From contig QQVP01000088.1 of NCBI GenBank assembly GCA_003389215.1, positions 1 through 64,000 on the forward strand: a stretch of 64,000 nt of DNA, given 5' to 3'. The notes beneath the pieces are model-generated. The model had not been told where the DNA came from. It saw only the letters and a program-made list of their open reading frames with translations, and searched no databases. A program made the position numbers and the translations under genes. Shown piece by piece: positions 1 through 64,000 of this stretch (the first letter of the stretch is position 1; each line of letters starts with the position of its first letter). This DNA comes from Planctomycetota bacterium. Its GTDB lineage: Bacteria; Planctomycetota; Planctomycetia; Pirellulales; UBA7805.

Positions 1-142
1 CAAACACGCCCGCCACACCGCCGGCGAGAACGTGCTCGACGAGTCGCTCTAGGCCGTCGACATCCAGCCGCGGATGCGTCGCGTCGCCTGCCAATGGGGT
101 GACCAGCGGTGGAAAGATCCCGCGGAGCGTAGAAGCTTGCAT
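1..142 (-). CDS. Dihydrodipicolinate synthase / N-acetylneuraminate lyase (DapA) family protein, N-terminal part, runs off window
   Basis: Reverse complement of 1-142 reads [47 protein letters not shown] with no stop; DapA-family N-terminal pattern. Not in ORF track because no stop is in the window. Confidence 0.8.
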
Positions 143-194
143 CGACGTGCTGCTCCTGGGTGTCGACGAAAGTGGCGTCACAGTACGACCCAGT

Positions 195-243
195 AGACAG
201 GATCACAGGATAACAGGATGAAACGATCTGGAGACAGGATGAT
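195..243 (+). repeat. ACAGGAT heptamer array, left flank of GxxExxY gene
   Basis: ACAGGAT at 197-203, 205-211, 213-219 (8-bp period) and 234-240. Confidence 0.85.
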
Positions 244-337
244 CCGCGACGCGAGTCTTATGCCGAATACCGGTTGGCTGGCGAGTTCGGTCACTCGATC
301 GCTTGATTCACGGACTCGCGTCGAATTCCCGGACCTT

Positions 338-688
338 TCATTTGATGTTCACTTCGTGCTCGCCGAAGTTGTTTACCAGGCCGACATCCTTGCCCGTGGC
401 GACGAGGTAGTTCACCAGTTGCACCTCATGTGCGGAGGCGATCTCGCGGACCGACTTGAGCTCGAGAATCACAAGGTCTTCGACAATCATGTCGGCGACA
501 AACTGACCCACGACTTCGCCTTCGTAATGAACGGTAATCGGCTGCTGGCGGACGACGCCAAGGCCGGCTTTGCGGAGTTCGATCTCCCTGCATTTCTCAT
601 GCACGGATTCGAGGAAGCCGAACCCCATCTGGTTGTAGACCCGGTAGGCACAACCGATGACTTGCTCTGTTAGGCCTTCGTGAAGCAC
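338..688 (-). CDS. GxxExxY family protein (PD-(D/E)XK nuclease-like)
   Basis: GFGFLESVHEKC (GxxExx[YH] motif), ADMIVEDLVILELKS (D...ExK), QLVNYLVATGKDVGLVNNFG. Likely GTG start at 688; the longer ORF (to 823) runs through flanking repeats. Confidence 0.85.
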   Translation of the reverse strand: MLHEGLTEQVIGCAYRVYNQMGFGFLESVHEKCREIELRKAGLGVVRQQPITVHYEGEVVGQFVADMIVEDLVILELKSVREIASAHEVQLVNYLVATGKDVGLVNNFGEHEVNIK

Positions 689-750
689 CCCAACTCTCCC
701 TCGTTGTCTCGTTGCTGGTGAGTCTGTCAGCCGCCGCGTTTCCTTGTCCC

Positions 751-780
751 CTGATCCCGTAAATCCTGTAATCCTGTCAC
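751..780 (-). repeat. ATCCTGT (inverted ACAGGAT) array, right flank of GxxExxY gene
   Basis: ATCCTGT at 763-769 and 771-777 plus ATCCCGT at 754-760; inverted relative to the left array. Confidence 0.85.
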
Positions 781-903
781 TCCGTAGTCGATCAATCCAG
801 CCGAGTCGGGCCGGTCCACACACCGCCCGTCCCCATTTGCTCGATCGCCGGCGTGCAGACCAGGCGAACAGAAGCGTCCACGGCGTGACGTCCGCCTATC
901 CAT

Positions 904-2223
904 TCACTCGCGCCCGTAGAGCCGATCTGCGAAGTCGAGATACCGCTCCCAGTCGTAGCGGATGACGTCGTGGCCGCCGCTGCGAATGTGGTAGCCGATC
1001 GTGTGTCCGACCGGCGTATCGACGGCCGGCAGGTCGTCGACGCCGAGTCCCCGTTTGCCCAGCAGCTGGTAGGCCGGTTCGGCCGCCTTGGCGGCCAGAA
1101 ACTCGCCGCGCGGATCGGCCCAATGATCCTCGACGGCGCTGGCGATGTAGACTCCGCGCGGGGCGACCAGCGAAATGAGCAGATGCTGGTCGACCGGTAG
1201 CTCGTCTTCCTTTTCGTTGTAGTCGCGAAACCGCGCGCAGAACCAATGCGGAAAGTTCGTGTTGATGTGAACCAGCCGCTCGCCAAAGCGGCGCCGCGAC
1301 AGGGCCGCCCCGCCGCAGCCGGAGTTGTTCGAAATCACCAGGGCCACGCGCTCATCTTGGGCCCCGGCCCAGAGCGCCGTCTTGCCCAGGCGGGAATGCC
1401 CCATGATGGCGATCTGCTCGCGATCGATCGTTTCCTCGGCGGCCAAGAGGGTGACCATTATTCGCGTACCCCAGGCCCAGGCACCGATGGCTCCGCAGTC
1501 GTCGGGTGCGCGCGGCGATGCGTCGGCCTCTTCGTTCTCGTTCGTTCCGTGGAGCAGCGGATGGACGCCGTTCCGAAAGCCATCGTCGAAGTCGGGGTCG
1601 AAGTCGCCGTAGTAGACCGTGGCCAGGGCATAGCCGCGCTGCAGGATCATCTCAACCGGCCAGCGCCCGCGACTGCCGCCGCGGGCTTTTTCATTGGCTC
1701 GGTTGTTTACGACCCCGCCCCCTTTGTCATTGGCGATCCACGACTTGCTCAGCCAGATGCCCGGGTCGCGATGCACGGTGTGATTGCCGCCGAAGTTGAG
1801 TCCGAAGAAGACCGGCACCGGCGGCTCTGCCTGGTTCGGCAGGTACAGCAGCAGCTCGATGCGCGAGCGATTCGGGTCGCCGTCGAGCTCGATGGCGATT
1901 TGTTTGCGCGTCGCGGTGCCGCCCAGGGCCTCGCGATCGATCGACTCTTCGACGACCTGATACGGCACGTCGATCGATGGGGTCGTGCCGTAGACGTGCT
2001 GTTCGAAGAGCTCGAGCAGCTCGCCGCGGCGACGCGTGCTCCACGCCTCGGCCGAGGTGACCGTTGTGCCGTCGCGAAAGACCAGCACCTCGGGCAACTG
2101 GTACTCGGGGACCTGACTCTCGTCTTTGTTGAAGCCGGGGAACTTGGCTTCGCTGGGAGTGCCGGAGATCGTCATCAAGAGGGTGAGCCCCATGAAATGA
2201 AGTGCGATCGATCGCAGTCGCAT
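904..2223 (-). CDS. Secreted carbohydrate esterase (CE15 glucuronoyl esterase-like alpha/beta hydrolase)
   Basis: 482-aa ORF (904..2352). GHSRLGKTALWAGAQDERVALVISNNSGCGGAALSRR nucleophile elbow, FFGLNFGGNH, C-terminal GGHDV. Start chosen near MRLRSIALHFMGLTLLMTISG signal peptide; exact start uncertain. Confidence 0.75.
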   Translation of the reverse strand: MRLRSIALHFMGLTLLMTISGTPSEAKFPGFNKDESQVPEYQLPEVLVFRDGTTVTSAEAWSTRRRGELLELFEQHVYGTTPSIDVPYQVVEESIDREALGGTATRKQIAIELDGDPNRSRIELLLYLPNQAEPPVPVFFGLNFGGNHTVHRDPGIWLSKSWIANDKGGGVVNNRANEKARGGSRGRWPVEMILQRGYALATVYYGDFDPDFDDGFRNGVHPLLHGTNENEEADASPRAPDDCGAIGAWAWGTRIMVTLLAAEETIDREQIAIMGHSRLGKTALWAGAQDERVALVISNNSGCGGAALSRRRFGERLVHINTNFPHWFCARFRDYNEKEDELPVDQHLLISLVAPRGVYIASAVEDHWADPRGEFLAAKAAEPAYQLLGKRGLGVDDLPAVDTPVGHTIGYHIRSGGHDVIRYDWERYLDFADRLYGRE

Positions 2224-2538
2224 GGCATCGCTCGTGCGGAGAGGAAACTTGCCGGAGAGTTGTCGGATAAACGTTCGCATCGCCGCCGGCATGACCGCGA
2301 CGGCCCGTGGCAGCGTCCTGCTAGTTCTACCCGGCCGACGTGGTGCAAACAAATGGTCTGCCTGGAGCGTGGCGCGTGGCAGGTCGGGGCTTCAACTTGC
2401 GGCTGCTGGCGGGCTGTTTTAAACTCATGGCGGTGTGTGCGAGGCCGCATCTGGACGTCTTAGCTGCGTCGGTGGCCAGCCAGCCGCGCGTCCTTCCCTG
2501 CCCCGCCCGTCCCCTGCCCGCCTTGGAGTGACTCGTCG

Positions 2539-3948
2539 ATGAAAGACCAGCCCCAGCCGTCGTCTTCGTCCGCATCCGACACGACCGATCGTCGTCGCTT
2601 TCTCAAGACCACCGGGGCCGTGGCCGCCGGGGCGATGGTCGCTTCCGCCGCCGCTCGCAGTCGCGCCAACGACGCCAACGAAGAATTGATCGGGGCCTTC
2701 GTCGGCTGTGGTGGCATCGGGCACCACCACCTCAACGAGATCATCAAGCTGAATCGCTGCAAGATCGCCGCCGTGTGCGACATCGACGACAGTCGCTCGG
2801 CCCGCTTTGCCAATATCTTGGAAAAGAAGATGGGCCACCGCCCCATCGAGTGTCGCGAGTACGAGCGCGTGATGGACATGCCCGAGGTCGACTTTGTCGT
2901 CGTGGCCACGCCCGATCACTGGCACGCCATTCCCACGATTGCCGCCTGTGCCGCGGGCAAGGACGTCTATGTCGAGAAGCCCTGCTGCCACAACATTCGC
3001 GAAGGCCGCGCCATGGTCAATGCCATGGAGAAGTACAAGCGGGTCGTCCAGGTCGGTACCCATACGCGGAGCGCGCCGCACATGCAGCAAGCCCGCGAGT
3101 TCGTTCGCTCGGGCAAGCTGGGCCAGATTACCAAGACGCGGACCTTCAACCGCACGAACATCACGCCCTATGGCATGGGCGTGGCCAAGGATTCCGATCC
3201 GCCGCCGAATGTCGACTACGATCGCTGGCTCGGTCCCGCGCCAAAACGGCCCTTCAACCGGCAGCGATTCCACGGCAGCTTCCGCTGGTTCTTCGACTAT
3301 GCGGCGGGGCTCTTGGGCGACTGGAACGTACACCTGCAAGACATCGTGATGTGGACGATGGATACGCCCTCGCCGGTCAGCGTCTCGGCGGTCGGCGGCA
3401 AGTGGGCGTTGCAGGATGCTCGCGATACGCCCGACACGCTCGAGGTCCTCTACGAGTTTCCCGGCACCGACATGAATCCGCAATATGTGCAGACCTATTC
3501 GATGAGTTTCTGCCACAGCAAGTACGATCAGAATCGCGGCCAGGGCATCGGCGTCGAGTTCTTTGGTACGAACGGCTATCTCTACACCAACTGGGACGAC
3601 GGCTTCCGCGTCGAGGGCGATCCGAAGAATCGCCACCGGCTGGAACTCGGCCAGCGGATCGAGAGCTTCGAGGTCAAAGGCACGCGCAACTCGTACGACG
3701 AGCACATGGCCAACTTCTTCGATTGCATCCGCACCCGCGAGCGACCGATTGCCACGCTCGAGTCGCACTTCAATACGGCGATCTGTTCGCACTTAGGCAA
3801 CATCGCCATGAAGGTCGGCACGCGGCTCTACTGGGACGCGGTAGACGAGCTGTGCTACCACGACGCGGAGAAGACGAAGCCGCACGCAGAGGCTAACGCG
3901 ATGCTCGGCCGCGAGAATCGTGCCGGCTACGAATTGCCGAACGTGTAG
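2539..3948 (+). CDS. Gfo/Idh/MocA family oxidoreductase with Tat-type signal
   Basis: DRRRFLKTTGAVAAGAMVASAAA leader, GAFVGCGGIGHHH, DVYVEKPCCHN. Confidence 0.9.
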   Translation: MKDQPQPSSSSASDTTDRRRFLKTTGAVAAGAMVASAAARSRANDANEELIGAFVGCGGIGHHHLNEIIKLNRCKIAAVCDIDDSRSARFANILEKKMGHRPIECREYERVMDMPEVDFVVVATPDHWHAIPTIAACAAGKDVYVEKPCCHNIREGRAMVNAMEKYKRVVQVGTHTRSAPHMQQAREFVRSGKLGQITKTRTFNRTNITPYGMGVAKDSDPPPNVDYDRWLGPAPKRPFNRQRFHGSFRWFFDYAAGLLGDWNVHLQDIVMWTMDTPSPVSVSAVGGKWALQDARDTPDTLEVLYEFPGTDMNPQYVQTYSMSFCHSKYDQNRGQGIGVEFFGTNGYLYTNWDDGFRVEGDPKNRHRLELGQRIESFEVKGTRNSYDEHMANFFDCIRTRERPIATLESHFNTAICSHLGNIAMKVGTRLYWDAVDELCYHDAEKTKPHAEANAMLGRENRAGYELPNV

Positions 3949-4040
3949 GTTTGCCGCGCACGGTCGGCGACAGCGTGAGGTGAGGCTGGGGGCTGCGCCG
4001 CGATGCTACCGCGGACGGACGTTCCTGGTATCATTGGGAC

Positions 4041-7000
4041 ATGAGTCCCAAACGCGGCAAGAAGCGCGCCCCCGAGCCTGCCCAGCCCAAGTCTTCGAGC
4101 TGGTGGGTCCTGCCCGTCGTCGTGCTGGTCGTCGGGGTGGGCGCGATTCTCTACGCCTTGAGCGGCGATGCGGATCGGAGTTCCGCGCGGCCCGATTCCG
4201 GTAGCGGTTCGACGCAGCCGGCGCCCGTCGAGGATGACCTGGGCCTGGCCACGCAGATCGGCACACCGCCCGCCAGTTCTTTGTCGACCTCGCCGCCCGT
4301 CGAGCTGGCCGACTCGGGCGTGATCGAATTGAGCACCGAGCGGAGCTGGCAGGAGATCGACGACCCGACCACCGACGGTTGGCAGACCGAGGTGATTCAC
4401 GAGAAAATCAAGAAGCAGCTCGACCGGCTGGGCAAGTTGATCGTCGGGGAAAAGAAAGCGGAGGAGGCGAAGGTTGCGCGACTCGTTGCCGACGATTTTC
4501 GCGGCACGCCGCTGCGGCCGGCGGAGCGCGACACGGTCTACGAGCAGGGGGGGCTGATCATCGAGCGGACCTCGCTCGCGTCCCTCGTCGAAGCGGCGCT
4601 CGACCGCCAGGGAGCGTCCGGCTTGGTGTCGGCAATCGAAGAGCTGACGGCACCGCTGGCCGAAGGCAGCAACCGCCGCTACGAGTTCAAGGTCGTACGG
4701 GTCGATCCCGACGGCGATGGGGTCGAGACCGAGCAGTTGCTGTCCCTTTCGGCCCGCACCCCCACCGGCATGGTCGAGCAACACGCCACCTGGGTCGCCC
4801 GGTGGTCGGAGCCGAACTCGAAGCAGCCGAAGTTAAGTTCGCTTCGCGTGACGCGCTTCGAGGAGACCCGCAGCGTGCAGGCCAGCGGCCCCTTGCTCGT
4901 CGACTGCACGGCCTCGGCGCTCGGCGGCAACGAGAGTTTCGAGAAACAGATCTTACGGGGCCTGAACCACTGGCTCGATCGCACGCAGTTCCGCACCGTG
5001 ATCACGATGATCGGTGCCCCAGGCATTGCCGTGGGCGACGTTAACGGCGACGGACTGGAGGATCTCTATCTTTGCCAGGAAGCAGCGGTGCCCAATCGGC
5101 TGTTTCTTCAGCAACCCGACGGCACGGCCCGCGACATGTCGGCAGCCTGGGGAGTCGACTGGATTGATGAGAGTCGCGGCGTGTTGCTGGTCGATCTGGA
5201 CAACGACGGCGATCAGGACCTGGTCGTCGCCACGCCGGGTAACCTGGTGTTGGCCGCGAACATCGAGTCGGCTCGCTTCGAGGTGCGGCGCGTGCTGCCG
5301 ATTCACGAGGATCCGTCGTCGCTTTGTGCCCTGGACTACGATCTCGACGGGCGGCTGGACGTTTACGTCTGTGCCTATCATCCCGATCAGCTGCTGAGCA
5401 AGCAGGGAAGCGTGTCCGTCGGCGTGGCCCGTAGCGAAACCGTGTTTCACGATGCGAACGACTCGGCCCCCAACCAGATGTTCCGCAACATCGCAACGTC
5501 GGCCTCCGACTGGCAGTTCGAAGACGTGACGGTCGCAATCGGCCTGGACGAGAACAATCGCCGCTGGAGCCTGGCGGCCGCCGCCGAAGACTATGACAAC
5601 GACGGCGACATGGATCTCTATGTGGCCAACGACTACGGTCGCGACAATCTCTATCGCAACGACGTGGGCGAGGACGGACAGCGTCGCTTTGTCGAGATCG
5701 GTCGCCAGGCCCGGGCCGAACAGGCTGCCAATGGCATGGGCATTACCTGGGGCGATTACAACGGAGACGGCTGGTTGGACGCTTACGTGAGCAACATGTG
5801 GTCGTCGGCTGGTCACCGGGTGACGCGACGTCCCCAGTTCATGCCCGCTGCCGACGATCAATTGCGTCGTCGCGTCGAGCACTTCGCGGTGGGCAACTCA
5901 CTCTTGAAGAACCAGGGCGACGGACTGTTTGTCGATCGCAGCGCCGCGGCCGGCGTGGCCCGCGGTCGCTGGGCCTGGGGTAGTCAGTTTGCCGATCTGA
6001 ACAACGACGGCTGGGAGGATCTGATCGTCGCCAACGGCTATATCACGACCGAAGACACGGGCGACTTGTGAAGTTTCTACTGGCGACACGTGGTGTCGCG
6101 AAGTCGTAGCGACGAGGCGTCGGCCGCCACGGACGTGGCACGTCGCCGCAATAACGACCTGGCCATGATGGTCCGTCAGGGTCGCTCGTTCAGCGGGCGG
6201 GAACGAAATTGTGTGTTCCTGAATACCGCCCGGGCCTCGTCAGAAGCGACCGGCGCAGCGGCGACTGTTGAAGACGCGGCGACGGGACCGCGATTCGCCG
6301 ACATTTCCGCCGTGAGTGGGCTCGACTGGCCTGACGATGGCCGTGGCATTGCGATGGTCGATTGGGATGCCGACGGCGATCTCGACGTGTGGTTTTCCAA
6401 CCGCAATGCACCGCGGTTGCGGTTGATGCGCAACGAGTCGAAGTCGGCGCTGCGGAGCGTCTCGCTTAAGCTGGCTGGCAACGGCAGCAATACGAATCGG
6501 GATGCGATCGGCGCCCGAGTCGAGGTCGTTGTGACCGAAGGGGGCCCGCGGCGGTTGTTGCGAACCTTGAGGGCAGGCGAGGGCTTTCTCTCGCAGTCGA
6601 CCAAGTGGCTGCACTTCGGCGTCGGCTCCGCGGCGGAGATTGAGCGGGTTCTGGTTCGCTGGCCAAATCGCGATGGGGCCGCCGGCAACGTCGAGGCCTT
6701 TACGGGCGTCGCCCCGGGGGGCCGCTACGTGCTGCGACAGGGCACGGGCGCGGCCGAGATGGTGTCGCCGCGCGCCGCCGTGAAGCTCAGCCCGCAGAAA
6801 GTCGAGTTGCCCAAGCCCGCGTCGTCGATCCGCGTGGCGACGATTTCCAACTTGCGATTGCCGCCGCGCGAGTTCCGCGACAATCGCGAGCAGCGGCCCG
6901 TCGTGGTCGGGGCTGGTCGCACGGTGTGGATTAATTTGTGGGCCAGCTGGTGCAAGCCGTGTCGCGAAGAGTTGGTCGAGATGAAGCGTCGCGAGGCGGA

Positions 7001-8153
7001 TCTTCGCGCTGCGGGCATCGACGTCGTGGCCTTGTCGGTTGACGGCATCGACAAGGAACGTGGCGACGTCGATGCGGCCAAGGCATTTCTGTTGAGCCAG
7101 TTGCGGTTTCCGTTTGCGGCTGGCGAAGCGGACGAACGGGAGATCGAGTTTCTGCAGTCGGTCGACAGCAAACTTGTCGCGCTCCAGCGACCGTTGCCTG
7201 TGCCGACCAGCTTTCTGATCGCGCCTAGCGGCGATGTCGCCTATATTTACAAAGGACGGGTGACGGTAGACCAGGTTCTCGAAGACGTCCGCACTCCGCG
7301 CGAGACGATCGCCGAGCGCTGGCAGGCGGCGGCCCCACTCGGCGGCACCCTGATCGACGTGCCGGGTACGCGGGCTTATGCCGCCCGATTCGAAGCGACA
7401 CAGCACTATCGACTCGCGCTCGACATGCTGGCTGCCCAGGCCCTGCCGCTAGCGACGGACAATCTTCGCCGTGCGATCGAACTCTACGAACCATTCGCCG
7501 AGGCCCACAGTCAGCTGGGCTCGGTCCTCGCTTTGCAGAGCGACATGAACGGAGCACGGGTGGCTCTACAGCGGGCGGTCGAACTCAATCCGCTGTTGGC
7601 CTCCGCCCGCTATGGCCTGGTCCAGCTCGAGGTGATCGAGGGTCGGCTTCATGCGGCGGTAGCGCAGCTGCGCGAGGCGATTCGCGGCAACGGCGAAGAG
7701 ACGTTTCGCAACGCGCGGCTCTTACCGCCTTCCGCGGCGGACGACCCGGCCCGGCAACAGCTTCGCCAGCGCATGGTGGTGGTCCATCGCGACGTGGCCT
7801 GGCAGATGGCGACCGCGGCGGACGAGTCGATGCGCGACGGGGAGGCCGCGGTCCGCTGGGCCGAACGGGTGGTGGACGCGACGTCCCGGCGAGAGCCAAA
7901 CGCACTGATGACGCTGGCCGCTGCCTACGCGGAGACAGGCCGCTTCGACGAAGCCCTGGCGTCCCTTGCCGAAGCGCGCAAGTTGGTCGAGACACTCCCG
8001 GCCACTCCGCCTGCTGCCGGCGGCGGCCAATCGAAGGACGCCAGCGGAGCACGGGCCCAACTGCTCGCCGAGATCGCGGACCAACAGTCCGCCTACGAAG
8101 CGGGGAAGCCGTTTCGCGAGAATGTCGGGTCGGCCGACTCGCCAGACCGCTAG
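4041..8153 (+). CDS. Candidate selenoprotein: TM anchor + VCBS/FG-GAP repeats + ASPIC/UnbV + TlpA/redoxin + TPR, Sec at TGA 6069-6071 (ORF track shows 4041..6071 and 6090..8153)
   Basis: The two ORFs are in the same frame, separated by one TGA: ...VANGYITTEDTGDL[TGA]SFYWRHVVSRSRSDEA.... FG-GAP repeats (DVNGDGLEDLY, DLDNDGDQDL, DYDNDGDMDLY, DLNNDGWEDL) precede it; GRERNCVFLN, DWDADGDLDVWFSN, WASWCKPCREEL and TPRs follow. Paralogue 10604-14671 is interrupted identically. Confidence 0.8.
6072..6099 (+). promoter_or_regulatory. Candidate bacterial SECIS (bSECIS) element
   Basis: GCGACAC (6083-6089) / GTGTCGC (6093-6099) directly after TGA 6069-6071; apical loop ~18 nt downstream of TGA and containing G. 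Confidence 0.65.
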
Positions 8154-8180
8154 TTGCCGCGACGGGGTCTTCACCTGGCT

Positions 8181-8342
8181 CTAGAGCGCGTCTCGTTTAT
8201 CTCTAGCGTCTTGGCTAGCTGCGGCTGTGCTTGGCTACGTCGACCTGCATCGACGAATTTACCAATTCGTCTGCTTCGGTCTCCTTGCCAAACTTGCCTC
8301 GCCTACGCCAATGACGCTACACCTATCCTAGACACGCTCTAG
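8181..8342. repeat. Palindromic intergenic repeat element, copy A (MITE-like)
   Basis: TIRs CTAGAGCGcGTCT / AGACaCGCTCTAG; central perfect hairpin GACGAATT-TACC-AATTCGTC (8252-8271); reverse-complement similarity to 40498-40660. Confidence 0.8.
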
Positions 8343-8923
8343 TAGCCCGGGGCTCGCTGGCCATCGGTCTTCAGCGGATCGGCGATCCGCACGTGCACGG
8401 CCGGCGTATTCGGGGTCCGCAGTTGCAAGGTTAGCGTGTGCGGGCCCGCGACCGTGGGCGTGAACTTCAGGTAGGCCGGGTGCCAGGCGGTGTCGCGCGA
8501 CCGAGGCTTGAAGGTGAATTCCTCGTCGATCAGTGGTGACCCCTGGTCGGCGGTCAACGTCGCGGCAAGCTCGACCTCGAAGTCGGCGAACCGAAGCGAC
8601 GGAGTTGGAAACATCGGCCCGATCATCAGGTCGTGTTCGACGTTCGGGTGCTCGACGTCGAACGCGACACGGAGGATCGACCCGCCTTCGGCCGACATGC
8701 CGTCGAGCACAACCTCGTGCAACGTCGTCTTCCGCAACCCGGTGTCGGCGAGGAATGCGTAACCGGCCAGTGCCAGCCCAACCACCAAGAACAGGACGAC
8801 CTTCCCCTGGATTGAGCGTCTTTGACGCGCGTCCGGCGTGCGTCGCGCGACGAAATAGGCTCCGGCCGCCGCTGCAACAAAGGCGAGAATGATCACGCCG
8901 ACCAGTATCCAAGTGTTGGTCAT
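8339..8923 (-). CDS. Hypothetical membrane-anchored protein
   Basis: 194 aa, N-terminal TM (ILVGVIILAFVAAAAGAYFVA) and second hydrophobic segment, beta-rich C-terminus. Confidence 0.7.
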   Translation of the reverse strand: MTNTWILVGVIILAFVAAAAGAYFVARRTPDARQRRSIQGKVVLFLVVGLALAGYAFLADTGLRKTTLHEVVLDGMSAEGGSILRVAFDVEHPNVEHDLMIGPMFPTPSLRFADFEVELAATLTADQGSPLIDEEFTFKPRSRDTAWHPAYLKFTPTVAGPHTLTLQLRTPNTPAVHVRIADPLKTDGQRAPGY

Positions 8924-8955
8924 CGTACTTGAAGATCGACGGAAGTGCGAAACGT

Positions 8956-9288
8956 CTACTTGCGCGTTTCCAGGTAGGCGTCCACGAAAGCCCTTTCCTC
9001 CTCATTGGAAACGGTCTCGAGGACCTTTCCATCCTTTTTCGCCGTCCAAAAGAAGGCGAGATCCAGATCGTCGCGGGCGATCAACACATAGTGTTCGTTC
9101 TCGCCCGGCATCGCCACTTCCCCGCCCGGCAATTCGCGAACATAAAACTCGATCCCGCTGGTGGGACTGACGTAGGCCGGGGGACCGGTCGGAACCTCGC
9201 CGGACGTTTCACCGTCAACGTCCGATCCACGACAGCCGACGATGCAGAGAGCCGTGACGGCGAGCATCGGGAAGAGATGAGATCGCAT
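8956..9288 (-). CDS. Small hypothetical lipoprotein
   Basis: MRSHLFPMLAVTALCIVGC lipobox; ATG at 9286-9288. Confidence 0.7.
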   Translation of the reverse strand: MRSHLFPMLAVTALCIVGCRGSDVDGETSGEVPTGPPAYVSPTSGIEFYVRELPGGEVAMPGENEHYVLIARDDLDLAFFWTAKKDGKVLETVSNEEERAFVDAYLETRK

Positions 9289-9430
9289 CGAGCAACTCCG
9301 ACATCGTGAGATCCGACAGGAGGCGGACCAAGATTCTTCCTTAACTTTAAGGACTCTCGGTGCCGGATCAAGCCGGCCAGCCGGGGCGCGGCAACCCCTT
9401 CTGGCCATGCCTGGCTTGTCAAGAGTGCGT

Positions 9431-10330
9431 TTACCGTCCGCCGCGTCGGCGCAACCAGCAAAGACCCACAAAGCCCACCGCGGCGAGCACGATTGTCGAC
9501 GGTTCGGGAACCGCGGTGAGAGGCACCGGCCGGGTGCCCAGGGCGTCGACGAGTTGGCTCAAATACATGCGGGCCGCCCCGCCGTCCTGCGAGTCGAATC
9601 CGCTGAACGAGAACTCGCGATCGAACAGGCGATCCTGATTCGGCAGATCAATCGCGCCGGTGGCCATCAGGGGTGGCAGGCCGTTGGGGGTCACCGCCAG
9701 GGCCTTGTCCAGATGGTCGAGCGAAACAGTGTGGCCAATCTCATGGGCCAACGTGCCGTTGATGGCGTGGGTGGTGAAGCTCAGGTTGCCCGAGGTCAGC
9801 GCATTCGGCGGCGTCAGGAAGCCGAGGCCATTGATGCTGTCGGTAAATACGCTGCCGACGACAATGCCGTTGGGAATGAAGATCGAGTGGTTGCCGGAGG
9901 AATCGCGAACGGCGTCCTGAAACGCCTGACCCAGCGTGTTCGCCGAGGGCTTCACGACGCCCGTACCGACCAACATGTAATAGAACTCGGTGTCGCCGTT
10001 GCTCGGCGCGGTGCCGACGTCCCCGATCACGAAATCGATATCGAGTTCGTGTCCGTCAGGAATAGGACTGAGCGGATTCTGGCCCACGGTGGGAATGTCG
10101 TGGTAGTCACGCTCGAGCTCGCTGAGGATCGAGTTGTAGAGCGTGGTGCGATTGGCCGTCGTGTCGGCAAACCCGAACGACGCAATGTCGAAGAAACCGA
10201 CCTCACCGCCGATAATGTCCGGCGTGACTGGCTCGCCGAAATCCTTGAAGTCGACCACGATCGTGAGAGCCTCGGCGCGCAAGGGGAACAGCAGAAGTCC
10301 CAGGAGAAGTAGCGTTATCCGGGCTCTCAT
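9431..10330 (-). CDS. PEP-CTERM-anchored metzincin-like metalloprotease
   Basis: Signal peptide MRARITLLLLGLLLFPLRAEA; HEIGHTVSLDH (HExxHxxxxxH); C-terminal VPEPSTIVLAAVGFVGLCWLRRRGGR. Confidence 0.85.
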   Translation of the reverse strand: MRARITLLLLGLLLFPLRAEALTIVVDFKDFGEPVTPDIIGGEVGFFDIASFGFADTTANRTTLYNSILSELERDYHDIPTVGQNPLSPIPDGHELDIDFVIGDVGTAPSNGDTEFYYMLVGTGVVKPSANTLGQAFQDAVRDSSGNHSIFIPNGIVVGSVFTDSINGLGFLTPPNALTSGNLSFTTHAINGTLAHEIGHTVSLDHLDKALAVTPNGLPPLMATGAIDLPNQDRLFDREFSFSGFDSQDGGAARMYLSQLVDALGTRPVPLTAVPEPSTIVLAAVGFVGLCWLRRRGGR

Positions 10331-10603
10331 CGTTGGCCATACTCCAGAGGGTGTGCGAGCCGCAGCCGGCCGCCATTGCAGAAGAAATGCAGCAACGGGC
10401 TGTGGTGATTCCCCGCCGGCCCTGAACAAAGCACATCTTCGCGGCTCGGGCGAGTCCCTTCATGATAGCTGAAATGGCGCCCTCGGCAACGATTTGTGCC
10501 TGAAATCGACCCACCAATGGCCAGCCCGACCCATTTGCTGGTCCTGGGCTGGAAGTCGAACCCCGCCCTCGGGCCATCCCAAGGAGCCGTGAGAACGTCG
10601 CAA

Positions 10604-13600
10604 CTACTGACCGCGCCGAGGTTTCCCTTCGCGATAGAGCTGCAGCTCGCGCTCCAAAGCCGCCCGGTCGATCGAACCGATCCGGTCCTCGGCCGGGCTT
10701 TCGAAGGTGGCCAGGGCCCGCAACTGAGTGGCCACGGCGTCGTCGAAGCGGCGACTCTCGGCGTAGGCGGCCGCGAGCAGGCGGAGTGCCTCGACATCGG
10801 CGGCGTCGGTCGCGTCGACGAGTCGTTCGGCCCAGCGCACCGCCTCGCGACCATTGCGCAACTCGGCTACCGAACCGGTCGCCAGCTGTCGAACGACGGC
10901 AAGCTGCAGTTCGAGCTGCTTCCGCCATTGCGGGCCTGGCGACGAGGAGCGATCACCGCGGAAGCGGAGCTTCTCGAAGGTCGCATCCGGCTCGTAACGG
11001 ACAGCCTGAAGCAGGTGCCGATTGGCAGCCGGCAGGTCGCCCCTCTCGACGAGCAGGCTTGCCAGGTTCAGATGTGCCCAACCGAGCGTGGGATCGAGCG
11101 CGACCGCGCGTCGCAGGTGCGTTTCCGCCAGCTGCGGCTGACGCTTGAGCAGGTAGAGCGCGCCAAGACGATGATGCGCGGCCGCGAATTCGTCGTGGTA
11201 GCGGAGTGCCTGTCGGTAACAATACTCAGCGTCGTCGACGCGATGGGGTATTTCAACAAGCAGAGCGCCGCGACGGTAGAAGACCGTTGCCTCATAGGCT
11301 TCGGCCGTGCTCTCGACGCGGGGATGCTCGATCGCCCGGCCCGACACCGGGGCCGAGGCGAGCCACCGCTGGTGCCGACTACGACTGCCGTGGGTCACAT
11401 CGGCCAGGAGTTGGTCGACGGGCAGCCGGCCCTGGTAGATGACGGTGAGTCGACCTTCACCGTCGAGCAGGAAGCTGCTGGGAATCGAGAGCGGTCGGTT
11501 CAGCGCCGTGAGCCAGCGATCGTAACCCTCGAGCGCCTTGAGCATGTCTTCGCCCAGGCGCTCGCTGGCAAAGGGAAACCGGAGCTTGGCCAGGACTTGA
11601 TCGGGGCTGGCCGAGCTGCCCGCTTCTGGAGACAGATGGTCGACCGAGAGGGCGACGACCTGGATGCCGGCGGCGCGGAGCTCCGCGGCCCGCTGGGTGA
11701 GTTCCACGAGCTCTGCGCGACACGGCTTGCACCAGGTCGCCCATAGGTTCAGCAAGAGAGGCTTTCCCGATCCGCCGTTTACCACGACGTCATTATGGCG
11801 GCTACGAATCTGCAGCTTGGGCAAGCGGAACAGGGTGACCAACGGGATGCGGGCCTCGGACGAGTCGGGCTGAACTTGCGGCGGCCCGACCGCGAGTGGC
11901 ACCGCGTGTCGTAGCGGTTCGACGGGGACCGCTTGGCCGCTTCCCTCGACAAGCCGGTAGCGACCATTGATCTCGAGGTTCTCGAACACCTCCTCTCGAG
12001 TGTCGCGACCGGCTCCGTCGTCCGCAGCGCGGCGCGGCCAGCGGACGACGACCCGCTCGATGCGACCTTGGGGAACTTTCTCCGGTTCGCCGAGCCCGAA
12101 GTTGAGCCACTTACTCGACTGCGAGATGAATCCCTCACCCGCCTTAAGCGTCTGGATGTGCGGCGTCGGCTCGCCCGGCAGATAGACCTCTACCCGGGCC
12201 CCGATGGCGTCGCGATTGGTCGACGTGCCGCTTCCCACCAACCGCAGGGCAAGAAAGGCGTTCGACGTTTCCGCATCGTTTCTGAGCAATCGCAAACGTG
12301 GCGCGTTCCGATTCGAGATCCAAAGATCGAGATCGCCGTCCTGGTCCCAATCGACGCGGGCCAGTCCACGTCCGTCATCGGGGAAGTCGATGCCCGCCAG
12401 GGCCGAGACGTTCGCAAAGCGAGCCTCACCCTCCGCGGTGGTTCGGATGTTCAGAAACAGACAGTTGCGTTCCCGTCCGCTGAAGGAACGGCCCGACCGC
12501 ATCATTTCCGAGAGCTGACGGTGCGATTGCCGCACGTTGTCACTCGCTTCCTCGTCGCTGGTGCTGGCAGATTGCGACACGACCTGTCGCCAGAAGAAGC
12601 TTCACAAGTCGCCGGTGTCTTCGGTGGTCATGTAGCCGTTCACCACGGCCAGGTCTTCCCAGCCGTCGTTGTCCAGATCGACAAAGGCATTGCCCCAGGC
12701 CCAACGTCCCATGGCCACGCCGGCCGCCTCGCTGGCGTTGGCGAAGGTGCCGTCGCCGCGATTTCGCAGCAGCGTGTTGCCCGAGGCGAAGTGTCGCAGT
12801 CGGTCGCGAACGACGGCCGAGGCGTCGGGCTTGAAGGCGCGCTGCGTGGTCACGCGACTGCCCGCGGAGGAGAACATGTTCGAGATGTAGGCGTCCATTT
12901 GCCCGTCGCGATCGTAGTCGCCCCAAGCGACGGCCATTCCCGCGGCACTGCTCTCCACGGCGGCCTCATCGCCGACGTCGACGAAGACGCGCTCACCGTC
13001 CGCGATTGCGTCGTTGCGGTAGAGATTGTCGCGACCATAGTCGTTGGCGACATAGAGGTCGACGTCGCCGTCGTTGTCGAAGTCTTCCCAAGCCGCGGCC
13101 AGGCTCCAGCGGCGATTGTTCGCGTCGAGTCCGACTTCACGAGTTACCTCGACAAAGGTGAGCGGTTCCGCGTCCGTCCCGACATTGCGAAACAGATGGT
13201 TCGGCGCGGCGTTGTTGGCGTCGTGCAACACAAACTGGGGCAGGGCGGCCCCCATCGAGGCACCCGTAGAAGTCTTCAGCAATTCGTTGGGCTGATAGAT
13301 GCAAACGTAGATGTCGAGCCGGCCGTCGGCGTCGTAGTCGGCCGCGGCGAGCGAAGTCGCGTCCTCGTTGATCGGCAGCACGTCGTGCAGTTCGAAACGA
13401 CGGCCCGCGTCGTTGGCCGCGATCACCAGGCCTGCGCGAATTGCCACCACGAGATCCTGGTCGCCGTCGTTATCGAGATCGACCAAGAGCGCGCTGCGGG
13501 CATCTTCAATCCAGTCGACCCCCCAGTCGGCCGCGACGTCGCGCAGGGTGCCGTCGTCCTGCTGCAGGAAGAGGCGGTTTGGCAATCCCGGATCCTGGCA

Positions 13601-14671
13601 AAGATAGAGATCGTCGCGACCGTCGCCGTTCACGTCGCCCACGGCCACGCCGGGCATGCTGAACAGGTTGAGCATGGTGCGGAAGGGAATTCGCTCGAGC
13701 CAGTGATTCGCCCCGTAGGCGAGTTGTCGGTCGTAACAAGGATCGGCGGCCAAGGCGGCCTGCGTGCAATCGACCAACAGGGGCGTCGAACGTGCGACGG
13801 TCGACTGTTCGAAGTCGTCGACATCGATAGACTGCAAGCGTGGCTGGTCGTCGTCGACGTCGAAACGCCAGGTCATGTGCCACGTGGCGTGCTGTTCGAG
13901 GTTGCCCGATGCCCGCGGGGCGAAGAGCGAGAAGAGCTGCTCGGTGTGGACCAGTCCGTCGGCACCGGCCGGGCGGATGCCGACGACCTTGAACTCATAA
14001 CGGGCGGGCGACTCCTCGTCCGTCGGCGCGTCAGTCAAGTAAGGAAAGTCCTTGTCGAGCGCGGTGGCTAGCCCCGCGGCTCCGCGATAGACCGCAAGCT
14101 CCGCCGAGGTGTTGGCGGCGCCGGAATCATGCGGTTGCTCGGCCGCCCGCTCCACCGTCAGCAGCGGCGTCCGATGCACCGTGACGCGAGGCGTGGGCAC
14201 CAGGCGAGTGCAGACGAAGTCCTCGTCGACCAGTTTGCCCAGGTACGAATCGCGCTTGGCGGGCACGACGATCGCCTTGCCCAGTCGCTTCAGCTGGCTC
14301 TTGATGTGCCGATGCTGGGCCTCGGTCGTCCAGCCATCGGCCTCCGGATCGTCGACCTGCTGCCAGTCAGCTTCGTCTCCCGTTTCCTCACCTGCGGCAA
14401 CCACTCGAGTGACCCTGCTGGAGCCGCCGGTCGCAGCGGGAGTCGTCGCCCCGATCGCCGCGGGACCCGCCGCATCCCGGTCGATCGGCGTGGACGTCGT
14501 GGGAGAGTCGCCACGGTCGCTTGCCGGGCGGGCTGCCAGCCAGACGCCGAGTAGCAGCGCGACACCCACGACCACGACGGCGATCCGACCCCCGCTCCAA
14601 TTCACCCGCGACGGCACTCGGTCGGCCGGCGGCGCGGTGCGATTGGCTCGGTTCTTCTTGCGACGTCCCAT
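10604..14671 (-). CDS. Candidate selenoprotein, paralogue of 4041-8153: TM + FG-GAP + ASPIC/UnbV + redoxin + TPR, Sec at TGA 12604-12602 (ORF track shows 12602..14671 and 10604..12580)
   Basis: In-frame ...VNGYMTTEDTGDL[TGA]SFFWRQVVSQSASTSDEEAS...; same domain order; WATWCKPCRAELVEL redoxin motif; C-terminal TPRs. Confidence 0.8.
12574..12601 (-). promoter_or_regulatory. Candidate bacterial SECIS (bSECIS) element
   Basis: Minus strand: TGA-AGCTTCTTCTG-GCGACA-GGTCG-TGTCGC; 6-bp perfect stem with GGU-initiated 5-nt loop 18 nt after TGA. Confidence 0.7.
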
Positions 14672-14909
14672 GATGTGCTCCGCGTTCCTGGCTCGATTCT
14701 ATCAACTCGCACGGCGGCCGGCATGACCGCCGACTGACCCGACCCGATCGGCCCGGTTATGATGGCGTTCTGTCGGTGCGAGCGAGCCGATTGCCGTTTC
14801 TTCCCCAGAGACACGCCGAGCGACGCTCCCGTTCCCATTTCCCTCCACGAGTGACGCAGGTGCATCCATTTCGCGCACGAAAGGCAAACGCAAGTCGGCC
14901 GCACCACCC

Positions 14910-16880
14910 GTGGCCTCGCCTGCGCCGCTCGAAGCCGAGCGGCGGCCGCTGGGCTGGTGGCATGCCGCGGGCCTCTTGGGCATCTGCCTGTTGGCTTTCT
15001 TGGTCTATGCCAATTCGCTCCACGTGCCTTTTCATTTCGACGACCAGCAAAGCATTCTCGACAATCGCTACGTGCACATCGACGCCTGGGACTGGCAACA
15101 GCTCCGCGACGTGCTGACGATCGGTCGCATCGACGGCGGTCACGCGCGACCGCTGGCGTACTTGTCGTTCGCGGTGAACTACTATTTCGCCGAGCGTAGC
15201 GAGTCGACGTCTCGGCCACATCCTTTCGGCTTTCACGTCGTGAACGTGGCGATTCATGCCATCTGTGGCATGTTGGTCTATCTGCTCACGCTGATCACCG
15301 TGCGGCTTTGGGGTCGCCAGCGAGGTGACGTGCCCGCCGCGGAGTTCTCGTACTACTTGATGGCCCTGTTCGCCGGCTGTTTGTTCGTCGCCCATCCCAT
15401 CCAGACTCAGGCGGTGACCTACATCGTGCAGCGGATGACGAGCATGGCCACGATGTTCTACCTGGGAAGCTTGCTCTACTACGTCGTGGGACGACTCTGC
15501 GAGCGATCTGCGCTACGCTGGATCTGCTGGGTGGCCGCGGTGGTTTGCGCGGTGGCCGCCCTGGCGACCAAGCAAATTGCCGTTACGTTGCCGGTCGTGA
15601 TCTTTCTCTACGAGTGGTTCTTCTTTCGCGATCTCGATTTCCGCTGGCTGCGGCGAGCTCTGCTCCGCTATATCGTGCCGGTCGCCGTATTGCTTACGAT
15701 CGTGGCGCTGCTCTACACGGGCGGCGATCCGCTGGCCCGGGTACGTCGCGGCTACGAGAAGCGCAACTTCACGATGGCCCAGCGACTTTACACCCAGCCG
15801 CGGGTGGTGATGTTCTACCTTTCGCTGGTGGCCTATCCCGAGCCGAGTCGCCTCAGTCTGTTGCACTACCCCGCGTATTCCGACTCCTTGCTCGATCCGC
15901 CGACGTCGCTGCTCTCGCTAATCGTTCTCGTCGGCTTCCTGCTACTGGCGATCGTGCTGGCTCGACAGCAGCGAATCGTGGCCTTCGGCATCCTCTGGTT
16001 CTTTTTGAACCTGGTCTTGGAGTCGAGCTTCATCGCCCTGGAGATGGTCTACGAGCACCGGCTCTACCTGCCCCTGTTCGGCGTAGTGTTGGCGCTGGCC
16101 TATCTGCTGTTTGCGCTGGTGCCGACGCGCTGGCAGGCGTGGGCGGTGGTCGCCGCGACGCTCATGGTCGCCTACTGCGCCAACGGAACCGTCCAGCGAA
16201 ACAACGGCTGGCACGATCCGCTCCGCTTCTGGAAGGATCAGGTCGAGCGTACGGAGAAACTCTCGCCTCGCGCCCGCGAGGACAATCGCGTGACCATTGC
16301 CCGGACCTACAACAATTACTTCCTCATGCTCACGCGGGCGAGCACGAAGGACGGGCGGCCGGAAACGCAAGCCGAGACGGAAGCCCGTCAGGCCGAGGCC
16401 CGTCGGGCGCTGGAACAGGCCCTCGAGTTCGATCCCGAGTACGCCGTCTCGCACTACAATCTGGCGGTGATCTATGAAGGCGAAGGGGAGCTTTCCCAGG
16501 CGATCGCCGAGTACGGCCGGGCGGTCGAGTTCGAGCCCAACTACGCCAGTGCCTATTACCGCCGTGGCCGCATTCACCAGCGACTGGGACAGCACGACAA
16601 GGCGATTGAGGACTTCACTCTGGCGCTCGAATGTCCCGGCGAGTTTCCCCAGGCCCACTACTATCGCGCCAAGGCCTACGTGGTGAGGGAAGAGTTCGAG
16701 CTGGCGGTCGAGGACTTTACGGCGCTGATCAACCTGGAAGAGGTCCCGGCGGACGTATATCGCGAGCGGGCCCACTGCTATCGACTGCTGGGCGAAACGG
16801 CCAAGGCCGACGCCGACGCGGCGACCGCGCGTCGTTTGCAGGCGAGTGGCCAGGGGCGAGTTCCGCAGCATGAAGAGTGA
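14910..16880 (+). CDS. Polytopic membrane protein with C-terminal TPR repeats (TMTC-like)
   Basis: Many hydrophobic helices, FHFDDQQSILDN near N-terminus, then TPRs (DPEYAVSHYNLAVIYEGEGELSQAIAEYGRAVEFEPNYASAYYRRG). GTG start tentative. Confidence 0.8.
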   Translation: MASPAPLEAERRPLGWWHAAGLLGICLLAFLVYANSLHVPFHFDDQQSILDNRYVHIDAWDWQQLRDVLTIGRIDGGHARPLAYLSFAVNYYFAERSESTSRPHPFGFHVVNVAIHAICGMLVYLLTLITVRLWGRQRGDVPAAEFSYYLMALFAGCLFVAHPIQTQAVTYIVQRMTSMATMFYLGSLLYYVVGRLCERSALRWICWVAAVVCAVAALATKQIAVTLPVVIFLYEWFFFRDLDFRWLRRALLRYIVPVAVLLTIVALLYTGGDPLARVRRGYEKRNFTMAQRLYTQPRVVMFYLSLVAYPEPSRLSLLHYPAYSDSLLDPPTSLLSLIVLVGFLLLAIVLARQQRIVAFGILWFFLNLVLESSFIALEMVYEHRLYLPLFGVVLALAYLLFALVPTRWQAWAVVAATLMVAYCANGTVQRNNGWHDPLRFWKDQVERTEKLSPRAREDNRVTIARTYNNYFLMLTRASTKDGRPETQAETEARQAEARRALEQALEFDPEYAVSHYNLAVIYEGEGELSQAIAEYGRAVEFEPNYASAYYRRGRIHQRLGQHDKAIEDFTLALECPGEFPQAHYYRAKAYVVREEFELAVEDFTALINLEEVPADVYRERAHCYRLLGETAKADADAATARRLQASGQGRVPQHEE

Positions 16881-16939
16881 CGCCCGCGGTGGCCCGCCAG
16901 CTGCGGGTGGCGTGCCGCGCCGTGATCGAGCTGATCACA

Positions 16940-18139
16940 TCAGTGTCGCTCGTCCGGTTCGAGAAACTCGGGCAACGCTTCGCGTAACCAGCGGGCGATG
17001 GCCTTGGCGGCAATCGCGTGTCCGCGGCTGTTGGGATGATTGTCGACTGCGTTGACCCACAGCGAACGCGCGTCCTGACCGCGAAACTCCGGCAGCAGGT
17101 CGAGCACGGGCAAGCCTGCGGCGGTCGCCATCTCGGCCACCCGCTCGTGGGCGGCGAGAAAGGGATAGTCGTCGTCCAACTGCCGCATGATCGGAAAGAT
17201 GACGATGGCCACGCGACAATCTTTCAAGCTGGCGAGTTCGGCGAGCTGTTGTTCGAGTAGGTCAAGCCCCACGTCGTTCTTGGCTGGGTCGAAACAGTCT
17301 CGATACCAGGCGAGGGTTTCCTGGCTGACGCGGTGGTCGGCGAGGCTCGCCGAGATGAGCTGACAGAGTCGCGAAGGGCCAAGTTGCCAGAGACCCGAGC
17401 GAAAGCGTTCCAGCGATTCCTCGCGGTCATGCATCCGCTGGAAGATGGCTTCGTTGCGCAGGGCCAGTTCCTTGGTCAACAGCAAGTCGTTGAGCACGAA
17501 CACGAAGATTGCCTTGCCGCAGTGATGCTCTTGGCGAAAGCGAGCCAGCTGCTTGGTTTCCTCGGAAAGGTCCCAGCCGACTCGCGAAATGCTGACGACT
17601 TCCGCTCCATTGCCCAGCTCGGCTTCAAGTGTCCGCGGAAGTGTCTTGGCCGCCGGCACTCCCTGGCCGTAGGCGAATGAATCGCCGACACAAGCGATGC
17701 GCGTCGTTCCCGGAGGCGGCCAGTAGCCGTCGAGCTCGCGCTCGCGGAGGCCGAGGCTGGAGTGCCGATACTCGACACACCAGGGTCGCTCGTCGATCCT
17801 TTCGAGCGGCCGAGGTGCCCCGTCGCCGCCGAGCAGTTCCCAGCGGTCTCCGTCGAGTTCCGGCAACGGCTCGAAATCGCCGTGGGGATTCTCTTCATAG
17901 AGCGAGTAGTAATCGCCTCGCTGCTGTCGCGTCTCGTCCAGCGGATTGAGTCGCCAGATGTTGCGCAACGAAACAGGCGCGTAGCCAGACAGGCGGAGGC
18001 CAACTTCGACGACGACCAGAACGACCAAAAAGCCCAGCAGCACGGCAGCCAGACGAAATAGCAAGCCACGTCGGCGGGCCGGCTTGGTCGAAGTCTGCGC
18101 GTTGTCGGTTCGCTGCGTGCTGGTTTGGCTGGGGGGCAT
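16940..18139 (-). CDS. SGNH/GDSL hydrolase family protein, membrane-anchored
   Basis: IACVGDSFAYGQGV block, C-terminal DNHPNSRGHAIAA; N-terminal TM. Confidence 0.8.
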   Translation of the reverse strand: MPPSQTSTQRTDNAQTSTKPARRRGLLFRLAAVLLGFLVVLVVVEVGLRLSGYAPVSLRNIWRLNPLDETRQQRGDYYSLYEENPHGDFEPLPELDGDRWELLGGDGAPRPLERIDERPWCVEYRHSSLGLRERELDGYWPPPGTTRIACVGDSFAYGQGVPAAKTLPRTLEAELGNGAEVVSISRVGWDLSEETKQLARFRQEHHCGKAIFVFVLNDLLLTKELALRNEAIFQRMHDREESLERFRSGLWQLGPSRLCQLISASLADHRVSQETLAWYRDCFDPAKNDVGLDLLEQQLAELASLKDCRVAIVIFPIMRQLDDDYPFLAAHERVAEMATAAGLPVLDLLPEFRGQDARSLWVNAVDNHPNSRGHAIAAKAIARWLREALPEFLEPDERH

Positions 18140-18399
18140 CCGGTCGTTTGTCTCCCGAGGCGTATCTATATACTGTCCGGCCGAGTTTCTCCCTTGAATT
18201 ATACGAAGCCCAACCGTGTCGACGCACCCGCGCGCATCGACGACATCGCGTCCGCGCTTGAAGTTCTTCGCCCACTTGGTAAGGTCGTCTGTGCCTCGCC
18301 GTCACGCTTCGATCTTGGCGTGACCCCGATGGCGCAGCGTTAACCGACGTTGCCGAAACCCGGACCTCCCGTGACGTGCGGCCCCGTGCGGCGATTGCC

Positions 18400-19362
18400 A
18401 TGCCTGATTTTCGCGTGTTGCTGACCGACTATGCCTGGGCCGATCTGGACGTCGAGCGAGACATCTTGGCCGAGGTGAACGCGGAGCTACTGCTTCCCGA
18501 GGCGAGCGACGAAGCCGCCCTGTTGGCGGCGGCGCCGGAAGCGGACGCGATCATGACCAACTGGGCCCAGGTGCCGGCCAGTGTCATCGAGGCGGCCGTC
18601 GGTTGTCGCATCATCGCCCGGCTGGGCGTGGGGCTCGATAACATCGACATCGAGTGCGCCACGGCGCGGGGAATTCCGGTTACGAACGTGCCCGACTACT
18701 GCGTGATCGAAGTCGCCGAGCATGCCATCGCGCTGTTGCTGTCGCTGGCCCGCAAGGTGGCCTGGTATCACGAGGCGACGCAGCGAGGCGTCTATGAGCT
18801 GACCGACGGTGCTCCGTTGCGGCGGATCGAAGGTCAGACGCTGGGCCTGGTGGGCTGCGGGCAGATTGGCGGTCGCGTGGCGCAGAAGGCACTCGGTCTC
18901 GGTCTCCGCGTGGTTGCCACGACGCGAAGCGAGCGCGAGCTTCCAACGGGCGTCGCGCGGCTGGAGCTCGATGCGCTGTTGGCCGAGAGCGACTACGTCT
19001 CGCTGCACTGTCCCCTCACGGCGGAGACGAAACACCTGATCGGTGCCGAGCAGTTGGCACGAATGAAGCGGTCGGCCTACTTGATCAACACGGCGCGGGG
19101 CGGCGTTGTCGACCATGCCACCTTGGCCGCGGCTCTGGCCGAGGATCAAATCGCCGGCGCGGCCCTCGACGTGCAGACGCCCGAGCCGCCCGAATTGACG
19201 GTCGCACCCTACAGCGACCCGCGGGTGATCGTCACGCCGCATGCCGCCTTCGTTTCCGAAGAGAGTTTACAGGACCTGAGGGTTCGCTCGGCCCGTCAGG
19301 TCGTCGACGGGCTATGCGGCCGGGTGCCGGAGAATGTCGTGAACGGCGTGGCGCCCACGTAG
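18400..19362 (+). CDS. D-isomer-specific 2-hydroxyacid dehydrogenase (C-terminal-binding-protein/phosphoglycerate dehydrogenase-like)
   Basis: GQTLGLVGCGQIGGRVAQKALGLGLRV, LINTARGGVVDHATL, TPHAAF. ATG at 18400 (MPDFRVLLTDYAW). Confidence 0.9.
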   Translation: MPDFRVLLTDYAWADLDVERDILAEVNAELLLPEASDEAALLAAAPEADAIMTNWAQVPASVIEAAVGCRIIARLGVGLDNIDIECATARGIPVTNVPDYCVIEVAEHAIALLLSLARKVAWYHEATQRGVYELTDGAPLRRIEGQTLGLVGCGQIGGRVAQKALGLGLRVVATTRSERELPTGVARLELDALLAESDYVSLHCPLTAETKHLIGAEQLARMKRSAYLINTARGGVVDHATLAAALAEDQIAGAALDVQTPEPPELTVAPYSDPRVIVTPHAAFVSEESLQDLRVRSARQVVDGLCGRVPENVVNGVAPT

Positions 19363-19680
19363 CGGCGTTCTTGCACGTTCTCGCGCTATCCCCCGCTGGT
19401 CGGCCTCTAGCTGGCCTATTGGCGGCGAATTCGTTTGCGGCACGTGTCCGCCCGGGCGTGTCGGCGCGCGGCTGGCACCGCACAATCGCTAGATTCCCGA
19501 GCATCGGAACATCTCGGGGTCGACCGCTTTGACCGAGCTCCGGAAGTGGCCTACATAACTCTAGATAAATGTTGCCAAAGTATAGGTTTAGGCGGGTTGT
19601 GGGGAGTCTCGAGTCGACTCCGCGCGGCCGGCCTGCGCGCCGTCGCTGGCGTGCCCGTCGCCTGTTTGGGCGACGCGCGT

Positions 19681-21063
19681 TTGCCTCGCACAACGGTGGA
19701 AGAAAGCCACGTGGAAGAGAGCCACGCCGAACATACTGACGACGCACCTTTGACGGCTGAGGCCTGGCAAGAGGAACTCGCCGCGCAACGTGCGCGCGCC
19801 GAGGAGCTGATTGCGGCGCAGGGCAGCGCGCTCGATCAGATCGAGTCGGAGCTCGTCAATCAGCTCGACCAGTTGTCGGTCGAGATGGGTCAGGCCGCTC
19901 AGGAAGAGGAGCGCGATCAGGAGCAGTGGCGACAGAAGATCGCGCTCGTCGAGCGGCGGCTTCAGGAGGCCCAGCATCTGAAGGAGGGTCTCGACCAGCG
20001 GCAAGAGCGGTGGCGTGCGCTCCAAGCCGATCTCGAAGCAGAGCAGCAGCAGCGCTTCGAACGCTTGCGGCGCGAGCAGCAACGTCTCGACCATCTGGCC
20101 GACAAGGTCGGCGACGAGCGAACCGAACTGGTCGAGCAGCAGGCGGAGTTGAAAGTCGGCCAGGCCGAGGCCGCTGCGATTCAGCAGCGTTTCCGCGAGC
20201 GGCTGGCGGAGATCGAGGCGGAGCGGAGCGAGCTGGAAATCCTTCGCGAGGAGACACGGCGACAGCGAACGCGAATTGCCCGCGAGTTCCGTCGCGAGCG
20301 GACCGCGCTGCACCAGCGATTGGCCGAGGCACTCGAGGCGGCCGAGGAGGCCTCGTCGCGGGTCGTCGAGGTACCCGCTGCCAATGCCGACGAGGAAGCG
20401 TTGCTGCGCGAGGAGATGGCCGACTGGCAGCGGAAGTACGGCCTGGCCATGGAGGAACTGCGCAAGGTGCGCGACGAGAATGAGGAGCTTCGTGCCCGTC
20501 CGAAACCGGCGCCGCCCTCGCCCGCTGCACCCACCACGGCTGCGCCTGTCGTGGAGTCGTCTAGCGGAGTTTTCGACTGGGAGGCGGAAAAACGGCGGTT
20601 GATGGCGGCCTTCGACGAGGACGGTGATGCGACGCCCGCTGCGCACCAGGATCGACGTGAGATCGAGGAGTTGGTTCGTCGCACCGATCAACTGCTCGTC
20701 GACAAGGACCGCGAAATCGCCCGGCTGCAGGCGGAACTCGAAGAGGAGCGCGAGAAGTCACAGACACTGGTCGGCAATGCCGACGAGCTGGAGCAACTGG
20801 TCGACGCCGACGAACTGATTCAGCAAGAGCGAGCCCATCTGGAGGCGCTTCAGGAGCAGCTCCGTGAGAAGCTACGGAAGGCCGAAGTGGAGCTTTCGAT
20901 GGAGAGGGCCAAGATCGCCCGCGAACGGGCCGAGCTGGAAGAGTTGGCTAGCCGTGTGCCCGACGGCGCAAGTCCGTCGGACGCGGATGACGGTGGCGGG
21001 TCGCCGCGCGGTCGCTGGCTGCAGCGGCTAGGACTGGCGGATGACGGGGAATCGCCAAAATAG
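19681..21063 (+). CDS. Coiled-coil protein, function unknown
   Basis: Long Glu/Gln/Arg heptad-rich ORF (QQQRFERLRREQQRLDHLADKVGDERTELVEQQ...). Start uncertain (TTG 19681 or GTG 19696). Confidence 0.65.
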   Translation: MPRTTVEESHVEESHAEHTDDAPLTAEAWQEELAAQRARAEELIAAQGSALDQIESELVNQLDQLSVEMGQAAQEEERDQEQWRQKIALVERRLQEAQHLKEGLDQRQERWRALQADLEAEQQQRFERLRREQQRLDHLADKVGDERTELVEQQAELKVGQAEAAAIQQRFRERLAEIEAERSELEILREETRRQRTRIAREFRRERTALHQRLAEALEAAEEASSRVVEVPAANADEEALLREEMADWQRKYGLAMEELRKVRDENEELRARPKPAPPSPAAPTTAAPVVESSSGVFDWEAEKRRLMAAFDEDGDATPAAHQDRREIEELVRRTDQLLVDKDREIARLQAELEEEREKSQTLVGNADELEQLVDADELIQQERAHLEALQEQLREKLRKAEVELSMERAKIARERAELEELASRVPDGASPSDADDGGGSPRGRWLQRLGLADDGESPK

Positions 21064-21245
21064 CGAAACGCTGGCTCCCGTCGTGTTACCCGTTGCGAAC
21101 GCCACCCCGCGGGCAACGCGAAGTTCGTCAAACTTCTCGCATCGGTTCTTCCGATGCGTAACAAGAGGCGCGCCGCGGCAGGATGCTGCCACCGCTGGCA
21201 TAGCGAGCGCGCGTGACGGGTGAAGTTCATTCAGGGAGTGCCAGG

Positions 21246-21878
21246 ATGGCGACCGCTTATCAACGCAAGAACCCGAGTCCCCGCTATCGCGAGCTGCTTT
21301 CGCAGTACCAGCAGCTCCATCTCTACGGCGACGTACGTCGCAATATTCCGCCGGAGCAACACTATGCCGGTCGCTCCCTGCCCCGGCACGCGGAAACGAT
21401 CAAGCAGCTCATCGATCATTTCCAGGCCAAGACGATTCTCGACTACGGCTCCGGCAAAGGCAGCCAGTACAAGATGGCCGTGACGATGAAGGACGGGCAG
21501 CGCTATCGCTCGATTCCCGAGTATTGGGACATCGACTCGCTGACCTGCTACGATCCGGCCTACGAGCCGTTTGCCGAATCGCCCGTCGGCCAGTTCGACG
21601 GGGTCATCAGCACGGACGTGCTCGAACACGTGCCCGAGGACGACATGGAGTGGGTCGTCGACGAGATGTTTTCGCTGGCGACGAAGTTCTTGTTCGTCAA
21701 CGCGGCCTCGTTTCAGGCCCTGGCCCACCTGCCCAACGGCGAAAACGCCCACTGCACGATCAAGCCGGTCGAGTGGTGGCGTGAGCTCTTTACCCGCGTG
21801 GCGGCCCGGCACCCCCAGGTGCGGTACTTCGTGTCGATCGATTTCGGTGCCGAGGGCGCCGAGCACATGAGCGGCTAG
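21246..21878 (+). CDS. Class I SAM-dependent methyltransferase-like protein
   Basis: TILDYGSGKGSQYK motif I, FDGVISTDVLEHVPEDD; ATG at 21246. Confidence 0.75.
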   Translation: MATAYQRKNPSPRYRELLSQYQQLHLYGDVRRNIPPEQHYAGRSLPRHAETIKQLIDHFQAKTILDYGSGKGSQYKMAVTMKDGQRYRSIPEYWDIDSLTCYDPAYEPFAESPVGQFDGVISTDVLEHVPEDDMEWVVDEMFSLATKFLFVNAASFQALAHLPNGENAHCTIKPVEWWRELFTRVAARHPQVRYFVSIDFGAEGAEHMSG

Positions 21879-21909
21879 TGCGCTGCCGGCTGGGGAAGCT
21901 GGCGGCCCG

Positions 21910-22605
21910 CTAGACTGGCTGATCCCAGAGGGCCAGCAGGGTCTCGGTGTCCGTCAGGTCGTCGAGCAGCAGATCGGGTTCGGTGACGCCAAGCCGTTCG
22001 CGACTGTGCCAGCCAGTGAGTACCGCGATGGCCCGCGCGTCGATTGCCCGGGCGGCGGCCACGTCGAGCGGCGTATCGCCGATCACCCAGACCTCGGCAT
22101 CTCCGTTGCTCGAGCCGTTCGTTTCCTCCTGATACGCGCGGGCATTGGCCAGCGCGTCGCGGGCGACGTCGTTGCGATCGACGTGCACGTCGCCAAAGCC
22201 GCCGAAGCGGAAGTGGTCGAACAGTCCGTAATGACTGAGCTTCAGCCGCGCCCCTTCGGCCAGGTTGCCGGTGAGCAGACCAAGCAGTACGTCGTCGCGG
22301 GCGGTCAATTCGGCGAGCAGCTCGACGACCCCCGGCAGCACCCACCCCGGACGCTCGGACATCTTCTGGGGAAGCAACTCGAGGTAGGCCTCGCGAAACG
22401 TGTTCCAGTTGTCTTCGCTGTCTTCGATAGCATGCCGGGCGAAGAGATCGCGGAGAATGGCCCGGTCGGTGCGGCCGCTGAACGACACGCCTTCGCAGCC
22501 TTCGACGATTCCGAAATGCTGTTCGAGAATCACCTCGAACGTGCCCTGGCCCGCACCTCCGCTGCGAATCAAAGTTCCGTCGATGTCAAACAGACAAATG
22601 TGCAT
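21910..22605 (-). CDS. HAD-superfamily hydrolase (phosphatase)
   Basis: MHICLFDIDGTLIRSGG, LLGLLTGNL, VWVIGDTPLDVAAARA. Confidence 0.9.
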   Translation of the reverse strand: MHICLFDIDGTLIRSGGAGQGTFEVILEQHFGIVEGCEGVSFSGRTDRAILRDLFARHAIEDSEDNWNTFREAYLELLPQKMSERPGWVLPGVVELLAELTARDDVLLGLLTGNLAEGARLKLSHYGLFDHFRFGGFGDVHVDRNDVARDALANARAYQEETNGSSNGDAEVWVIGDTPLDVAAARAIDARAIAVLTGWHSRERLGVTEPDLLLDDLTDTETLLALWDQPV

Positions 22606-22841
22606 ACGAGGTATTGTAACGAGAGGGGGTAAAATACACAGTCGCAACTCTGCCGATTACGCAAGCATGCGAAAACGGCGTGCTGGCGGCGACAGCCGCC
22701 GGCCGCTTGAACGGGGTACATTTGTGAGGTAAGGTTGAAAGTATAGGGATATGTGATGCAGTCCATGGCCGAATGTAGGACTCGACAACCTGGTCACTCG
22801 CGTGGCGCTGTCGCAAGGGGCAGTGCAGAGAGAGGTCCGCT

Positions 22842-23309
22842 ATGCAACGTTTATTGGTCGCTTTCGTATCCGTATTCCTAGTCCTTGGTCTTTCTTCGCT
22901 CGCCTCGGCCGCCGGTGGTGGCTACATCACGGGCGACCTTTCCAGCACGATCGTGGCTCGACCATTTGCCACTCCGGTGGTTCAGCCGGTGGTGCAACCC
23001 GTGCCCGCCTGCAATCCCTGCGATCCCTGTGGTCAACCGGTCGGGACGACCTTTCAGCCGACGGTGGCGAACTACGCGCCGGTTCCGGTGACGACGTACC
23101 GTCCCGTCGTCGCGCGTCCGGTGGTAGCCCCCGTCCAGCCGGTGGTGGCCTATCGCCCCGTGGTTGCGGCTCCGCAGGTGGTGACCGCCTACTCGCCGGT
23201 CGTGGCCCCCGCCGCGCCGGTCGTCGTCGGTCGGCCGGTCGTGGTGAGCACGCGCTTCTACGTGCCGGGTCAGCCGATTCGCAACTTCTTCCGCTACCTG
23301 GCTCCGTAG
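22842..23309 (+). CDS. Secreted low-complexity PVV-rich protein
   Basis: Signal peptide MQRLLVAFVSVFLVLGLSSLASAA; repeated PVV/RPVV; C-terminal YVPGQPIRNFFRYLAP. Confidence 0.65.
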   Translation: MQRLLVAFVSVFLVLGLSSLASAAGGGYITGDLSSTIVARPFATPVVQPVVQPVPACNPCDPCGQPVGTTFQPTVANYAPVPVTTYRPVVARPVVAPVQPVVAYRPVVAAPQVVTAYSPVVAPAAPVVVGRPVVVSTRFYVPGQPIRNFFRYLAP

Positions 23310-23337
23310 AGCTTGGGTTGGCGGCGGCTGGACGACT

Positions 23338-24396
23338 CTAAGAATCGCGCAGGACGAGGGATGCGTCCTGCTGCTCTTCAACGTGGCCGATGATAACGGC
23401 CGCGGTCGCGCCGGCATTCTTGGCCAGGGCTACGGCCTCGTCAGCCCGATCGGGCGGCAGGCTGATCAGCAACCCGCCCGACGTCTGCGCGTCGAAGAGC
23501 AACTCGAGTCGTAAGGGATCGACGCCCGATGCGATCCGCGTGGTGGCCTCGGCAAAGCCACGGTTCGAGGCGCTGGCTCGGGTCATGTAGCCGGCCTGGG
23601 CCAAGGACAGCGCGCCGGGAAGCTCCGGCACACGGGCCACGTCGATGACCACCGTCACGCCGCTGGCCTGGGCCAGTTCGTTGGCGTGTCCGGCCAGTCC
23701 GAAGCCGGTGATGTCGGTGACCGCATGGGCAGCCGCGGCGTGAGCGGCGTCGCGTCCGATCGAGTTGAGCTGCGTCATCGAGTCGACCGCCGCCTCGAGC
23801 ACCTCGTCGGGGCAGCGTCCCGCCTTGAAGGCGGTTGTGATGAAGCCCGTGCCGATCGGCTTGGTCAGTAGCAGCACGTCGCCGGGTTTCGCCTCACGAT
23901 TGGTCAACAGGCGACTCGGCTCGACGGTGCCGGTCACCGCGAGGCCGAATTTGATTTCCGTGTCGCGGACCGTGTGGCCACCGACGACCACGGCGCCTGC
24001 CTCCTGCACCTTCTCGGCGCTGCCGCGGAGGATCTCTCCGAGGATGGACAGCGGCAACTTGTCGTCGGGGAAGCCAACCACGTTGAGCACGGTCGTGGGC
24101 GAGCCGCCCATGGCGAAGACATCGCTCAGCGAGTTCGCGGCCGCGATGCGGCCGAACGCGACCGGGTCGTCGACCAGCGGCGGAAAGAAATCGACGGACT
24201 GGACGACGAGCAGATCATCGCGCAGCCGATAGACCCCTCCGTCGCTGAAGTCTTCAGGTCCGACGACGAGGTTCGGGTCATCGGATCTCGGCAAGTCGCG
24301 CACCAACTGTGCGACACCCTCTTGGGGCAACTTGCCGGCTCATCCGGCACAGCTGGCGTAGTCAACGAGCCGCTTCTGGCGGCCAAAGAGTCCCAT
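23338..24396 (-). CDS. selD: Selenide, water dikinase, Sec-containing (TGA at 24342-24340)
   Basis: In-frame read-through from ATG 24396: MGLFGRQKRLVDYASCAG[TGA]AGKLPQEGVAQLV..., matching the SelD active-site pattern C-x-G-[U/C]-x-x-K; body AAANSLSDVFAMGGSPTTVLNV, VVGGHTV, TDITGFGLAGHANEL, LLFDAQTSGGLL. ORF track starts at TTG 24330, after the Sec codon. Confidence 0.93.
24289..24339 (-). promoter_or_regulatory. Candidate selD bSECIS element
   Basis: Minus strand after TGA: outer dyad CGGCAAGT/ACTTGCCG and apical hairpin CGCAC-AGTTG-GTGCG whose loop starts 32 nt after TGA with G at loop position 2. Confidence 0.5.
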
Positions 24397-24599
24397 GTTG
24401 GCGTTCTCGAATGTGCAAATCGACGGGCGCCGCGAGGTTCACGTCGCCTGATCGGCCCATTGTACCGCCACGCGATGCTTGCGGCGAGTTCGACTCGCAC
24501 GCGGTCGGCGGGCATGTCGCGCTGCCCGAGATGCGATTCGGTAAGCACGGTGTAATCGGGCGAGCGTCCGCTCAACGACGAGCTTCGGCACGTCCGGCC

Positions 24600-27500
24600 T
24601 TACGCGTCCCATTGACGCAGGCCGTGGATGACGCGCTCGACGTCGTTGCGCTTCTTTTCGAAGATGCCGAACATCACCAACAGGGCGATTCCCAAAGCGA
24701 ATCCGAAGCCCCACCACGGCCAGTTCGCCTCGGCGATCGTGGCGGTGTGCCAGACCAGGCTGACGATCGAAACCAACAGGAACGAGACGCCCAGGTAGAG
24801 GTAGGCCCGGATGCGGAAGGCGATGCCCACCAGGGCACCGAGCACGGCCAGCCCGCCCATGATCATGATCGGCCAGAGTGTCTCGATGCCGTGGATGAGC
24901 ATCTCGCTGGTCGAACTGACGTAGATCAGCGCCGCCGCCGCGTAGCGAATCGCGGTGAGCTGCTCCTCGCGGAGCCGATGCCGATTTAGCTGGGACGCGA
25001 CGAGCAGAGACACTGCCGGCGGAATCAACCACATCTGTGGATGACCCAGGAACTCCCAGCTCGTTTCGTGGAACAGAGCCCACAGCGTGCCGTTGCCTGC
25101 CAACACGGCCGCGGCCATGTAGATCGGCTTGCGGGCGACCATCGAGAGGACGAGATAGAAGAGCCCCACGGTCATCAGGGTCGACGAGTATTGGATTGCG
25201 ACGTGATCGCTGAACATCGTGTACCCGATGGCGGGGACGAGCGGCAGCATCGCGCCGGTCGTTTCCAGCGGTCTCGACAACACGGGCAGGCCGGCCCGAC
25301 GTGCGCAGGCCCCGAGTGCTCGCCCGCCGAAGGCGATCGCCATCACGATGAGTGGCCAGTAGGGCCGCAGGACCCCCTGGAACCACTCCGGCCTGGTCAG
25401 ACCGATATGCACGAAGATCAGGAACAGCACGAACTCGGCGGCGTACACGTAGACGATGCGCATCCGCTCGCTCAAGCCCAACGGGTCGTCGCCTGCGGAA
25501 AGGGCAATCGAGATCAACGTGGCAGCCAGGCCCAACAGGACCACGGTGACCTGGACGATCTCGGCCGTGGTGAAGGGGAGGGCATCGGTATTGCCGGTGG
25601 TGCGATACGCCTCGGCGACGTGCCACGCCTCGGCTCCGAGCGACCAGGCGAGCGCCGGCACCGTGAGCAGCGCGACGAACACCGACGCGCGTCGCAAGGC
25701 CGGGAACCAATCGCTCTCGCGACGCACGACGCGGGTCCCGATCATGCCGTAGGCGAAGGCAACGACGGCCAGCGAGACCGTGGCACGTATGGCCTGTTCG
25801 AGCCAGAAGACGTCGGCGTGGCGGATCACCAATTGCGCCCAGCCTGCTTCGACGACGGCCAGCGCGGCGAGGATCAGGGCGAACAAACGCATTCGCTGCC
25901 CCAGGCCTTCGTAGCTGAGCATCGCCACGGCGGGTACGAGCAGGGCCACGCTAAAGGCGGCCAATAGTCGCATGTTCCGCGTGTGGCCGGCGTCGAGCAC
26001 GATCACTAGCGTCAACACGGCGACCAACACCACCAGCAGGACGTTCGCCACGGAAAGCCACCGCCAGGCGCGTCGCACCAGTTGCGGCAACTCGGCAATG
26101 CCGATGCGGTAGCCCAACGCGAACAGCCCGCTGCGCCATTGCCAGACGGTGCTGGTCAGCAGCACGTAAAGCGAAAGCGTCGCGGTTACCAGCGGCACGA
26201 AGTAGTCGTCTTCGAACCAGGGCTGCGGCTGGAGTCGGTCGACGACGGACTTCAGCGTCAGCAGCGCCGCGGCCAGGCCGACGAGGTAAAGGCCGCCAAT
26301 GTTGTAACGAGCCTTGGGGATCCACAGCGTGGCCACCAGCAACGCGGCGAGTGCGGCGAGCGTGAGCGCGCCGCCAAGGTCGTCGAGCGGGGCGTTGAGC
26401 CAGCCTTCGGACATCGCCCACAGTCCGCAGGCAGGAAATGCCACGAGGCAGACGGCCAGCAGTCCGACCACCGCCACGACGTGATAGACCGCAGGGATTC
26501 TCGACGCGGCAGCCTCGACGTTTCCGGCGTTGCGTCGCGCGTGCCAGAGTTCAAGCACCAAGGTGCCGATGGCAGCCAACGCGGCGGCCACGAGATTCGC
26601 CTCGACCAGGTGCACCAAGGCCATCGCATCCCCAGTGCGATCCCACGGCAGGTACCAGATCAGCGACGCCCCGAGAGCCGCCAGCGCAGTCGAGGCGTAG
26701 CTCAGTGGGCGACTCGATCGCCGCCAGGCGAGCAAGAACGTCAGGCCGACCGCCCAGAATACCGAACCAGCGGTCCACCACGGGGCGGTGGGGTCGTCGA
26801 TCCCGCCGCGCAGGGCGTACAGGGCAATCAGTCCGATGAGCACCCACGCCCAACGTCGCGCGGTGATCGAGAGCTCTTCGATGTTCCAACTAGGCGGCAG
26901 CCGCTGAGCGATGTCCGATCCGGCCAAGCAAGTCAGGCCCGTGCAGGTCGTCGTCAGCAGGCCGAGGCCCGCCAGCAGCGTGTGATACGGTTGCCAGTTC
27001 ACGACACCCGCGGGCAGGCCGACCGCCACAGCGGCGAGCGCGGCGACGGCAGCGCCGCCGATAACGAGCACATGCATCAGCGCGTGGCGGTTGAAGTGCC
27101 AGGCGTAGACCGATGCACCAATCGCGGCAACCGTCAGGGCTGTGTACGACCAGGGATTGTGCCACTGGGCGACGGTGTTCGCGAGCTGGGCCGGTTGCCA
27201 CAGCAGGGATCCACCGATCCAGGCGATCATCGTCGACGCTTCCGCGGCCAACACAACAGCCAAGACCGTGAGGGCTCCTTGCGTACCCGCAGAAGCCTGC
27301 TCGGCCAGATTTGTCGTCATACCGTCGTCCGCGGCTGCGATCCGCCGGCGAATGGCGATCCACACCAGCAGGCAGCCAGCCGTGGCGATCATGTTGGCCG
27401 GCAGCATGGCGATGAGTAGCGAGGAGCTAGTGGTCGCCGTCAGTGCGGTCACGAGCTGACCGCTGCTGACGCCAAGATGGACCAATATCGCCGCCGCCAG

Positions 27501-30500
27501 GCCGAACCAGGCATTGCGTTCGCGGATGCCGCTGAGCGTGCAGGCCATGGCAAACAGGAACATGGGCACCGCGTAGGAAATCGTCGTGCCCAGGCGATGG
27601 AACAGCGAGCCGATCGCCGGTCCGCCCAGACTCCCGTCGTTGACACCGGCGGCCACCAGGATGCCCAGCGTGAGGGCCAACACCGGTAGGGCCAGCTGCA
27701 CCAGGACGACAATGCGGGCGGCTTCCACCGTCTGGCTCGACTCGTCGGCAACGTGGTCACCGATTCCGCAGCGGGCGGACCAGGCGGCGATGCGGCCACG
27801 GTAGCTGAACGCCACCACACAGACGGCGGCCACCAGGGCCATCGTCCAACGCAGCGCCGACGCGGTGGCGATCTGGCCCGCGAACTGCGCGGCGATCAGC
27901 AGCGGTACGGCACTCGACAAATAGACCACACCGACGACGCCGGTCTTCGTGAGTCGCTCGCGCAGCGTGGCCACGAGCGCGAGAGTGACGAGCCCGAGCA
28001 CTAACCAACTTGCCGCGCCGGTCGCCAAGGTTGGGTCACTCACGCCGGCCCATTGCCACGCGGCGTCGCTGAGTGGCCCGAGGTGCGAGAGCACGAGGAC
28101 GAGAAACGAAGCCAGGGCGATTGCTACCGGCTTGAGGCCGAGCACCCGCGCCGAGCCCATCGCCCAGGCCGACAGCGCGGCGAGCGTTCCCACGACGAGC
28201 AAGGCCAGGACCAGCAGCTGCTCGCCCGAAAGCTTGCCCAGCAATTGCACCGGCGCGGCCGCGGGTCCGTCGCCGTAGAACTCCGCGGTCACCCCGGGCA
28301 TGCAGCCGAGCAGCACGAACGTGGCCAAGGCGACGACGAGCACATGGATCAAGACGCGGTCGACGGCCGGCCAGGGCGTGTCCATGATCGTGCCGATTTG
28401 TGAAGTCGCCGGAAGCGCCCGACGGGCCGTCGCGAACGCGCCGCACCAGAGGGCCAGGACGCCGATTTGGCAGAGAACGTGACGCGGATCGAAGTAGATG
28501 CCCTCCCACCAACTTTGTGATTGGCAGAAAGCGGTCACCAGGAAGGCGAGGCACACGGTGGCACAACCCTGCGCCGCGCAGAACCAGGCCCCGCTGCGGC
28601 GGACGACGGCGCCGATGAGCCAGACGGCCGCGACGCCCGCCAGGTAACCGGCGTGTTTGGCGAAGGCAGCCTCGCTGACGACCAGCGCCGAGGCGACGAC
28701 GGCGGCCGAAGTCAACGTGGCCAGCGAGAGCAACGGTTCGACCAGTGCTTCGCGCGAGGCGGCAAACCGGCGGCCGGCGACGGCGATCGTCGTCGCGAGC
28801 ATCGCATGGGCGAGCAACGCGACCGTGACGGGGCGCGAGAACACCAGCCACTCGCCGAGAGTACCGTTGACGACGTAGGGATTGAAGACCAGGCCGTGGC
28901 TCCAGGCAATCAGCATCAGGATCGCGCCGAGCACGGTCGCCTCGCGTCGTCGAAGCAGGCCTCCGCCGGCGATGGCCGCAGCGGCGTAGACGGCGAAGAC
29001 AAGCGTGGCCCAGGCGGCGTCGCTGCCATCGGTGAGAAATCCGGAATAGCCGGCCGCCGCCAGGCTGACCAGCGACACGACCGAGGCACTCGCGCCGTAA
29101 GCGAGCGCCGCAGCACGTCGTCCGCCACGGGCGAGTTGCCACACCACGAGTCCGAGGGCGCCCGCGATGAGCAGGCAGACGACGGCGGAATCGCCCCGCA
29201 TGATTGCCTGGAAGAGCTGGAGCGAATTGTGGGCGTTGGCCGCGACCTGGTCGGTCAGCACGTGGTACGCCAGCAAAATGCTGCCCGCCAGAGAGACGCC
29301 ACAACCGGCGTGCAGGTAACGCATCCGCGCGACGACGGCGAAAGCCAGGAACGTCGCCGCCCCCAACAGCCCCAAAGCGATGAGCAGCCACGGTCGTGGC
29401 CAGGCGAGATAGAGCGCCGCGAGCATGCCGAGACTCGCCAGCACGACAATCGCCGTGCCGGTGAGTCGATAACCTGCCAGGTCACTCGTCCACGTTCGCC
29501 GGTGGAGCAGCAGTCCGGTCGCCAGCAGGCCGACGCAGGTCAATTGAATCGCCGGCGCAGTAAGCGTGAGCCGATCTTGCCAGTCGGCCGCTTGATGAAC
29601 GAGAAGCGTCAGCGGCATCACCAATGAGAACAGACCGACGCCCAGCAGAAGCAATAGCTCGCCGCCGCGCCGCGCCGTGATTTGTCGCCAGCCGTCGGCG
29701 AGTCGCAATTGTCCGACCAGCGCGGCGAGAAATACGACGACGGGCAGCATCGCCAGCGCGACGACCCACCCAGCGGGCGAGGTCGCGTCGCTCGCGCGGT
29801 CGACGATTAGTTGCGTCGCCGTTACGCCCATCACCGCCAAGGGCAGGAACCAGGTGGCCCGGTTCAACACCGCCCGACCGGCCGAGTAGGCGACCCAACT
29901 GAAGACGCTCAGACCAACCACGACCGCGATCAGGTAGATGGGTTCTGTAACGGGCGTGCCTTCGGGCGACAGGGCAATGCCGGCCAGGAAGTTCAGGGGA
30001 ATCAGTAGCAAGCCGATGACCAACAGACCTTGGCTGGTCGAGCGGAGTTTCCATTTTCGTAGCGTGTAGAGTCCGGCTCCGTGGATGGCCAGCGTGGCGA
30101 GCATGAAGATCAAGGCCGGAAAGTAGGGAATCGCTTCGCGAAGGTGAGCCCAGAGACTGACCACCAGCCCGATGGCACTGCCCACGATCAAGAGACCACT
30201 GAGCACCTCACCCCAACGGATGTTGCGATCTTCCATGAACGAGGCGAGCAGCGCGGTGAGGCCTTGCGAACCGGCGACGTGGGCGGACGTCGGTGGCGAA
30301 GTCACGACAGTGTGTTGCGGCTCGACGCGTACGTCGAGCGGATGCGGCACGACTGCCTCGGCCGCAGGAGTGACGGGCATCGCCCGCGAGATCGGTGCCG
30401 ACTTGGCCAGGACCGGTGCCGACTCGGGAACCAGTTCGAGGTCTTTGTCTTCGATCTTGGATTCGGTTGTTGCATTGATGGGCGTGACGCCCGTCGGTTT

Positions 30501-30926
30501 CGAAGTCGTGGGCGCGGACTTGGGCGTGACTTCGACCGGGTCGACGGCGGCCGCCAGGATCGGTTCCTGGGGCGGCGTCTGCAGAGGTGTCGCGACCACC
30601 GGGATGACGGTGTCTTCGGCCGGAGGGGTCTGCGACCCTTGCTGAGTGTGACGCCTCGCATACTGCTGCAGGGCCTCTTGCAGTCGCCGGTACATCGGCA
30701 GGTCGATCAGGTTTTCGCCGATCATCAGCGCCAAATGTCGGCGTACAATATCGAGCTCCTGGGCGAAGGGCCGCTCCATATTCGCGGCGGCGACGCTCTT
30801 CGTATGCCTCGAGGCGCTCGCCGGAAACAGAGACCGGAAGATCACGGCCAAGAGCACCCAAATGCCATGGCCGACGACGGTGATCACCACGAGGACAAGA
30901 GACAGAGCAAGGAGATGGTCTGGCAT
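24600..30926 (-). CDS. Giant polytopic membrane protein (~2100 aa, DUF2339/DUF2157-like)
   Basis: Single ORF (24600..31013) made almost entirely of hydrophobic helices after an N-terminal Pro/Thr/Ala-rich region; start MPDHLLALSLVLVV at 30926 preferred. Confidence 0.75.
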   Translation of the reverse strand: MPDHLLALSLVLVVITVVGHGIWVLLAVIFRSLFPASASRHTKSVAAANMERPFAQELDIVRRHLALMIGENLIDLPMYRRLQEALQQYARRHTQQGSQTPPAEDTVIPVVATPLQTPPQEPILAAAVDPVEVTPKSAPTTSKPTGVTPINATTESKIEDKDLELVPESAPVLAKSAPISRAMPVTPAAEAVVPHPLDVRVEPQHTVVTSPPTSAHVAGSQGLTALLASFMEDRNIRWGEVLSGLLIVGSAIGLVVSLWAHLREAIPYFPALIFMLATLAIHGAGLYTLRKWKLRSTSQGLLVIGLLLIPLNFLAGIALSPEGTPVTEPIYLIAVVVGLSVFSWVAYSAGRAVLNRATWFLPLAVMGVTATQLIVDRASDATSPAGWVVALAMLPVVVFLAALVGQLRLADGWRQITARRGGELLLLLGVGLFSLVMPLTLLVHQAADWQDRLTLTAPAIQLTCVGLLATGLLLHRRTWTSDLAGYRLTGTAIVVLASLGMLAALYLAWPRPWLLIALGLLGAATFLAFAVVARMRYLHAGCGVSLAGSILLAYHVLTDQVAANAHNSLQLFQAIMRGDSAVVCLLIAGALGLVVWQLARGGRRAAALAYGASASVVSLVSLAAAGYSGFLTDGSDAAWATLVFAVYAAAAIAGGGLLRRREATVLGAILMLIAWSHGLVFNPYVVNGTLGEWLVFSRPVTVALLAHAMLATTIAVAGRRFAASREALVEPLLSLATLTSAAVVASALVVSEAAFAKHAGYLAGVAAVWLIGAVVRRSGAWFCAAQGCATVCLAFLVTAFCQSQSWWEGIYFDPRHVLCQIGVLALWCGAFATARRALPATSQIGTIMDTPWPAVDRVLIHVLVVALATFVLLGCMPGVTAEFYGDGPAAAPVQLLGKLSGEQLLVLALLVVGTLAALSAWAMGSARVLGLKPVAIALASFLVLVLSHLGPLSDAAWQWAGVSDPTLATGAASWLVLGLVTLALVATLRERLTKTGVVGVVYLSSAVPLLIAAQFAGQIATASALRWTMALVAAVCVVAFSYRGRIAAWSARCGIGDHVADESSQTVEAARIVVLVQLALPVLALTLGILVAAGVNDGSLGGPAIGSLFHRLGTTISYAVPMFLFAMACTLSGIRERNAWFGLAAAILVHLGVSSGQLVTALTATTSSSLLIAMLPANMIATAGCLLVWIAIRRRIAAADDGMTTNLAEQASAGTQGALTVLAVVLAAEASTMIAWIGGSLLWQPAQLANTVAQWHNPWSYTALTVAAIGASVYAWHFNRHALMHVLVIGGAAVAALAAVAVGLPAGVVNWQPYHTLLAGLGLLTTTCTGLTCLAGSDIAQRLPPSWNIEELSITARRWAWVLIGLIALYALRGGIDDPTAPWWTAGSVFWAVGLTFLLAWRRSSRPLSYASTALAALGASLIWYLPWDRTGDAMALVHLVEANLVAAALAAIGTLVLELWHARRNAGNVEAAASRIPAVYHVVAVVGLLAVCLVAFPACGLWAMSEGWLNAPLDDLGGALTLAALAALLVATLWIPKARYNIGGLYLVGLAAALLTLKSVVDRLQPQPWFEDDYFVPLVTATLSLYVLLTSTVWQWRSGLFALGYRIGIAELPQLVRRAWRWLSVANVLLVVLVAVLTLVIVLDAGHTRNMRLLAAFSVALLVPAVAMLSYEGLGQRMRLFALILAALAVVEAGWAQLVIRHADVFWLEQAIRATVSLAVVAFAYGMIGTRVVRRESDWFPALRRASVFVALLTVPALAWSLGAEAWHVAEAYRTTGNTDALPFTTAEIVQVTVVLLGLAATLISIALSAGDDPLGLSERMRIVYVYAAEFVLFLIFVHIGLTRPEWFQGVLRPYWPLIVMAIAFGGRALGACARRAGLPVLSRPLETTGAMLPLVPAIGYTMFSDHVAIQYSSTLMTVGLFYLVLSMVARKPIYMAAAVLAGNGTLWALFHETSWEFLGHPQMWLIPPAVSLLVASQLNRHRLREEQLTAIRYAAAALIYVSSTSEMLIHGIETLWPIMIMGGLAVLGALVGIAFRIRAYLYLGVSFLLVSIVSLVWHTATIAEANWPWWGFGFALGIALLVMFGIFEKKRNDVERVIHGLRQWDA

Positions 30927-31315
30927 AGCGGTCACGCGCTGTTGAGAGGGTGGGGCGATGGGGTTTGCCATCGGGGCGGGTGTGGGGGCCGCCACCTCCG
31001 CCGTTATTGGCAAAGCCCGTGCCGGAGACGATTCGCGAGACGTAAGCCGTTATTATAAATCGACTTGGCGAGAGATGCTCCGTCGATTCCGGGGTTCCGG
31101 TTAGGCGGATGTCGTACATTCAGTGTCCGATGGGACACGATATGTACGATTCAAACGTACGGCACAAGTTGCCTTCTCGTGTGTGGCGATCAAGCCGTCG
31201 TTCGCCCGGCGGGGCGCGATCTCGATAGAATGGGCGACGACACGGGCTGCGGCCCCTGTTGCTGCCGAGCAACAGCAGCAGCGTGGGGCAGCCCGGTTGC
31301 TGACGCAGTTCAGTC

Positions 31316-31386
31316 GCGGGTGTAGCTCAATGGTAGAGCCCTAGCTTCCCAAGCTAGTTACGGGGGTTCGATTCCCCTCACCCGCT
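31316..31386 (+). tRNA. tRNA-Gly (anticodon CCC)
   Basis: GCGGGTG...CACCCGC acceptor, D-arm GTAGCTCAATGGTAGAGC, anticodon arm CTAGC-TTCCCAA-GCTAG, T-arm GGGGGTTCGATTCCCCT; CCA not encoded. Confidence 0.95.
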
Positions 31387-31499
31387 TGGCGTGGCGAGAC
31401 TTCGCCAAGCGCTCGGCGAGAACGCGAATGAGGGAGCGCCGGTCCGCCGCGACGAGCATTTCATCAGCCGCAGGGCTGCTCTTATCCGCCCTGTTGGAA

Positions 31500-33062
31500 C
31501 TAGCGCGCCGCCGCCGGTTCGTCCGAGATTTCTTCTGCCCGCTCGGGGCGGTCGGTCGACTTGCTGGCAAACCTCAGGTCCTCGAGCACGGGTCGCCGGG
31601 TCTGCCGCCAGTAGGCGAAGGTGGAACGGCACCAGTTGTTCACGATATGGCCCCGGTCCGTGGTGTACCAGTTCTTCACGTAGCCGTTCCAGACCTTGGG
31701 CTTCAAGTGTGCCTGAAGTTCCCGGTCGAAGGCCTCGACGGCCTCGGGACGCACCTCGATGGTGCGCGAGTCGGTGGCCCGCATCTGTTTCAGGCAGCGC
31801 ACCAGGTAGTTCACCTGGCACTCGATCATGAAGATGATCGAGTTGTGGCCCAGGTTGGTATTCGGCCCGTAGAGCATGAAGAAGTTGGGGAAGCCGGCCG
31901 CGAGCATGCCGAGATAGGTCGTGGGCCGTTCGCTCCACAGCTCTCGTAGGTCGTCTCCGTCGCGGCCGCGAATTTCCATGGGATAGAGGAAGCGATTCGA
32001 TTCGAAGCCGGTGGCGAAGACGATTGCGTCGACGTCGCGGCGGCCGCTCTTGGTCACGACTCCTTCTGGCACGATCTGCTCGATCGACTCGGTTACAACC
32101 TCGACATTCTCTCGCGAGAGCGACTCGAGATAATCGTTCGAGAGCAATACGCGCTTGCAGCCGGCCGGATATTGCGGCATCACCTTCGCGTGCAAGGCTT
32201 CGGGAAGCTTGGCCTTCATCTGCTTCATCAACTTGACCGAGAATCCCTTGTTCAGCCAGCTGCGTCGCGTGTAAAGGTGAATCCGCCACTCGTGCGACCA
32301 GTAGGTACCCCAACGCCAAAGTCGCGCGAATCCGGGAAGCCAGCGAAACGCCGCCTGCAACCAACCGGGATAGCGATAGTCGTAGCGCTGGGCTACCCAA
32401 TTCGCCGTGCGCTGATAGATCACCACCTCGCGGGCGACCTCGGCCAGGCGGGGAATCGCTTGAATCGCACTGGCCCCGTTGCCGACCACGGCGAGGCGCT
32501 TGTCCCGAGCGTCGAAGCTGGGATCCCAACGGGCGGTGTGAAAGGCGGGTCCGGCGAACGACTCGCGGCCTGGAATCTCCGGCAGGCTCGGTCGACTAAG
32601 CTGGCCGACCGCGGAAACGAAGATGTCGGCGACGTACGTTTCCCCATCATCGCCGGCCTCCTTAGCGGTTTCGACCCGCCAGTTGGCCTCGTCCTCGTGA
32701 TAGGTGGCGCGGGTCACTTCGACGCCCAAGCGAATGTGCTCGCGGATTCCATATCGATCGGCGCACGCGCGCAGATAATCGAGAATCTCGGACTGCGGCG
32801 GGTACTTCCGCGACCAGTCGGGCTTCAGCGCGAACGAGAACGAATAGAGCACCGAGGGAACATCGCATCCACAGCCGGGATAGCGGTTGTCGAACCAGGT
32901 GCCGCCGACCTCGTCGGACTTTTCTAAAATCACGAACGAGTGGAAACCGGCCTTCTTCAGACGGATGGCCAGACAGAGCCCGCTGATTCCCGCGCCGGCG
33001 ATTACCACGCGCGGGAACTTTCCGTTGCCGATTTTGCTCCAGTCGTACTCGGTCTCTGCCAT
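31500..33062 (-). CDS. Flavin-containing monooxygenase (FMO / Baeyer-Villiger type)
   Basis: VVIAGAGISGLCLAIRL, GGTWFDNRYPGCGCD, LAVVGNGASAIQ, VFATGFE; ATG at 33062. Confidence 0.9.
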   Translation of the reverse strand: MAETEYDWSKIGNGKFPRVVIAGAGISGLCLAIRLKKAGFHSFVILEKSDEVGGTWFDNRYPGCGCDVPSVLYSFSFALKPDWSRKYPPQSEILDYLRACADRYGIREHIRLGVEVTRATYHEDEANWRVETAKEAGDDGETYVADIFVSAVGQLSRPSLPEIPGRESFAGPAFHTARWDPSFDARDKRLAVVGNGASAIQAIPRLAEVAREVVIYQRTANWVAQRYDYRYPGWLQAAFRWLPGFARLWRWGTYWSHEWRIHLYTRRSWLNKGFSVKLMKQMKAKLPEALHAKVMPQYPAGCKRVLLSNDYLESLSRENVEVVTESIEQIVPEGVVTKSGRRDVDAIVFATGFESNRFLYPMEIRGRDGDDLRELWSERPTTYLGMLAAGFPNFFMLYGPNTNLGHNSIIFMIECQVNYLVRCLKQMRATDSRTIEVRPEAVEAFDRELQAHLKPKVWNGYVKNWYTTDRGHIVNNWCRSTFAYWRQTRRPVLEDLRFASKSTDRPERAEEISDEPAAAR

Positions 33063-33106
33063 GGGTCGGGAGAATTCCTGAGTGCTGGTCGTCGCGGGAT
33101 CGTACG

Positions 33107-33481
33107 CTAGGGAGACGCTTGGGTCCGTTTCTGCCAGCCGTACCGAAGCAGCAACACCTGGCCGAGGCCCCTCCAAACCAGGAGAAAGATGCCGGCCCAA
33201 CGTGCGATGGAAATCCACAGGCCGACGCGATCGGCCAGCTCGCCTGCTCGCAGACGAATTTGAGCCATTCTATCGGCAAACGCGTCGAGTCGGGAGTCTA
33301 TTTCCGCCAGCGTCGCGAGGACCCCCACGACGAGCCGTACAAGCGCGGCCCGCTCGCCGGAAGGCAGGCCACCGCGGGCGAGCCCTGCCGCGCGCTCCTG
33401 CACACTTGCCACCTTTGCGGTGGCCGCCTGCAGCTTCGCGCGCAGCTCGGCGGTCGCCAGGTACGCCACGATGCGGTTCAA
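33107..33481 (-). CDS. Small hypothetical protein with C-terminal TM
   Basis: 124-aa ORF, helical with LWISIARWAGIFLLVWRGLGQVLLL. Confidence 0.5.
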   Translation of the reverse strand: MNRIVAYLATAELRAKLQAATAKVASVQERAAGLARGGLPSGERAALVRLVVGVLATLAEIDSRLDAFADRMAQIRLRAGELADRVGLWISIARWAGIFLLVWRGLGQVLLLRYGWQKRTQASP

Positions 33482-33528
33482 GGACGGATCCTGTCTGTTG
33501 TCGTCATCGAACGATCAATCCTGGCCGC

Positions 33529-34071
33529 TTAGAGCCTCCCGCGCCAACGAGCCACGTCGAGGACTTCGCTGATGAGCATCTGTTGAGCACAGAGAATGGA
33601 ACGGTGCAGCTCTTCGGCCGTCACGTCGCCCGCTTCATTCGAGAGCGGTAGCGTTCCGGTGGCATCGGAAAGGAACTCGACCTTCAATCCCCGATGGGCC
33701 GCCTGTCGTGCCGTCGTGTCGCAGCACATGTGGGTCATATAGCCGGTGATCGTCACCGTATCGATACTCCGCTGCCGCAGTTCATCTTCGAGGTTCGTCC
33801 CGGTAAAGCTGCCGGGCAGGGTCTTTTCGATGAGCGACTCATAGGGCCGAGCGACGATTTCCGGATGCAGTTGCCAGCCTTCGGTGTTCTTCCGAAAGAA
33901 GGGCATCTCCGGCGAGGGGAAGTGATGCTGGACGACGAAGGTCGGAATCTTGCCCTCGGCGGCGTCCATGACCTCGAGAATCTTCTCCAGGTGCCCGGCC
34001 GGATGCGTAATCGGCAGGGCCCCGGTGAAGTACTCGTTCTGTACGTCGATGACCAGCAGGGCGCGGTCCAT
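33529..34071 (-). CDS. Isochorismatase-like cysteine hydrolase
   Basis: [37 protein letters not shown]. Confidence 0.9.
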
Positions 34072-34128
34072 AGTTTGCTCCTCACGACTTCGAAGACGAC
34101 GACCCGCGCCCGAGTTCGGACGACCGGC

Positions 34129-34485
34129 TTACGCTGGTTCGTCCGTCGAGAGAAACATCTCATGCACCACCAGCGCGCTGGGACCGCGGAACATCTCCTT
34201 CGGCGGCCGGTTGGCGTGCGCCTCGGCGAAGGCTTCGCTACGGGTCCAGGCCTCAAAGTCCTCGATCGATCGCCACCACGTCTTCACTTCGTAGTAGCCC
34301 TCGGCCTCGGGGTCCTCGACAAAGCGGCCCTGCTCGTGATCGAACTTCAGCGGCCGAGGACGATGGACCTCGTTGCGGACGAAGCCGGGTGCCTGATCAA
34401 CGAGGTGAACGCGGTTGCGGAAACGATCTTCGAAGTCGATCTCGTGGCCCGAGGCGACTGGGATGCGGTTGGTGACGACGATCAT
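34129..34485 (-). CDS. Antibiotic biosynthesis monooxygenase-like (ABM/heme-degrading-like) protein
   Basis: MIVVTNRIPVASGHEIDFEDRFRNR..., YYEVKTWWRSIEDFEAWTRSEAFAEAH. Confidence 0.85.
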   Translation of the reverse strand: MIVVTNRIPVASGHEIDFEDRFRNRVHLVDQAPGFVRNEVHRPRPLKFDHEQGRFVEDPEAEGYYEVKTWWRSIEDFEAWTRSEAFAEAHANRPPKEMFRGPSALVVHEMFLSTDEPA

Positions 34486-34767
34486 GGCGATTTCCTGCTG
34501 GCAGCCTTGGGCGGCGGCTGGTGGGCGGTAGGGCCGAGCGGCCCGACTCTCTCGCCGGCATTCTAGCAGGCCACCTTTGTTCTGAGACGGGCGGCCGCGT
34601 CGACGCCTCCAATCGGGCAACGGTCCCTCGATTCCCGCCAATCGCTACAGGTGTTGCGAGCGGACCCGTCGACGCGGCTGGCAACCGCCAGCCGAGCGGT
34701 GTGGGCAACCTAGATTTGAACCGTGGTGGAACGGGCCGCCGCGTGGGAAAGTTCGAGGTTGCCGCCG

Positions 34768-35805
34768 ATGGCACTACGCCTTTGTCAGATTCTGATCCGC
34801 CTGCTGCTGGCTTTGGCGGTCGTCGTCCTGCTGGGACGGATCGACCCGGGCGAGGCTCGTGGCGAGGGCAACCGATCGGGACCGACGCGGTCCGTCGACG
34901 CGCCGGCGACGTCCCCGACACTCGCGGCGTTCGACGCCGAGGAATTCGGCCGGCAGTTTCCGGAGCTCGCCGCCGGTGCTTTCACGCCTGCCGAGCCTGG
35001 TCACGCGGCGACGGAAGTGATGTTCGACGCCGAGGACGGTCGGCTCGATCACTACTCCCCGTTGACCGCCGCATTGTGGCTGGGAGGAGTCACCTCGGAG
35101 GAAGTGCGACGGACTTGCGAGGCCCGCTTCGACGTCTTCCTTGGCGAGCTGCGCCGACAACCCGTATCCGGAGACGATCCGGCCGCGCTGGCCTGGTTGA
35201 TTCACGAACATCTGCACCGACGCTTGCTCACCGGGGAGTATGAAGTAGCCGCGAGCAACCTGGAGGGAGCGCTCACCGGTGGAGCCTACAACTGCGTGAG
35301 CGCCGCCCTGTTGTACTACGAGGCTTCTCGCCAACTCGGACTCCACTGCGAGATCGTCGCCTGGCCTGACCATGTGGCCTGCCGCGTCGCCACGTCGCAT
35401 GGCTCTCTGGCCGTGGAACCGACGTGTGTGACGTGGTTCGAGCGCGCCCGCAGAGGTACGCAGGCGCCGACTGCGCCGCGTACGACTCCGCCGCGCTGCC
35501 TTACGGAAGTTCAGTTTCTCGCCTTGGTCGACTACAACCGGGGTGTGGCCCTGCTCCGCGAGGGACGCCATCAAGCGGCCATGCAGGCGAACTTGCGGGC
35601 ACTTCGGCTCGACCCTCGGAACGTTTCGGCCCGCAACAATCTACTGGCCGCCATCAACAACGAAGCACTGGCTCTCTCCCGCGACCGCCAGTTCGGGGCC
35701 GCACTCGAGTTGCTTGCCCGCGGGCGACGTTTGGCCCCGGACTATGCTCCGTTCGTCATCAACACGCGGCACGTCGAGCAGCAATCGCAGGCGACGTCTG
35801 GCTAG
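34768..35805 (+). CDS. Transglutaminase-like/TPR protein
   Basis: Signal/TM; NLEGALTGGAYNCVSAALLYYEASRQLGL, WPDHVACRV; C-terminal TPR-like NRGVALLREGRHQAAMQANLRALRLDP. Confidence 0.7.
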   Translation: MALRLCQILIRLLLALAVVVLLGRIDPGEARGEGNRSGPTRSVDAPATSPTLAAFDAEEFGRQFPELAAGAFTPAEPGHAATEVMFDAEDGRLDHYSPLTAALWLGGVTSEEVRRTCEARFDVFLGELRRQPVSGDDPAALAWLIHEHLHRRLLTGEYEVAASNLEGALTGGAYNCVSAALLYYEASRQLGLHCEIVAWPDHVACRVATSHGSLAVEPTCVTWFERARRGTQAPTAPRTTPPRCLTEVQFLALVDYNRGVALLREGRHQAAMQANLRALRLDPRNVSARNNLLAAINNEALALSRDRQFGAALELLARGRRLAPDYAPFVINTRHVEQQSQATSG

Positions 35806-36109
35806 CTCGCGCTTCTCCAGTCGGCGATCGCGCCACAGTGAGCCGCGCCAGGTCGGCCAGACGGCTTCGATTTCCCAGCCGTCACGCCCCGCGAATCCGC
35901 ACAACTCGCCTTTTCGTTTGACACGCCTCGATTCGTGAGCTAGGTAACTGATGGGACGGAGTTTATCCGTCGGTCTGCGCACTCGCGCAAATTCGCACCA
36001 GGACCGATTGCTCGTCCACGACCCTTATCGCCAGGCCCGGTCCGCCCGCGTCGTTTCGTCGCGTCATGCGCGGATTTGCCCTACTCCCCAGACCCCGAAG
36101 GTGTCTTGC

Positions 36110-36592
36110 ATGAATGAGACGACGCTCCCCGAGGTGCCTTTCGACTCCTTGCCAGCCGCTGGAATGCCGACGTCGAGCTCTGCGAACCCGTCGGGTGCGG
36201 CCCCGGCAGCGCCGGAGAAAGTCCAGCTCGTCGATGAGATCGAGGGTCTGTTGACGAACTTGATCCCGCTCGATCCCCCCATCGAGCGTCGCGGCGAGCG
36301 ACGCTATCCCTATCCCGCCTTGTTGCGGGTCTTGCCCTACGACGAGAGTACCGGACAGGTCGACGCGGCGAATTTCGACTCCGCGTCGGCGAAGGTCGTC
36401 GTCGGGCATCATCTTTCGCTGCACGGTATCGGCTTCTTTCACCGCGAGCCGCTGGCCGACCGGCACGTCATCGTCGAGTTTCCCGAAGCCCGACAGGGCG
36501 AGCCGTTACGGGTGTTGGTGAAGCTGAAATGGTGTCGCTTCGCTCGCGAGGGCTGGTACGAGAGCGGCGGCCGCATGATTCGCGAGATGTAA
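36110..36592 (+). CDS. PilZ-like domain protein
   Basis: ERRGERRYPYPALLRVLPY (RxxxR) and HHLSLHGIGFFH ([DN]xSxxG-like). Confidence 0.65.
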   Translation: MNETTLPEVPFDSLPAAGMPTSSSANPSGAAPAAPEKVQLVDEIEGLLTNLIPLDPPIERRGERRYPYPALLRVLPYDESTGQVDAANFDSASAKVVVGHHLSLHGIGFFHREPLADRHVIVEFPEARQGEPLRVLVKLKWCRFAREGWYESGGRMIREM

Positions 36593-36933
36593 TGAGCCGC
36601 GGTTCACGCGTCGCGTTCCGCTCGCGCACGTTCCACGGGTGGCAGACGTCTGGTCGCCGTGGCCGCCGACGCGGTCGTTTCTGCGAATCGCTTCCGCTTG
36701 GGCCGAACACGTCGATTGTACCGCCCGCGCTGCTGTAGGGTTTCGTCCGATTAGGCCGCGCGGCACAGACACGTTGATGTCGCGGCGAACCGGCGGTCGA
36801 AGACGAGATTAGCGGGGCCAGCGGTGCGCGCGGCGAGCGTCACGGTGTTTCAGGTTCCGCGTTCGCGGCCCATGTCCGAGTCGAACGGACCTGGTGTCGA
36901 ACATGTTCCGCCCCTGTTCGCGAGGTAGCCGGG

Positions 36934-37386
36934 ATGAATCAACAGGATCGCAATCGCCAGACCGAGATTCTTTGCATCGACGACGACCCCAACATTCTAG
37001 CGGGGCTGACCCAGTCGCTGATGGCCGCGGGCTACTCCTGTCACTGCTGTGGTGACCGAGAATCGGCGCTGAAAGTCCTTCGCAATACGACCCCGGACTT
37101 GGTGATTGTGGACATCAACCTTGGGGAGGCGAGCGGCCTGGAACTGTGTGACCAGATGCGACACAACTCGCACCTGGTCGACGTGCCGGTGATTTTTCTC
37201 TCGGGTGCGGAGATTCCCAATATCGTGCAGCGGACGCGCGCCGTTGGGGGCACGTACTTCCTCCGCAAGCCGTACGATGCCGAGGTGATCTTGGAGTTGG
37301 TCGACAAGGCACTCTGGATGCCGCACGTGTCGAAGAGCCACGTGCGAGAGCCGCATTTCAGCAGCAGCCCGACGGTCCACGCCTAG
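36934..37386 (+). CDS. Response regulator receiver-domain protein
   Basis: ILCIDDDPNILAGL, PDLVIVDINLGEASG, VIFLSGAE, FLRKPYD. Confidence 0.9.
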   Translation: MNQQDRNRQTEILCIDDDPNILAGLTQSLMAAGYSCHCCGDRESALKVLRNTTPDLVIVDINLGEASGLELCDQMRHNSHLVDVPVIFLSGAEIPNIVQRTRAVGGTYFLRKPYDAEVILELVDKALWMPHVSKSHVREPHFSSSPTVHA

Positions 37387-37451
37387 ATTCCGATTCCGGA
37401 TCGCACGGGTTGCGACTGGCCAGCTTGGAACTCGGCGATTATCGATTCGCT

Positions 37452-38069
37452 CTAGAGCTTTGGATCGACGAGCGCAGCCAGGCGAACGAGTTCCGCCAGC
37501 GAGTCGACCTGCATCTTCCGAAAGATCGTCTGCCGCCGCGACTCGACGGTCCGCAGCCCGAGTTCGCACTGCCTGGCGATGGACTTGTTGCTGATGCCCT
37601 GGGCGATCAGCCGGAGGATGTTCTTCTCGTCGTCGCTGAGCGTTTCGTAAAGGCGGACGGTTCGAGCGAGTTGTTGGCGGCTCTTCCACTCGGTCGCCCC
37701 CTTTCGCACCGCCAGGCGAACCGCTTCCAGCAGCTCTTCGATCGCACAGGGCCGCTGCAATACGGTCACCGCCCCGCCCTGCATGGCCGCGACGATCTTG
37801 CGGGTGTTCGGTCGATCGATCAGGCCGACGAGCGGAAGTGCGACACGTCGCTCCCTCAGCTTCGTCTGCATGGCCGCGCCGCCGAGTCCCGGTAGGTCGA
37901 GGCCAGCGACCAGGCAGCCTCGGCTCTGTAAGTCGACGGCTTCCAAGAGGTCTTCCGCCGTCGCGAAGGGGGCGCAGGTATACCCCTTCGTGCGGAGCAA
38001 ACGAGACAGGAACTTGCGATTCTCCGTGTCGCCGTCGACGACGTAGACCTTGCTCTTGGTGATCGGCAT
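37452..38069 (-). CDS. FixJ/LuxR-type response regulator with degenerate receiver
   Basis: MPITKSKVYVVDGDTENRKFL receiver fold, C-terminal LSDDEKNILRLIAQGISNKSIARQCELGLRTVESRRQTIFRKM LuxR HTH. Confidence 0.85.
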   Translation of the reverse strand: MPITKSKVYVVDGDTENRKFLSRLLRTKGYTCAPFATAEDLLEAVDLQSRGCLVAGLDLPGLGGAAMQTKLRERRVALPLVGLIDRPNTRKIVAAMQGGAVTVLQRPCAIEELLEAVRLAVRKGATEWKSRQQLARTVRLYETLSDDEKNILRLIAQGISNKSIARQCELGLRTVESRRQTIFRKMQVDSLAELVRLAALVDPKL

Positions 38070-38610
38070 GGGCGTCTCCGAATGGGCTGCGGGGGGCGTG
38101 GCGACGGTCGCCACCGCCAGGGCACGGACCCCAAATGCGTCGTCGGCCGCCAGAACACCCAAGGAAACGGACGCCGGTGGCCGGAAACCCGGACCCCGAT
38201 CCGTGGGCGAGCAGGGCTGGCTGGCGATTGGTCGTTCCGACATCATGGGCCTTTCCCCAGAAAGCACGCGTGTCATGTCGTGGAGTCTCTCGTCTTGAGG
38301 AGTTTCTCATTTGGAACGTGATGGCGTCGCTTCGCGTAGGCTGGCGCCGTCCGCTAAAGTGCGCGCGATCCGAGAGAGCGGACGCGGCCCAAGAATGCCC
38401 GGGCTGCCCGATCTCGCCACGAACCTACCATGGAACGTAGCGGGAGGTGGTGTCAGCAGCGTGACACCCCTGGACGGGAAAGGGGTCGATTTCCGCACGG
38501 CAACGCAAATTGACGCTTGCCCCGCGCGGCTCGATAATTGCCTCGTAGTGCCGGCTGACGGCCTCCCGGCAGCGACTCGATCATGATCCTCAAGCTGAAG
38601 GAATTCACAG

Positions 38611-38970
38611 ATGGAAGCGCAATCTTGCGACGTTCTGACCACCAAGAAATGCCTGCCTTGCGAGGGCGGTGTCGATCCCTACTCGCTCGACGAGTCGAAG
38701 GCCCAGCTTGAGTTGCTCGAAGGCTGGGAGCTGACCGCCGACGGCCAACGAATTCGCAAGGAGTGGACGGTCCGCGACTTCATGTCCGGAATGGCCTTCT
38801 TCAACAAGGTTGCCGAAGTGGCCGAGGACGACGGGCACCACCCCGATCTGCACATTGCCGGCTATCGAAACGTGGCGATCGAACTCTGGACGCACGCCAT
38901 CGGCGGCCTGTCGGAGAACGACTTCATTCTGGCCGCGAAGATCGATCAGATTCCGGTCGAGCTGAAGTAG
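38611..38970 (+). CDS. phhB: 4a-hydroxytetrahydrobiopterin dehydratase
   Basis: GWELTADGQRIRKEW, FMSGMAFFNKVAEVAEDDGHHPDLHI, ENDFILAAKID. Confidence 0.9.
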   Translation: MEAQSCDVLTTKKCLPCEGGVDPYSLDESKAQLELLEGWELTADGQRIRKEWTVRDFMSGMAFFNKVAEVAEDDGHHPDLHIAGYRNVAIELWTHAIGGLSENDFILAAKIDQIPVELK

Positions 38971-38995
38971 TTGCCGGCTGTAGGACGAGCGCGAC

Positions 38996-40207
38996 CTACG
39001 GCTGGTAGCTGCCGGGGAACCAGGGCCAATAGCTGGTCGGTCGTCCGCCGCAGCGGAATTCGAATCCGCCGGTGACGGTCACATTGTTCATCGAACTGAC
39101 GCCCGACCCGGACAGAGAGATGTTGTTAAGCACCTCGACGCGGAGCAGCGTCCAGTTGTTCATTCTCCATTGCACGCCCCCGCCCAGCGGAATCGCCAGC
39201 ACGTTCGCCGTGTTGCCGCGTCCGGTGGCATCAAGATAGTCGAAATGGGCGAAGCCCAACCCCGCGGTCAGATAGGGCCGCGTGACCGCGTCGCCCCAAG
39301 GATAGTAGACGGCACTGACGTCCCAAATGACGACGTCCGCCGTTTCCACCAACAGCCTGCCCGTACTGTCGGTCACGTCGGGGGCGGCAAACATCAGTCG
39401 GGTCTCCCAACCCCAACGGTCGCTCAAGTCCTTGCCGAACCGGAACCCACCAGCGTAGGTCGTGTCGAGGTCCAGTTCGCCTGAGACCACGTCATCCCCG
39501 ATAAAGGCCCCGAAGAACCAGTCGGCGTGGTAGGGGCGATTCAGCCAACTGGAGCCCCGCATGGGCGTCTTCGGGAACAGCTTCTTGAAGGCGTGCTTGC
39601 CGTGTCGCGGCAACAGCGGCGGGAGCCAGCGGTGCGTCCAGCGATGGGGGCTGTACCAGAGCAGCGTGTCGCGCAGACACAGCCAGGCGGGAAGGGCGCA
39701 GCTGCCACAACCACGGCGACAGCGGGCACACGCGGCGCAGTCATCTTCGAGGTGACCCGGCGGTTGACCCGGAAGCGTTTCGGGTAGCAGCAATTCACCG
39801 TCGGGGCCGAACATCTCGACGGATTGTGGCTCCGGCAGCAATTCGACGCCCGGCTCGGCAACGGGCTGAAACAACTCGAGTCCGTCACCGTCTTCGACGC
39901 GGACATAGTCGGCCGCCACAATCGCTTCGCTGTCGGCTGGGGCGGCCGTCGTCTTGTCTGGCGTTTTCGCGGCATGCTGCTGCTGCGTAACGACGGCATC
40001 GACCTCATCATTGCGCCGCTCGCGCGTCTGACCCTCCGACTCCGGTCGCTGCTGCTGCCGCTGTGGTTGGGTGTCAACGGCGGGAGGCTCGGCGGAGTCG
40101 GCTGCCTCGTTCGGCTCGGGACCGTCGAAGAGCTGCGCCGAACAGGGCGCAGGCAGAACCAGTGCCATCCCCACCAAGAGCGCAGCAATGAGCCTTGGGC
40201 GTTGCAT
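38996..40207 (-). CDS. Outer-membrane beta-barrel-like secreted protein
   Basis: Signal MQRPRLIAALLVGMALVLPAPCSA; C-terminal barrel-like strands (YAGGFRFGKDLSDRWGWETRLMF..., YLTAGLGFAHFDY). Confidence 0.7.
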   Translation of the reverse strand: MQRPRLIAALLVGMALVLPAPCSAQLFDGPEPNEAADSAEPPAVDTQPQRQQQRPESEGQTRERRNDEVDAVVTQQQHAAKTPDKTTAAPADSEAIVAADYVRVEDGDGLELFQPVAEPGVELLPEPQSVEMFGPDGELLLPETLPGQPPGHLEDDCAACARCRRGCGSCALPAWLCLRDTLLWYSPHRWTHRWLPPLLPRHGKHAFKKLFPKTPMRGSSWLNRPYHADWFFGAFIGDDVVSGELDLDTTYAGGFRFGKDLSDRWGWETRLMFAAPDVTDSTGRLLVETADVVIWDVSAVYYPWGDAVTRPYLTAGLGFAHFDYLDATGRGNTANVLAIPLGGGVQWRMNNWTLLRVEVLNNISLSGSGVSSMNNVTVTGGFEFRCGGRPTSYWPWFPGSYQP

Positions 40208-40497
40208 TCGCGGTGAATTCTCGACGAGACCGAACCGGCGCAGAGTTGCGCGGCGACACCGCGGGATACGAAGGGTAGTGCGGGCCGCTGGATCGGGTGA
40301 TAAGGGGCCGGATTATGTTGATCCAAGCTGGCTGTGTCAATGGAATTGCGACTCGCCGGCTGTGCCGGGCGAGCAACGGCGCTAGCGGTTGCAGCGGGCG
40401 TCGCCTGCACCGCACGACTGCAGGGCTTTGCCGCCTGGCCGAGTCGCGCAGCTTGACAGTCGCTGTCAGCGGCGATTAGTCTATATAGAATCGGGAG

Positions 40498-40660
40498 TTA
40501 GAGCGTTTTTCAGGTCGATGTAGCGTCTTCGGCGCCCGCGAGGCAAGGTTGACAAGGAGACCGAAGCAGGCGAATCCAGGAGATTCGTCGATGCAGGTCG
40601 ACGACGTCAAACGCGGTCGTAGCCCGCCGAGACGCGACAGGGAAATGAAAAACGCTCTAG
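40498..40660. repeat. Palindromic intergenic repeat element, copy B (MITE-like)
   Basis: TIRs TAGAGCGTTTTTCA ... TGAAAAACGCTCTA; central hairpin GGCGAATC-CAGGA-GATTCGTC (40569-40589); similar to reverse complement of 8181-8342. Confidence 0.8.
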
Positions 40661-40832
40661 GACATTTTTCGGACTTTGCGAGGCATTCGCCTCGGCGTGC
40701 TTTGCGCGACGCATTGCCAGCACGGACACCGCTGGCATCTGATCGTCTTCGAGAAGAGGTGATCCGCGCGCAGCCAGGTTGCCCCACCGGCCGGGTTTCG
40801 ACCGGTTCACGGCGACCAGTTTGGGAACGAGC

Positions 40833-42539
<1,707 letters not shown>

Positions 42540-42588
42540 GACAAGCAAGTAGCGACGGCGCCCACACGCCCAACCAGCGAGGTGAAAC

Positions 42589-43683
42589 GTGGCGACAATC
42601 TCCATGCAAAAGCTGCTTCAGGCGGCCGTGAAACAGGGCGCCAGCGATCTTCACATCACCGTGGGGCAGCCGCCGGTGCTGCGCATCGACGGCAGTCTGC
42701 GCCGCCTGCAGACTGACGATCTCGGTCCGGAAGATACGGAAGTGCTCATGAAGAGCATCACTCCGGAGCACCGCCAGAAGGAGCTGCACGAAGTCGGCAG
42801 CACCGACTTTGGTATTTCCTTCTCCGAGGAGAGCCGATTCCGCGTGGCGGTCTTTCGCCAGCAGAAACACATCGCCATGGTGCTGCGGCAAATCCCCAAC
42901 AAGCTGCTCACCATGGAACAGCTGGGACTGCCGCCGATTTGCGAACACCTTTGCATGCGTCCGCGGGGTTTGTTCCTGGTGACCGGACCGACCGGCTCGG
43001 GAAAGAGTACGACGCTGGCGAGCATGATCAACCACATCAACGAGACGACCGATCATCACATCATCACGATCGAGGATCCGGTCGAGTTTCTCCATCCGCA
43101 CCAGCGGTCGGTCGTCAACCAGCGCGAAGTGGGCGAGGACGTGCCGTCGTTTGCCGAGGCGCTGCGGCGAGCCCTGCGACAGGACCCCGACGTGATCCTG
43201 GTCGGTGAGCTGCGCGATTTGGAGACCATCGAGGCGGCCATTACCGCGGCGGAAACGGGCCACGTCGTGTTCGGCACGCTGCACACGACGGGCGCCCAGG
43301 GCACCGTGAACCGTATCATCGACGTCTTCCCCACCAATCAGCAGGAACAGATTCGCACCCAGTTGGCGACCGCCATCATCGGTATCCTCTCGCAGACCCT
43401 GTTGCCGCGCATTGGCGGAGGACGCGTGGCGGCGTACGAGATGCTGGTGGCCAACTCGGGCATCGCCAACCTGATTCGCGAGAACAAGACGTTCCGCATC
43501 AACAGCACGATTCAGACCAGTGCGAAGCAGGGAATGCAGCTGCTCGACGATGCCCTATATCGGCTCTGGGCCGACGGCCTCTGCGACCGCGACTCCGTGT
43601 TGGCCAAGGCCAACGACCCCGGCACGTTGGCCGACAAGATCAGTCACGCCGAACGAGAGAGCATGGTCGGTCAGCCGGGCTAG
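42589..43683 (+). CDS. pilT: PilT/PilU-type retraction ATPase
   Basis: ASDLHITVGQPPVLRIDG, GPTGSGKSTTLASMI, EDPVEFLH, short PilT C-terminus. Confidence 0.92.
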   Translation: MATISMQKLLQAAVKQGASDLHITVGQPPVLRIDGSLRRLQTDDLGPEDTEVLMKSITPEHRQKELHEVGSTDFGISFSEESRFRVAVFRQQKHIAMVLRQIPNKLLTMEQLGLPPICEHLCMRPRGLFLVTGPTGSGKSTTLASMINHINETTDHHIITIEDPVEFLHPHQRSVVNQREVGEDVPSFAEALRRALRQDPDVILVGELRDLETIEAAITAAETGHVVFGTLHTTGAQGTVNRIIDVFPTNQQEQIRTQLATAIIGILSQTLLPRIGGGRVAAYEMLVANSGIANLIRENKTFRINSTIQTSAKQGMQLLDDALYRLWADGLCDRDSVLAKANDPGTLADKISHAERESMVGQPG

Positions 43684-43745
43684 TCCACGCGGCGACCTCA
43701 CGAACGCACTTCACCTGCCACTTCACGAATAGAGATTCGACCCCC

Positions 43746-45470
43746 ATGGCGATTCGACGCATTGGCCAGATCTTCGTCGACCTTGGCTTTATCGACGACG
43801 AGCAACTCGACGAGATCCTCGTCGAGCAGGAGAATCGTCCAAACGAACTGCTGGGGCAGATCGCGATTGATCTGAATTTGATCAACGACGAGCAGTTGGC
43901 GCAGGCCCTGGCCGAGCAGATGGGCTTGGAGGTCGTCTCGCTCTCGGACCGCGATATTCCGACCGAGGTGATCTTGCAGGTCACCGAACCGATGGCCCAA
44001 CTCTATCGCGTGATTCCCATCGGTCTCGAGGAGAACACGCTCACGGTCGCGATGAGCGAACCGCAGAAGATCACCGTGATGGACGAGCTCCGCTCGTTTC
44101 TCGGTTTCGAGATTCGCGCGGTCGTGGCGACCGAGACGGACGTCAACCGTGCCCTGGAGAAGTACTACGCGGCCAGCGGCGAGAGCTTCGAAAACCTGGT
44201 TCAGGACATGGAGGACGACCAGGATCTGGCCGCCGCCGCATTCGAGTTGGAGAAGGAAGGCCAGATCGACTTGACCGACGTCCAGGCCCTGGCCGATAGC
44301 GCGCCGGTGCGCAGGCTGTTGAACATGGTCCTGCTTCTGGCCATCAAGGACCGCGCCAGCGACTTGCACTTCGAGCCCTTCGAAGACGAGTTCCGCATTC
44401 GCGTCAAGGCGGACGGCATCCTCTACGAGATGGTACCGCCGCCGCGTCACCTGGCGTTCGCCATTACCACGCGAATCAAGGTGATGGCGAATCTCGATAT
44501 TGCCGAGCGCCGCCTGCCCCAGGACGGTCGGATCGAACTGACGGTGGGCGGTCACCCGGTCGACCTGCGCGTGGCCGTGTTGCCGACGATGTTCGGCGAG
44601 AGTGTCGTGTTGCGGATTCTCGATCGTACGGTCGTCTCGCTCGATTTGGCGAATCTCGGCATGGACCCCGACCTGCTTCGCGACTTTCGCAATGTGATTG
44701 CGCGTCCCAACGGGATCGTGCTGGTGACGGGGCCGACCGGCTCGGGTAAGACGACCACGCTCTATGCGGCGCTGGTCGAATTGAACACCGTCGAGGATAA
44801 GCTGATCACCACGGAGGACCCGGTCGAGTACGACATCGACGGCATCGTCCAATGTCCGATCGACCCGTCCATCGGCAACACCTTTGCCAGCTTTCTGCGG
44901 GCGATCCTGCGGCAGGATCCGGACAAGATTCTGGTCGGCGAGATTCGCGACCTGGAGACGGCCGAGATTGCCGTCCAGGCGTCGCTCACCGGGCACCTCG
45001 TCTTCAGCACGTTGCACACGAACGATGCGCCGAGCACGATCACGCGGCTGCGCAATATGGGGGTTCCGCCCTTCTTGATCACGGCCACGCTCGAGGGCAT
45101 CATGGCCCAGCGGCTGGTGCGGCGGATCTGCGAGAAGTGCAAGGAGGAAACCGCCCCCACGCCGGAAATGATGACCGAGTTGCAGCTCGAGCCGGCCGCT
45201 TTCGAAGGCAAGCCGATCTACAAAGGTCGCGGCTGCGAGGAGTGCAACAACACCGGCTACAAGGGCCGTGTCGGCCTCTATGAATTGATGAAGATCAACG
45301 ACGAAGTTCGCGACTTGATCGTGCGCGGAGGATCGACCGAGGAGTTGCGCGTGGCCGCGTGTCACAACGGCATGGTCCCGCTTCGCGAGGCCGGAATGAT
45401 GAAGATCTTCGCCGGCATGACCACGGTGGAAGAGGTCGTGCGCGAGACCGTACTCGAAGCGCTCGGCTAG
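43746..45470 (+). CDS. GspE/PilB-type ATPase, second copy
   Basis: GPTGSGKTTTLYAALVELN, TTEDPVEYDIDGIVQ, CEKCKEET...CEECNNTG. Confidence 0.95.
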   Translation: MAIRRIGQIFVDLGFIDDEQLDEILVEQENRPNELLGQIAIDLNLINDEQLAQALAEQMGLEVVSLSDRDIPTEVILQVTEPMAQLYRVIPIGLEENTLTVAMSEPQKITVMDELRSFLGFEIRAVVATETDVNRALEKYYAASGESFENLVQDMEDDQDLAAAAFELEKEGQIDLTDVQALADSAPVRRLLNMVLLLAIKDRASDLHFEPFEDEFRIRVKADGILYEMVPPPRHLAFAITTRIKVMANLDIAERRLPQDGRIELTVGGHPVDLRVAVLPTMFGESVVLRILDRTVVSLDLANLGMDPDLLRDFRNVIARPNGIVLVTGPTGSGKTTTLYAALVELNTVEDKLITTEDPVEYDIDGIVQCPIDPSIGNTFASFLRAILRQDPDKILVGEIRDLETAEIAVQASLTGHLVFSTLHTNDAPSTITRLRNMGVPPFLITATLEGIMAQRLVRRICEKCKEETAPTPEMMTELQLEPAAFEGKPIYKGRGCEECNNTGYKGRVGLYELMKINDEVRDLIVRGGSTEELRVAACHNGMVPLREAGMMKIFAGMTTVEEVVRETVLEALG

Positions 45471-45710
45471 TCAAGTGAGGCCGCGGAACGGCGTCTTCCG
45501 AAAAAGGGCGCGGACGCGGCGCCAATCGGCGACCCGCTCCGCGTCGCGGGCAACTTCGAAATTCGCCGCGCCTCGCGGTGCCGCGACGTTCGGGAAGACC
45601 GACGTTTTGCGGAGAATATTGTCTTCTCCGGCCGGAATCGATTAGAATGCCCGCTGGGGGAAGGTGGCCTTGCCGGTACCATCGCACCGGGGAGGATAGA
45701 GGAGCAGGTC

Positions 45711-47060
45711 ATGCCGACTTACCAGTACGAGGCGATGGACTCGACCGGCCAAGAGATCCGCGATGTGATCGAGGCCGCCAGTCCTGAAGAAGCCCAAAGC
45801 ACGATCCGGCAGAAGGGCTACTTCGTCACCAAAATTGCCGAGCGCCGCAGTCGCCGCCAGAAGAAGAGCGCCGAAGGCGACGGCGGCAAGAAAAAGAAAA
45901 AGGGTCGGCAGCTCGTTTGGGGTGGGGTCAGCGCCAAGCTGCTCGCCCAATTCACCCGGCAACTCTCGATTCTGCAAGATGCGGGACTGCCCATCCTGCG
46001 GTCGCTGCGGATTCTCGAAGCCCAGGCGAAACCGGGCCGCCTGAAGTACAGCCTGCTCGACGTCTGCGAGGAGATCGAGGCCGGCTCGACGCTTTCCGAG
46101 GCCATGTCGAAGTCGCCCAAGGCCTTCGACCGGCTCTACGTCAATATGATTCGCGCCGGCGAAGCCGGCGGTGCCCTGGAAGCGATTCTGGGCCGCCTGG
46201 CCGAGTTTCAGGAAAAGGCCGAAGCGCTCAAACGAAAGGTCAAAGGGGCGCTCATCTACCCCACGGTGATTATCCTCGTGGCGAGCGCCATTTTGGTCTT
46301 CATCATGGGTTGGATCGTACCGGCGTTCCAGGACATCTTCGACGACTTCGACATCGAATTGCCGACGCCGACACTGATCCTGATGGCCGCGGCCGACGTC
46401 GTGAAGAATCTCTGGTTTCTGATCTTCGTAGTGCCCATCAGCCTGTGGCTTTTCGTCAAGCTGATGCGGCGGCTCGAAGCGGGTCGGCGCGGCTGGGACA
46501 CCTTTATTATCAAGATTCCCATCTTCGGCCCGCTGATCGAAAAGAACATCATGGCCCGCTCCACGCGGACCTTGGGCACCTTGATCTCCAGCGGCGTGCC
46601 GATTCTCGAGGCGCTCAATATCACCAAAGAAACCAGCGGCAACGCCGTGTTCGAAAAGATCTTCGGGCGGGTCATCGATTCGATTCGCGAGGGCGAATCG
46701 ATCGCGAAACCGCTGAAGGAGTATTCGCGGCTCACGTTCGAGCCGATGGCGGCCGTCTTCTGGTTTATTTTTGTCGGCGGGCCAATCGGGGTGTTTTTGT
46801 ACCTGGGCAAGTCCCAGCAACGCGTGGTCGACGATCTGGTGGTCAATATGGTCGACGTCGGTGAAGAGACGGGCGAGTTGGACGCCATGCTCTACAAAGT
46901 GGCCGACACCTACGACGACGAAGTCGCCGTGTTGACCGAAGGGCTCGTCGCCTTGATGGAGCCGCTGTTGATCGTCGGACTCGGCTTGACCATCGGCGGT
47001 ATCGTCATTTCGTTGTTCATGCCGATGATCCAGATCCTGCAGACGCTGCAGAATCAATAG
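45711..47060 (+). CDS. Type II secretion system F / PilC family inner-membrane protein
   Basis: MPTYQYEAMDSTGQEIRDVIEAASPEEAQSTIRQKGYFV; FTRQLSILQDAGLPILRSLRIL; three TM segments. Confidence 0.95.
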   Translation: MPTYQYEAMDSTGQEIRDVIEAASPEEAQSTIRQKGYFVTKIAERRSRRQKKSAEGDGGKKKKKGRQLVWGGVSAKLLAQFTRQLSILQDAGLPILRSLRILEAQAKPGRLKYSLLDVCEEIEAGSTLSEAMSKSPKAFDRLYVNMIRAGEAGGALEAILGRLAEFQEKAEALKRKVKGALIYPTVIILVASAILVFIMGWIVPAFQDIFDDFDIELPTPTLILMAAADVVKNLWFLIFVVPISLWLFVKLMRRLEAGRRGWDTFIIKIPIFGPLIEKNIMARSTRTLGTLISSGVPILEALNITKETSGNAVFEKIFGRVIDSIREGESIAKPLKEYSRLTFEPMAAVFWFIFVGGPIGVFLYLGKSQQRVVDDLVVNMVDVGEETGELDAMLYKVADTYDDEVAVLTEGLVALMEPLLIVGLGLTIGGIVISLFMPMIQILQTLQNQ

Positions 47061-47218
47061 CCGCCCGACACGCCTCGGATGACGCGGCACGGCGGGCGGT
47101 TGGACGACGCCCGGCGGTCGAATCGGCGAAGCGCCCCGAGTGGTCGTCGCAGGGAAGACGGAACGAGAACAGGCAAATCGTAGCAACCTCAGTACGGCCC
47201 CGGTGGCCGGGAGAAGAA

Positions 47219-48112
47219 GTGTCGATGTCGATTCCCAAGCAACAATCTCCCGTGGTCACGACCCACAATCGCGCGGCGATCGCCCGTCGCCGTCCGCCGC
47301 GGGGTTTTACCCTGGTCGAGCTGTTGGTCGTGGTCTCGATCCTCGGTCTGTTGGCGGCGATCGTCTCTTCCGCCGTGCTCGATTTCATTCGCTCGGCACG
47401 AATTACCCGGACGGGGATGGAGATCAATCAACTGGAAATGGCCTTCGAGAAGCTGAACGCCGAGAATGGAGAGTATCCGCCGAGCCTCCTGTTCAGCGTC
47501 AACGGTAGTAACGAAGTCGAGTCGTACTTCAACAGGATGTATCGCCGTTACGACACCACAAACAGGTTGGCGACGGATATGGAAACCGTTCTAGGCCAGT
47601 TCCAATCGGGATACACCTTTTCCGTTGCCACTGTCGCCCCCAACGTGAATCGGCCCGACTGGGCGTTGGTATTCTGGCTCGTCGGGTTTAGCGGCGATCC
47701 GGCGGATCCGTTGCGGGGACATGCCGATCGTATGCGCGGCATTACCGATTCGCCGAAACCCTATTTCGAGTTTGACAAAGATCGACTCGCAGAGGGAACC
47801 TATGCCCGACAAGACAATACGGCGCTCCTCGAGCGGCGGTACTACTACGTCGATCACCGCAACTACGGTCGCTCCTTCGCCGATCGGAACAACCTCTCCG
47901 TCAACTTCGTGGCCTATCACCAGGGCACGCTCAGCAGCGCGGGCGACCCCTATCGCCGGGACAGCTTTCAGATCATCAATCCTGGCCGCGATGGCCTGCT
48001 CGGCTCGGGCGGGGGCACGGCCGCCGTCGGCGTGCCCTATAGCGGCGACGACGCCGACAACATCACCAACTTCAGTAACAACAAGTCGATGTACGATTTC
48101 TCGAACCCATGA
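47219..48112 (+). CDS. Type IV pilin-like / GspG-GspH-like protein
   Basis: RRPPRGFTLVELLVVVSILGLLAAIVSSAVLDF prepilin signal. Confidence 0.88.
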   Translation: MSMSIPKQQSPVVTTHNRAAIARRRPPRGFTLVELLVVVSILGLLAAIVSSAVLDFIRSARITRTGMEINQLEMAFEKLNAENGEYPPSLLFSVNGSNEVESYFNRMYRRYDTTNRLATDMETVLGQFQSGYTFSVATVAPNVNRPDWALVFWLVGFSGDPADPLRGHADRMRGITDSPKPYFEFDKDRLAEGTYARQDNTALLERRYYYVDHRNYGRSFADRNNLSVNFVAYHQGTLSSAGDPYRRDSFQIINPGRDGLLGSGGGTAAVGVPYSGDDADNITNFSNNKSMYDFSNP

Positions 48113-49236
48113 TCGACGCCTGGGGACAAGTTGAGCACCGTCGACGTGAGCACCGTCGAGGTAAGCGCCGTCGAGGTAAGCACCGTCGACGACGGTCGCG
48201 TGGTGGCCTGTGGTCCGCGGTCAAGCTGCGCGACGGCCTCACGCTGGTCGAGCTGCTGGTCGTGATCGCGATCCTGGCGATTCTCACCTCGGCGACGATC
48301 GGGGCCCTGCGCCCCGCGGTGGCCGGTCAGCAGGTCCGCGAGTCGGCCCGGCTGCTGCAATCGACGCTCTCGGCGGCCCAGAGTCGCGCCGCCGAGATCG
48401 GCCGTCCGGCCGGCGTCCTGTTCGAGCCACTTCCCGATGGTCTGGCGTCGCTGACGCTGGTGCCGGTCGAGTCGCCGCCGCCGTTTGGCGGATTTGCCAC
48501 GGGCGATCGAATCAGGTTTACCGCTGTGAATGCCAGCGGGGCGTTGGCGACGGTAACCGTGTCGTTCGTCAATGCTGCCGGGCAGCCGCTGACCTACGGT
48601 CTTTCGACGTTGCTCGACAGCGGGGTCATCACCGTGGGCGATCGACTGCAGTTGAACTACCGCGGCAACCGCTTTCTGATCACTGCGGCCAGCGGAAGTA
48701 CGCTGACACTGCGATCCGAGGCGGTGTCGCCCAGGTGGCCCTCGACCTCCGTGGCCTACCCTTTCCTCTTTCATCGTCGACCCCGACCCTCGGCCGACGC
48801 GCCGGTGACCTTGCCGGGCAGTGCGGTCGTCGATCTGACGCTGTCGGGAGGAAGCAACTCAGGAAGCAACTTAGACGTTTTTCAGCCCAACACGGGCACG
48901 CCGATCACGCTGACCTTCCTGCCGAGCGGCCGACTCGACCGCATCTATCATCCCGGTAGCCCTTTGACCGTGGCGGGCGAGAAGTTCAGTGCGCCGGTCC
49001 ACTTTCTGATCGGTCGGTCTGACCAGGTCGATGATGTCGCGCCGCTGACCGACTCTCAGAATCTGTTCGACCTGAACAACCTGTGGGTTTCCGTCAGTGC
49101 CGAAACGGGGATGATCGGCACCTTCGAGATGGCGGACGTCGCCAACGATCCGAATGTGGGTAGCGGTGCGACTCTGAATGACCTACTCGAGTCGGCCCGA
49201 CGCTTCGTTCGTACGGGCATTGCGATGGGGAAGTAA
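48109..49236 (+). CDS. Prepilin-like protein
   Basis: RDGLTLVELLVVIAILAILTSATIGAL; start overlaps previous stop (ATGA). Confidence 0.85.
   Translation: MIDAWGQVEHRRREHRRGKRRRGKHRRRRSRGGLWSAVKLRDGLTLVELLVVIAILAILTSATIGALRPAVAGQQVRESARLLQSTLSAAQSRAAEIGRPAGVLFEPLPDGLASLTLVPVESPPPFGGFATGDRIRFTAVNASGALATVTVSFVNAAGQPLTYGLSTLLDSGVITVGDRLQLNYRGNRFLITAASGSTLTLRSEAVSPRWPSTSVAYPFLFHRRPRPSADAPVTLPGSAVVDLTLSGGSNSGSNLDVFQPNTGTPITLTFLPSGRLDRIYHPGSPLTVAGEKFSAPVHFLIGRSDQVDDVAPLTDSQNLFDLNNLWVSVSAETGMIGTFEMADVANDPNVGSGATLNDLLESARRFVRTGIAMGK
48133..48192 (+). repeat. 15-bp x 4 in-frame tandem repeat in prepilin leader
   Basis: GAGCACCGTCGACGT / GAGCACCGTCGAGGT / AAGCGCCGTCGAGGT / AAGCACCGTCGACGA. Confidence 0.85.
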
Positions 49237-49240
49237 CGTC

Positions 49241-50626
49241 ATGGGTCCGTCATTTCGAAACGCCGCCCGTTCGCACGCCGCTCGCGTCTCGGCCGGGCCG
49301 GCGCAGCACGGTTTGACGCTCATGGAGGTGCTCATTTCGTTGTTCGTGCTGGCGATCGGGCTGTTGGGCATCGCGGCCCTGTTGCCGGTCGGCCAGTTGC
49401 AGGTGACGCGCGGCGAAACGGCCGCGCAGAAACGCGTGATCGGCGATGCGGCCCTGGAGACGATCGCGGGCACCGGCTGGCTCGATCCTTCCCGCTGGCG
49501 TGACGGGGCGAGCAGCTGGTTCGACGAAGTTGCAGCGGCCAGCGGCACGCGGCGAATCTTGAGAGTAACCGGCAGCGCCACGAATAGTTCGTTTCAGGGA
49601 ACCGCGCCCGTAATGTCCTCGACCGAGGGGGCGATTCTCGAATTCCGCAGCGGCCACTTACAGGGAGTGCGACGACGTTTGAGCAGCGGCGCCGGCGGGA
49701 CCTACAACCTGGCGGTGGCGCTACCCACGGCTCCGGCTGCCGGCGACACCTTCGTGATCTATCGCAACGAACCGTTCGCCATCGATCCAGGTTTTGTGGG
49801 CCGTCGAGGAGGTGACTTCACCTACCTCTCGGGCGATCCGAATTTGCTGGGACCCGCGCCGCCGGCGACGCCGATGCCTCGGGTCACGTTGACCACCACT
49901 CCCGGCGGCCTCGCCGCCGGTCCCGGGCTTTCCGATTATTTGACGACTTGGAGGGACGATCTGTCGTTCGTGCCGGACGACAGTGAGGCGGCCGACGCCG
50001 ATCGCGCGGCCGCGGGTGACGACGACGCGACGGCACAAGAAGAGGCCAACCGCTTGGGCGACCCCTATCAGCTCTTCTATAGCGATCCCGCCGCCCCAGG
50101 GCGCCTGAAGCGAAAGAGCGACGGCGCGTTTAGCTGGCTGGCGACGTTTGTGCCGCGCATCGCGGGTCCCACGACCGATCCGCAGGCCGCGGCCAGCGAG
50201 GTCGACTATACCGTCTCCGTGGTCGTGTTTCGCAATCGCCTGGTCGTGGGTCAGGCGGGTCTCGACGCGGACAGTCATCTGGTCACGATCAACTTTGTCG
50301 GCGGCGGCTACGGAGGTGGGGCGGCTCGACTGATCGACACGATGACCGGTTCGCTCACCGAGTCGGTGGCGCTCGAGAGCTTGCGGGCGGACAGCTGGAT
50401 CCTGGTGTGGAGTACTGAGCCCAACACGCGGGCCTACCACTGGTATCGCGTCGTCAGTGCCGCGCGCGTGGAGCCGGTCTCGGGTAGCTTCGAGCGGTTT
50501 GTCACGCTGGAAGGGCCCGACTGGAATCCGGCCGCTTGGGGAAACCCGGTCGGGGCCAAGATTTTCGAGAACCTGGTGGGCGTCTATCAGCGAGATATGC
50601 AGATGGAACGATTGCCAGAGCGATAG
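49241..50626 (+). CDS. Prepilin-like protein (PilV/GspI-type N-terminus)
   Basis: AQHGLTLMEVLISLFVLAIGLLGIAALLPVGQLQ; ATG 49241. Confidence 0.85.
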   Translation: MGPSFRNAARSHAARVSAGPAQHGLTLMEVLISLFVLAIGLLGIAALLPVGQLQVTRGETAAQKRVIGDAALETIAGTGWLDPSRWRDGASSWFDEVAAASGTRRILRVTGSATNSSFQGTAPVMSSTEGAILEFRSGHLQGVRRRLSSGAGGTYNLAVALPTAPAAGDTFVIYRNEPFAIDPGFVGRRGGDFTYLSGDPNLLGPAPPATPMPRVTLTTTPGGLAAGPGLSDYLTTWRDDLSFVPDDSEAADADRAAAGDDDATAQEEANRLGDPYQLFYSDPAAPGRLKRKSDGAFSWLATFVPRIAGPTTDPQAAASEVDYTVSVVVFRNRLVVGQAGLDADSHLVTINFVGGGYGGGAARLIDTMTGSLTESVALESLRADSWILVWSTEPNTRAYHWYRVVSAARVEPVSGSFERFVTLEGPDWNPAAWGNPVGAKIFENLVGVYQRDMQMERLPER

Positions 50627-50703
50627 CGACCCAGGATTTCGGAGCGATAGCGATCGACGATTTCCCAGCGGTAGCGGCCCACGACTTCCCAGCGGTCGCG
50701 ACC
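50619..50703 (+). repeat. ~24-bp tandem repeat (3+ units) between pilin-like genes
   Basis: AGCGATAGCGACCCAGGATTTCGG / AGCGATAGCGATCGACGATTTCCC / AGCGGTAGCGGCCCACGACTTCCC / AGCGGTCGCGACC; overlaps stop of upstream CDS. Confidence 0.85.
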
Positions 50704-50784
50704 GATGGTCGCTGAGCCGACGGGTCGGGGCCGCGGGCCAGTGAAGGGGAGTGTGAGCGAACGGTTTTGGGACGAGGAGTCGAG

Positions 50785-53700
50785 ATGACGAAGCGGAATT
50801 CGAACTACCGACGCGGACGGGCCGAACAACGTCGCGGCGTGCTGCTCTTGGTTTGCATGGTGGTGTTGATTCTGTTTCTGCTCACCTGCATGACGTTTGC
50901 CCTGCACGCGAAGCTGTGGAGCCTCGGTGCCCAGTCGCACGCGGCGGCCGGCCAGGCGGTCGACGCCCGTTGGCAGGACGATCTGCGAGGTATCTTGATG
51001 AGCTTCGTCCGCGGCGACCAGAACCCAATGTCGCCGTTTCGTTACAACAACCTGCTCGACGACCTGTACGGCAACGATTCGATCTCGGGCGCGGTGGTGG
51101 CCTGGCCGCCGGCGCTTTTGAATCCCACGGGCGGCACGACGGCCGTTACCGGTGGCCCGCGCGCAGGCGGGCAGTTCTTCGCGTTGGCCGTCTCGCAGGC
51201 CAGCGCCAGTGGATCCCTCAATCCGGTCAACGGCTATTACAACGGCCGCGTGCTGAGCATCGTCTCTGGTTCGGCCGCCGTCGAGAGCTTTCGTATCGTC
51301 AACTACCGCCGTTACACGGACACGAGCAGCAACGTGTTCGGCCTGTTCGTCATCGCCCCTACAGGCAATGACGGGCCTGTGGAGAGTGGGGCGCGCCGTT
51401 ACCCTCTGGACGGCGACATCGTGTTGATCAACGGCCGCCCCTTCAACGGCACTGGTTTGGGCTTTGACCCGGCGACGGGGACGGTTACCGAGCAAAAGGG
51501 AGCCTTGTTGCCGAACCTTGTCTATTCGATGGCCCGCTCGACGGCGCCCAACTACACGTCCCTTGCAGGTGGCGGCGACGAGGATTACGACGCGGCCGAC
51601 TACAACAACATGTGGCTGGCCGCGATCAGCAGCGCGGGTGTCTTGCGACCTTCCTGGCACGATCCGGCGTTGATCGGCCACGGGCACACAGCGAGTGGTG
51701 TTACACAGCGAATGTACACCTTCCGACCGTCGGGCGGCGGTTCGGGCGACCACCCCGCCTTCCCCGCGCTCGGCTCGCAATGGGACGTCGACAACGACGG
51801 CGACGGCGTGCCCGACAGCGTCTGGATCTACCCGGGCGTTTCGCCGCGGCGCGGCCCCGACGGGCGGCTCTATGTCCCGCTGGTGGCGATGTTGGTGGTC
51901 GATACGGGCGGTAAGGTGAATCTGAACACAGCCGGCACGAATGCCATTCCGGTGACCGGTGCGATTGCGGCCGACGACACGTTCTTCGCCGGGGATCCCA
52001 CGCTGTCGGTGTTGCCCGAGGGTACTGGCTTCGGTCCTGCCGAGATCAATCCGCTGCACGTCTTGAACGGGGACACAACGGTGCGAACGAACGTGATCGG
52101 CTCCCGCCTGGGGACGGACGGGACTCCGGGCAGCAGTGGCGAGGGATTGCTCAGCCTGTTGTTGCAGACGAGCCACTTTGGCGGTGCCGCCGGATTCGGG
52201 CCGCTCGACGTGTGGGGCACGTCGTCGGTGGCCGTGGACGATTATGGTCGGCCTCGCACCGTGTCGCTCTATCCTAGCGACGTCACAACGCCCGAGTTGT
52301 TCATTGCGGACGACCCGTACGAACAGGTGCTCGACCCGGCCGCGGCCGTCGGCACGGATGCTCCCTTCCTGGCAGAGGAAGTTGAAGCGATCTATCGCAG
52401 TGCCGACGTCGATGCGTCATTGCTGTCGCAACGGCTGGTGAACTTGCTGAACCCCCTCGGCATCACCATTGACGGACCTGGCGCGACGATTGGTCATGCC
52501 TCGTGGAGTCTACCGGTCTTCAGCCCGCTGCCACCCGCACAGATTCGCGGGGCCTTTACAGCCGCGAGCGTACCGCCGATGAACTTGCACCTCACGGACT
52601 TTTTTCGAGCGAAGGCACCCACGGTACCGGACTTCAACCCGTTCTTTGCCGGAAGTGCGCTCGGTGTAACCGGCCGCTATTTGCCGTTCGACCTGATGGC
52701 CGGCCTGCGGATGGACGTCAATCGACCCTTTGGCAACGGACGCAATGACGGCACGCCGGGTGCACCCAGCCCCGTTGCGGACGAAGTCCAGGAGGCGGCG
52801 GGCGAGTACGTTTACGGCACAGATACCCAAGCCGCCGCGGACAGCGTCGTCCCGGGGCAGTTTGCCACGAACGTTGTCTTCGATCACAACAATGACGGCA
52901 CGAGTTCGACGGCGGACAAGCTGGCTCGCTACAACTACGCCAAACAGATCTTTCTGCTGTTGATGTTGCTCTCGGACGACGACGCGCACCTGAATGTCAC
53001 GTTCGCCCAGTCCGGTCTATCTGACGTCGCGAAGCGGCAACTCTATGTCCGTCGCCTGGCACAGTACGCGGTCAATGTCGTCGACTTTCGCGATCCCGAC
53101 AGCATCATGACGCCGTTCGAGTACGACCAGGAGCCGTTCGACGCAGGCGGCTGGGAGGTCGATGGCGCCGTCGGTACGACGACCGATCCTGATCGGGGGG
53201 TCGTTTGGGGCAGCGAGGCGCCCACGCTGTTACTTTCCGAGGTGTTGGCGACGCACGATGCCCGGCTCGACGACACGGACGAGGACATGGAGACGGAGAA
53301 GACGACGACGGCTCAGACGGATCCCGACCCGCATTACGACTCGGTGGCGCCGCCGGTGGCATCGTTGTTTATCGAGCTGTACTGCGCGGCCAATCCCTAC
53401 ATCGGTAGTCCCGGTGCACTGGGCAAATGGGGGGCCGATGGTGACGACATCGTGCGCGCCCCCGGAGACCTCTTCGAACACGGCACGAACGTGTTGCGGG
53501 TTTCGCGAGCGAACGGAATGGGGCAGCCGTACTGGCGAATCCTGATTAGTGAGCCACACACCCAAGCCAATAGCGTGGCAGCGCGGCTGAGTAGTCGGCC
53601 GGACACGACGACGCTACAGCCGGACCGATTCGATCTCTTCCTCGATCCGCTAGATTCACAGGCGACCGTGCCGATCGAACGGGCAGTTTGGTTTACCAGT

Positions 53701-55587
53701 GCCAGCCCGACTGATCTGACCGACTATATGCCTGGTCCCGCGGCTCCGCCGGGCTTCCGTCTCTTCAAGAACACGGTTGCCGCGCTGAATCTGGGTCTCA
53801 ACCCCGGGGACTATCTCGTGATCGGTCCGCGGGAGACGACCGAGATGGGGCTGAAGAATGACGGGTCGGGTTTTCCCAGCGATCAGAAATTCGTGCTCAC
53901 GCCCGGAAATCCGGGAGCTGGTAACATCCTGCTCACGAACACCGCTGGTGGCACGGTTTCTCCACCGACAACGGTGCGCGACCCGGCCGTAATGATCGCC
54001 CAGAGTTCGGACTTAGGTTTCCCGGTCGGCCTAAACGTTTCGGCGCCGACCGACTTCTACGCGAGCGTCTCCGGCGGCACTCCCGTCGTGGACGAGGGCG
54101 GGAAGTTTGCGACGCCGATCGGTACCCCGTTGGATAGCAATGCAAGCACGCCCGTCGGCACACTGCTCGCAGAGAACGGACAAACAGCGGTTACCTCGCA
54201 GACGTATCTTAATTTCCGCACGATCTTTTTGCAGCGCCTGGCGGACCCGACGGAACCGTGGAACGCAACTACGAACCCGTACATTACCGTCGACTTCATG
54301 CCGGTTGATCTTAACGTCTTTAATGGGGATAGGAGCGGCGCCAACAAGGATGAAGCCGCGCCCAACCCCAACGCGTTGATCTTCGGCAGCCGACAGCGGG
54401 GAAATAGCAGCTACAACTTCTGGCGACCTGCCATCGATGCGGTGAACCGACCAACCGCGCCGGCGACTGCCGGAAGTGCCATGAGCTATCTTGACTTCGA
54501 AGCGAAGAGTACGCTCGGTTACCTGAATCGCATTCCGGGTGCGAGCGGCTTCGTTTTTGAATTGTTGGCCAATGGTGGCGGAGCGCCGGCCAGGCCGTTT
54601 CCTTGGCTGGTTTGGAACGATCGTCCCTTCACTACGCCGTACGAGCTGATGCAGGTTCCTGCCAGCTCGGCGAGCCGGCTCCTGCTCGAATACGGCGATA
54701 CGATTACCCAGGGTGCGAGGAACGGATATACGGGATCCGAAACGTCATTTCCACATCTGTTGAATTTCTTTTATTCCAGGGATAACAGCAACGCGCTCGT
54801 TCAGGCGACGAACTTCTACCGGCTGTTCGATTTCTTGCAGGTGCCCTCCCACTATGTCGAAGCGCACACGATTCTCAACGCCGCGGCACTCGCTCAGCCG
54901 GGAGCAACGGCGCTCGACCCGGGCGTCTTGGACGGAACCTGGACCGACACCGCCGGCTTTCATCCGCCCTTCAACGTGCTTTCCAAGTACCGTGAACCAG
55001 GCCGAATCAACCTCAATACGATCTACGACGAGGACGTGTTCAAGGCGCTGATGAACGGGCGAAGCGGCCCGACGTGGGCACAGTTTCTGGCCAGTCGAAA
55101 CGGGTCTGGACCCTCATACGTCAACAACCCGTTCCGCTCGGCGGCCGGCTGGGACTTGCACCCGGTGGCGAGTGTCGTGAACGCGCGCACCAACGGCGGC
55201 ATCGACGTGACGCTACTGCGGCCCAGGACCAGCGGGTCGAGTACCCCGCTGTTTGCGCCGCCGACCAGCACTGCCGACTACAACAGCACCCAGCGAAACT
55301 CCTATTTCGCCTACGAGTCGATTCAGCGGCTGGGCAATCTTGTGACCACGCAGTCGAACGTCTACGCGGTGTGGATGACCGTCGGCTACTTCGAAGTTAC
55401 CGAAGGCGCCGTTGACGCCGCCCATCCGGACGGGATCTACCTCGGTGCGGAGATGGGTACCGACACCGGCGATATCCGCCGGCATCGGGCCTTCTTCATC
55501 GTCGATCGCTCGATTCCCGTGGCCTACGAGAATGGGCACGACCACAACGCCGACAAGACGATTCGCCTGCAACGATTCATCGAGTAG
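50785..55587 (+). CDS. Very large (1600 aa) GspK/PilX-like pilus-cluster protein
   Basis: RRGVLLLVCMVVLILFLLTCMTFALHAKLW N-terminal hydrophobic segment; VDTGGKVNLNTAG and GRINLNTIYD; terminal gene of secretion/pilin cluster. Confidence 0.8.
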   Translation: MTKRNSNYRRGRAEQRRGVLLLVCMVVLILFLLTCMTFALHAKLWSLGAQSHAAAGQAVDARWQDDLRGILMSFVRGDQNPMSPFRYNNLLDDLYGNDSISGAVVAWPPALLNPTGGTTAVTGGPRAGGQFFALAVSQASASGSLNPVNGYYNGRVLSIVSGSAAVESFRIVNYRRYTDTSSNVFGLFVIAPTGNDGPVESGARRYPLDGDIVLINGRPFNGTGLGFDPATGTVTEQKGALLPNLVYSMARSTAPNYTSLAGGGDEDYDAADYNNMWLAAISSAGVLRPSWHDPALIGHGHTASGVTQRMYTFRPSGGGSGDHPAFPALGSQWDVDNDGDGVPDSVWIYPGVSPRRGPDGRLYVPLVAMLVVDTGGKVNLNTAGTNAIPVTGAIAADDTFFAGDPTLSVLPEGTGFGPAEINPLHVLNGDTTVRTNVIGSRLGTDGTPGSSGEGLLSLLLQTSHFGGAAGFGPLDVWGTSSVAVDDYGRPRTVSLYPSDVTTPELFIADDPYEQVLDPAAAVGTDAPFLAEEVEAIYRSADVDASLLSQRLVNLLNPLGITIDGPGATIGHASWSLPVFSPLPPAQIRGAFTAASVPPMNLHLTDFFRAKAPTVPDFNPFFAGSALGVTGRYLPFDLMAGLRMDVNRPFGNGRNDGTPGAPSPVADEVQEAAGEYVYGTDTQAAADSVVPGQFATNVVFDHNNDGTSSTADKLARYNYAKQIFLLLMLLSDDDAHLNVTFAQSGLSDVAKRQLYVRRLAQYAVNVVDFRDPDSIMTPFEYDQEPFDAGGWEVDGAVGTTTDPDRGVVWGSEAPTLLLSEVLATHDARLDDTDEDMETEKTTTAQTDPDPHYDSVAPPVASLFIELYCAANPYIGSPGALGKWGADGDDIVRAPGDLFEHGTNVLRVSRANGMGQPYWRILISEPHTQANSVAARLSSRPDTTTLQPDRFDLFLDPLDSQATVPIERAVWFTSASPTDLTDYMPGPAAPPGFRLFKNTVAALNLGLNPGDYLVIGPRETTEMGLKNDGSGFPSDQKFVLTPGNPGAGNILLTNTAGGTVSPPTTVRDPAVMIAQSSDLGFPVGLNVSAPTDFYASVSGGTPVVDEGGKFATPIGTPLDSNASTPVGTLLAENGQTAVTSQTYLNFRTIFLQRLADPTEPWNATTNPYITVDFMPVDLNVFNGDRSGANKDEAAPNPNALIFGSRQRGNSSYNFWRPAIDAVNRPTAPATAGSAMSYLDFEAKSTLGYLNRIPGASGFVFELLANGGGAPARPFPWLVWNDRPFTTPYELMQVPASSASRLLLEYGDTITQGARNGYTGSETSFPHLLNFFYSRDNSNALVQATNFYRLFDFLQVPSHYVEAHTILNAAALAQPGATALDPGVLDGTWTDTAGFHPPFNVLSKYREPGRINLNTIYDEDVFKALMNGRSGPTWAQFLASRNGSGPSYVNNPFRSAAGWDLHPVASVVNARTNGGIDVTLLRPRTSGSSTPLFAPPTSTADYNSTQRNSYFAYESIQRLGNLVTTQSNVYAVWMTVGYFEVTEGAVDAAHPDGIYLGAEMGTDTGDIRRHRAFFIVDRSIPVAYENGHDHNADKTIRLQRFIE

Positions 55588-55683
55588 ACATCCACCGACC
55601 ATCGCGGCCCGTTGAAGGGCCCCGGCGGGGCGTCGCAAGCCGGCAAGGGGATCGCCGCCCGTTGATGTCGCACGCGAAGACCG

Positions 55684-56712
55684 TCAGGCGTTGGCCAGGA
55701 TGTGCAGAATGTCGCCGTCCTGGATGACGTAGTCCTTCGTCTCCTGCCGCATCAGCTTGGCGGCCTTCACCTCGCGCTCGCTGCCAAGGCGAAACAGGTC
55801 GTCGCAGCTCATCGTCTCGGCCCGCACGAAGCCGCGGGCCAGGTCGCTATGAATGCCGTCGGCCGCGTCGACCGCGGTCGCCCCCTGAGGGATCATCCAG
55901 GTGCGAACCTCCTTGTCGCCGGCGGTAAAGAACAGCATCTGACCCGATTCGCCGAGAATCTTGCGAATCACCGTATCGCGATCGATCTGCCCGATACCCA
56001 GCTCGGCCATCATCTCTTCCCGCTCGTCCGCTTCCATGGCGTCCAGTTCGACGGCCAGCCCCACGGGAATCGCCAAGGCGGTGATGCCCTCGGGCGCGGC
56101 GTTGACCAGCGCGTCGGGATCGGACTCGTCGTCGGCCGTGTTGAAGATCACCATCCGCGGCTTTTCGGTGAGCAACTGAAACGAACGGGTGGCCCGCTGC
56201 TGCTCGTCGGTCATCTCGATCTCGGTGAGCGGTGTGCCCGCTTCGAGCGTCTCCAGAAGTGGTTCGAGCGCTTCGAGCTCGGCCTTCTCCTGATCGCGGG
56301 TCGGTCGCGGTTTCTTGATCGACTCGCGGAGCTTCTCGATTCGTCGGGCGACGATGTCCATGTCGGCCAGCAGCAGGTCCTCGGCCAGCGAGTTGGCCTC
56401 GGCCAGCGGATCGGCACCGGTGAATGCCCCCACCACATGAACCAGGCAGCCCGCCTCGCGTATCAAGCTCAGACGCGAGGCGTTGCCCTCGTGACTTCGC
56501 TCGAGTCCGGGCGTGTCGACCAGCTGCAAGGCAGCCAGGGTCACCTTCTTCGGTTGGTAGATGTCGCAGAGGGGGCCGACGCGGGGCTCGGGCACGGTGG
56601 CCATGGCCGACTGCGTGCTGTGCGAGAGCGAAGGATCGGCCGCGACTTCGGTCAGCCACTCGAAGAGGGTGCTCTTGCCCGAGCCCTGATATCCGACGAT
56701 GCCGATCTTCAT
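55684..56712 (-). CDS. YchF/OBG-family P-loop NTPase with TGS-like C-terminus
   Basis: MKIGIVGYQGSGKSTLFEWLT, VDTPGLERSHEGNASRLSLIREAGCLVHVV, VIFNTADDE (non-canonical G4), DYVIQDGDILHILANA. Confidence 0.85.
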   Translation of the reverse strand: MKIGIVGYQGSGKSTLFEWLTEVAADPSLSHSTQSAMATVPEPRVGPLCDIYQPKKVTLAALQLVDTPGLERSHEGNASRLSLIREAGCLVHVVGAFTGADPLAEANSLAEDLLLADMDIVARRIEKLRESIKKPRPTRDQEKAELEALEPLLETLEAGTPLTEIEMTDEQQRATRSFQLLTEKPRMVIFNTADDESDPDALVNAAPEGITALAIPVGLAVELDAMEADEREEMMAELGIGQIDRDTVIRKILGESGQMLFFTAGDKEVRTWMIPQGATAVDAADGIHSDLARGFVRAETMSCDDLFRLGSEREVKAAKLMRQETKDYVIQDGDILHILANA

Positions 56713-56745
56713 CCTGATTGACGTCCCGAGGCTGCCGATATTCCG

Positions 56746-59277
56746 TTAACGGCCGCCGGCAGAACCCTGGTCGAGTGCCGCGGCCAATTGCGCGAGTTGC
56801 TGTTCTACCGCCTCGGTTTGTTGTTTGTCCAGGGTCTTCCCGCCGAAGCGTACGCGATAGAAGAATTCGACCAGTTGCTTCGGCAGGTGGGCGACCTCGC
56901 GCAGCGCCCCACGGGCTCGCAACTCGCCGCCGATCGTGACGGCGAATTCGTGTTGCGTTTGGGTCGGGGCCCGCGCCAGACCGTGCGCGGCGAGTAGCTT
57001 CTCGAGCCGCTGGTAGAACTCGACGACGGGATAGGTGCGCGAATCACCCTGGATGGCGCGTCGTCGTCGCCGGCCGCGGGCGAGGTGCACAAGCCTGCGA
57101 AGGAGCCAGACGGTGAACGTCACGAGCGTGACCGCGAGCAGCGCTAGCAGGAATCCTCGCAGCGTCAACACTTCGACCAGCAATTGCCGCCAGGTCTCGG
57201 CGTCGAACAGCGACTTCCAGAAGGCCGGCACGGTCTCTTGCCACATTTCCTTGGTGAACACGTGGGAAACGCCCTCGCCGACGCGCGACAACGGCCGATA
57301 GATCAGATCGCCCTGGCGCTGGGCGTCGAGGCCGACCACGTAATTGCTCCACAGGTACTGGCTGTAATCGAGCAACTCGCTCACCCCGGTCAACAAGCCG
57401 ATCGACGACTCGGCGCCAAAGTCGGCATCGCCGCCAGGCGTCGGATCGAGCCGCAACCAGGCTCCATAGAGTTGTGTGGCCTCGGTGCGCAGACGCGACG
57501 GCACGTCGTCGGGACGCAGGTAGACCTCGACCCACGAATGGGCGTGTCGCTGTTCGATGGCAAAGAAGCCGCCGTAAGAATTCGAGCGATCGGCCTTGAA
57601 GCCCACGACCACACGTGCGGGAATCTCCTGACTTCGCAGCATCAAGGTTAGCGCACTGGCAAAGTACTCGCAATGACCGATCGGCTTCTCGGCGATGAAT
57701 TGCTCTACCGGGTCAAGCCGACGACCGCGGTCTTGCCCGTCGAGTGAGTAAGCGAACCGCGGATCGAAGAGGAAGTAGTCTTCCAAGAGGCGCGCCTTCT
57801 CGAGGCGACTGAAGCCTTCGTCGGCACCGCGCTGCATGGCGGCTTCTTTCGCGGCATCCTCCAGAACGCGGGCCGCTTCGGCCCGGAGTCGCGGAAAAGG
57901 GTCTTCGCCGCCGGGACCACGCGGAAGGCGAGTTAGCGCCTGCAGCCGCGGCGCCGTCAGGCGTTGCATAACGGGATTGACGCGACGCTGCACGATCTGC
58001 CGCTGTTGTTGGTCGAAGCCGTAGGTGGTCAGCTCGAGGCGTAGCTTCGAGCGGACGGGCGGCTTTCGTTCAAGCTGGTCGCGCGAGGCGCTCCAGCTGA
58101 CACGAAGATCGCCCTCGGTCACAGCTGGGTAGACGAAGAAGACGGTCTTTTCGCGGCGCAGAGGTTCGAGAGTCGTATCTTGAATGACGGATTTTCCACT
58201 TGGGCGCAGGGCGGCGGCGAATTGCGGGTCCAAATCAGGTCCGCCGTGTTGCGTCGCGGCATGACTCGACTTCGTACGCGTCCAGCGACTGCGACCGCCG
58301 GAGATATCGTAGTTCTCCAACACGGTGCCACGGAACAACAGGGTCCCCTGCACTGTCAGCAGCTGTTGCGCTTCGTCAAAGAAGCGGACGTTCATCACGT
58401 CGCGAGTGCTTTGGAAGGCGCGTCCCAACTCGCCGAGCTCCACGGTGTCCGAGAAGCCGACGATCCGCTGGGCCGTCGGGGCCGAGGCGATCAACTGCTT
58501 CTGTCCGGTTCGCGGGATGATGAAGAAGAAGAGCGTCGTCAGGCCAATCGTCAGCAGACACTGCACGGCCGCGCTGCCGCCGACGGCCGGCAACACGTCC
58601 TTGACGGTCACGGCGGCGGGCAGGGGCTCGACGACCATCCGCGTCGCGCGGCGGGGGCCAAAACCGCCCAAGAGACTCTCCCAGACACCGCGGTCCTGGG
58701 GCGATCTTTCCGGTCGCAGCGCGTGTGACTCGCGAAGCAGCAGGAACAGAGCAAGGGCGACCAGGGCGATCAACAGGTACACGACCAGCAACACCCCGAA
58801 GAGCAGACCGAAGTTGAGCGCCGAAGCGACCATCACCTGGAGCAGACTCAGCATCAGGAGCTGCCAGTAGGTGCGCTCGTCCTTCTGTTGAAAGAGCAGA
58901 ATCACTTGCAGGTAGACCAGCAGGTTGGCGAGCGCCAGCAGCTGATTGCCCCGGTCGAAATTGAAGAAGTCGATGAGCGCAATCGTGACCGCCAGCAGCG
59001 CTCCCAGATTGGCGACGAACCGGTTCAGCCGCAACCAACCGCGGATGTCGGTCACGTAAATGCTCGTTGCCGCCGCGGCCGCCGACAGAAGCGGAAGCGT
59101 CACGTTCTGCTGGCCGATGCCGAACAGCAGCGTCCCCAGGGTCGCCAGCGTCGCCACGCAAATCTGAAACAGTCGTTCCACAGACACGGCGTTACCCTGG
59201 CGGTTCGAAAACGGATTCGGCAACACGCGTTGCGGTTGCATCAGGTAGCTTGTCTGCCGCGGCTGCACCCGTGGCAA
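56746..59277 (-). CDS. TgpA-like transglutaminase-domain membrane protein
   Basis: N-terminal TMs, GHCEYFASALTLMLRSQEIPARVVVGF, HAHSWVEVYL, C-terminal DUF4129-like tail. Confidence 0.9.
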   Translation of the reverse strand: MPRVQPRQTSYLMQPQRVLPNPFSNRQGNAVSVERLFQICVATLATLGTLLFGIGQQNVTLPLLSAAAAATSIYVTDIRGWLRLNRFVANLGALLAVTIALIDFFNFDRGNQLLALANLLVYLQVILLFQQKDERTYWQLLMLSLLQVMVASALNFGLLFGVLLVVYLLIALVALALFLLLRESHALRPERSPQDRGVWESLLGGFGPRRATRMVVEPLPAAVTVKDVLPAVGGSAAVQCLLTIGLTTLFFFIIPRTGQKQLIASAPTAQRIVGFSDTVELGELGRAFQSTRDVMNVRFFDEAQQLLTVQGTLLFRGTVLENYDISGGRSRWTRTKSSHAATQHGGPDLDPQFAAALRPSGKSVIQDTTLEPLRREKTVFFVYPAVTEGDLRVSWSASRDQLERKPPVRSKLRLELTTYGFDQQQRQIVQRRVNPVMQRLTAPRLQALTRLPRGPGGEDPFPRLRAEAARVLEDAAKEAAMQRGADEGFSRLEKARLLEDYFLFDPRFAYSLDGQDRGRRLDPVEQFIAEKPIGHCEYFASALTLMLRSQEIPARVVVGFKADRSNSYGGFFAIEQRHAHSWVEVYLRPDDVPSRLRTEATQLYGAWLRLDPTPGGDADFGAESSIGLLTGVSELLDYSQYLWSNYVVGLDAQRQGDLIYRPLSRVGEGVSHVFTKEMWQETVPAFWKSLFDAETWRQLLVEVLTLRGFLLALLAVTLVTFTVWLLRRLVHLARGRRRRRAIQGDSRTYPVVEFYQRLEKLLAAHGLARAPTQTQHEFAVTIGGELRARGALREVAHLPKQLVEFFYRVRFGGKTLDKQQTEAVEQQLAQLAAALDQGSAGGR

Positions 59278-60577
59278 ACTTTGCGTCGTCGGTTACCGAT
59301 GGCTGCTCGGCCGGTTGGAAGAAGTCGGCCATCGTGTTGCTGCCTACGTCGATGACGTGCAGTCGTTGTCGCAACTCCGGCCAACGTGGATCGGTGCGCA
59401 CCTCGTCGAGCTGGTCAATGTCGGTGCTTGCCGGGCCGGCGTCCGCGGCAACTTCCGTCTGGGCGACGGGTTCGTCGGGTTGGAGTCCTGCGAGATCGAT
59501 CCCAGGCAGTGATCGCGTTGTGACAAGCACGACCGGTGTGCCGGGACGCGTCTCCTGCAAGGCGAAACGCAACAGCGCCGGCAAACTCTCGCCGCGGTCC
59601 GCTCGGGCGACGGCCAGCGCCTCGAGCAGGCGGCTCGTGGTGGCGGTCGAGGCGTTCCCCAACAACGCGGCGGGCCGCCGACCGCCGAGCCCCAGCAGGA
59701 ACGCGCCCTCGGCGCGACGGCAGATCTCCGCCGTCATCGTGGCTGCCAGGCTGACGGCCGATTCCACGAGAGGATCTTCTTCACGGGCGAAGTTTCCGCT
59801 GCTCGCCAGATCGACTAACAAAGCAAGATCACGATGCTGCCGTCGTTCGAACTGACGCACCACCGGCACGCCCCGTCGGGCGGTCGTCCGCCAGTGAATC
59901 CAACGTCGGACGTCGCCTTGCTTCCAGTCGCGCAGACCGTGAAATTCGCCCTCACGAGCCAGCTGAGGTTGTGGACGGGCCAGGCTGCCGCGAAACGACT
60001 CGCGATAGAGGCGATTCCACGCCGGGCCGAGCTGGCCGCGTCGCGGCAAGACGATCAGCTCGTCGACTCGATCGTCGCGAAGCACGCGTCGCACCAAACC
60101 GAGGGGAAAGCGCGTGCGAATCGTGACAGGGCCAAAACGATAACGTCCGCGACGGAAGAACCGGCCGCGATAGCTAACCCGCGTGGTGCCGCCATAGGGC
60201 AATCGCCAGGCCACCGCCCGTCCACGACAGCGATCGGCCCGGCCGCTCGCGTCTTCGTGGCAGATGGTGTCTTCCAGGGCCAGTGCCCAACTGGAAAGTC
60301 TCAGCACGGCCGAGCGGAGCGGTCGTTTTTCGAGGAGATGGTCGATGACGACCCGGTCCCCCGCCTCGACGCGTTCGGGCAGCCGTCGCCGCACGTGCAC
60401 CCCGCGCAGGGCATCGACGGTCATTCGCCAGTTCAGCAGCAGCGGGCCGGACATCATGCCGGCCAAAGCGAGGAGGAGATTGATCTCGCGGAGCACGGCC
60501 CCGGTGACGACGAAGCCCAGCACGATCAGATAGTAATAACCCTCGCGACAGATTCGGGATGACTGCTTCTGCGTCAT
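59192..60577 (-). CDS. DUF58 domain-containing protein
   Basis: GEFHGLRDWKQGDVRRWIHWRTTARRGVPVVRQFE; overlaps downstream transglutaminase gene. Confidence 0.93.
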   Translation of the reverse strand: MTQKQSSRICREGYYYLIVLGFVVTGAVLREINLLLALAGMMSGPLLLNWRMTVDALRGVHVRRRLPERVEAGDRVVIDHLLEKRPLRSAVLRLSSWALALEDTICHEDASGRADRCRGRAVAWRLPYGGTTRVSYRGRFFRRGRYRFGPVTIRTRFPLGLVRRVLRDDRVDELIVLPRRGQLGPAWNRLYRESFRGSLARPQPQLAREGEFHGLRDWKQGDVRRWIHWRTTARRGVPVVRQFERRQHRDLALLVDLASSGNFAREEDPLVESAVSLAATMTAEICRRAEGAFLLGLGGRRPAALLGNASTATTSRLLEALAVARADRGESLPALLRFALQETRPGTPVVLVTTRSLPGIDLAGLQPDEPVAQTEVAADAGPASTDIDQLDEVRTDPRWPELRQRLHVIDVGSNTMADFFQPAEQPSVTDDAKFATGAAAADKLPDATATRVAESVFEPPG

Positions 60578-60681
60578 GTCTCGCGGCTCGCGTCGAAGTG
60601 TTACTTTGGCCTGCCCCGGGCCCGTCGCGATGGATGACGTCGCGATGGATGACGGCGCTATGGTTGACTGCGCGGAACGCT

Positions 60682-61623
60682 TTATCCAGGAATTGCAACG
60701 CCGTCGACGAGCCGCTCGATGATCGCCTCGATTGCGTCTCGCTGGGAACCGTTGAGGTACCCACGGGCCAACACGCGATGCGACAGTACCGGAATCGCCA
60801 GGCGTTTCACATCGTCGGGTATGACGAAGTCGCGTCCCTCGACGAGCGCGAGTCCCTGGCTGGCACGATACAAGCAGAGCGTCGCCCGCGTGCTCGCACC
60901 GACCTGCAATTCCTCACTGGTTCGCGTCGCCTCGATCAGATCGAGCAAGTAATCGTGAATCGTCTCGTCGACCCTTACCTCACGCACCCTTGCCTGCAAG
61001 GAAACAATATCCTCGCTGCTGAGAACCGGTTGCAAAGCGTCGACCGGCTCACCGCCGCGATGACTGGTCAGCACTTGTAGTTCGTCTTCTCGGCTGGGAT
61101 AGCCCACCGCGATCCGCATGAGAAACCGATCGAGTTGGCTTTCCGGCAGCGGGTAGGTCCCTTCAAACTCGAAGGGATTCTGCGTGGCGATCACCATGAA
61201 CGGCTCGGGCAGCGGATGGCTTTGACCGTCGACCGAGACCTGGCGATCGCTCATCGCCTCGAGCAGTGCACTCTGGGTACGGGGCGTGGTGCGATTGATT
61301 TCGTCGGCCAGGATGATGTTGGCGAACACCGGGCCGGGCACGTATTTGAACTCGCCCGTCTGGGCTTGATAGACGCTGCCGCCCGTGATGTCGCTGGGCA
61401 ACAGATCGGGCGTAAACTGAATGCGGCAGAAGTCGCCGCTGACGCTCTTCGCCAGGGCCTTGCCGATGAGCGTCTTGCCGACGCCCGGCACATCTTCCAG
61501 GAGGACGTGCTCGCCGGCGAGCAGGGCCACGGTGCAGAGCCTGACCACCTCGGGCTTGCCCAGCACCACGCGACAGATGTTCGCCTCGAGCTCCGCAACG
61601 AGATTTTGCATCTCGGTCGCCAT
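60682..61623 (-). CDS. MoxR-family AAA ATPase
   Basis: GEHVLLEDVPGVGKTLIGKALAKS, ADEINRTTPRTQSALLEAM, ATQNPFEFEGTYPLPESQLDRF. Confidence 0.95.
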   Translation of the reverse strand: MATEMQNLVAELEANICRVVLGKPEVVRLCTVALLAGEHVLLEDVPGVGKTLIGKALAKSVSGDFCRIQFTPDLLPSDITGGSVYQAQTGEFKYVPGPVFANIILADEINRTTPRTQSALLEAMSDRQVSVDGQSHPLPEPFMVIATQNPFEFEGTYPLPESQLDRFLMRIAVGYPSREDELQVLTSHRGGEPVDALQPVLSSEDIVSLQARVREVRVDETIHDYLLDLIEATRTSEELQVGASTRATLCLYRASQGLALVEGRDFVIPDDVKRLAIPVLSHRVLARGYLNGSQRDAIEAIIERLVDGVAIPG

Positions 61624-61936
61624 GATGCTGTTCTCTGTCTTGGGCGGTCTGGCGTCTCTGGTCGCAAGCGGGGCACGGCTCCCCCAGGGGGAGTGAGACT
61701 TGCCTCGCCAAAGACGCGAGCGACCGAGCGCCCGGGCCGCCAGAACGGCCACCGCTAGATCGCCTCCCTACGCCCCTTCATGATACCGCGCGGACCCTTG
61801 AAAAGACAGCACCGCACGGTTCTTCCGGGCGTTAGGCCCGCCTCGGCATCGACGAGACGGCGGCGCGATTCAAGCACGGCCGCGAACGGGAGCAAGTCGC
61901 GATTGCTGCTGCGCCGGGCAGAGAGTCAGGACTCGC

Positions 61937-63022
61937 TTACTGAACGCGACGCTGTTCCAATGCCCGCTGCGAGGGCACCTTGACGTTCCAGGCGAGGCCC
62001 AGTTTCTTCATCGTGAGGATGACGAGCCAGCTCGTGTCGAGCTGCCACCACGCGAGCCCGTGGCGTGCCGAAGTGGGAAAGGCATGGTGGTTGTTGTGCC
62101 ATCCTTCTCCAAATCCGAGCAAGGCACAGATCAAGTTGTTCGTCGAGCGGTCGGTCGTGCGATAAGGCCTGCCGCCGAAGATGTGGCAGACCGAGTTGAT
62201 CGACCAGGTGATGTGATGGCCCAGAAAGATACGCACCAACCCGCCCCACAACAGTCCCATTACCGCGCCTTGCCAGGTGCCGGTGATGAGATAGCCGATT
62301 CCCGTCGGGATCGCGAGGCTGGTGATGACCCACAGGTAGTACATCCGATCGACCGCCACGAGTAGCTTCTCCTGCATCAGGTCGGGGACATAACGCTTCA
62401 GGTCGGGGCTCGACCAGGCGTGCGTGAGCAACCATCCGCAATGGCCGTACCAGAAACCCTTGATCGCGTTCCAGAGTCCCTCGCCGTGCAGATGGGGTGA
62501 GTGGGGATCGCCGGGATGATCGGAGAGGGCGTGGTGGCGTCGATGGACGGCGCACCAAAGCAGCGGCGAACCCTCGACCGACAGTGCCCCGCAGAACATC
62601 AAGAACGCCCGGATGGGCCGATAGGTCTCGAACGACCCATGGGTCAGCAGCCGGTGAAAACCGATCGTCACCCCCATGCCCGAGACGACCCAGGCTCCCA
62701 CCAGCAACACCAGGAACGGCCAGCTGAACCAGCCGGTCGTCCAGCAGTAGCCCAGCGCCACCAGGAGACCCAAAAAGGGACCCACGATGGCCAACAGCAT
62801 GATCGAACGATCTTTCCAGCCGGCCAGGCGGGCAATACCCAGTTCATCGTAGTGAGGGTTCTCGAAGGCGACCGCGTCATCTTCAGGCGGTTCGCCCGGC
62901 GTGACTGAGAAAGTCTGGTTATTGGGGGTCTGCGAAAGGTCTGTGTTGAGCGAGCTCGTCGACAATGATCGATTCCTTTGTTCGGAGAGGCATCTGTTCC
63001 GTGTAAATCGCCGCGGTCGCAA
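61937..63022 (-). CDS. Acyl-CoA/fatty acid desaturase
   Basis: His boxes GFHRLLTH, VHRRHHALSD, GEGWHNNHHAFP; start uncertain. Confidence 0.93.
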   Translation of the reverse strand: MRPRRFTRNRCLSEQRNRSLSTSSLNTDLSQTPNNQTFSVTPGEPPEDDAVAFENPHYDELGIARLAGWKDRSIMLLAIVGPFLGLLVALGYCWTTGWFSWPFLVLLVGAWVVSGMGVTIGFHRLLTHGSFETYRPIRAFLMFCGALSVEGSPLLWCAVHRRHHALSDHPGDPHSPHLHGEGLWNAIKGFWYGHCGWLLTHAWSSPDLKRYVPDLMQEKLLVAVDRMYYLWVITSLAIPTGIGYLITGTWQGAVMGLLWGGLVRIFLGHHITWSINSVCHIFGGRPYRTTDRSTNNLICALLGFGEGWHNNHHAFPTSARHGLAWWQLDTSWLVILTMKKLGLAWNVKVPSQRALEQRRVQ

Positions 63023-63309
63023 ACGCCTTTCCGTTGCCTAAGCGGACACGGACCACGACGCGTGATAGCGTATCAAGGACTCTGAATGGTAGCGTTGCGA
63101 CCCTGCGGCGTCCATGGCACGTCGACCAGCGAGGCGTGCACAGGTGTGCGGAGAAAATAGCCGCATTTGCCGAGAAACGAAGAGAATCGGCCCGGCAGCG
63201 CGCATCGCCGTTACTTCCCAATCTGCTCATTCACGCGCATTTCGCACCGTGCAAGCACAGCCAGACGTGCCCGATCCCGCCTGAGGTGGGGAGCGGGCTT
63301 GGTCTGCGA

Positions 63310-64000
63310 CTAGCGACTGGAAGCGCCAGCGGGTAGTTGGGCAAGACGCGAGCCTCGCTCGGCCTCGACGTAGGCGAGATCCTGCTCGCTCAGTCGCCGC
63401 AGGGGCACCGTCGTTCTGCGTCCATTCTCCTTGAGAATGACGATGCGATCGCCGTGGACTTCGATCAACCGTCCGCGCACCTGGTAGACGCCCGTGTTGT
63501 CGGTCCACCTTCGCATGCCGTCTTCAGTCGCAGCGGCAGCGCGAGCGACGACTTCGCCGTCGACCGCCGGCGCGACTTCGGCGACCGGCTCGCGAACGGC
63601 CACAGCGACGACCTCGCCGGTGTCCGCCGCGGCCAACTCCTCGTCGTCGAACAGGTCATCCTCGTCGCCTTCATCTTCGTCGAAGAGGTCGTCGTCATTC
63701 GCGGCATCGTCGGCTGCCGCGTCTTCGTCGGCCTCCGATTCCGCGTCGTCGTCCATTTCCTCGTCGAAGAAGTCCGCGTCGTCGGCAGGTTCGGTCGTGG
63801 ACTCTTCGTCAGGATCGAGGCCGTTCGCGTCGTCGCCGGATGGCTCATCGAAGAAGTCATCGTCGTCGGCGGCATCCGCATCGGCAGGGTCGTCGTCGAA
63901 TCCAAAGTCGTCGGCGTCATCCGTGGCGGCCTCCTCGTCGGGCGAGGCCGTCTCGTCTTCCACCATCTCCGCGTCCTCGTCGGTGGACGGTTCGTCGAAG
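63310..64000 (-). CDS. SLA1 homology domain (SHD1) protein with long acidic region, N-terminus outside window
   Basis: RRWTDNTGVYQVRGRLIEVHGDRIVILKENGRRTTVPLRRLSEQDLAYVEA; preceded by Asp/Glu-rich low complexity; open frame continues to window edge. Confidence 0.8.
   Translation of the reverse strand, partial: FDEPSTDEDAEMVEDETASPDEEAATDDADDFGFDDDPADADAADDDDFFDEPSGDDANGLDPDEESTTEPADDADFFDEEMDDDAESEADEDAAADDAANDDDLFDEDEGDEDDLFDDEELAAADTGEVVAVAVREPVAEVAPAVDGEVVARAAAATEDGMRRWTDNTGVYQVRGRLIEVHGDRIVILKENGRRTTVPLRRLSEQDLAYVEAERGSRLAQLPAGASSR

Follow-up and report, generated by a model that had tools for sequence, protein, structure and literature searches.

The UGA codons at position 6,069 and, on the opposite strand, at position 12,604 of the 64,000-nucleotide stretch of planctomycete DNA analyzed here (the window) appear to be decoded as selenocysteine (Sec), which would make the two genes that contain them members of one selenoprotein family and their products self-contained Sec/TlpA reductases. 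We place the probability of this reading at roughly 80%, in the absence of direct chemical evidence. By every computable criterion the protein is a selenoprotein, save that its cysteine (Cys) homologues are only distant; selenium in the protein has not been measured. We count the family among the selenoproteins because of its conserved UGA, its SECIS hairpin and the accompanying Sec machinery. Reading the UGA as a plain stop codon halves each protein, and would leave up to ten genes per genome misdescribed in common environmental bacteria. Features are summarized in Table 1.

Table 1. Features of the two selenoprotein genes and of selD in the window.
Feature	Position	Strand	Basis
Selenoprotein gene, paralogue A, 1370 aa with Sec677	4041..8153	+	ORF, Pfam/NCBIfam domains, homologues
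N-terminal membrane anchor, residues ~22-41, WVLPVVVLVVGVGAILYALS	4104..4163	+	hydropathy maximum 2.5 at residue 23; predicted only
FG-GAP beta-propeller (CRTAC1-like), residues ~317-660	4989..6020	+	PF13517 1.1e-35; fold match 9etn
Putative Sec codon TGA (Sec677)	6069..6071	+	TGA at 197/197 Sec-type sites; AF2 model
SECIS hairpin GCGACA-CGTGG-TGTCGC (GCGACACGTGGTGTCGC), 11 nt past TGA	6083..6099	+	conservation, covariation, TGA scan
Cys724 of ERNC motif, candidate resolving Cys near Sec	6210..6212	+	Sec vs non-Sec row counts
UnbV/ASPIC domain, residues 822-893	6504..6719	+	PF07593 1.7e-14
TlpA/ResA-like thioredoxin domain, W970-C971-K-P-C974	6903..7313	+	Pfam/NCBIfam, fold and profile matches
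TPR region	7458..8000	+	Pfam TPR matches
Selenoprotein gene, paralogue B, 1355 aa with Sec690	10604..14671	-	split ORF, domains
SECIS hairpin of paralogue B, GCGACA-GGTCG-TGTCGC	12574..12590	-	TGA scan, fold comparison
Putative Sec codon TGA of paralogue B	12602..12604	-	TEDTGDL-U-SFFWRQVV
selD with in-frame TGA 24340-24342 (Sec-containing SelD)	23446..24372	-	Sec machinery member

The open reading frames at 4041-6071 and 6090-8153 share one frame, are separated by a single TGA, and when joined encode 1370 residues. A first-pass annotation of this DNA had reported this split, with sensible protein on both sides of it. Its coordinates proved exact, and the joined product carries a predicted membrane anchor, an FG-GAP propeller, an UnbV/ASPIC domain, a TlpA-like domain with a WCKPC motif, and TPR repeats. 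FG-GAP repeats followed by UnbV/ASPIC, both over their Pfam cut-offs, qualify the protein as CRTAC1-like, while a thioredoxin fold with WCxPC qualifies the later domain as TlpA/ResA, its redox activity itself being inferred. Since a Lys/Arg-rich start precedes the predicted anchor, the bulk of the protein probably lies outside the cytoplasm; the topology inferred is single-pass, membrane-anchored and probably periplasmic. What the first-pass annotation overlooked, in an otherwise correct observation, is paralogue B, which lies 2.5 kb downstream of paralogue A on the opposite strand and is split in the same way by a TGA at the equivalent place. Using the central 205 residues as query, we found ten family genes in the source genome, each with one TGA, and no full-length matches in that genome beyond these ten. 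A PEP-CTERM protein is encoded between the two selenoprotein genes (9431-10429, minus strand), and the neighbours include a Gfo/Idh/MocA oxidoreductase (2539-3948, plus strand) and a glucuronyl-esterase-like protein (904-2352, minus strand).

The same codon interrupts the homologues. A search of the taxonomic family returned 38 matches in 7 of 10 genomes (ten of them from the source genome), each with exactly one stop, a TGA, and all 94 matches of an order-wide search likewise contained one TGA. Over all loci gathered from Planctomycetota, Verrucomicrobiota and Acidobacteriota, 197 unique homologous sites were TGA and none was TAA or TAG, so that the TAA or TAG in orthologues that would have told against Sec did not materialize. 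Named carriers are Planctomycetota, Verrucomicrobiota (Roseibacillus, Akkermansiaceae) and one Acidobacteriota metagenome-assembled genome (MAG). A match was present in 103 of 395 genomes drawn from the phylum, in 52 of 297 drawn from the one to which the Acidobacteriota MAG belongs, and in only 2 of 340 drawn from that of an Akkermansiaceae MAG; the phylum identity of these draws was inferred from their centre records. Some carriers in the Acidobacteriota draw, among them G1131, G1207 and G1237, have the gene on a contig of several megabases and may be isolates. The family also occurs in records titled Flavobacteriaceae and Proteobacteria (L136, L149), for which misbinned contigs are a likelier explanation than transfer.

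The hairpin following the TGA, described in the first-pass annotation as GCGACAC/GTGTCGC, is located 11 nt past the codon as claimed, and a window-wide count rules out chance. Both strands together contain 1401 TGA triplets. A 6-bp stem closing a 5-nt loop begins exactly 11 nt after 13 of them, and GU stands at loop positions 2-3 in just two cases, those of the two proposed Sec codons. Across 129 unique homologous sites, GU was present at these positions in every one, GGUCG being the commonest loop, and all six base pairs formed at exactly 11 nt in 111. The covariation score for 32 diverse sites was 0.279 compared to 0.106 after shuffling (none of 500 shuffles reached it), and versions slid along the sequence scored at most 0.145; these 32 rows were picked to include variants, and their percentages are not those of a random sample. 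Double changes occurred at 3 of the 6 pairs (pair 4, AU to GC and CG; pair 6, AU to GC; pair 2, CG to AU). In the full set, pair 4 was formed in 125 of 129 sites; 20000 shuffles gave 110 on average and never more than 118. From codon -1 to codon +10, synonymous codon entropy was only 0.44 of the expected value, compared to 0.95 elsewhere; TTG encodes the Leu that precedes the TGA in 123 of 128 cases, and GTG encodes Val+8 in 117 of 119. Such freezing of synonymous codons around the TGA indicates that the RNA is under selection independent of the protein.

The hairpin resembles the SECIS element of E. coli fdhF in its 11-nt spacer, its 17-nt upper hairpin and its GGUC loop. It differs in that the stem is a plain 6-bp helix lacking the bulged U and the 5-nt loop is GGUCG or CGUGG, and formate dehydrogenase H (FdhF) itself is unrelated to the Sec-bearing protein. 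The folding energy of the lone hairpin was unexceptional (z -0.5 to -1.2), as was that of fdhF, and Rfam contained no matching SECIS family. Two variants were observed: a divergent Sec subgroup with the motif KPDG-U-SCLWRAVV (L071 1948-1950; L237) carries GGGCTGT-CGTGTC-ACAGCCC from 13 nt past the TGA, and L123, L136 and L229 have a hairpin whose loop is 3 nt long, the sequence in L136 and L229 being GCGACA-GGT-TGTCGC.

A sense codon occupies the Sec site in 38 homologues, every one of which is a single open frame. The replacements are Ala (7), Glu (7), Gln (4), Arg (4), Asn (4), Gly (3), Ser (2), Asp (2) and Cys (5), counts that exclude six HMM matches in which the Sec column held misaligned repeats; Trp was found at the site in none of the homologues. 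None of the non-TGA homologues that were inspected showed the GGUC hairpin at 11 nt. The five Cys forms group together in a single distant clade (DYCTTFWRHDIY) separate from all other homologues, and the 33 nearer homologues all carry non-Cys residues. An impression, drawn from L206-L223 and L255-L266, that no Cys homologue exists was overturned by this clade. On a midpoint-rooted tree of 155 rows, from which the SECIS-coded columns were left out, the distribution of Sec needs six changes, five of them forced by supported branches. Under the reading with the fewest assumptions, Sec would be ancestral in the ingroup and would have been lost about five times; an origin by change from Cys to Sec is an inference that is subject to the midpoint rooting and the long Cys branch. 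Unrelated non-Cys residues without a stem-loop had been named as evidence that would refute Sec. Such homologues do exist, 33 in number, but on the tree they appear as later losses in which the TlpA cysteines are also gone.

An AlphaFold2 model of residues 285-1102, built with 99 homologues, reached a pLDDT of 92.8 and a pTM of 0.94. In the model, Sec677 is predicted to be the first residue of a helix spanning 677-687 (model numbering 393-403), and Cys724 to begin the next strand. The first position of a helix often lowers the pKa of Cys or Sec in thioredoxin-like enzymes. The best match in the PDB was murine CRTAC1 (9etn; fold E 4.9e-26, profile 1.5e-31), followed by TlpA/ResA. The protein shares the propeller and UnbV fold of CRTAC1 and other ASPIC-UnbV FG-GAP proteins, whereas its Sec-bearing insertion is unmatched in the profile alignment to 9etn, no anchor, TlpA domain or TPR is matched, and CRTAC1 is without Sec. 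With Bradyrhizobium TlpA (1jfu, 4txo, 4txv) and ResA it shares an anchored extracytoplasmic thiol reductase domain with WCxPC. The partners with which the known TlpA forms mixed disulfides, ScoI and a cytochrome oxidase subunit II, are separate proteins (PDB titles 4txo, 4txv); here, the Sec-bearing candidate partner is instead fused into one chain. A TlpA/ResA-type thioredoxin domain is likewise found in the UGC-containing TlpA, Redoxin and Prx-like selenoproteins (PMC13188914 Table 1; NF041054 WAxxUGC), and NF041054 weakly matched the TlpA domain of protein P0001 (22.1 bits; cut-off 300). Unlike these, the present family has a plain WCxPC in its TlpA motif, with Sec ~294 residues upstream in the propeller insertion.

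Among proteins with a TlpA domain, every one of the 179 Sec forms that could be read had an intact CxxC, compared to 1 of 25 non-Sec forms, the remaining 24 having lost it; one further Sec form was left out owing to an ambiguous base in CxxC. In the aligned full-length set, none of the 90 Sec rows lacked either TlpA cysteine, whereas at least eight of the nine non-Sec Acidobacteriota rows had Ala, Ser or Pro in place of the first. A non-Sec clade of six rows (Arg, Asn, Glu) stops short of the TlpA domain, which its Sec relatives of the same clade possess. When loss of the whole domain was counted, 4.6 of 5 independent tree pairs were concordant and none was opposite, although with only about five independent Sec losses on the tree the sign test failed to reach significance (median p 0.06, > 0.05). 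Taken together, these comparisons, which are of sequences alone, demonstrate that Sec and CxxC were lost together. They support an internal Sec/thioredoxin redox relay such as the first-pass annotation had suggested, with the path of the electrons inferred and neither that path nor the substrate shown, and they render a selenium-thiol electron relay within one chain directly testable. Eight Sec rows in basal clades of the tree have no TlpA domain, indicating that Sec can work without it. A group of short Sec forms that seemed to lack the domain did not hold as such: with wider flanks, a C-terminal TlpA domain was found in 7 of 10 and was absent in three. Cys724, the cysteine of the ERNC motif, occurs in 93 of 122 Sec rows compared to 1 of 33 non-Sec rows; its absence from the other 29 led us to reject it as an obligatory partner of Sec, and it remains an optional one.

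We propose that SelB and tRNA-Sec decode the UGA under the direction of the 17-nt hairpin 11 nt downstream, placing Sec at the N-terminus of a helix that would be inserted between two strands of one blade of the CRTAC1-like propeller. The TlpA/ResA-like WCxPC of the same chain probably keeps Sec reduced; the usual electron source for a TlpA domain is a DsbD/CcdA-type protein. Sec would then attack or reduce an extracytoplasmic substrate, which has not been identified, the whole acting as a self-contained Sec-dependent reductase. In most members the ERNC Cys may pair with Sec as a selenenylsulfide, an inference made with no Sec-Cys distance measured, and the TPR repeats may dock partners, which is likewise inferred. 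Topology, electron flow, Cys724 as a partner and the substrate are all matters of inference only. A different role for a decoded Sec is unlikely, albeit not to be dismissed: it could serve as a metal ligand, or the UGA as a selenium-dependent translational switch between full-length and propeller-only protein, with no TlpA relay. Such a role would suit the residues that stand in for a lost Sec, which in 33 of 38 cases are other than Cys (Ala, Glu, Gln, Arg, Asn, Gly, Ser or Asp), with Cys in only 5 distant ones; ions can also bind near FG-GAP loops. However, neither a switch nor a plain ligand predicts that Sec would be lost alongside the TlpA CxxC and the ERNC Cys, and the distant Cys clade hints at chalcogen chemistry.

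Selenocysteine decoding requires no machinery that the source genome lacks among the genes sought: selA, selB and selC, whose presence the first-pass annotation had proposed to check, were all found (SelA 554.8 bits, SelB 370.9 bits, tRNA-Sec 69.6 bits with a UCA anticodon), and the "Sec-type selD" that it had noted is indeed present with one in-frame TGA. On another contig, selB is directly followed by the adjoining selA on the same strand (G000:C6:22432-25841), with tRNA-Sec on C45. The source genome has four selD copies, each with one TGA, which is unusual. Across 298 genomes of the order (selA called at E <= 1e-60), selA was detected in 32 of the 35 that carry the family compared to 62 of the 263 that do not; in well-assembled genomes only, the figures were 24 of 24 and 53 of 186, respectively (Fisher p 2e-12). 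Retention of the selenocysteine machinery in these bacteria may be due in large part to this family. Insertion of some other residue, through a reassigned code or through SelB-independent readthrough, is very improbable: readthrough signals may be hairpins too, but this one has the geometry and loop of the fdhF SECIS, the machinery (including a TGA-containing selD) is present and selA tracks the family across genomes, no homologue has Trp at the site, and the SelA and SelB frames of the source genome contain no internal TGA. Equally improbable is a pair of proteins, with the propeller ending at the TGA and a second gene starting from the in-frame GTG at 6090. That GTG lies inside the hairpin with no Shine-Dalgarno-like AGGAGG ahead of it, the start would fall mid-helix, and all 38 non-TGA homologues run on as one continuous frame with a sense codon, from which we conclude that the fusion is the functional unit. 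Although a lone in-frame stop in a long open frame looks like a pseudogene or a sequencing error, that explanation is already refuted, as the first-pass annotation had anticipated in preferring Sec, by the recurrence of this TGA, and of no other stop, in the ten paralogues of the source genome and at 197 sites across three phyla, together with the frozen codon choice and covarying hairpin beside it.

We found no earlier report of the family in the literature, annotation in RefSeq and GenBank being outside the scope of this search. An inventory of May 2026 covering 119 families has no FG-GAP/ASPIC-UnbV/CRTAC1 or DL-U-SFxWR entry (PMC13188914 Table 1), no NCBIfam r20 model scored over its cut-off for this protein, and no such family is named in the deep-Sep paper (PMC12013277) or the GOS study (PMC2398784). 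The text of a planctomycete genome paper (PMC4807772) does not name it either, though a listing in its table S9, which holds candidates from two planctomycetes, is not excluded. CRTAC1-family FG-GAP genes have been described beside hydrazine-synthase-like genes in other bacteria (PMC12758564). We consider it likely that these genes represent a large, multi-copy selenoprotein family of Planctomycetota, Verrucomicrobiota and Acidobacteriota, a single genome having as many as ten copies, in which Sec sits outside any thioredoxin fold on a propeller-inserted helix, is served by a fused thioredoxin domain, and gave way on several occasions to residues other than Cys, CxxC disappearing with it in nearly every case. 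With Sec outside thioredoxin-type motifs and replaced by residues other than Cys, searches for Cys/Sec pairs would tend to miss the family. The deep-Sep authors state that their method may misidentify selenoproteins without Cys homologues, and note that glycine reductase selenoprotein A (GrdA) was once thought to have none (PMC12013277). The present family resembles GrdA in that its close homologues are likewise without Cys, and differs from it in that distant Cys homologues are known here (L230, L232, L305, L306).
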